DNA from: Synechococcales cyanobacterium PMM_0072
GTDB lineage: Bacteria; Cyanobacteriota; Cyanobacteriia; Cyanobacteriales; Chamaesiphonaceae
NCBI GenBank assembly: GCA_949127675.1
Contig: CASBPY010000019.1
Coordinates: forward strand, 1-37,688
DNA length: 37,688 nucleotides
Reading direction: 5' to 3'
A model generated the notes under the pieces. The model did no database searches and was not told the DNA's origin. It was given only the letters and a program-made list of their open reading frames with translations. The translations under genes were made by a program, and so were the position numbers. The stretch's first letter is position 1. Every line of letters begins with the position of its first letter. Below are positions 1-37,688 of this stretch, piece by piece.

Positions 1-35
1 GACTGGGGGATGGGGGAACTGTTCATGTCTAGGCT

Positions 36-76
36 CTAATTCCTAATCCCTAATCCCTATTTCCTAACCCCTATCC
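36..76. repeat. heptanucleotide short tandem repeat (CTAATCC-like)
   Basis: ctaattc ctaatcc ctaatcc ctatttc ctaaccc ctatcct, period 7. Confidence 0.7.
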
Positions 77-627
77 TTAAATCTTCGCATTAAATAAGCT
101 GCTGCAAAATCACCATTTGGCTGTTTGGCGAGGAGATCGGCAAAATCGAAGACTTGTTGGGCTATTTCGATGCCAACTTTGTCAATTACGGCTTGACGTT
201 CGAGTTGATTGGTATGACTGACACGGGCTTGGGCTTGCCAAATACCAGAGAAGATTTTGGCGATATTGGTATCGAGCTTGAGCTGTTCGAGCACTTCCCA
301 CTCACCTCGATCGCACCAAATCCCACCACAAGTGAGACAATGCTCTAGGTAAAATGGTTCTTTAAGTGTCACTTTCCCTCTGGCCATCACACAGCCACAT
401 TCTGGACAGAGAGCTGTTTTGGCATCTAATGAACTGGGAGTGTAGGGCAGATCATAATTCTGCATTAAGACATCGGGGTTTGGCAAAATTTCTGCGCGTT
501 GAGATTTCCATGTCTGATAATTGCGTCCAGAAATCCAGTCGCCTTGACACTCACGACAATGTTTTGTCAGCAGCAAATCGCTGAGAATTCCATTCACTAG
601 TTCAGATTTACATTTAGGACAATGCAT
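64..627 (-). CDS. zinc-ribbon (zf-TFIIB-like) domain protein
   Basis: Two CxxC...CxxC clusters (MHCPKCKSEL..HCRECQGDW; LCPECGCVM..HCLTCGGIWCDRGE). Confidence 0.75.
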   Translation of the reverse strand: MHCPKCKSELVNGILSDLLLTKHCRECQGDWISGRNYQTWKSQRAEILPNPDVLMQNYDLPYTPSSLDAKTALCPECGCVMARGKVTLKEPFYLEHCLTCGGIWCDRGEWEVLEQLKLDTNIAKIFSGIWQAQARVSHTNQLERQAVIDKVGIEIAQQVFDFADLLAKQPNGDFAAAYLMRRFKDRG

Positions 628-641
628 TAAATTGGTGGATG

Positions 642-662
642 GTGAATAGTGAATAGTGAATA
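642..662. repeat. heptanucleotide tandem repeat (GTGAATA)x3
   Basis: gtgaatagtgaatagtgaata; reverse complement of the TATTCAC repeat at 8172-8205. Confidence 0.8.
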
Positions 663-663
663 T

Positions 664-1005
664 TTAGATTTTGATTACGGCTTGGCAATATTGAATGAGT
701 AAGTCTAACTTTTCTTGGTAGGCTTGGCGGCGATGCTCGATAGTAGCCGGATTACGAGCTGCGGCAATGAATGTGAGATCGATCGGCAGTAACCGCAATA
801 ATCGATGACTTTCGGTTAAATACGATCGCATTTTACCAGCGATCGGATCTGGTAGATTATCTAGATCTTGTGGGAGAATGTGGGATTCAAAGAATTTGAT
901 CGATCGATCGAGGCTGACTCTTAAGTCTGGAATAGAGTCAGTGGGCAAGTTGGAGAGGAGGGTAAATAATTGTTGCCACATCAAAATCTGTTCGGTTGGC
1001 AGCAT
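664..1005 (-). CDS. PatD-like (heterocyst frequency control) small protein, tentative
   Basis: 113 aa; pattern LRRS..FF...I.P....(K)..L.E..RLLR.L.IDL.F...AR.. and C-terminal LIQYCQA resembles PatD family from memory. Confidence 0.45.
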   Translation of the reverse strand: MLPTEQILMWQQLFTLLSNLPTDSIPDLRVSLDRSIKFFESHILPQDLDNLPDPIAGKMRSYLTESHRLLRLLPIDLTFIAAARNPATIEHRRQAYQEKLDLLIQYCQAVIKI

Positions 1006-1111
1006 GATTAACTTCGTTAGAATAGAACGTACCTGCCAGTAATTTTACCCTTTGACGATCAAGTAGACACTTCACTTGAGTTGTATTGTTCCTATCCTAT
1101 CCTCTTCAGCC

Positions 1112-3439
1112 ATGACCACTCCCCTTTCTATTTCCGCTGATGATGTCGCCGATGTTGCGATTATGGCTGTGCCTGGTACAGATGCTGATGATGAAGCAAC
1201 CTACAGTTGCGATATTCCTGATTGGTTGCAGCAATGTTTGGATGGAGTCCAACATCCCGATCCTGCGGTAAATAGCGATAGACAGTTAATTAAGAATGCC
1301 TTTCAATTTGCCTACGATCTACATGGCGATCAAAAGCGCAAATCGGGAGAACCCTATATCTGTCATCCGGTTGCGGTAGCTGGATTGCTGCGAGATTTAG
1401 GTGGTGGGGCAGAGATGATCGCGGCTGGATTTTTGCATGATGTAGTTGAAGATACTGAGATTACGATCGATGAAATTGGATCGAGATTTGGTCAGGAGAC
1501 AGCCCATTTAGTTGAAGGGGTAACTAAGCTATCTAAATTTGAATTTTCTAGTAAGAAAGAGCAGCAGGCTGAAAATTTTCGACGGATGTTTATTGCGATG
1601 GCGCAGGATATTCGGGTGATCGTGGTTAAGTTAGCAGATCGAGTACATAATATGCGAACTCTCGATCATTTGCGCCCCGAACGACAGCAAGCGATCTCTC
1701 AAGAAACTCGCGATATTTTTGCACCATTAGCTGACAGGTTAGGCTTAGGTAGAATCAAATGGGAATTAGAAGATCTCTCCTTCAAATATATCGAAGCTGA
1801 AGATTATCGGCGGATTCAAGATCTGGTTGCCGAGAAGCGAACGGCTAGAGAAGCTAGAATTGCCAACGTTACCGAGATGATCCGGCATCGACTCGATCGA
1901 GCACATATCGAGCATATAGATGTTAGTGGTAGACCAAAACATCTCTACAGTATCTATCAAAAGATGCGCTATCAGAAAAAAGAATTTAGCGAAATTTACG
2001 ATCTAACTGCGATTAGAATTATCGTCAAATCAAATCATGAGTGTTATCTAGCTCTAGCTGAAATTCATGATGCGTTTAAGCCCATTCCTGGTAGATTCAA
2101 AGACTATATTGGTTTACCAAAAAACAACCGCTATCAATCCCTCCACACCACCGTCGTCGGATTTACTGGAACGCCATTAGAAGTCCAAATTCGGACACTA
2201 GAAATGCACAATGTGGCAGAATATGGAATTGCTGCTCATTGGAAATATAAAGAAGCAGCTAAATCCGAAGTTGGTAAACCAGAAACTACCAAAGAACCAA
2301 AAGCTGCCACCACAACCAGACGCACCGAAGTTGACGAGAAATTTTCCTGGTTGCGCCAACTATTAGAATGGCAAAATGATGTCAAAGATGCGATCGAATT
2401 TGATGATCATCTCAAAGACTCCCTACTCGAACGGGATGTCTATGTTTTTACCCCCAAAGGCGAAGTCGTCTCCCTCCGCCACGGCTCCACCCCTGTAGAT
2501 TTTGCCTATAGAATTCATACCGAAGTCGGCAATCACTGTTCTGGTGCTAAGGTGAACGATCGAATTGTACCCCTCTCCCGCACTTTATCCAATGGCGATA
2601 TCGTCGAAGTAATCACTCGCGAAAACAGCCATCCGAGCTTGGACTGGCTCAACTTCGTCGTCAGCCCGGGCGCGCGCAACCGCATCGTCCAATGGTATAA
2701 GAGATCGCATCGCGATGAAAATGTGGCTAGGGGACGGGAATCATTGGAGCGAGAACTAGGCAAAAGTGGTCTAGAAGCCCTGCTCAAATCTGAACCGATG
2801 CTAGCAGTTGCCCAAAAGTGCAACTATATCACCGTCGAGGATTTACTCGCGGGGTTGGGATATGGCGAAATTACTCAACAAATGGTCGTCAATCGGCTCC
2901 GCGAGATCGTCAGAGATCGGGAAGCTCCTACCCCCGAATTACCACCGACAACCTTACCAAAGCAGCAGCCCACTACTCATAGTGACTTCCCGATCTTAGG
3001 GATTGAGGGACTATTACATCACTTGGCAGGCTGTTGTAGCCCGATTCCTGGTGAGCCAATTATTGGTTTAGTGACTCGCATCAATGGGATCTCAATTCAC
3101 CGTCAGGGCTGTATTAATATCGGACAGATGGACGGGAACCGCCTTCTACCCGTCAGTTGGAATACCCAGGTAACTAAAGAAAAGCCCCGTACTTATCCAG
3201 TTAGCGTTCAACTAGAAGTTCTCGATCGAGTGGGAGTACTCAAAGATGTTCTGTCCCGCTTAACCGATAATAGAATTAATGTGCGATCGGCTAATGTGAT
3301 CACTCATTATGCCAAACCCGCAATTATCGATCTGTCGATCGAAGTTAGTGATAAATTACAATTAGAACGCTGTTTTGCTCAAATTAAACAGATGAGTGAT
3401 GTCTTAAACATCCGTCGTATTACCCAATCTGAGAATTAA
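1112..3439 (+). CDS. bifunctional (p)ppGpp synthetase/hydrolase, RelA/SpoT family
   Basis: HD hydrolase motif (AAGFLHDVVEDT), synthetase (YDLTAIRII...GRFKDYI..PK.N.YQSLHTTV), TGS and C-terminal ACT regions; the ORF track begins at a TTG (1076), ATG at 1112 is likelier. Confidence 0.95.
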   Translation: MTTPLSISADDVADVAIMAVPGTDADDEATYSCDIPDWLQQCLDGVQHPDPAVNSDRQLIKNAFQFAYDLHGDQKRKSGEPYICHPVAVAGLLRDLGGGAEMIAAGFLHDVVEDTEITIDEIGSRFGQETAHLVEGVTKLSKFEFSSKKEQQAENFRRMFIAMAQDIRVIVVKLADRVHNMRTLDHLRPERQQAISQETRDIFAPLADRLGLGRIKWELEDLSFKYIEAEDYRRIQDLVAEKRTAREARIANVTEMIRHRLDRAHIEHIDVSGRPKHLYSIYQKMRYQKKEFSEIYDLTAIRIIVKSNHECYLALAEIHDAFKPIPGRFKDYIGLPKNNRYQSLHTTVVGFTGTPLEVQIRTLEMHNVAEYGIAAHWKYKEAAKSEVGKPETTKEPKAATTTRRTEVDEKFSWLRQLLEWQNDVKDAIEFDDHLKDSLLERDVYVFTPKGEVVSLRHGSTPVDFAYRIHTEVGNHCSGAKVNDRIVPLSRTLSNGDIVEVITRENSHPSLDWLNFVVSPGARNRIVQWYKRSHRDENVARGRESLERELGKSGLEALLKSEPMLAVAQKCNYITVEDLLAGLGYGEITQQMVVNRLREIVRDREAPTPELPPTTLPKQQPTTHSDFPILGIEGLLHHLAGCCSPIPGEPIIGLVTRINGISIHRQGCINIGQMDGNRLLPVSWNTQVTKEKPRTYPVSVQLEVLDRVGVLKDVLSRLTDNRINVRSANVITHYAKPAIIDLSIEVSDKLQLERCFAQIKQMSDVLNIRRITQSEN

Positions 3440-3441
3440 CT

Positions 3442-3552
3442 ATGATCATCGACGAATCTACCCAAAATGCAATCGTTGGTGGACTGGCAATTGCCATCTC
3501 TATCGGCGCGATGCTGATGATGTTTAGTACTGTTTGGACAACCAAGAAGTAG
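3442..3552 (+). CDS. 36-aa single-pass membrane miniprotein (not in ORF track)
   Basis: ATG 3 nt after the rel/spoT stop: MIIDESTQNAIVGGLAIAISIGAMLMMFSTVWTTKK, hydrophobic core with KK tail. Confidence 0.6.
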   Translation: MIIDESTQNAIVGGLAIAISIGAMLMMFSTVWTTKK

Positions 3553-3553
3553 G

Positions 3554-3826
3554 TTATTTGCTAGCTGATCTAGCATTGTGGCTGCTGCTGTACTCGCCCT
3601 GATAAATGTCTTGATGCTGTGTCAAAGATTTCGCTGATGGCACAATCGTCCCGATCGATTCGAGATCGCGGAGGACATAATTGAGTTGATTAGCGATCGA
3701 ACTAATCGAAATCGACGACTGACTATCGATTTCACGACTAGCCTGCAAAAAATGCAACCGCATTTGCCAAGTGGTATGGCTAGGATGTTTGTTCAGATAC
3801 TCTAATACGGCTTGGCGATTAATCAT
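3554..3826 (-). CDS. hypothetical protein, possible helix-turn-helix
   Basis: 90-aa ORF without overlap; family not recognised. Confidence 0.45.
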   Translation of the reverse strand: MINRQAVLEYLNKHPSHTTWQMRLHFLQASREIDSQSSISISSIANQLNYVLRDLESIGTIVPSAKSLTQHQDIYQGEYSSSHNARSASK

Positions 3827-3910
3827 ACTTGTTACCTGAAGTTGCTCTTATGAACATTCTCGCTTGATTATCAGCGATTGTATCAATATCTTAACATTAT
3901 TGTCGCTATT

Positions 3911-4594
3911 CTAATAATTCAACCGATAGCCGACTTTACGGACAGTTTCAATCGGATCTGGGTGTCCGAGCTTTTTGCGGAGCGAGAGGACGTGACTGTC
4001 TACGGTGCGTGGATTATCAATATCGATATCCCAGGCAAGTTTTAATAATTCACTGCGATGGACTGGGCGACCGTTAGCTTGGGCTAGAACGTAGAGTAAA
4101 CTGAACTCTTGGGGGCTAAGGTCTATTTTCGTTTCCAGTGGCTTCGCTGAAGATTTATCGCTCAGATACAGACACCGCCGTACCAAGTCAATCCGTAAAT
4201 GCCCATAAGTCATTTCGGTGGGAATCGTCGTTAACCCCCGATTCCGCCGAAGTAGAGCCGCAACTCGTGCCAAAAATTCCGGCATCCCAAACGGTTTCTT
4301 GAGGTAGTCATCAACTCCCGCCTGAAGTGCGGTAACTAAATCGATGTCGCGAATTCGGGCTGATAGCATCAAAATTAGCGAATTGCCTTGGGGATACAAC
4401 CATTTACAAAACTCCACCCCTTCGCCATCAGGTAAATCGGAATCGACGATGGCGAGTGTGGGTAATGCTCGATCACAATGTTGATACGCCTGTGCTAATG
4501 TTGCCGATTGTTGAACATGATAACCCGCTTGGTGCAGATGCCAAGTCAATAGCGATCGTAAGTTATGATTGCCTTCTATGACATGAATCTGCAC
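3911..4594 (-). CDS. OmpR/PhoB-family response regulator
   Basis: Receiver (AIVDSDLPDGEGVEFCKWL, DDYLKKPF) plus winged-helix (LSPQEFSLLYVLAQANGRPVHRSELLKLAW..RTVDSHVLSLRKKLG). Confidence 0.93.
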   Translation of the reverse strand: MQIHVIEGNHNLRSLLTWHLHQAGYHVQQSATLAQAYQHCDRALPTLAIVDSDLPDGEGVEFCKWLYPQGNSLILMLSARIRDIDLVTALQAGVDDYLKKPFGMPEFLARVAALLRRNRGLTTIPTEMTYGHLRIDLVRRCLYLSDKSSAKPLETKIDLSPQEFSLLYVLAQANGRPVHRSELLKLAWDIDIDNPRTVDSHVLSLRKKLGHPDPIETVRKVGYRLNY

Positions 4595-4848
4595 GCTTTT
4601 TCAGGAAATGATTGCTGGTTTTGCTCAGATATTCTGTAGCACTGGAACATTCGTGAACATTCCAACGATCTAGATCATATATATCTGGTTCAGGATTATC
4701 CAAAAGTCTGTGATGGGGGTCGCTATTATTGCGATCAATAAATGTGTATTTTCCACACCCCAGTTTGACCAGAAGTCCCATAGACTATAATTAATGTCAG
4801 ACCAAACAATTTTGATATATCCTATTTAGTATGTCCAAGGATTAAGCC

Positions 4849-5100
4849 ATGCTGCAAACTATAGAAACAGTCGGATACTATCAAAAGATTACTGACGCAT
4901 TGGTAGAAATGTGGCACAAAGGTTATCGCTTCGACGATTTGCGGCTATACCTCGATGGATATTTAGCAGCATTACGAAGTACTAATGTGCTAGAAGCATA
5001 TCAAATCAATCGGATCGAGGAGGAAGTCATGCGATATATTTATGACCCCTCCAATTTTGAACTTCTCGAATTGCAGAGGGAACCAGACTACAGGTATTAA
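4849..5100 (+). CDS. conserved cyanobacterial small protein (DUF6761-like)
   Basis: 83 aa, ITDALVEMWHKGYRFDDLRLYLDGYLAALR...IEEEVMRYIYDPSNF. Confidence 0.7.
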   Translation: MLQTIETVGYYQKITDALVEMWHKGYRFDDLRLYLDGYLAALRSTNVLEAYQINRIEEEVMRYIYDPSNFELLELQREPDYRY

Positions 5101-5110
5101 TTTAGTTGAT

Positions 5111-5179
5111 AGATCTGTAGGTTGGGTTGAAGGATGTTGGCGGAGCCTCTCCGTGAGGAGACAACCCAACACACTCAGC
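5111..5179. repeat. interspersed palindromic repeat, copy 1 (second copy at 12851-12920)
   Basis: agatctgtaggttgggttgaaggatgttggcggagcctctccgtgaggagacaacccaacacactcagc; GTTGGGTTG/CAACCCAAC arms. Confidence 0.85.
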
Positions 5180-5180
5180 T

Positions 5181-5201
5181 AGGGTGGGAACTACCCACCC
5201 T
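5181..5201. terminator. hairpin (possible terminator)
   Basis: AGGGTGGG-AACTA-CCCACCCT perfect 8-bp stem between convergent genes; no strong T-tract. Confidence 0.4.
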
Positions 5202-5221
5202 GAACATGAGGTGGTTAGCTA

Positions 5222-5545
5222 TCAACTAGCCAAAGCTACTTCCACCATTTGCTGAAGTTCACCTTTTTGGTACAGCTCGGTCAGCACATCAGAGCCACCG
5301 ATGAATTCACCATTGATATATACCTGCGGAATCGTAGGCCAATTAGAGTATTCTTTCACACCTTGGCGAATATCTTGGTCAGCTAAAACATCGACTGTTT
5401 CATAAGGTACACCCAGAATATTCAGAATTTGGACGACTTGGTTGGAAAATCCACATTGAGGCATTAATTTATTGCCTTTCATGAAGACCATGATTTTATT
5501 GTCTTTGATGAGCGTACCAATTGTTTCTGCTGCTGGAGTAGTCAT
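5222..5545 (-). CDS. grxD: monothiol glutaredoxin, Grx4 family
   Basis: CGFS active site (MPQCGFSNQVVQIL), WPTIPQVYINGEFIGGSD. Confidence 0.95.
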   Translation of the reverse strand: MTTPAAETIGTLIKDNKIMVFMKGNKLMPQCGFSNQVVQILNILGVPYETVDVLADQDIRQGVKEYSNWPTIPQVYINGEFIGGSDVLTELYQKGELQQMVEVALAS

Positions 5546-5550
5546 AATTT

Positions 5551-5592
5551 AGAGAGTAGAGAATAATGGGTAGAGGGTAGAGAGTGTAGAGA
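5551..5592. repeat. degenerate heptanucleotide repeat (GTAGAGA-like)
   Basis: gtagaga ataatgg gtagagg gtagaga gtgtaga. Confidence 0.6.
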
Positions 5593-5597
5593 AATAC

Positions 5598-5855
5598 TTA
5601 ATTCTCAGCTTGCCATGTTGCAGGGGTATAAGTCTTGAGTGCGAGGGCATGAATCGCACCACTCGCCATTGGTTCTTTCACTGCTGCGTAGACTAATTGA
5701 TGTTGTTGAATTAGTGATTTACCTTCAAATTGAGCAGAAATTACCACAGCTTGGTAATGATCGCCGCCACCTGTGAGATCGGTGATTTGGACGATTGCTT
5801 CAGGGATACCTGCTTCGATAGTGGATTTAACTTGACTTGGGGTGATTGCGCTCAT
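5598..5855 (-). CDS. BolA family protein
   Basis: 85 aa, BolA pattern (VVISAQFEGKSLIQQHQLVYAAVKEPMASGAIHALALKTYTP). Confidence 0.92.
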   Translation of the reverse strand: MSAITPSQVKSTIEAGIPEAIVQITDLTGGGDHYQAVVISAQFEGKSLIQQHQLVYAAVKEPMASGAIHALALKTYTPATWQAEN

Positions 5856-5866
5856 GCTTTGTTAGT

Positions 5867-5898
5867 TTTTAGGCTTTAGGTCTTAGGCTTTAGGTTTT
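5867..5898. repeat. heptanucleotide tandem repeat (TTTAGGC-like)
   Basis: tttaggc tttaggt cttaggc tttaggt. Confidence 0.65.
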
Positions 5899-5906
5899 GA
5901 AAGAGA

Positions 5907-6401
5907 CTATACCAATGAAGCTAGTTGCACCCAGCGAAATTCCCGATCTCCACCTAGTTCGATCACTACTTTAATTCTAGGATCGATCGAGGGTAATTCG
6001 GCTAGATAGGCTAATTCTTGACTAGATAAGACTTGCCCATCAACCAACCATAGTACCAAACCCTTGGAAGTAGGACGCAAGTGAGCGAGATAGGTATCGA
6101 GGATGGGGGGAATGTAATAGGTGCGAATTTCCTTTTTGCCAACGTGGGCGGGGCGGACTCCGTGGACTCCAGTCAGGTAGGTACTGATATCGCCTAAACC
6201 TCTGGCAGATATCCGCATACTTTCATACCCAGTTGCCCGCAGTCGCCGTTGGTAGCGACCTTCATAACCACCTTCGAGAGGGACATATACACCCAAAGAT
6301 CCGGCTTGTTCGAGATCGCGGATAAATGGCTTACCAGTAGTAATTAGGGGCACAGTTTCGACATCCTTGTGATGAGCTGATCGATTGCTGCCGATCGACA
6401 A
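5907..6401 (-). CDS. ndhN: NAD(P)H-quinone oxidoreductase subunit N
   Basis: LITTGKPFIRDLEQAGSLGVYVPLEGGYEGRYQRRLRATGY..ARGLGDISTYLTGVHGVRPAHVGKK is NdhN. Confidence 0.93.
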   Translation of the reverse strand: MSIGSNRSAHHKDVETVPLITTGKPFIRDLEQAGSLGVYVPLEGGYEGRYQRRLRATGYESMRISARGLGDISTYLTGVHGVRPAHVGKKEIRTYYIPPILDTYLAHLRPTSKGLVLWLVDGQVLSSQELAYLAELPSIDPRIKVVIELGGDREFRWVQLASLV

Positions 6402-6523
6402 TATAGTATTTAAGTGTAGACCGATCGATTAGGTATCGATCGCGATTAGCTAGTTTGGATCCTAGTCAATTAGCCTAACTTATCCTCTAATTATGCCACG
6501 GGTCGGGGACTGACGATCTAAAT

Positions 6524-7267
6524 TCACTCAAGGATATTGACTCCATCATAGACGAGGGCGATTAATTCACCATGCTGATTGAATTCGATCTCGGTTGGTT
6601 TGGGTGTGAGAATTGTGATATTTTCAAATGCCCAGCAACAGCCACAGCACTTGGCTAAGTCGATTAGTGGTTGGATTTGAGAGATATTCAGGCCAATCTG
6701 GTGGAAGTAATCAAAATAGCTTAAGTAAGCAATTCGATAATCTTGCATCGCCGCAGGTAGGGAAGCTGGATCGATTTGAGGATGATTTTTTTTGACCTCG
6801 GTAATGGATACTTGATTGAGAAAGTCGCCTAGTGGATCGAAGGCAATCTTTTGCTCCTCGCCAGTAATTTGAGCACGAGGATTTCCGTAGGCTTTTACAA
6901 CTTCAATAAACTCTGGACTGATTTGACTATTGATGATTTGATTGCAGCTACTACAGATTTGATTAAGAATTCTAGTGCCGACATCGACTAAATCTGGACG
7001 ATTAGCTAAAATTGTCATGGCAGTGAGCGGATTTTCCGTCCACAGAATCCGTGATTGTTCCAATCCAGCATATTGATAACAATCATTAATTGCTTGTTCA
7101 GCGAGTTCTCGATCAGTTGTTCGATCGATCAGGATTTGCTCCCACTTTTTCCTACTTTGAGGAATAAAATCCACTTCCAATTTAACTAGTTTGCGGGGAC
7201 CTGTTTCCACTTTGGATAGGTATTGGGCTAAGGATTCACTTTCTGCCGATTTAGTTGGGAGATCCAT
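6524..7267 (-). CDS. hypothetical protein (DUF6745-like)
   Basis: 247 aa, pattern W..ILIDRTTDRELAEQAINDCYQYAGLEQSRILWTENPLTA; C-terminal CCGCCWAFENITILTPKPTEI. Confidence 0.55.
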   Translation of the reverse strand: MDLPTKSAESESLAQYLSKVETGPRKLVKLEVDFIPQSRKKWEQILIDRTTDRELAEQAINDCYQYAGLEQSRILWTENPLTAMTILANRPDLVDVGTRILNQICSSCNQIINSQISPEFIEVVKAYGNPRAQITGEEQKIAFDPLGDFLNQVSITEVKKNHPQIDPASLPAAMQDYRIAYLSYFDYFHQIGLNISQIQPLIDLAKCCGCCWAFENITILTPKPTEIEFNQHGELIALVYDGVNILE

Positions 7268-7397
7268 AGATAAAAATAAGATGCTTTAAGTTGTAATAGC
7301 TATACCTTGGAATGGGTAACAGCAGGAATTTTAATAAACGGGGGTTCGGAAATACAATTTGATGCGAGCGTCAAATCAAGGTTGAATCCTAAACTGA

Positions 7398-7550
7398 TTA
7401 CGATGACTTTAATTCGTTCAAGATGTCTACATTACTATAGATAATACCCAAAATCTTTCCTTGATGATCGATTTTAATTTTGGCAGGGTTGGGTGTAAGG
7501 ATCGCTAGTCCCTGAAATGTCCAGCACCATCCGCAAGACTTGGTAAATTA
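7398..7550 (-). pseudogene. C-terminal remnant of a paralogue of the 6524-7267 gene
   Basis: Minus-strand translation FTKSCGWCWTFQGLAILTPNPAKIKIDHQGKILGIIYSNVDILNELKSS* aligns with LAKCCGCCWAFENITILTPKPTEIEFNQHGELIALVYDGVNILE; in-frame TAA immediately upstream. Confidence 0.8.
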
Positions 7551-7583
7551 TAGTTAGTTGACCTGTAGTAAAGATTTGGAATT

Positions 7584-8138
7584 GTGAATTGTGATAAAAC
7601 TAGCTTGCGTAATCAATTGCTCCAGCAGCGACAAGCGTTACTTGCCGAAGTCTGGCGATCTCAGAGCGATCAAATTTGTGATCAACTCTTAGCTTGCCCT
7701 CAATTTATGGCAGCACAGACGATTCTCGTCTACCAAAGTCATCGCCAAGAACCAACTTTAGACTATTTATTTACCCACACACACAAACAATGGGGCTTAC
7801 CTCGATCTGTTGATAAAGAGCTACTATGGCACCACTGGAAGCCTTCAGAAGCCTTGGTAATTGGAAAATACGGTATTCTAGAACCCGATCCGGCATCACC
7901 CCTGCTCACGCCTGATTTAGTGGATTTAATCTTAGTTCCGGCAGTTGCGATGGATGCTCGCGGTTATCGATTGGGCTATGGGGGTGGCTATTACGATCGA
8001 TTGCGATCGAATCCACAGTGGCGGAAGATTCCGACAATTGGCATTGTCTTCGATTTTAGCTATGTTGAGACACTCCCGACAGACCTGTGGGATTTAACAC
8101 TGGATGCAGTTTGCACGGAATTAGGCTGTAGGCTGTAG
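7584..8138 (+). CDS. 5-formyltetrahydrofolate cyclo-ligase
   Basis: GTG start; LILVPAVAMDARGYRLGYGGGYYDRLR motif. Confidence 0.93.
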   Translation: MNCDKTSLRNQLLQQRQALLAEVWRSQSDQICDQLLACPQFMAAQTILVYQSHRQEPTLDYLFTHTHKQWGLPRSVDKELLWHHWKPSEALVIGKYGILEPDPASPLLTPDLVDLILVPAVAMDARGYRLGYGGGYYDRLRSNPQWRKIPTIGIVFDFSYVETLPTDLWDLTLDAVCTELGCRL

Positions 8139-8148
8139 GCTGTAGGCT
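8123..8148. repeat. heptanucleotide tandem repeat (GGCTGTA)x3+
   Basis: aggctgtaggctgtaggctgtaggct; overlaps the 3' end of the 5-FCL ORF. Confidence 0.85.
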
Positions 8149-8171
8149 TTGGAACAAGTGCTCTTTTCTCA

Positions 8172-8205
8172 TTCACTATTCACTATTCACTATTCACTAT
8201 TCACT
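8172..8205. repeat. heptanucleotide tandem repeat (TTCACTA)x4+
   Basis: ttcactattcactattcactattcactattcact, period 7. Confidence 0.9.
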
Positions 8206-8211
8206 GTTTAA

Positions 8212-9165
8212 ATGCACTTCTATCAATCAAATTCAATTCTAACAACCCTGGCCGAGCAAGCTCTAGCAAGTACTTGGGCGAAATTTCCTGACTTGAGCCG
8301 CGAACAAATTGCCCTAACTTGGCTAGTTTACGATCGACCAATTCCAGTTAATACTGGTGGAGCGATTACGGCTGATGAGCTGTGGAAGTATCCAGTTAGA
8401 GGCTTTAATTATCGCGGTGGTGAACGGATTTACCCCGCAAGTATGATCAAGCTATTTTATTTATTAGCCATGCACGAGTGGCTCCAGCAAGGCATGGCAG
8501 AACCTTCTGTGGAACTCGATCGCGCCGTGCGGGATATGATCGTAGACTCCAGTAATGATGCCACTAGTCTAGTCGTTGATACCTTGACTGGTACTACTAG
8601 TGGGCCAGAACTTTCTCCAGGGCCATTTACCACATGGAAAGCCCAGCGGAATCTAATTAACCGCTATTATCAATCCCTGGGCTGGCCAGAACTAGATCAA
8701 ATTAATGTCAATCAAAAGACTTGGAGTGAAGGCCCCTACGGACGAGAACGGATGTTTGTCGGTGAACTGCGGGAAAACCGCAATATGCTGACTACAGATG
8801 CTGTCGCGAGATTAATGCACAGTATCGTTGGGGGTGCTGCCGTTAGCAGCGATCGATCGAGTCAAATGATGCAACTACTTCAGCGAGATCTCCACTTGGC
8901 TGGAGCCACCCCCGACCCAGGCGAAGAAAATCAGGTAAATGGGTTTCTGGGCGCAGGTTTACCACCTGAGAGTCAAATCTGGTCGAAAGCAGGCTGGACA
9001 TCCCAGGTGCGCCATGATGCCGCCTATATCGAATTACCAAATCGACAACCTTATCTACTAATTGTCTTTACCGAAGGCACTACAAATAGTCAAAATCGGC
9101 ATATTCTGCCATTTATATCTGACATAATCGCAACATCCATGTCTCAAATCGAGACATTCGAGTGA
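8212..9165 (+). CDS. class A beta-lactamase-like serine hydrolase
   Basis: SxxK motif in YPASMIKLFYLLAMHEW and SSNDATS region. Confidence 0.8.
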   Translation: MHFYQSNSILTTLAEQALASTWAKFPDLSREQIALTWLVYDRPIPVNTGGAITADELWKYPVRGFNYRGGERIYPASMIKLFYLLAMHEWLQQGMAEPSVELDRAVRDMIVDSSNDATSLVVDTLTGTTSGPELSPGPFTTWKAQRNLINRYYQSLGWPELDQINVNQKTWSEGPYGRERMFVGELRENRNMLTTDAVARLMHSIVGGAAVSSDRSSQMMQLLQRDLHLAGATPDPGEENQVNGFLGAGLPPESQIWSKAGWTSQVRHDAAYIELPNRQPYLLIVFTEGTTNSQNRHILPFISDIIATSMSQIETFE

Positions 9166-9284
9166 GGGGATTTGCTCGACGGAAACTATATAATCAATTA
9201 TCCAGTCTAAATCCTTAATTAGGATTTTGATTTTCAGTAGCTATATTCAATTCACCAACCTTTGAGGAGTAATCAGCACCCGAT

Positions 9285-9944
9285 ATGATCCCACCTATCA
9301 ATACCACACCAATTTTACAACCAAATACGTCTGCACTAGTTAGTCAATCCAGCACCCGTGGGACTCCAATAGCTAGAACAGCTCCGATCCAAATCGCCGG
9401 ATCGGATTGGAAAAACCAAGCACCCATCACTAGCCCCGATCTCAAAACTCCCTCAAAACTCCAAATTGCTCAGTCGGAACTCCCTGGGACTTCGCCTCAA
9501 TCTCCATCATCACCAAGTACCACAGATACAGGTAGTGGCTATCCGACTAGAATTCCCCAAAATTACGTTGGTCCAGCGATTGGTTTTGGTAATGGTTCAT
9601 CCACTTTTGGCGTAATTAGCAGATTCCCGTTCTCCGAAAATTACTCGATTCGGCCATCAGCCCTCTTTGGTAGCAATAATACCGTGATCCGTGTGCCTGT
9701 CACCTACGATTTTTCGTTAGGGGACAAAGAACCATTTGAACGAAATCCTTTACTCACTTTTCACGCTGGTGGTGGAGTTCAATTTAGCTCTAGAGGTGGG
9801 ACTGCCCAAGGTGATAAACTTGGCTTATTGGGTACCATTGGTGTTGATATCAATCTCTATGATGGAATTGCGATCCTCGCCAGTTACAACACCGATTTTG
9901 CTGATGTGAATGGTACTAATATTGGGATTGGGTTTGAGTTCTAA
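9285..9944 (+). CDS. hypothetical protein with beta-barrel-like C-terminal half
   Basis: Gly/aromatic alternation, terminal GIGFEF; Pro/Ser/Thr-rich N-terminus; RBS-like gaggag upstream. Confidence 0.6.
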   Translation: MIPPINTTPILQPNTSALVSQSSTRGTPIARTAPIQIAGSDWKNQAPITSPDLKTPSKLQIAQSELPGTSPQSPSSPSTTDTGSGYPTRIPQNYVGPAIGFGNGSSTFGVISRFPFSENYSIRPSALFGSNNTVIRVPVTYDFSLGDKEPFERNPLLTFHAGGGVQFSSRGGTAQGDKLGLLGTIGVDINLYDGIAILASYNTDFADVNGTNIGIGFEF

Positions 9945-10008
9945 TTAGTAGTTAGGTTAGGAGTTATGGTTTTTGGCTCTAATGATGGTATGTCCTCAAG
10001 CCAAAAGC

Positions 10009-11286
10009 CTAACTTCGGATTTTAATTGGCAAATTGACAGTAAATTCTGTCCAGCCGTTGCTACTCGTAACGTTAATTTTCCCATGTAACTCCTCTACTA
10101 GTTTTTGGACTAAAGACAAGCCTAGTCCGGTACCTTGTTTCGATCGATCATTGCCAGGAACGCGGTAGAACCTATCGAAGATATATGGCAAGTACTCTGT
10201 GTCGATCTCTGCTTTATTTCTAATCTGAATTGTTAAGATTTCTAATTTGAGGTTGCTATCGATCGATACGACGATATCACCGCCAATACAGGTATATTTA
10301 CAGGCATTATTTAACAACTCTGTTAGAATTTTGGTTAGATAAATTCGATCTGTTAAAATAGCTGGAATTGACTTAGGAATAAATGTGGTGATTTTTAGGT
10401 GGGATTGATTAGCACGATCTGTAAATGATCCAACTGTAGTTGATAGCCAGCCTTCAATCTCGATTGATTCAAGGTTGAATCGATCTTTAACATCACGTTT
10501 CGATTTAATTAGTACTGTATCCAATTGCTGCAAGTCTAAAATATTATTAATCAAATCTACTTCTCGATCGCATTCTTGTTCTAATATATCTAAATATCTT
10601 TCCGCTGGATGCCCTGATAATAAGCTGGTAAGTTCAGGGTCTACTTTTATACTAATTTGCAACATCTGCATTGCCATTTTGATATTCATCAATGGTGCTC
10701 GTAAGTCGTGAGCGATATTATTGATAAAATCATCCTTTTTTTGACAAATTAGCTCCAATTCATCAACTCGTTCGATCGATTCAGCTAGATATGATAATGG
10801 TGCCGAACCATTAACTGTTGGCTGAGTCGTCACAAATTCTGTCAGCAAGTTGATTGCTGCAAGTAATTGTTGCCCTAATGCTTGAACCCAAGATAAATCT
10901 TGAGCAGTCCAGATACTATTGAAATTTCCCCGCAAGCAAATTCTGCCCCATAATTCACTCTGATTATTGCCGTGGAGATCTAGCTGTGCTAAGAGTGGAA
11001 TAAACACATATCGATCGCAAATATCGATATTCATCACCATCGTCATCGCTGTAAATTCTACAATCTCTCGCTGCTGTAACCGGAGATCGATCTCTTGGGC
11101 TTTTTCAGGTTCTAAATTTAAGCTTAATTGTCCCAGATCTGGTAACTGGGCGATCGTCAACCATCGATGTAACTGCGGTTGATATTGTTCGATTGATACT
11201 CCCTCTAGCACTAAAATCTCTTTGATTTGAGCAGCAGTAAGTTGGCACAGATGAGTTGAGTCGATATGACTGGGCATGGATGGCAA
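10009..11286 (-). CDS. sensor histidine kinase
   Basis: H-box FINNIAHDLRAPLMNIKMAM, N-box TELLNNACKYT, G-box GTGLGLSLVQKLVEELHGKI; GAF-like N-terminal region. Confidence 0.93.
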   Translation of the reverse strand: MPSMPSHIDSTHLCQLTAAQIKEILVLEGVSIEQYQPQLHRWLTIAQLPDLGQLSLNLEPEKAQEIDLRLQQREIVEFTAMTMVMNIDICDRYVFIPLLAQLDLHGNNQSELWGRICLRGNFNSIWTAQDLSWVQALGQQLLAAINLLTEFVTTQPTVNGSAPLSYLAESIERVDELELICQKKDDFINNIAHDLRAPLMNIKMAMQMLQISIKVDPELTSLLSGHPAERYLDILEQECDREVDLINNILDLQQLDTVLIKSKRDVKDRFNLESIEIEGWLSTTVGSFTDRANQSHLKITTFIPKSIPAILTDRIYLTKILTELLNNACKYTCIGGDIVVSIDSNLKLEILTIQIRNKAEIDTEYLPYIFDRFYRVPGNDRSKQGTGLGLSLVQKLVEELHGKINVTSSNGWTEFTVNLPIKIRS

Positions 11287-11309
11287 TCGGGGGGAAGTGT
11301 TGGGATTTC

Positions 11310-11342
11310 AGTTTGGCTCCGCTCAGTGAGCGGAGCCAAACT
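11310..11342. repeat. 33-nt perfect hairpin, 16-bp arms, 1-nt centre
   Basis: AGTTTGGCTCCGCTCA-G-TGAGCGGAGCCAAACT. Confidence 0.95.
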
Positions 11343-11424
11343 AGGAATTGGAAGCTCGAAACTGTCTAGTCTTCACAACAATAAAATTTGTTACAATCTA
11401 GAGATAAAGCACGATAAAAAGTAT

Positions 11425-12138
11425 ATGAGCGATCTTCCCGCAGAACAGCTACGCCAACGAGAACCAGCAGAGATAGCCTCAGTAGCTACCCAGCTAGAGA
11501 GTCCTGATTTGCGGGATCGGATGGTAGCATTAGCATCACTCCGAGATTTTCCGGCGGATGTCGCACTACCATTGATCAAAAAAGTGCTCAATGATGAAAG
11601 CTTACAATTGCGATCGATGGCAGTATTTGCGCTGGGGGTCAAAGCTACACCAGAATCTTACCCGATTTTGATCGAGATTCTTGCTAATGACCCAGATTAT
11701 GGGATTCGCGCTGATGCCGCAGGTGCCCTCGGCTACTTAGAAGATATTCGTGCCTTTGAAGCACTAGTTCGAGCGTTTTATGAAGATACTGATTGGCTCG
11801 TACGTTTCAGCGCGGCGGTATCCCTTGGCAATCTCAAAGATCCCCGTGCTTTTGATGTGCTGATGCAAGCTTTAGACTCAAAAGAAGTCGTGCTTCAGCA
11901 AGCGGCAATTGCTGCCCTGGGCGAAATTAAAGCAGTTGCGGCAATCGATCGATTATTATTATTTATTGAATCTGAAGACTGGTTAGTCCGTCAGCGTTTA
12001 GCTGAATCATTAGGGCAATTACCCACCCCCAAAAGTATCTCCGCGCTCAAATACCTCACGAAAGATAGTCAACCGAATGTCGCCGCCGCCGCAACCATTT
12101 GGCTTCAACGAATTAGCGACAGTCAAGCGTCAGGATAG
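11425..12138 (+). CDS. HEAT-repeat protein (PBS-lyase-type HEAT repeats)
   Basis: Repeats DPDYGIRADAAGALGYLEDIRAFEALVRAF / DTDWLVRFSAAVSLGNLKDPRAFDVLMQAL / SEDWLVRQRLAESLGQL; ATG at 11425 fits better than ORF start 11266. Confidence 0.85.
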   Translation: MSDLPAEQLRQREPAEIASVATQLESPDLRDRMVALASLRDFPADVALPLIKKVLNDESLQLRSMAVFALGVKATPESYPILIEILANDPDYGIRADAAGALGYLEDIRAFEALVRAFYEDTDWLVRFSAAVSLGNLKDPRAFDVLMQALDSKEVVLQQAAIAALGEIKAVAAIDRLLLFIESEDWLVRQRLAESLGQLPTPKSISALKYLTKDSQPNVAAAATIWLQRISDSQASG

Positions 12139-12235
12139 AAGGTTATACTTGTTTATTGGCTGAGATCAATTTTTGAAATAGTCAATGATGGTTAGTGAAG
12201 GTTCTAATTCCTAGCCACCATCCACCATTCACTCT

Positions 12236-12249
12236 TCTCCTTGCGGAGA
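12236..12249. repeat. short GC-rich hairpin repeat in the 5' region of the phycobiliprotein lyase gene
   Basis: TCTCC-TTGC-GGAGA followed by ggttccaccaacggctacgct. Confidence 0.5.
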
Positions 12250-12293
12250 GGTTCCACCAACGGCTACGCTCAGTGCAAGCCCTTCACCAATTT

Positions 12294-12827
12294 ATGAATG
12301 TCCGCGAATTTTTTGAATTAAGTGCTGGCAAATGGTTTTCCCAAAAGACTAGTCAACATCTAACTTTGAAACAGTCAGAACATGGAAAATCTGATCTAGT
12401 AATTGAGATTTTAGCCAACGACAGTCCCCAAGTCACCCAACTCTGTCAGCAAGCAGGTGTGGATCCCAGCTCAATTTGGGGTGGAGTGAAATATACCTGG
12501 AAAGGCACAATTGCTTGGGATACACCTACCAAAAATTCGCCAAATCAACAAGGTGAATCGATCGCAATTGCTATTGCCGATACACCAGAAGCTAAGACTG
12601 GCAGACTTTTTCACACATCCAGTAGCAACTCTAAATCTCTACAAGTGGCTCAATACACGATGGGTGATGATGACGCGCTCACTCTAGTTACCACCAACGG
12701 GAATACTAGCTCTTCCGAGCGAGTTTGGTTTGAAAGCAACAACGTTCGAGTCCGCACCACGATTAGCACCCAAGCAAATGGTGATTCGCTTGCTTCTTTC
12801 TACTCAGAGATTCGGATGGGTGGATGA
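12294..12827 (+). CDS. phycobiliprotein lyase, CpcS/CpeS family
   Basis: MNVREFFELSAGKWFSQKTSQHLTLKQSEHGKSDLVIEIL...SSERVWFESNNVRVRTTI...SFYSEIRM; ATG at 12294 starts the conserved domain. Confidence 0.9.
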   Translation: MNVREFFELSAGKWFSQKTSQHLTLKQSEHGKSDLVIEILANDSPQVTQLCQQAGVDPSSIWGGVKYTWKGTIAWDTPTKNSPNQQGESIAIAIADTPEAKTGRLFHTSSSNSKSLQVAQYTMGDDDALTLVTTNGNTSSSERVWFESNNVRVRTTISTQANGDSLASFYSEIRMGG

Positions 12828-12850
12828 TTTAGTCTTTAGCAAAGATCTGT

Positions 12851-12920
12851 AGATCTGTTAGGTTGGGTTGAAGAATGTTGGCGGAGCCTCTCCGTGAGGA
12901 GACAACCCAACACACCCAGC
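12851..12920. repeat. interspersed palindromic repeat, copy 2
   Basis: agatctgttaggttgggttgaagaatgttggcggagcctctccgtgaggagacaacccaacacacccagc, nearly identical to 5111-5179. Confidence 0.85.
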
Positions 12921-13038
12921 AAAGTTTCTTTTATCAAGATTTAGCAATCACCCAGCCACTCCAAAATTGTTGCCAAAATTATATCGAAATGTAACAATGC
13001 GGTTGGGATCTTAGTTATTAGGTAAATTTTAAAAATAC

Positions 13039-14100
13039 GTGCAATCAAATCTAGTCGAACCAATTAATTCTAGCGAATCTCCATTTGAGCGAGAACGGCT
13101 CCCCTTCACGATCCAAGATGTCCGAGCAGCGATCCCCAAGCATTGTTTCGAGTCTTCTACTTGGAAATCCTTGTCTTATTTCTTCCGCGATGTCGTCATT
13201 GTAGCCGGATTGTATGCGCTCGCTTACAAATTAGACAATTGGTTGTTTTACCCAGTGTTCTGGTTCATGCAAGCAACGATGTTTTGGGCATTATTCGTGA
13301 TCGGACATGATTGCGGACATGGTTCATTCTCTCGCTACAAGTGGCTCAATAATTTAGTCGGACATATTACCCATTCATTCATTCTCGTGCCTTATCACGG
13401 TTGGCGGATCAGTCATCGGACGCACCATCATAATACTGGCAACATCGAGACTGATGAAAGTTGGTATCCAGTATCAGAAGCTAAATATGATGATATGAAA
13501 GGCTGGGAAAAATTTCTCCGGTTCGACTTAACTCTACTTCTAGCTTATCCTTTATACCTATTCCGTCGTTCCCCTGAGCGTCCAGGTGGTTCACACTTCC
13601 ATCCAGCTAGCCCCCTGTTCCGCGAGTCAGAAAAATGGGATGTGATCACTAGCAGTATCTGCTGTGCGATCATGGTTGGCTTAATCGCGGCGGGGACATT
13701 TACCTGGGGTTGGTTATGGCTGGTGAAGTTCTACTTGATGCCTTATCTCGGATTTGTTGTCTGGTTAGATTTAGTTACGTTCCTACATCACACTGATGAT
13801 GATATCCCTTGGTATCGCGGTAAAGACTGGTACTTCCTCAAAGGTGCAATTTCGACGATCGATCATGATTATGGTTTGATCAATGATATCCACCACAATA
13901 TCGGTACCCACGTCGCTCACCACATCTTCCTGACGATCCCTCACTACCATCTCCTAGAGGCAACAGAGGCGATCAAACCCGTATTAGGTGAGTATTATCA
14001 TAAATCCGATCGTTCCATCTGGGATGCCTTCTGGGATGCCAAAGAGAACTGTCATTTTGTCACCAACACGGGTACGAAGATTTACTATCAAGCAAAGTAA
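13039..14100 (+). CDS. desB: acyl-lipid omega-3 (delta-15) fatty acid desaturase, DesB-type
   Basis: Histidine boxes HDCGHGS, HRTHHHNTGN, HVAHHIF; GTG start. Confidence 0.88.
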   Translation: MQSNLVEPINSSESPFERERLPFTIQDVRAAIPKHCFESSTWKSLSYFFRDVVIVAGLYALAYKLDNWLFYPVFWFMQATMFWALFVIGHDCGHGSFSRYKWLNNLVGHITHSFILVPYHGWRISHRTHHHNTGNIETDESWYPVSEAKYDDMKGWEKFLRFDLTLLLAYPLYLFRRSPERPGGSHFHPASPLFRESEKWDVITSSICCAIMVGLIAAGTFTWGWLWLVKFYLMPYLGFVVWLDLVTFLHHTDDDIPWYRGKDWYFLKGAISTIDHDYGLINDIHHNIGTHVAHHIFLTIPHYHLLEATEAIKPVLGEYYHKSDRSIWDAFWDAKENCHFVTNTGTKIYYQAK

Positions 14101-14119
14101 CGTGAGTTCGCGCTCAAAA

Positions 14120-14255
14120 GAGCCTAGAGACTAAAGTCTCTGCTCATGATGCAAAGTCCGCCAACGCGGACTAGAGGATTCAGTCCGCGTTGGCGTAGCC
14201 TGCCTTCGGCATAGGTGGACTTTGCATCACTAGCCACGATTTCAATCGTTGGCTC
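14120..14255. repeat. multi-hairpin palindromic (MITE-like) element
   Basis: GAGCC/GGCTC ends, side hairpins at 14126-14141 and 14236-14249, central 26-bp inverted repeat 14147-14172 / (14182-14194+14217-14229). Confidence 0.8.
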
Positions 14256-14388
14256 ATAAATCCCCTCCGATCAAAGTGTCATCAGGACAGGGTGGATAGA
14301 TTTCCGACACAACTCAAACAACTCGATCGATCATGCTCTAATCTAGAAGATAATAATATCTCGATCGATCATCTAGGAGTTAATCAAA

Positions 14389-14712
14389 GTGAGTAGCGTT
14401 ACCGTCATCAATGATGCACAATTTGAGAGTGAAGTTTTACAAGCAGATTTACCTGTCCTAGTATACCTTTGGGCGGCTTGGTGTGGCCCCTGCAAGCTAG
14501 TTTCACCTTCGATCGATTGGATCGCCACTAATTATGCCGATCGAGTTAAAGTAGTCAAGATGGAAATAGATCCCAATCCTGAGACTGTCAAAGCATATAA
14601 GGTAGAAGGTGTTCCCGCTATTCGACTATTTAAAGGCGATGAAATGATTCACGCCTGGGAAGGTGCCATCACTAAAGATAAACTGAAAGTAATGCTCGAT
14701 AGTAATCTTTAA
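14389..14712 (+). CDS. thioredoxin family protein
   Basis: WAAWCGPCKLVSP active site, VEGVPAIRLFKGDE; GTG start. Confidence 0.93.
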   Translation: MSSVTVINDAQFESEVLQADLPVLVYLWAAWCGPCKLVSPSIDWIATNYADRVKVVKMEIDPNPETVKAYKVEGVPAIRLFKGDEMIHAWEGAITKDKLKVMLDSNL

Positions 14713-14763
14713 ACAGAATTTTTGGTAAACATCAATATATTTAGAATTAGCTGAGATCTAAAT

Positions 14764-14788
14764 GGTGGGCGATGCCCACCCTACTTTT
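14764..14788 (+). terminator. intrinsic-terminator-like hairpin downstream of thioredoxin
   Basis: GGTGGGC-GAT-GCCCACC then ctactttt. Confidence 0.6.
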
Positions 14789-14801
14789 CTAGATATCAGT
14801 C

Positions 14802-14841
14802 ATTAATTATCAATTATTAATTATTAATTATTAATTAATTT
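14802..14841. repeat. heptanucleotide tandem repeat (TTAATTA-like) just upstream of the aminotransferase ATG
   Basis: attaattatcaattattaattattaattattaattaatt. Confidence 0.8.
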
Positions 14842-14843
14842 AC

Positions 14844-16007
14844 ATGCAGTTTTCCCAACGTCTCCAACCCTTAAAAAGTAATGTATTTGCCGATATGGAT
14901 CGAGCGAAGGGAAGAGCGCGAGAATTAGGACAGGAAATCATCGATCTATCATTAGGTTCATCAGATTTACCAACACCCGCCCATGTGATTGCGGCAATTC
15001 AATCAGCATTAATCGATCCGAGTACCCACGGTTATTTACTTTTCAATGGTACGCGGTTATTTCGGGAAGCTGTGGCGAAATGGTACACCAATAAATACGG
15101 GATAAATGTAGATCCAGAGACAGAAGTATTGCCGCTAATTGGTTCACAAGAAGGTACAGCACATTTACCATTAGCGATCCTCGAACCTGGGGATGTTGCT
15201 TTGCTCATGGATCCTGGTTATCCCTCCCACGCAGGTGGCGTGTATCTGGCTGGAGGTGAAGTATATTCGATGCCCCTACTTGCCGAAAATGGATTCTTGC
15301 CTGTATTGGCTGATATTCCGCCTGTAACCCTAGAAAAATCGCGGATGATGGTATTGAGCTATCCGCACAATCCTACCACTGCGATCGCACCCCTAGCCTT
15401 CTTTGAGGAAGCTGTCGCTTTCTGTCAGCAACACAATATCGTGTTAGTACATGATTTCCCCTATGGGGATATGGTGTTTAGCGATTTGCAGGTACCATCG
15501 ATATTACAAGCAGATCGCCAAAAAAGTGTCTCGATCGAGTTTTTTACGATGTCTAAGTCCTACAATATGGGCGGGTTTAGAATCGGTTATGCGATCGGTA
15601 ATCGGGAATTAATTCAAGCTTTGCGTCAAGTTAAAGCGGTAGTCGATTTTAATCAATATCTAGGCATACTTCATGGTGCAGTAGCCGCGCTTAATGGCGA
15701 ACAAACCTGTGTCCAGAATACAGTTGCTACTTTCAAACAGCGGCGGGATACGTTTGTGCAGGCTTTAAATAATATTGGCTGGAGTGTGCCGACACCTGAT
15801 GCGACGATGTATATCTGGGCAAAGTTACCGCCGAAATGGGCAGATGATTCAATTCAATTTTGTACAGAGTTAGTGTGTCAAACTGGGGTGGCTGCTTCGC
15901 CTGGAGTCGGTTTTGGCAAGTGTGGCGAGGGTTATGTCAGATTTGCGCTAGTACATGAGCCGGCTAAATTGCAGCTTGCAGTCGATCGAATTTCCAAGTT
16001 TTTGTAG
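14844..16007 (+). CDS. PLP-dependent class I/II aminotransferase (LL-diaminopimelate aminotransferase-like)
   Basis: IIDLSLGSSDLPTP, YPHNPTTAIA, FTMSKSYNMGGFRIGYAIGN. Confidence 0.88.
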   Translation: MQFSQRLQPLKSNVFADMDRAKGRARELGQEIIDLSLGSSDLPTPAHVIAAIQSALIDPSTHGYLLFNGTRLFREAVAKWYTNKYGINVDPETEVLPLIGSQEGTAHLPLAILEPGDVALLMDPGYPSHAGGVYLAGGEVYSMPLLAENGFLPVLADIPPVTLEKSRMMVLSYPHNPTTAIAPLAFFEEAVAFCQQHNIVLVHDFPYGDMVFSDLQVPSILQADRQKSVSIEFFTMSKSYNMGGFRIGYAIGNRELIQALRQVKAVVDFNQYLGILHGAVAALNGEQTCVQNTVATFKQRRDTFVQALNNIGWSVPTPDATMYIWAKLPPKWADDSIQFCTELVCQTGVAASPGVGFGKCGEGYVRFALVHEPAKLQLAVDRISKFL

Positions 16008-16013
16008 GTTCGA

Positions 16014-16874
16014 TCATTTTCTGGGAGATTTTGGAATCACTAATCGCATACCGCTCTTTTTGCTATCTGTATCGCCGTGATAGCGGGGAATAATATGAAT
16101 TGTGGCGTGATTCATCGCTTGTCCCGCCGCTTTGTTGATATTCATCCCGACATTAAATCCATCGGGTTGAAATTCTTTAGTCAAAATCTCCTGAACTTTA
16201 TTTGCCATCAACCAGCAAGCTGATTGCTCTTTTGCTGGTAGTTCAAAGTAATTGCTAATATGTCGTTTTGGCACAATCAGAATATGCCCTTGACTGAGCG
16301 GATAGCCATCGAACATCGCATAAGCTGTGGCTGATTCTGTCAGCAGATTTAGCTTACGGTGAGGATTGCAGAATATACAATTATTGGGTAAATTCCATTG
16401 ATGATTGTAATGGACATATTCATAGATCTCGCAGTATTCATTTAACTGGATAGATTTGAATGGTAACTTAACAGTGCATTGATAAGTTGGTTTCTTGTGA
16501 ATATAATGTTCGCGAAATCCTTCTTTTTTCAAGTCACGCCGGACGGCATAATATGCTTTACCTCCGGGCTTGAGTAAATAAGCGATATTCATCAATACCT
16601 CAGCCTGTGCTTCTGGCATCAATACATTCAGAACATAACAACAAACGATCGAATCAAATTTACCAGCGGGATATATGGGAGCATAATGTGGATCGTAGCC
16701 AGTAATATCCAACCCCTTTTGCTGTAGAAAATTAACGTCATGGCCCAACCCACAGCCAAAATCGAGAACACGATCTTTGAGTAAGTTTTGACTTAATAAA
16801 AATTGGACTGGTGATGATAATTTGAGTCGATCGATCGCAGTTAGATGACTAAAATTGTTTGCTTGTTTTCCCAT
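16014..16874 (-). CDS. fusion: class I SAM-dependent methyltransferase + HIT domain
   Basis: VLDFGCGLGHDV...GYDPHY (SAM site) followed by CIFCNPH...YPLSQGHILIVPKRHISNYFEL...GFNVGMNINKAAGQAMNHATIHIIPRY. Confidence 0.88.
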   Translation of the reverse strand: MGKQANNFSHLTAIDRLKLSSPVQFLLSQNLLKDRVLDFGCGLGHDVNFLQQKGLDITGYDPHYAPIYPAGKFDSIVCCYVLNVLMPEAQAEVLMNIAYLLKPGGKAYYAVRRDLKKEGFREHYIHKKPTYQCTVKLPFKSIQLNEYCEIYEYVHYNHQWNLPNNCIFCNPHRKLNLLTESATAYAMFDGYPLSQGHILIVPKRHISNYFELPAKEQSACWLMANKVQEILTKEFQPDGFNVGMNINKAAGQAMNHATIHIIPRYHGDTDSKKSGMRLVIPKSPRK

Positions 16875-17252
16875 GAAATTAGTACGGCACAAAAAATTAG
16901 GATCGAAGTTTGACGATATCTCAGGATGAGCATTAAATCTTTACAAAGATTTTTGTGACCTGTCAGATTTCTTTATACTTGAGAGATCTGGAAATTCAGC
17001 AGAGCATCACCATTTTATAATTCCCCAAACATCCGTCCAAATATAACTTTGTGCGATCTAAATAATCGATCCGATGGAGCTTAGTGAATTGTAGTCGCTA
17101 GATGGCGAGGTTAATTGTGGTAATACGCAGCATCGCTATCGTAAATACCGATCCTAGTAAGCTGCGGAGACTGACTACAATGAAGAAGTCGCAATCGTGA
17201 ACGAGAACCACCACGGCTGTTACTTATAAAAAATTTTATTCCCAGTCGCATC

Positions 17253-19877
17253 ATGCAACCCAATAACCCCGAACAATTCACCGAAAAAGCCTTTCAGGCG
17301 ATTACCAATACCCTCGATGTAGCCAAAGCTGCCCAACAGCAGCAGATGGAGTCGGAGCATTTGCTCAAAGCATTGCTGGAACAGGATAGCTTGGCAACTA
17401 GTATCCTCACCAAGGCGGGAGTAAATCTGAGTCAATTTCGCCAAGGAGTGGATAGTTTTATCCAGAAGCAGCCCAAGATATCTGGTGGAATTAGTTCGGT
17501 GTATCTGGGGCGCAGTGTCGATACATTACTTGACAGGGCTGATAAATATCGGCAGGAATATAGTGATGAATTTATTTCGATCGAACATCTCTTATTAGCA
17601 TATCCTCAAGACGATCGATTTGGTAAGCAGTTTTTTTCAGAGTTTAAGTTAGAAGAAAGTAAATTAAAAACAATCGTTTCGCAAATTCGAGGTAGTCAAA
17701 CAGTGAACGATCGCAATCCTGAAGGTAAATATGAATCTCTCTCTAAATATGGTCGAGATCTAACTGATTTTGCTCGTCGCGGTAAGCTCGATCCTGTAAT
17801 TGGTCGGGATGATGAAATCCGTCGCACGATTCAAATCCTGTCGCGCAGAACTAAAAATAATCCAGTCTTAATTGGTGAACCTGGGGTCGGTAAAACAGCA
17901 ATTGCTGAAGGATTAGCCCAGCGAATTATTAGTGGTGATGTACCCCAATCTCTCAAAGATCGACAGTTAATCTCACTGGATATGGGTGCCCTAATTGCAG
18001 GAGCTAAATATCGTGGTGAATTTGAAGAACGACTCAAAGCTGTCCTCAAAGAAGTCACGGAATCTCAGGGACAAATTATCCTATTTATCGATGAAATTCA
18101 CACAGTCGTCGGAGCAGGTGCTAGTCAAGGCGCAATGGATGCCGGAAACTTGCTCAAACCAATGATGGCACGGGGTGAGCTACGGTGTATCGGTGCCACA
18201 ACTCTCGATGAATATCGTAAATATATCGAGAAAGATGCGGCTCTAGAACGTCGTTTCCAACAAGTATATGTAGATCAACCAACTGTCGAAGATACGATCT
18301 CGATTTTACGTGGGTTAAAAGAACGCTATGAAGTCCATCATGGTGTTAAAATCTCTGACAATGCTTTAGTTGCTGCGGCAACCCTATCTACTCGCTATAT
18401 TAGCGACAGGTTTTTACCAGATAAAGCGATCGATCTGATGGATGAAGCTGCTGCTAAACTGAAGATGGAGATCACCTCTAAGCCAGAAGAATTAGATGAG
18501 ATCGATCGAAAAGTACTGCAATTAGAAATGGAGCGGTTATCTGTTAATAAAGATACCTCTACACCTGCGCGCGAACGTCTCCAAAAAATTGAAAAAGAAC
18601 TAGCCGATCTTAAGGAAGAACAACGGACTTTAACCGCCCAATGGCAATCTGAAAAAGATATTATTACCAGTATCCAAACCATCAAAGAGGAGATGGATAC
18701 TGTTAATATCGAAATTCAGCAAGCCGAACGTACCTACGAACTCGCCCTAGCTTCCGCGCTCAAATATGGCAAACTCACCGAACTTCAGCAGCAACTAGCA
18801 GCCGCCGAAGTCAAACTCGCCCAATCCCAAACCACTGGAAAATCCCTACTTCGCGAGGAAGTCACCGAATCCGACATCGCCGAAATCATCTCCAAGTGGA
18901 CGGGAATTCCCCTCACCAAACTAGTCGAAACCGAACGGGAAAAACTGCTGTTCCTCGAAGACGAATTACATCGCCGCGTTGTCGGACAAGAAGAAGCTGT
19001 AACGGCTGTTGCCGAAGCAATTCAGCGTTCTCGTGCCGGACTCTCTGACCCCAATCGTCCGATTGCCAGTTTCATCTTCCTTGGCCCTACAGGGGTTGGA
19101 AAAACCGAATTGGCGAAGACCCTAGCCAACTATCTTTTTGATGCCGAGGATGCCTTAATTCGGATTGATATGTCGGAATATATGGAGAAGCACGCCGTCT
19201 CGCGGTTGATTGGTGCGCCTCCTGGCTATGTCGGCTATGAGGAAGGCGGACAACTCACCGAAACCATCCGCCGTCGTCCCTATGCAGTAATCTTATTCGA
19301 TGAAATCGAGAAAGCGCATCCTGATGTATTTAACGTACTCCTACAAGTGCTCGACGATGGACGCGTCACAGATTCCCAAGGTCGAACAGTAGATTTCAAG
19401 AATACCGTCATTATTATGACCAGTAATATTGGTTCCCAATATATTCTGGATCTTGCAGGCGATGAGTCTAAATATGATGAGATGAAATCTCGTGTGCTCG
19501 AAGCTCTGGGACACAGCTTCCGACCTGAATTTCTCAATCGAATCGATGATACAATCATCTTCCACAGTCTCCAAAAAGACCAACTCCGCAGCATCGTCAA
19601 AATCCAAATTGCGCGACTGGAAAAACGGTTAGTCGATCGAAAGTTATCGCTCAAATTAGCAGATTCTGCCCTAGACTTCCTAACCAATGTTGGCTACGAT
19701 CCAGTCTACGGAGCACGTCCACTCAAGCGGACGATCCAGAAAGAGTTAGAAACTATCCTCGCCAAAGGAATTCTACGCGGTGATTTTAAAGAAGGTGATA
19801 CAGTATTTGTCGAAGTTCAAAACGATCATCTTACCTTTAGTTGTTTACCGGGGAATATCATAACTCAAGAAGTATAA
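17253..19877 (+). CDS. clpB: ATP-dependent chaperone ClpB
   Basis: Clp N-domain, Walker A GEPGVGKT and GPTGVGKT, coiled-coil middle domain, C-terminal Clp domain. Confidence 0.97.
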
Positions 19878-19882
19878 TCCTC

Positions 19883-19934
19883 GATCGCTAAAAAGATCGG
19901 GTAATTCATAAATTACCCGATCTTTTTAGCGATC
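19883..19934. terminator. bidirectional terminator-like palindrome between clpB and the MOSC gene
   Basis: 24-bp perfect arms GATCGCTAAAAAGATCGGGTAATT / AATTACCCGATCTTTTTAGCGATC, loop cata. Confidence 0.85.
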
Positions 19935-19936
19935 AA

Positions 19937-20755
19937 TTATTCTAACCAAATCAGATCGCCACACTGAATGATACCCGATCGCAATACAGAGGCGCGGATG
20001 CCAGCGATCGAGTTATTGTGTCGCGCCGTTGTCCGCAAGATATCTAAGTCAGTCGGTAGATCGGACTGGGCTACCGTTGTCACTACGCAGCGCGGACAGG
20101 CGGTATCGATGCTCAGGCTCACTTGATCACCGATTGTCATCTGGCTGCCTACCCAGTCATTTTCAACAAAGGTGCTATCTCCAACTGTTGGCTCGATTAG
20201 GATATTGGGACGGAACCGCGCTGGCTCAAATTGCCCTTCAGGATAGAGCTGCTGTAATCGAGCTAGGGTTGCAGTTGTAATGGCATGAATCGGACAGGAA
20301 TCAAAAAAAGTGCCAGCGGGCATAAATAATTGCGTAATTGTATCCCGATTTGCCGCGCCTTCGAGATCTGGCCAATATTGGTCTAAGCTGGGTGTTTCTG
20401 GCACCGCAGTCAATAATTCCACATCTCGCCCCAGCAGTTGAGACAGAATATTATCGATATTATTATGGTCACTGGTTACTCGATCTCCATTAGGCAAGGC
20501 AAATCTGACAGGGGGAATCGTTGCTGGCGTTTGGGGATCTTCGACAAATTCCGCTTGAAATTCTAGCAACTTAGCCCATTTTTTGGGATTTTTAGCACTA
20601 GCAATCCGCTGCGTTTGGCGATCCCACAGGGCATAGGCTCGATCGCCCAGTAACCCTGTAGGTATTACATCTACAGTCTCTACCTGTTCGCCCAGCATAG
20701 ATTTGACTGGATACCGCCACAATGAAACAACTTTGCCAACTAGAGTTCGAGTCAT
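19937..20755 (-). CDS. MOSC domain protein (YcbX/mARC-like)
   Basis: N-terminal LWRYPVKSMLGEQV, MOSC motif IDTACPRCVVTTVAQ. Confidence 0.9.
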   Translation of the reverse strand: MTRTLVGKVVSLWRYPVKSMLGEQVETVDVIPTGLLGDRAYALWDRQTQRIASAKNPKKWAKLLEFQAEFVEDPQTPATIPPVRFALPNGDRVTSDHNNIDNILSQLLGRDVELLTAVPETPSLDQYWPDLEGAANRDTITQLFMPAGTFFDSCPIHAITTATLARLQQLYPEGQFEPARFRPNILIEPTVGDSTFVENDWVGSQMTIGDQVSLSIDTACPRCVVTTVAQSDLPTDLDILRTTARHNNSIAGIRASVLRSGIIQCGDLIWLE

Positions 20756-20779
20756 AGTTTTCCCCGATCAGTAATCATC

Positions 20780-21478
20780 TTAAACAGCAAGATACTTATG
20801 AAATAAATCATCAGTCAGCTCGGCTGTTGCGCCATCTACTACCACGGCACCTTTCTCCATAATGAAGAACTTATCAGCGATCTGCCGCACAAAATCAACC
20901 TTGTGCTCGACGACGATCAGGGTAATCCCTTTCTCCCGATTAATCCGCTTTAAAGTTTCCTCGATTTCCTGCACGATCGACGGCTGAATTCCCTCAGTTG
21001 GCTCATCAAGGAGCATAATCTTGGGATCGCTCATCAATCCACGTGCGATGGCTAGTTGCTGTTGCTGTCCGCCACTGAGTAAACCACCTTGACGATTGAG
21101 ATGCTGCTTGAGCATTGGGAAAAACTCAAAGATTTCATGAGGGATCTTGCTAGATTTCTTCTTTCCAGCCGAAAGTCCCAGTTTGAGATTATCCAACACC
21201 GATAGATAAGGAATAATTTCTCTACCTTGGGGAATATACGCAATCCCAGCACGGGCACGCTTAAAGATCGGCAACCGCGTAATATTTTTAATGTCAAAGA
21301 TGATGTTACCTGACATCACCTTATTCAAGCCAATGATACTCCGCAACAGCGTAGTTTTACCTACCCCATTCCGACCGAGGATACAAGCAATTTCACCTTG
21401 GTTAACGGCCAGATTGGCACCAAACAAAACGGGTGTTTGTCCGTAAGAAACAGTTACATCATTTACTTCAAGCAGCAT
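20780..21478 (-). CDS. urtE: ABC transporter ATP-binding protein, UrtE type
   Basis: Walker A GRNGVGKTT, LSGGQQQQLAIARGL, Walker B IMLLDEPTEGIQPSIVQEI. Confidence 0.92.
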   Translation of the reverse strand: MLLEVNDVTVSYGQTPVLFGANLAVNQGEIACILGRNGVGKTTLLRSIIGLNKVMSGNIIFDIKNITRLPIFKRARAGIAYIPQGREIIPYLSVLDNLKLGLSAGKKKSSKIPHEIFEFFPMLKQHLNRQGGLLSGGQQQQLAIARGLMSDPKIMLLDEPTEGIQPSIVQEIEETLKRINREKGITLIVVEHKVDFVRQIADKFFIMEKGAVVVDGATAELTDDLFHKYLAV

Positions 21479-22232
21479 TGATTTGTTCGCGTCCTAAATA
21501 TACTTCAATTACCTTGGGATTTGATTGGACTTCCGCGACCGAGCCTTCGGTCAACTTTTCGCCTTGATGGAGGACGACAAGTCGTTGAGCAATTTGTTTA
21601 ACAAACTCCATGTCATGCTCGATTACTACCACAGAGTGACTGGTCGCAATCGTCTTAATGATTTCACCAGTTGCGTAGGTTTCATCGGCAGTCATCCCCG
21701 CAGTTGGTTCGTCCAGCAGTACTACTGCTGGATCTTGAGCGAGTACCATCCCGATCTCGACCCACTGTTTTTGTCCATGTGATAAAGAGGAAACTTTAGC
21801 ATAGCCTTGTTCCAACAGACCAATCCGATCGAGAACACTGATAATCTTGTCTTTTTTAGCAGCAGTAAGTTTAGCTCTAATGGACGAAAACACGCCATGA
21901 GTACCTTTTAGTGCCAGTAAAATGTTGTCGAATACTGACAGCTCATTATAAACATTGGGGTTTTGAAATTTGCGACCGATGCCCATACGGGCGATTTCGT
22001 GGGAGCTTTTATTGGTGATATCCTGGCCTTGATAATATACATGCCCTGACGCGACCGGAGATTTCCCAACGATCGCATCGAGTAATGTACTTTTACCAGC
22101 CCCATTGGGGCCAATGATGGTCACAATTTCATTTTTACCTACCTCTAAATTAACGCCCTTCAATGCTTTGAAACCAGAGAAAACTACCTTGAGATCTTTG
22201 ACTGACAAAACAGACCCTTGCGAATTCATCAT
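21468..22232 (-). CDS. urtD: ABC transporter ATP-binding protein, UrtD type
   Basis: Walker A GPNGAGKST, LSHGQKQWVEIGMVLAQDPAVVLLDEPTAGMT. Confidence 0.92.
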   Translation of the reverse strand: MMNSQGSVLSVKDLKVVFSGFKALKGVNLEVGKNEIVTIIGPNGAGKSTLLDAIVGKSPVASGHVYYQGQDITNKSSHEIARMGIGRKFQNPNVYNELSVFDNILLALKGTHGVFSSIRAKLTAAKKDKIISVLDRIGLLEQGYAKVSSLSHGQKQWVEIGMVLAQDPAVVLLDEPTAGMTADETYATGEIIKTIATSHSVVVIEHDMEFVKQIAQRLVVLHQGEKLTEGSVAEVQSNPKVIEVYLGREQINAA

Positions 22233-22242
22233 ATATTTAAGC

Positions 22243-23355
22243 TTAGGCTTTTTCTAGTTGATCAGAACTACTCGCAAGCAACTTCTTATTAGAACTACTC
22301 GTAAGCAATTTCTTTGGTAACAGGCTCATTAGTCCGTCTGGCAGAAATAACACCACTAACATGAGAATTATGCCAACAATTAACTGCCAATCTTGAGTAA
22401 TTCGATCGACCGAGTTTTGGAGCTGACCTAGTAAAATTGCGGCGATGATTGGCCCAAATAGCGTGCCGCGTCCGCCAACAGCAACCCAGATCACCACCTG
22501 AGTCCCAAAAGCTACCCCTAGATATACTGGTGAAATAAAGTTATTGAGCGGTACGAATAAACCACCGCAGATACCTGCGATTCCAGCGGAAAGCGTCCAG
22601 ATAAAAATCTTGAAACTAGCAACATCGTAACCTAAATAAGAAATACGTTGTTCGTTCTCTTTAATAGAACGAAGAATCAATCCAAAGTTGGATTTTGTCA
22701 GCCACCAACTACCTGCGAGTGTCAAAGCAGCAAAAGCCAGAATAATAAAATAGATCCCAATTGGCGGTACAACCATCCCAAACAGCATCAATTTTGATAC
22801 ATCGGTAATTCCATTGGTACCACCTGTATAAGCTTGCTGACTGACAAAGAAAGTCGTCAGTGCCGAGGCGATCGCTAGGGTAATTACAGTGATATATACA
22901 CCACTAACTTTAGAACGAAAAATAAACGATCCGATCGCATAGGCAAAACCAGCCGGAATAACTACCATCGCGATCACGGCAATCGGAAAAAATTGCAATG
23001 GAGCAATAAACCAAGGTAACTCCTTCAACCCATTCCACACCATAAAATCTGGAATATTACCACCATAATTATTGGCAGTAGCAGATAGGTTTAGCTTGAG
23101 ATAATATGCCATCGCATATCCCCCCAATGTAAAAAATACACCGTGAGCAAAGCTCAAAATACCTGTAAATCCCCACACTAAATCTAGTGATACACCTAAT
23201 ATTCCAAATAACAGCAATTTTGCCATCAAATTGGTCTGAAATGTGCCAGCTACAAAAGGGAAAATTATCAGTACTAACAAAACTGCTAAATTGATAATTT
23301 GCCATTTCTTGGGGACAAAGTTTGACTGTTGAATTTGACCTAATGCTTGTGCCAT
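22243..23355 (-). CDS. urtC: ABC transporter permease, UrtC type
   Basis: Multi-TM branched-chain-amino-acid/urea permease pattern; position between urtB and urtD. Confidence 0.92.
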   Translation of the reverse strand: MAQALGQIQQSNFVPKKWQIINLAVLLVLIIFPFVAGTFQTNLMAKLLLFGILGVSLDLVWGFTGILSFAHGVFFTLGGYAMAYYLKLNLSATANNYGGNIPDFMVWNGLKELPWFIAPLQFFPIAVIAMVVIPAGFAYAIGSFIFRSKVSGVYITVITLAIASALTTFFVSQQAYTGGTNGITDVSKLMLFGMVVPPIGIYFIILAFAALTLAGSWWLTKSNFGLILRSIKENEQRISYLGYDVASFKIFIWTLSAGIAGICGGLFVPLNNFISPVYLGVAFGTQVVIWVAVGGRGTLFGPIIAAILLGQLQNSVDRITQDWQLIVGIILMLVVLFLPDGLMSLLPKKLLTSSSNKKLLASSSDQLEKA

Positions 23356-23388
23356 TTTGAACGCTCCATTATGATTTAAAACTTGGTA

Positions 23389-24351
23389 TTAACCACGCTT
23401 TTGAACTGTAAATAGACCTTCTGGACGGTAGCGAATTAGTACGATTACTGCTGCTAAGACGATCACCCTAGCAGTAGGATCGTTGAGTAGATAGGCGATC
23501 GCGGCATTTGATTCACCAATCAATACTGCACCCGCCAACACGCCGACTAACTTGTCCACACCTCCGGCCACCACTGTCATCCAGGCATCGACTAGGTAAT
23601 CTTGTCCCATCGCTGGGGCGACACTCTTGAGCGAAGCGATGACTGTTCCAGCAATTCCAGCTAGTCCGCACCCGTAAGCAAATGTGAGCATATCTACCAG
23701 ACTGGTATTTATCCCCAAACACTTTGCCATTTCGCGATTTTGAGTCACAGCGCGGACTTCTCGACCCAAAGTTGTACCATAGAGTAAATACGCTGTAATT
23801 CCAAACAGTAGTAGTGCCATAAAGATGATAAACAAGCGGTAGTAAGAAATCTCGATCGCTTGTCCGCCAATTGTAAATGGTGTCCAATTACCACGAATAT
23901 AGGGCGGTGATTTGACATATTTGAGTTGAGCAGTAAATATTAGCTTCACTACACCTTGGAGAACGATACTTAGTCCCCAGGTAGCTAGTAGAGTTTCGAT
24001 CGCTCGTCCATATAGTCGCCGGACGATCGTCACTTCTACCAGTGCGCCCACTAAGGCTGTAAACAAAAAGGAAAACGGAATTGTCATCAACAAGTCCATT
24101 TTGAAATTGCTCTGCAATACAAAGGTTGTATATGCGCCGAGCATGATAAATTCACCATGGGCGAGATTGATAATCCGCATCACCCCAAATGTGATCGAGA
24201 GTCCCAAACCTGTCAATAACAGAATCCCGATAATCCCAACCCCATTCAAAAGCTGATTGGTGATTGCCACTGGATCGATCGCTTTTGGTGGCGGACTGAT
24301 TTCGGCTAAGTAAATTAACGAAGAGATGGCATTAAATGACAACACGTTCAT
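23389..24351 (-). CDS. urtB: ABC transporter permease, UrtB type
   Basis: GLGLSITFGVMRIINLAHGEFIMLGAYTTF; gene order. Confidence 0.92.
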   Translation of the reverse strand: MNVLSFNAISSLIYLAEISPPPKAIDPVAITNQLLNGVGIIGILLLTGLGLSITFGVMRIINLAHGEFIMLGAYTTFVLQSNFKMDLLMTIPFSFLFTALVGALVEVTIVRRLYGRAIETLLATWGLSIVLQGVVKLIFTAQLKYVKSPPYIRGNWTPFTIGGQAIEISYYRLFIIFMALLLFGITAYLLYGTTLGREVRAVTQNREMAKCLGINTSLVDMLTFAYGCGLAGIAGTVIASLKSVAPAMGQDYLVDAWMTVVAGGVDKLVGVLAGAVLIGESNAAIAYLLNDPTARVIVLAAVIVLIRYRPEGLFTVQKRG

Positions 24352-24392
24352 AGTTTGCTAATGTGGCGCAGTTGGTGTGGTGTGAATGCTCT

Positions 24393-24422
24393 AATCTCCG
24401 ATCTCGAAAGAGATCGGAGATT
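24393..24422 (-). promoter_or_regulatory. intercistronic hairpin between urtA and urtB
   Basis: AATCTCCGATCTC-GAAA-GAGATCGGAGATT, perfect 13-bp stem. Confidence 0.8.
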
Positions 24423-24438
24423 ATTAATTGTCAGCAGC

Positions 24439-25830
24439 TTAGGGCTTGTCTAGGAAGGCAACTGGAATGGGTTTCTTGGTCTCGACAATCGGGTTGCCGC
24501 GAAGGTCTGGGGTCTTGTGAACGCAGAGCCGACCTTTATACAACGCTTGACTCCACGGAATCGGTTTCACCGCAGCCTTGGTCGCAAACACAATTTCTGC
24601 TTGCCCATCCGCCTTCCACTTACCAATCCGGGAATAGAGGTAGGTATGATAGTTATCGGGGTCGGATTTTACAGTTCCTTGAGGAGCTTTAAACTCTTGT
24701 CCCCTAGTTGCTTCGCGCAGATTAGCGGTAGTAAATTCTTTCTTTTCCTTAGCGCATTTTTCCATTGCTTGTGCCATGAAAAAGGTCTGGATATAAGCGG
24801 CTTCCATCACCCCGTTGGTAACGCGCTCTTTGCCAAACTTCGCCTGGAATTGCTCGATGAATGCCTTATTTTCAGGCGTATCGACTGATTGGAAGTAGTT
24901 GAAACTACTAAAGTGTCCTTCAGCGAATTCTGGCCCCATCGCCTGAATTTCTTCTTCTGTGGTGGGAAATGCCATAATCGGAATCTGTTTGGAAGTGATT
25001 CCAGCATCTTTAAGCTGCTTGTAAAAGGCGGGAATACTATCACCGACTAGATTGCTGAGGATAAAGTTAGGCTTGGCTTGCTTGATTTTATTAATAATCG
25101 TGATAAATTCGGTCGTACCGAGAGCCGCATATTCGTCCCCCACAACTGTACCGCCACCTGCAACTAACTCTGCTTTGGCAATCCGATTACTTTCTTTGGG
25201 ATAGATGTAGTCAGAACCAATAAAGAAGCCTTTTTTACCAAAGTTTTTGATACAGTAAGGAATCGAATCGGTAATTTGTTGGTTCGGTGCAGCCCCTGTG
25301 TAGAAAACGTTCGAGCTACATTCATTCCCTTCATAGTAGACAGGGTAGTAGAGTAGTCTGTCTTTCTCTTCAAATACTGGCAGAACTGATTTGCGGCTGG
25401 CTGAAGTGTAACAACCTAGTACGCAAACTACTTTATCTTCATCAATTAGCCGCTTGGACATTTGGTTGTACAAATCCCAGTTAGAATCTGGGTTGACAAC
25501 GACTTTTTCCAGCAGTTGCCCATTGATGCCTTTCTTCCCAGCCCAAGGGCCTGTTCCTTCATTGATTTGATCGATCGCTAGGAATGTTGCATCTTGTAAT
25601 GACTTTTCAACAATCGCGATCGATCCTGTAGTTGAATACATCACTCCTACCTTGATCCCTTTTGCTCCATCTGCCGCTGGAGCAGCATTTGGGGTAGCAG
25701 CAGTCGGACTGGCACCTGGGCTTGCTGTTGGAGTAGATGTTGTATTACTACAAGCTTTGAGCAGTAATGTTCCTGCAACTCCAGCACCACCCAAAATAAT
25801 GAATCTCCGTCGCCCAAACTGATTTGCCAT
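24439..25830 (-). CDS. urtA: urea/short-chain amide ABC transporter substrate-binding protein, UrtA type
   Basis: Tat-like GRRRFIILGG leader with lipobox-like LLLKAC; VGVMYSTTGSIAIVEKSLQDATFLAIDQIN. Confidence 0.93.
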   Translation of the reverse strand: MANQFGRRRFIILGGAGVAGTLLLKACSNTTSTPTASPGASPTAATPNAAPAADGAKGIKVGVMYSTTGSIAIVEKSLQDATFLAIDQINEGTGPWAGKKGINGQLLEKVVVNPDSNWDLYNQMSKRLIDEDKVVCVLGCYTSASRKSVLPVFEEKDRLLYYPVYYEGNECSSNVFYTGAAPNQQITDSIPYCIKNFGKKGFFIGSDYIYPKESNRIAKAELVAGGGTVVGDEYAALGTTEFITIINKIKQAKPNFILSNLVGDSIPAFYKQLKDAGITSKQIPIMAFPTTEEEIQAMGPEFAEGHFSSFNYFQSVDTPENKAFIEQFQAKFGKERVTNGVMEAAYIQTFFMAQAMEKCAKEKKEFTTANLREATRGQEFKAPQGTVKSDPDNYHTYLYSRIGKWKADGQAEIVFATKAAVKPIPWSQALYKGRLCVHKTPDLRGNPIVETKKPIPVAFLDKP

Positions 25831-25871
25831 ACGGTTTTATTTTATCCTTCATAGACAATTATCCAGACAAA

Positions 25872-25913
25872 ATCCTATTGTTAATATCTCAATAATTGTG
25901 TATCTTACAATAC
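25872..25913 (-). promoter_or_regulatory. canonical NtcA-activated promoter upstream of urtA
   Basis: Minus strand GTA-TTGTAAGA-TAC (25900-25913), 22-nt spacer, TAGGAT (25872-25877). Confidence 0.8.
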
Positions 25914-26002
25914 AAAATTTTCAAATTCAATCGAAATTGAGATTAATAACTGATTTGTCACATAGTTTTATTTTATCTTTTACACACAATTATCTAGATG
26001 AA

Positions 26003-26044
26003 ATCCTAATGCTAGTATCTCAGTAGCTGTGTATTCTACAATGC
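26003..26044 (-). promoter_or_regulatory. second NtcA-like promoter in the duplicate copy
   Basis: Minus strand GCA-TTGTAGAA-TAC (26031-26044), 22-nt spacer, TAGGAT (26003-26008); one consensus mismatch. Confidence 0.6.
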
Positions 26045-26062
26045 CAAATCCCCAAATTCGAT

Positions 26063-26332
26063 CTAGTGTCCGACCATCCACGGACGACTGCCGGAATGAT
26101 ACTGAACTCTGGGAGTTTTGGGTTCCAGATCTCGCGTTATTAACTGCGGTTCCGAACTAACTTTTTTGATACGTCCGGTCGATAATGTCATCGGCGGTGA
26201 AAAGATCCGTTTACCACGTTCATGGCAATCAGGACAATTGGCCGGATCGCTAGACTCAGACATCGATCTCCACATGTCAAAAACACCACATCCATCGCAT
26301 CGAAATTCATAAAGAGGCATAGATTGACTCAC
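26063..26332 (-). CDS. FmdB-family zinc ribbon protein
   Basis: MPLYEFRCDGCGVFDMWRSMSESSDPANCPDCHERGKRIFS; overlaps the fmdA stop. Confidence 0.88.
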   Translation of the reverse strand: MSQSMPLYEFRCDGCGVFDMWRSMSESSDPANCPDCHERGKRIFSPPMTLSTGRIKKVSSEPQLITRDLEPKTPRVQYHSGSRPWMVGH

Positions 26333-27537
26333 ACTGGCAGAATATTTTTATCGAAAATCGCTGTCGGAATTGCCAGCGTACAACAGGCATTTGGAATATC
26401 GACAATCCCACTAACTCGCCCTTCAATCGGCGCACAACTCAACAATAAGTAAGCCTGTTCTCCGGTAAATCCAAACTTTTTCAGATAGGCAATCGCATTT
26501 AAACATGCTTGACGATAAGCAATGTGGACATCCATAAAATATTGCTTACCAGTAAATTCATCCACAGAGATCCCTTCAAATACCAGGAATTCTGAGTAGT
26601 TTGGCTCGACTGGACCGGGCTTGAAGATCGGATTGACCATTGCGTATTTCTCAACGCCGCCTTTGATAATGTCCACATGGAGATCGATAAATCCCGACAT
26701 TTCGATCGCGCCACAGAAGGAAATCTCGCCATCGCCTTGGGAGAAATGGATATCGCCCATTGAGAGTTTTCCGCCTTCCACATAGACAGGGAAGTAGATC
26801 CGGGTTCCCCTAGATAGATTCTTGATGTCGCAGTTTCCACCATGTTCGCGAGGTGGAATAGTCCGAGCAGCTTCAGCAGCGACCCGTTCGTATTCAGATT
26901 GGGGTAACGTCCCCAAGACCGCATTCAATGGATTGGGCAGTGCTGCCAAGACGGGCACTCCATCCATATTGATGCCAGCTCCGTAAGTACGAAGATCGGG
27001 CTGGGTAGTCATTAGTTCAGCTTCGCGCTTGTTCCACTTGGCGAGCAACTCATGGGATGGGGCACAACCAATTAAGCCAGGATGAGTAATCCCCGCAAAT
27101 TTGACCCCAGGAATATGTCGAGAACTGGTGTAGATCCCCTGCAAATCCCAAATTGCTTTAGCTGCCGTCGGATAATGGTCTGTCAAAAAACCACCACCAT
27201 TCTTTTTATCGAAAATACCTGTGAAGCCCCATTCATCGCCTTGGAGGGCACCGATATCGACGATATCGACGACCAGAATGTCACCTGGTTCGGCACCATT
27301 GACCCAAATCGGACCGCTCAAGACATGGACGATCGATAGATCCACATCGCGGATATCATCAGCACTGTCATTGTTTTTGATCTGCCCATCCGTCCAATCT
27401 TTACATTCGATCCTAAATACATCACCAGGATTGACTGAAGCAATCGCGGGGATATCTGGATGCCAGCGATTGTGACCGGGTAACTCTTGTTCGCTCATCG
27501 GCTTGGTCAGATCGACTTTAAAAAGTGTCTTCGGCAT
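26329..27537 (-). CDS. fmdA: formamidase (acetamidase/formamidase family)
   Basis: MPKTLFKVDLTKPMSEQELPGHNRWHPDIPAIASVNPGDVFRIECKDWTDGQI...FPVYVEGGKLSMGDIHFSQGDGEISFCGAIEMSG. Confidence 0.94.
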   Translation of the reverse strand: MPKTLFKVDLTKPMSEQELPGHNRWHPDIPAIASVNPGDVFRIECKDWTDGQIKNNDSADDIRDVDLSIVHVLSGPIWVNGAEPGDILVVDIVDIGALQGDEWGFTGIFDKKNGGGFLTDHYPTAAKAIWDLQGIYTSSRHIPGVKFAGITHPGLIGCAPSHELLAKWNKREAELMTTQPDLRTYGAGINMDGVPVLAALPNPLNAVLGTLPQSEYERVAAEAARTIPPREHGGNCDIKNLSRGTRIYFPVYVEGGKLSMGDIHFSQGDGEISFCGAIEMSGFIDLHVDIIKGGVEKYAMVNPIFKPGPVEPNYSEFLVFEGISVDEFTGKQYFMDVHIAYRQACLNAIAYLKKFGFTGEQAYLLLSCAPIEGRVSGIVDIPNACCTLAIPTAIFDKNILPV

Positions 27538-27755
27538 AAAATTCTTAGCAAACTATATAAAGAAGTGCAGAACCAAAAAAGTTGGATCCTAGCAAGATTG
27601 GGAACATTATGTACTTTTGAAACACACTTGATCGAAGTTTAATTCGACCTCCATCTCTGAAAGATATACTCTGATATCTTTTGCTTTATATCTGTTACTT
27701 TGAATACCAAATCAATACTTAAGATCGTCGATCGAATACCACCGAAATTATTAAA

Positions 27756-29471
<1,716 letters not shown>

Positions 29472-29524
29472 CTAGATCATTGTAGACTAATCACCGCCGA
29501 TTGCTCTGTGCTACGTCACCCAAC

Positions 29525-30256
29525 CTACATTCTAATTTTCAATTCTGATAAATCTGAAATTGACACATTAGCCATCGCCAAAGGCTGTGAAGATCTGCCC
29601 CAAGAGATAGCAACACAGCCCGCTGCACCGCCTTGATTGCCCATCACCATATCCCAACTACTATCGCCTACCATCAAGGTTCTAGCCGGATCTACCCCCA
29701 GCTCCTGACAGGCAAATTGAAATAGGCGCGGATCGGGTTTGGCAAATTGGAGATCCGAACCTAATAATACTTGGAAGTAAGACTGTAACTGATGATAGTT
29801 GGCAAAATTAACGACTTGGCTAGTTGTCGCTGCTGAAATAATACCCATTTTAATTCCCGCCGCTGCGAAAGATTCGATCGATTTCTGGCAGCCAGGAAAC
29901 ATCGCATTTGGGGTAGATTCCATCACTCGATCGACTTCAGTAAAAGCTTGCTTTACAATGTCCAAGGCGGCACTCCAGCCGCGTCCAGTCTCAGCAATAT
30001 ACGCCGCTGCGGCAATTTCATTTTCGTAGCGACTACCCACAGCTTGCAATCCGGCTGGATCTAGAGTTAGTCCATTTACACCAAAAGCCATCAGTAGCGG
30101 TTCGCCCACGCCTGGAATTTGAGCGTCAATCAGCCGAGCGCGTTTTTGAGCGACATTCCGAAGATAATCTCCAGAGTCTTCGAGGGTACCATCTTTATCA
30201 AAAATAATAGCTTGGATATCAGAGAATGTGTGAGCGAGACAATCGATCGAAATCAT
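29525..30256 (-). CDS. HAD-superfamily hydrolase
   Basis: IIFDKDGTLEDS, GIISAATTSQV, KPDPRLFQFACQELGV..TLMVGDSSWDMVMG; ATG at 30256 likelier than ORF start 30454. Confidence 0.88.
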   Translation of the reverse strand: MISIDCLAHTFSDIQAIIFDKDGTLEDSGDYLRNVAQKRARLIDAQIPGVGEPLLMAFGVNGLTLDPAGLQAVGSRYENEIAAAAYIAETGRGWSAALDIVKQAFTEVDRVMESTPNAMFPGCQKSIESFAAAGIKMGIISAATTSQVVNFANYHQLQSYFQVLLGSDLQFAKPDPRLFQFACQELGVDPARTLMVGDSSWDMVMGNQGGAAGCVAISWGRSSQPLAMANVSISDLSELKIRM

Positions 30257-30459
30257 GGGGCGATACTGAGGGGAGCTATCTTCATTCAACCACTCTAATT
30301 GTATCGCAGTGCTAAATGATAAATAATATTGCGATCGAGATCGGATCAGTGTGGCGACAGTGCAAAATCGGAAGCATAACAGATATTTTAATAGCTCACG
30401 GTGAACAAGCTTCAACTCACCACCAAATAATTTAAGAAATACGGGAGATATCATACCAA

Positions 30460-31305
30460 ATGATGCAGAAAATTTTGATTGCCGTTGCTGGGTTGGGAAA
30501 ATGTGAACAGATGCTCAAAATATTGATGGAAATTCCAGCCATCCAGCGAGCAAATGTAACTATCTTGCACGTTGTTTCACCACAAGTTACCGCAGAATTG
30601 ATGGCTGAAAAGTTGACTGCTGGTGGCAAAATCTTGGCTGATGCGATCGAGTATCTCAAGCTCGATCCTGCTAAAGTTAATGTCAGACTAAAACAAGGTG
30701 AACCCAAAGATACAGTTTGTCAAGTTGCTGAGGAGGAGCAGGCAGATTTAATTATTATGGGTTCGCGAGGATTAGGTCGGCTCAATTCGATATTAGCCAA
30801 CTCTGTCAGTCAATATGTGTTTCAACTTACTTCTCGTCCAATGTTGTTGGTAAAGGATGATATAAATATCAAGAGCATCAATCGGATTTTGGTTGGATAC
30901 GACGATTCTATCCCTGCTAAAGAATCGTTACAATTAGCACTATTCCTCCTCCGTGATATCAAGGGTAGTCAACTATTAATTACTCAAGTTAAAGCTGAGA
31001 GTAGATCCGCAGATGCGCTGATTAAGCCAGAACAAGATCCAGTTTTTGCACATGCTATTGCTGAGGCTAAAAAGCAAGGAGTCGCCTATAAATGTATCCT
31101 CGCAACTGGTAATGCTGGCAAGGAAATCTGTAATGCTGCTGAAGAATTTCATGCCGATCTAGTAATTATTGGTTCACCAGAACGTCGTCCATCGATCGCC
31201 AAAAACTTACCAGATATCGATCGATTACTCGGTCAATCAACTTCTGACTATGTAAGAGTTAAAACACCATGTGCCTTGCTATTAAATCGATCTATTGTTG
31301 CCTAA
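30460..31305 (+). CDS. tandem-domain universal stress protein
   Basis: ADLIIMGSRGLGRLNSILANSVSQYVFQLTSRPMLLV, second domain ILVGYDDSIPAKESLQLAL. Confidence 0.88.
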   Translation: MMQKILIAVAGLGKCEQMLKILMEIPAIQRANVTILHVVSPQVTAELMAEKLTAGGKILADAIEYLKLDPAKVNVRLKQGEPKDTVCQVAEEEQADLIIMGSRGLGRLNSILANSVSQYVFQLTSRPMLLVKDDINIKSINRILVGYDDSIPAKESLQLALFLLRDIKGSQLLITQVKAESRSADALIKPEQDPVFAHAIAEAKKQGVAYKCILATGNAGKEICNAAEEFHADLVIIGSPERRPSIAKNLPDIDRLLGQSTSDYVRVKTPCALLLNRSIVA

Positions 31306-32452
31306 CATCTAATAACGGTTTAGAAATTAGTATTTTACCGATCCAGATACCTGGAGTTTCGATGTACTTGTGACTGACCTTGGCAACAGCAAAAGTTAAT
31401 TGTGTAACTAAGGTAATCGAACAGACTAGTAATAGCTCTGGGAGAATACCTTTTTTTAGGATTAGTCCAATGCCTGGTACTAAATACCAAGCAAACATAA
31501 AGTGAAATATATACATTGAGTAGGAAACTCGACCAATTTCTGTCAGAAATACATTTGAGTAGTTTGATTCCTTCAAAATATTCAGTAAGAATACAAATGA
31601 GATTCCAGCAATAACTGGTAAGAATGTGGCAACTAGCCAGTATTGTTTGCTTGGTAAGATGATGATGTCAATGATTGTGACCACAATGAAAATTGCAGTC
31701 TGGATCGGTAGAGATAATTGCAGCGGAATTTTGTAGTGATGATGAAAGAAAATTGTCATTCCCATCAAAAATACTGGTAGCTGGTTGATCAGATTGTAAT
31801 AAATGAATGAATTATCATCAATCTTAACCTTAAATAATTGCTGAACTGATAGCTGCACACTGATATTTAGTAATATAGATAATCCCACTAAACTATATAG
31901 AGCAGTAATTCCAGATTTTTTATAAGCTCTGTCGAATAGAGCGAACAAGATCGGAAATATCAAATAAAAAGCCATTTCAGTACCGATCGACCATCCACCA
32001 GGCACGATATTATTATTGGCTGATGGTACGAATCCGTGAATAAATAAAATATTTGCAGCAATAGTCTCGAAATTATAAAGCGAATATGGCATCCTAATTA
32101 GAGCTAAGATGTGCATATTTGATTCTAATAAAAAATAGCCAATTATTGCCAAGTAATATAAGGGTGCAATTCTAAAAAATCGCCTAATTAAAAAAGAGAT
32201 TAGTGACTGTTTTTCCTCGGCTCTTTTGATACTTGAGAAACATAAAGTATAGGCAGAGGCAACGAAAAAAAGCTGCACACCCATCTGCCCATATCGATCA
32301 ATATCGCCGACTAATTGAGAAACCCCATTAACAGCTTGGCTGGTATGAACGAGCATCACCATCAAAATTGCAATGCCTCTAGCAATGTCGATATAGTCTA
32401 GCTTTTGATCGGCACCAATTAGTTTTACTTCATCCATCTCGATTATTGCCAA
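31292..32452 (-). CDS. acyltransferase 3 (OafA/YrhL-like) membrane protein
   Basis: LDYIDIARGIAILMVMLVHTSQ, RRFFRIAPLYYLAI, multi-TM. Confidence 0.88.
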   Translation of the reverse strand: MAIIEMDEVKLIGADQKLDYIDIARGIAILMVMLVHTSQAVNGVSQLVGDIDRYGQMGVQLFFVASAYTLCFSSIKRAEEKQSLISFLIRRFFRIAPLYYLAIIGYFLLESNMHILALIRMPYSLYNFETIAANILFIHGFVPSANNNIVPGGWSIGTEMAFYLIFPILFALFDRAYKKSGITALYSLVGLSILLNISVQLSVQQLFKVKIDDNSFIYYNLINQLPVFLMGMTIFFHHHYKIPLQLSLPIQTAIFIVVTIIDIIILPSKQYWLVATFLPVIAGISFVFLLNILKESNYSNVFLTEIGRVSYSMYIFHFMFAWYLVPGIGLILKKGILPELLLVCSITLVTQLTFAVAKVSHKYIETPGIWIGKILISKPLLDVRQQ

Positions 32453-32553
32453 ACTTTCATTCTATCGACATTTCTGCACTTATTCGGGCAGCGATCGCTA
32501 AAAAGATCGCTCACCCTGCTAGAATCGATCGATAAATACACAGTCAACAGATC

Positions 32554-34500
32554 GTGCAAATCCGCTTGATATGGGAAGATCCAGTTACAGGAGAGTCCAA
32601 AGAACCCCTGTTAACCGTGCCGATTGCCTTGGGACGGGAATTTGAGCGATTACCTGATGTATTAGACGGTCACAGGGTTTGTCGGATTGTCTTGAATAGT
32701 TTGGAGGTATCTCGATATCACGCTTCGATCGAGATCCAGCAGGATCAGCTGATAATTGTCGATCGAGGCAGTAGCAATGGGATCATCGTCAACGGTCAGA
32801 AACAGTCCCAGATTCAAGTTGAGCCTGGCGACACAATCCAAATTGGCAACTATCAAATTTCGATCGCTCTACCAAGTACTACACCAACAATTTCATCGCA
32901 AATTAGATTTAATTCCGTTACCAATCGACCCGACTTACGCGGGACAATTCCGCCAGAAACAGCTACGAATAGCTGCTTACCGCCGATTTTTCGACAGGAG
33001 CAGCTTGATCCTCAAGCAATCCATGCTACCGGAATACCTGTTGAAGAAGTAGAATATGCAACAATCGGCGGTGGTTTGGGGAGTTTTATTTGGGTTGATT
33101 TATTGCGAGTCGGTGGCGTGAGTACCGAACGGATTCGCGTATTGGGGATGGAGCAGCAACCCTATGGACGCTACCAGCAGCTCTGTCTCAATGCCCAAAT
33201 CGTGCCCCAAGAGCGGCTAAGATCTCCAGCGGATGCCCGTCCTGACAACCTTTGGGGTTTCCCAAATTATGCAACACAGGAAGCGATTAGGGGCATCTCT
33301 AAAGGGAAACTAAAATCGAGTCTGTATCATCTCTGGCAAGTATTCGCCGAACCAATATTAGCGAATACTTATACGCCTAAATCTGGCGATGTGATTGCCG
33401 CAATCGATCGAGAAGCCGCCCGAATTAGTTGGCGGAGAATGATTAGGACAGCCCACGTTCAAGCAATTCGCAAGACTACTGACGGTCGATACGCGATCGT
33501 CTATACCTGTCAGCAGCCGACTGATTATGCCTGCACGATTGCCCGTTATGTCCACATCGCGACTGGTTATCCAGCATTACAATTCTTACCAGATCTCCAA
33601 GCTTATCGAGATCGCACCCAGGATTTCAAAACGGTAGTAAATGCCTACGAACCTCACGAACATATTTACGAGCATTTAGCCACGTATGGGGGTACTGTGC
33701 TGCTCCGTGGTACTGGTATCGTCGCAGCACGCATCCTCCAAAAACTCTACACAATTAGGCGCAATAACAATAGAGTTGAAATTAGGGTGATTCAGTTACT
33801 CCGCTTGGCCAAAACAGAGGGAAATAAATACGGTTTAGCCGATCGAAAAGTCGAACACAATTACGAATTTCAGCCTTTCAATTGGCCAAAATCGGCGTGG
33901 GGTGGACAGTATAAATCGACACTTGAAAATGCCACCCTAGAGCAACGCCAGCACCTACTCGCTGATTGGGGTGGCGTGACGACGACAGATCGCCGTGACT
34001 GGCGCAAAATTATCACAGGAGGGATCAATAAAGGCTGGTATCAGATTGTCTATGGAGAAGTTCAGCACGTCTTACCCAGAGCTAGCAGTAGTGGCACAAT
34101 TACTACAGTGAGAGAATCAGGGGTCAAAGGTGAAATTAACTTAGAATCCGACTTTATCATTGATGCTACTGCTGTCGATGCGCCAATTATGGCAAGTCCA
34201 CTCCTTCAAGATTTAGTTCAGCAATATAATTTACCGATCAATCACCTCGGTAGATTGACAGTTACGCCTGATTTTGAATTGGTAGAAATGGCCAATCAGA
34301 CAGGTAAAATCTACGCATCTGGCTCGATTACCTTAGGTAATTATTATGCACCTGTAGATAGTTTTCTCGGATTGCAATATGCTGCATTTCAGATTGTGCA
34401 AGATCTATTAGCTCGGAATCCAATTGAACTAAAACCATTAGTGTTAATCCGCTCACTAGCTCAATGGTGGAAATGGATCCACAATCGATCGCCAGATTGA
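32554..34500 (+). CDS. FHA domain fused to FAD/NAD(P)-binding oxidoreductase-like domain
   Basis: FHA LEVSRYHASIEI...VDRGSSNGIIVNG; Rossmann-like YATIGGGLGSFIW and second TVLLRGTGIVAARIL; GTG start. Confidence 0.8.
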   Translation: MQIRLIWEDPVTGESKEPLLTVPIALGREFERLPDVLDGHRVCRIVLNSLEVSRYHASIEIQQDQLIIVDRGSSNGIIVNGQKQSQIQVEPGDTIQIGNYQISIALPSTTPTISSQIRFNSVTNRPDLRGTIPPETATNSCLPPIFRQEQLDPQAIHATGIPVEEVEYATIGGGLGSFIWVDLLRVGGVSTERIRVLGMEQQPYGRYQQLCLNAQIVPQERLRSPADARPDNLWGFPNYATQEAIRGISKGKLKSSLYHLWQVFAEPILANTYTPKSGDVIAAIDREAARISWRRMIRTAHVQAIRKTTDGRYAIVYTCQQPTDYACTIARYVHIATGYPALQFLPDLQAYRDRTQDFKTVVNAYEPHEHIYEHLATYGGTVLLRGTGIVAARILQKLYTIRRNNNRVEIRVIQLLRLAKTEGNKYGLADRKVEHNYEFQPFNWPKSAWGGQYKSTLENATLEQRQHLLADWGGVTTTDRRDWRKIITGGINKGWYQIVYGEVQHVLPRASSSGTITTVRESGVKGEINLESDFIIDATAVDAPIMASPLLQDLVQQYNLPINHLGRLTVTPDFELVEMANQTGKIYASGSITLGNYYAPVDSFLGLQYAAFQIVQDLLARNPIELKPLVLIRSLAQWWKWIHNRSPD

Positions 34501-34581
34501 TTTAGATTCAGGTTTGTTATAATCAGATCATCTCACCTTAACTAAAATAAAGTTTTTAGGCTCCCACCCTCATAACCTAGC

Positions 34582-34614
34582 TATCAATTATCAATTATTA
34601 ATTATCAATTATTT
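34582..34614. repeat. heptanucleotide tandem repeat (TATCAAT-like) just upstream of the RBS
   Basis: tatcaattatcaattattaattatcaattattt. Confidence 0.8.
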
Positions 34615-34622
34615 AAGGAGTT

Positions 34623-35270
34623 TTGATCGTGTACGCAGTTGTTTCGGCAGATCGCATTTCAATTCCACCTGGCTCAGTACTACGAATTCCTGGTTCGTGG
34701 CAAGATTTTTGTCAACTACGGGATAGTCGGGGCGATGGCTCAATTCCCCGCCTACGTTATCGTCATGGAGAGATTTTATTGATGAGTCCATTACCTAGAC
34801 ACGGACGAGAAGCACATCTGATCGCTAGAATAGTGGAGGTTATTCTAGAGAGTCAAGATCGTAATTACGAGGCATTTACGCCGATTACGATGGAACTGCC
34901 CGATGTGGGCGGGATTGAGCCAGATTATTGTTTTTATATTGATAATTGGCAAGCGGCAGTAGGTAAAGATCGGATCGACTGGAAAGTCGATTTACCACCA
35001 GATTTGGCAATTGAAATTGACGTGACTAGTTTCACCTCAGAGCTAGATTTCCTGCCTTTTAATGTCCCAGAAGTATGGTTATTTAAAAAGTATCAATTGA
35101 AAATCTATCAGCTGGTTGCGGGTAAGTATGAAATCAGCCAAGCTAGTCGTTATTTTCCGAATATTTTGATTCAAGAAATGATCGATAGTTGTTTTATGAC
35201 TGCTAAAGAAAAAGGTACTGGAGTAGCAATTAGCGAACTACGCCGATCTTTCCTGAAGCCTAAAACCTAA
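34623..35270 (+). CDS. Uma2-family (DUF820) putative endonuclease
   Basis: LLMSPLPRHGREAHLIARIVEVI, GIEPDYCFYI, DLPPDLAIEIDVTS. Confidence 0.88.
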   Translation: MIVYAVVSADRISIPPGSVLRIPGSWQDFCQLRDSRGDGSIPRLRYRHGEILLMSPLPRHGREAHLIARIVEVILESQDRNYEAFTPITMELPDVGGIEPDYCFYIDNWQAAVGKDRIDWKVDLPPDLAIEIDVTSFTSELDFLPFNVPEVWLFKKYQLKIYQLVAGKYEISQASRYFPNILIQEMIDSCFMTAKEKGTGVAISELRRSFLKPKT

Positions 35271-35295
35271 TTAAAATTTACAGGCAAAATTACCA

Positions 35296-35658
35296 TCAAA
35301 AAAACTTTAGACTCTCAACCGCAGTAATAAATTCTGGTAAGACTTCAGCCGCCCAATTCCCTTCACAACTACGTCCAGTATTTAAGATCAATCGCAAGTT
35401 ATATTTACTGGGTAATCCTGCTACCTGTATCCAAATTAATTCACTTTCAGCTTCACAAGCGATACTTTCTTCATCCATCAATTCTGCTTGGATCGATCGC
35501 ATATTATCAACTAATTGCCCTAGTAAGCGACAAAAATCGGTGAGTTCGGTACTAGTTAGTTCAAATGCCCAATCGTCGCCACCAACTAATCCTTGATATT
35601 CTCCTGCTGGATTCCAACCGATTCGCCATCCAGCACCAGATTTTAAAACTTTGTCCAT
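35296..35658 (-). CDS. DUF1818 family protein
   Basis: GAGWRIGWNPAGEYQGLVGGDDWAFELTSTELTDFCRLL..QL. Confidence 0.85.
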   Translation of the reverse strand: MDKVLKSGAGWRIGWNPAGEYQGLVGGDDWAFELTSTELTDFCRLLGQLVDNMRSIQAELMDEESIACEAESELIWIQVAGLPSKYNLRLILNTGRSCEGNWAAEVLPEFITAVESLKFF

Positions 35659-35704
35659 TTAGGTTGATTAGCTGCGTCGATCTACCCACCCCGCCCTACG
35701 GGCA

Positions 35705-35720
35705 CCCCTCCTTGGAGGGG
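35705..35720. repeat. GC-rich hairpin
   Basis: CCCCTCC-TT-GGAGGGG, adjacent to a second small stem GCCC-TAC-GGGC. Confidence 0.6.
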
Positions 35721-35740
35721 ATTTTCCAGGCGAAGAAGAT

Positions 35741-35977
35741 CTAATCTCCTAAAATCTCTGGTTGAGTGAGTTCGTCAGACATCTCGATGATGGCGCGCAT
35801 GACAGGTTTGATTGAAGGGTCGTCGATATTTTCCGACTCATAGCGGTGGCGTTTTTTCGCGCGATTTGCTACTTGTACAGTGATTTTATAGCGATTAGAA
35901 GCTGCGCCAATCAGTTCCTCTGCCCGATAAGCAATTTGGATCGAGTCAAAGTGAGAATGGTTACGACGTTGGATCAT
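35741..35977 (-). CDS. rpoZ: DNA-directed RNA polymerase omega subunit
   Basis: [33 protein letters not shown]...[30 protein letters not shown] at 35977. Confidence 0.93.
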
Positions 35978-36118
35978 AGTTATTTTGATACAGTTCTGCC
36001 TTCTTTCTAGTGTACCTGAGGAATTCGACAAGTAGTTAGCAAATTAGTGTCTTTAGCAACAAGCTAGTCCCGATTACTGCTAGAATCGATCGTACAAACA
36101 GCAGTAACTTGAGTACAA

Positions 36119-37081
36119 ATGCGTATCCTGGCTCTTGTCCCTGGTGGAATTGGCGATCAAATCCTGTTCTTCCCCACAATCGATAATCTCAAAGGACGTT
36201 ACCCAGCGGCAGAAATAGATGTCGTCGTGGAACCGAGAGCGACGGCAGCATATCGCGTTTCCAAGTCTGTTGACAAGGTAATTTCGTTCGACTTCAAAGA
36301 TGTAAATGGTCCCGCTGATTGGGGAAACTTGTTAGGTATTTTGCGCGATCGAGAGTACGATGTCGCCATGTCTTTAGGTCGAAGATTTGGGGTCGGCTTT
36401 TTGCTGTGGTTGACTGGTATTCCGGTCAGGATTGGGTTTGATACTGGTATTAGTAAATTATTTCTCTCTAATCCTGTTACTTTAAATCTCGACCAATATG
36501 CGTCGCAGATGTATCACGATTTGGTCAAAGGTCTGGGCGTAACCGATCCTTGTCCTGATTTAGGCGTAAACGTGCCAAAAGCAGATATTGACTGGGCAGA
36601 AGCCGAACAGCAGCGGCTGGGCATTAAGGATAGTGGTTATGTGTTAATTCACGGTGGCGCGAGTAAGTTATCGCAAAAACTGGGTATGGATAAAATTTAT
36701 CCAGTAATCCAGTGGCAGCAAATCATCAAAGATTTGCAGACTCGTCAACCAAGTATCCCCGTAGTCATCATCAAAGGCCCTGATGACGGCGAGTTTATCA
36801 ATTCATTTCTGGCTGTCTGTCCTGATTTAAAAGTAATTAGTCCAACAGATATCGGTAAATTGGCTGCGATGATCGCAGGTGCTAATCTGATGCTCTGCAC
36901 GAATAGTGCCCCCATGCACCTAGCTGTGGCTGTTGGTACTTATACGATCGCGTTATTTGGCCCTAGCGATCCCACTAAACTACTACCTAATAATGGTCGA
37001 TCGATCTCAATCAAATCTCGGACGGGTAAAATCGCGGATATTCCACCTTCAGATGTGTTAGAGCAGATTTGGAAAGGGTAG
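36119..37081 (+). CDS. glycosyltransferase family 9 (heptosyltransferase-like)
   Basis: MRILALVPGGIGDQILFFPTIDNLKGRYP...LMLCTNSAPMHLAVAVGTYTIALFGPSDPTKLLP. Confidence 0.9.
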   Translation: MRILALVPGGIGDQILFFPTIDNLKGRYPAAEIDVVVEPRATAAYRVSKSVDKVISFDFKDVNGPADWGNLLGILRDREYDVAMSLGRRFGVGFLLWLTGIPVRIGFDTGISKLFLSNPVTLNLDQYASQMYHDLVKGLGVTDPCPDLGVNVPKADIDWAEAEQQRLGIKDSGYVLIHGGASKLSQKLGMDKIYPVIQWQQIIKDLQTRQPSIPVVIIKGPDDGEFINSFLAVCPDLKVISPTDIGKLAAMIAGANLMLCTNSAPMHLAVAVGTYTIALFGPSDPTKLLPNNGRSISIKSRTGKIADIPPSDVLEQIWKG

Positions 37082-37154
37082 ATAGATCTGTTGATTATTA
37101 CCTAAGTATTATTTCAGATCGGTACCATCATTCAAGAATCTTATCGATCTGAAG

Positions 37155-37380
37155 GGCAAGTCTTGGCGTTGCTGGATTCAGGTGTGACAACTCTCGCCGC
37201 TATACAGCTTCGCTGGGGCAAAGCCCTACGGAGTAACGATCTAGCGGGAGCTTCTGGCTTCGCAACCAGAGTTTCTTGCTTCACGGGCAGGGTATCACCT
37301 AAGCCTCCACAAGCAGCAACGATGCGTACTCACCGTTGTTTCGTAAAATCAATTAGATGAATCTAAGTGTTTACCCTTTT
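37155..37380 (-). mobile_element. decayed 3' end of an IS200/IS605-type TnpB-like gene
   Basis: Minus-strand translation VRIVAACGGLGDTLPVKQETLVAKPEAPARSLLRR resembles cyanobacterial TnpB C-termini (..ACGG..VKQE..); upstream in-frame stop. Confidence 0.45.
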
Positions 37381-37557
37381 TCCGTACAATGTTTTACCCA
37401 GCGAACGGGATTGCGAAATGCAATTCTCCTCACTGGAACCCTATACATTATGTTTTCAAGGTACAAACCCTTGCCCAGAATTTCGGCTCCACGATGAGTA
37501 ACGAATCAGGTCAGCGGTAGTTTTGATGCTATAATTATAGCACTAAATAGAACTAGT

Positions 37558-37688
37558 ATGCAACGGAAAAAAATGCTAAGGGTGATGTGATCCGACAAGG
37601 AATATGAGAGGATTTTATCGTATGCAGCCAAGACAGATCGAAAGGTTTCAGAGACAATCAGGGATTATATCAAGGGTTTGCCAGAGTA
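37558..37688 (+). pseudogene. RHH/CopG-like small DNA-binding protein with in-frame TGA, truncated by window end
   Basis: ATG at 37558 reads MQRKKMLRVM*SDKEYERILSYAAKTDRKVSETIRDYIKGLPE.. Confidence 0.55.

Follow-up and report, generated by a model that had tools for sequence, protein, structure and literature searches.

NtcA class II promoters follow a published rule, a GTAN8TAC box being followed after 22 nt by a TAN3T box, and urtA is named among the genes with this arrangement (PMC3898017). Within NtcA sites conservation is highest in GTN10AC, as seen in NtcA ChIP data (PMC3898017). In Methylophilus methylotrophus the genes fmdCABDEF serve the nitrogen-controlled uptake of short-chain amides and urea, as far as the system is described where PMC10781810 cites it, and in Bradyrhizobium an urt-like cluster lies beside an acetamidase/formamidase gene, its authors having inferred an amide other than urea (PMC3098086). 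Among the titles listed in a literature search for duplicated or tandem NtcA promoters none was relevant. Here we have analysed a 37,688-nt stretch of DNA (the window) from the Chamaesiphon cyanobacterium PMM_0072, whose draft genome is fragmented (303 contigs, 83% complete); on its minus strand pyrG, fmdA, fmdB, a tandem repeat and urtABCDE follow each other in this order (Table 1).

Table 1. Features of the fmd-urt region (positions in the window)
Feature	Position	Strand	Basis or remark
urtB, urtC, urtD, urtE	20780..24351	-	
urtA type 2, chimeric; substrate-binding protein of urea/amide ABC transporter	24439..25830	-	
urtA tract nearly identical to CAN_BIN19	24638..25041	-	12/404 differences vs 111/843 outside
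Native-type lipoprotein signal peptide MANQFGRRRFIILGGAGVAGTLLLKAC fused to type-2 mature part	25750..25830	-	
Proximal repeat copy: promoter, leader, first 14 nt of urtA	25817..25932	-	pairwise alignment
Proximal -10 box TAGGAT	25872..25877	-	22 nt after box; start point predicted near 25865
Proximal NtcA box (predicted) GTATTGTAAGATAC	25900..25913	-	motif; kept across genus
Putative relict GTG frame, 18 codons (VTNQLLISISIEFENFVL*)	25905..25961	-	ends inside proximal NtcA box
Distal repeat copy: diverged promoter, leader, putative relict gene start GTG ACA AAT CAG TT	25948..26063	-	pairwise alignment
Distal -10 box TAGGAT	26003..26008	-	start point, if any, predicted near 25996
Distal NtcA-like box GCATTGTAGAATAC, core T lost	26031..26044	-	motif and score
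fmdB, zinc-ribbon protein	26063..26332	-	CAN_BIN19 similarity ends 8 nt past stop, at 26055
fmdA, formamidase (FmdA_AmdA family)	26329..27537	-	

The repeat between fmdB and urtA is direct, with 116 nt per copy, 78% identity, an offset of 131 nt and a 15-nt spacer. The copies match at 91 of 116 positions, whereas the best other place in the window reaches 54 at most, thus the two diverged leader copies that a preliminary description had placed here, about 131 bp apart, stand well clear of background alignment. The same description let the distal copy overlap the 3' end of fmdB; this is true of the last base of the stop codon and does not extend to the coding sequence. Further copies of the repeat were not found in the genome, nor was a terminator between the two copies or any Rfam element in 25300-26600. 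The repeat also comprises the beginning of the gene, in agreement with the earlier proposal of a promoter plus gene-start duplication: in the ungapped alignment the proximal ATG GCA AAT CAG TT pairs with the distal GTG ACA AAT CAG TT. The distal GTG is a possible start in the same register and opens the 18-codon frame of Table 1, apparently what is left of a second urtA start; AAGGA precedes the proximal start and is missing before the distal short frame. The distal start had previously been read as ATGTGACAAATCAGTT, a start followed by a stop, and this ATG-TGA reading was rejected in favour of the in-frame GTG ACA.

The promoter elements of the two copies are GTATTGTAAGATAC-N22-TAGGAT at 25913-25872 (proximal) and GCATTGTAGAATAC-N22-TAGGAT at 26044-26003 (distal), both on the minus strand. 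The proximal copy therefore has the GTA-N8-TAC box of a class II promoter exactly 22 nt from a -10 box of the TAN3T form, as originally noticed; the distal copy keeps the spacing and the -10 box but reads GCA-N8-TAC, which was likewise noticed correctly. GTAN8TAC occurs seven times in the window and only the proximal one is followed 20-24 nt later by TAN3T; the chance of such a layout, with a spacing of 22-23, is P = 0.003 as estimated from first-order Markov sequences modelled on the 233-nt gap. The genome encodes ntcA (368 bits; cut-off 244.95). As an NtcA box the proximal site scores 32.6 bits and the distal one 22.3, the other promoters lying at 27.0-32.6. On the grounds of its conservation in the genus, the presence of ntcA in the genome and the published class II rule, it is very probable that the proximal copy works as an NtcA promoter. 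In the distal copy the change from GT to GC falls in the GTN10AC core, which makes a functional NtcA site there unlikely; most likely this copy is a remnant with weak activity or none. Of the duplicated NtcA-type promoter first described, the duplication and the proximal layout are thus retained.

Comparison across related strains, suggested earlier as a check, was made with eight other Chamaesiphon genomes, including C. polymorphus CCALA 037, GL140_3 and CAN_BIN19. The proximal element proved to be conserved in the genus: seven urtA promoters of six other genomes have GTA-N8-TAC at -83/-84 and, 22-23 nt further on, a -10 box, and in an eighth promoter (G006) the box is kept further upstream, ahead of a different leader. 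None of these eight promoters is duplicated (0/8), but being mutually related they do not constitute independent tests. The urtA leader of CAN_BIN19 has no such NtcA box and is unrelated to that of the window. Genus-invariant columns are changed at 5/42 positions in the distal and at 2/42 in the proximal copy, a difference that could be due to chance. The distal copy may still be under some selection, since its overall decay is not much above that of the proximal one; the -10 box and the 22-nt spacing are kept.

Some further features of these leaders were recognized. A block like CAGCCATTAGTCTAAATCTTTGTAAA, upstream of the NtcA box, is conserved in 7/8 of the other Chamaesiphon urtA promoters and absent from the distal copy; the proximal copy may have kept a trace of it. 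Four type-1 urtA promoters (L112-L115 of G002, G003, G004 and G007) have the -10 box at the centre of a perfect inverted repeat, TGAGATA...TATCTCA; in four genomes this exact pattern is present a single time, at urtA, and its arms co-vary in G007 and G002b. The inverted repeat is decayed in the type-2 promoters, that of the window included, and is possibly the operator for a second regulator. In a type-1 urtA of another family (L041, G058) GTAN8TAC boxes stand at -123 and -85 upstream, only the second being followed by a -10 box after 22 nt.

Two types of urtA, about 50% identical to each other, exist in Chamaesiphon, and type 1 follows pyrG, which is the native order, in G003, G004 and G005. 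The urtA gene of the window combines both: its first 90 nt are 87-89% identical to type 1, and its mature part is 87-90% identical to type 2 and about 55% to type 1. The type-1 promoter and signal peptide are likewise joined to a type-2 mature protein in G001 and in C. polymorphus, while the type-2 proteins of CAN_BIN19, GL140_3 and Pseudanabaena begin with MK...TRRRFI(Q/K)Y, a contrast from which we infer that the native gene contributed promoter and signal peptide and a different gene the body. The name urtA, as first used for this gene, is accordingly incomplete: rather than the usual cyanobacterial urtA it is a type linked to formamidase, and its promoter and signal peptide are borrowed. 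As in amide/urea transporters of the Fmd kind, fmdA-fmdB adjoin the urt genes, both in the window and in Pseudanabaena, and among the Chamaesiphon genomes fmdA was confined to the five that have type-2 urtA. UrtA of the window scores below the curated cut-off of urea-binding UrtA (NCBIfam TIGR03407; 415.3 vs 492.75 bits), and UrtB, UrtC and UrtD score above theirs (TIGR03409, 326.8/250.3; TIGR03408, 317.1/296.2; TIGR03411, 325.3/304.1 bits). Judged by its gene linkage, the type-2 transporter may take up an amide; urea is still a possible substrate since urease is present in the genome. The fmdA and fmdB genes of the window (26063-27537) and of CAN_BIN19 are closest to those of Pseudanabaena (fmdA up to 97%, fmdB about 79%), the fmdB genes of G001, G002 and G006 being only 45-57% identical; transfer of an fmd cassette between cyanobacteria is probable.

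CAN_BIN19, the nearest relative, has the same pyrG-fmdA-fmdB-urtA order, and both flanks of the urt operon in the window match this genome at 90-97%. Synonymous differences (pS) amount to 0.08-0.13 in pyrG, fmdA and fmdB (0.12-0.13 in the latter two), 0.44 in urtA, and 0.16-0.20 in urtE and the MOSC gene. Within urtA the tract of near identity was not equalled in any of 60 permutations (0/60), which marks the gene as a mosaic. As the similarity collapses just past the fmdB stop, the promoter pair sits at a recombination junction, and the duplication account given earlier, sound in itself, has to be completed by this breakpoint. The pattern is most simply read as an exchange, in one of the two lineages, of about 1 kb that comprised both promoter copies and the 5' half of urtA. 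The CAN_BIN19 arrangement, where the leader is cassette-like, is probably the older state.

The position of the pair exactly at the recombination edge could mean that recombination placed two promoters of separate origin side by side, neither being a copy of the other. The divergence between the copies (25/116 positions; 22 transitions and 3 transversions) is also above that of fmdA and fmdB from CAN_BIN19 at synonymous sites (P = 0.007 at p = 0.13). It fits, however, the wider synonymous divergence from that genome (P = 0.37 at p = 0.2), thus an old duplication in place is sufficient; moreover the copies have GATAAAATAAAAC in common, the 3 transversions between them compare with 6-13 to any other promoter, and they group together in the tree with moderate support. 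We consider separate origins improbable and, from the transversions and the tree, take the copies to be true duplicates rather than two unrelated imports. A recent tandem duplication was rejected, since 25/116 is about equal to or above the synonymous divergence from CAN_BIN19. It is very improbable that two strain alleles of one promoter were joined by assembly or binning: the genome is a draft of many contigs, the pair is absent from CAN_BIN19 and urtA is mosaic, but the longest exact match between the copies (13 nt) is too short for the usual assembly overlaps and the copies are separated by a spacer of their own. The matching flanks of the urt operon also argue for a contig from one genome with a diverged insert, and a chimeric contig of two distant genomes is disfavoured for the same reason.

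Both copies might work, the distal one providing a second start, perhaps NtcA-independent or weakly NtcA-dependent, in a combination of basal and induced promoters with a leader longer by 131 nt and containing the short upstream frame. In favour of this, the distal copy was not deleted and, despite its age, retains TAGGAT, the spacing, TAC and 37/42 genus-invariant columns. We still regard it as unlikely: the substitution lies where NtcA sites are most strongly conserved (PMC3898017), a consensus scan found no sigma-70-type promoter upstream of the distal start, and the short frame is without the AAGGA of the proximal one. Distinctly improbable, finally, is a double promoter in which the weakened upstream NtcA site, the strong one by the gene and the short frame together set a graded response to nitrogen; if true, it would control an amide transporter that has taken its promoter and signal peptide from the native urea transporter.

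We therefore favour, with a probability of roughly 0.7, a working proximal NtcA promoter, a decayed older distal duplicate and a junction with a formamidase-linked transporter gene, an account built at the sequence level on the repeat, the conservation, the chimera and the breakpoint. According to the layout, NtcA would bind its proximal box under nitrogen shortage and help RNA polymerase to start at the predicted point, so that urtABCDE is transcribed. The distal copy would be an older duplicate of promoter and gene start which has lost a core base and fires weakly or not at all. At the junction the native urtA promoter and signal peptide would have been joined to the type-2 transporter gene, and the joined gene stands downstream of fmdAB, presumably having replaced the native urt operon after pyrG. 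If so, the locus clearly exemplifies in nature how a promoter and signal peptide are captured, and the junction can still be read: a transporter body of a different type, linked to formamidase, came under native nitrogen control. It also offers a natural NtcA promoter pair in one place, one core intact and one broken. It should be emphasized that 'urtA' may here name an amide transporter.

Compared with the class II promoters of urtA, nirA, glnA and ntcB of Anabaena (PMC3898017), the locus has the same GTAN8TAC, 22 nt and TAN3T, a box before an urt operon and ntcA in its genome; it differs in the diverged GCA copy 131 nt upstream and in a gene which is not the usual urtA. With the Methylophilus fmd genes, as far as they are described in the source cited above, it shares a formamidase and an FmdB-type zinc-ribbon gene beside a binding-protein-dependent ABC transporter, nitrogen control being predicted here; unlike them it has an urt-like operon of five genes, cyanobacterial in type, and an FmdA of the FmdA_AmdA family. 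The Bradyrhizobium cluster (PMC3098086) similarly has five urt-like genes adjoining PF03069, but belongs to another phylum and has no NtcA. The Pseudanabaena cassette fmdA-fmdB-urtABCDE-MOSC (L052-L058, L065) has the same order as the window and a UrtA 85-87% identical, and differs in having its own signal peptide (MKK...TRRRFIQY) and leader, with no NtcA box in the fmdB-urtA gap.
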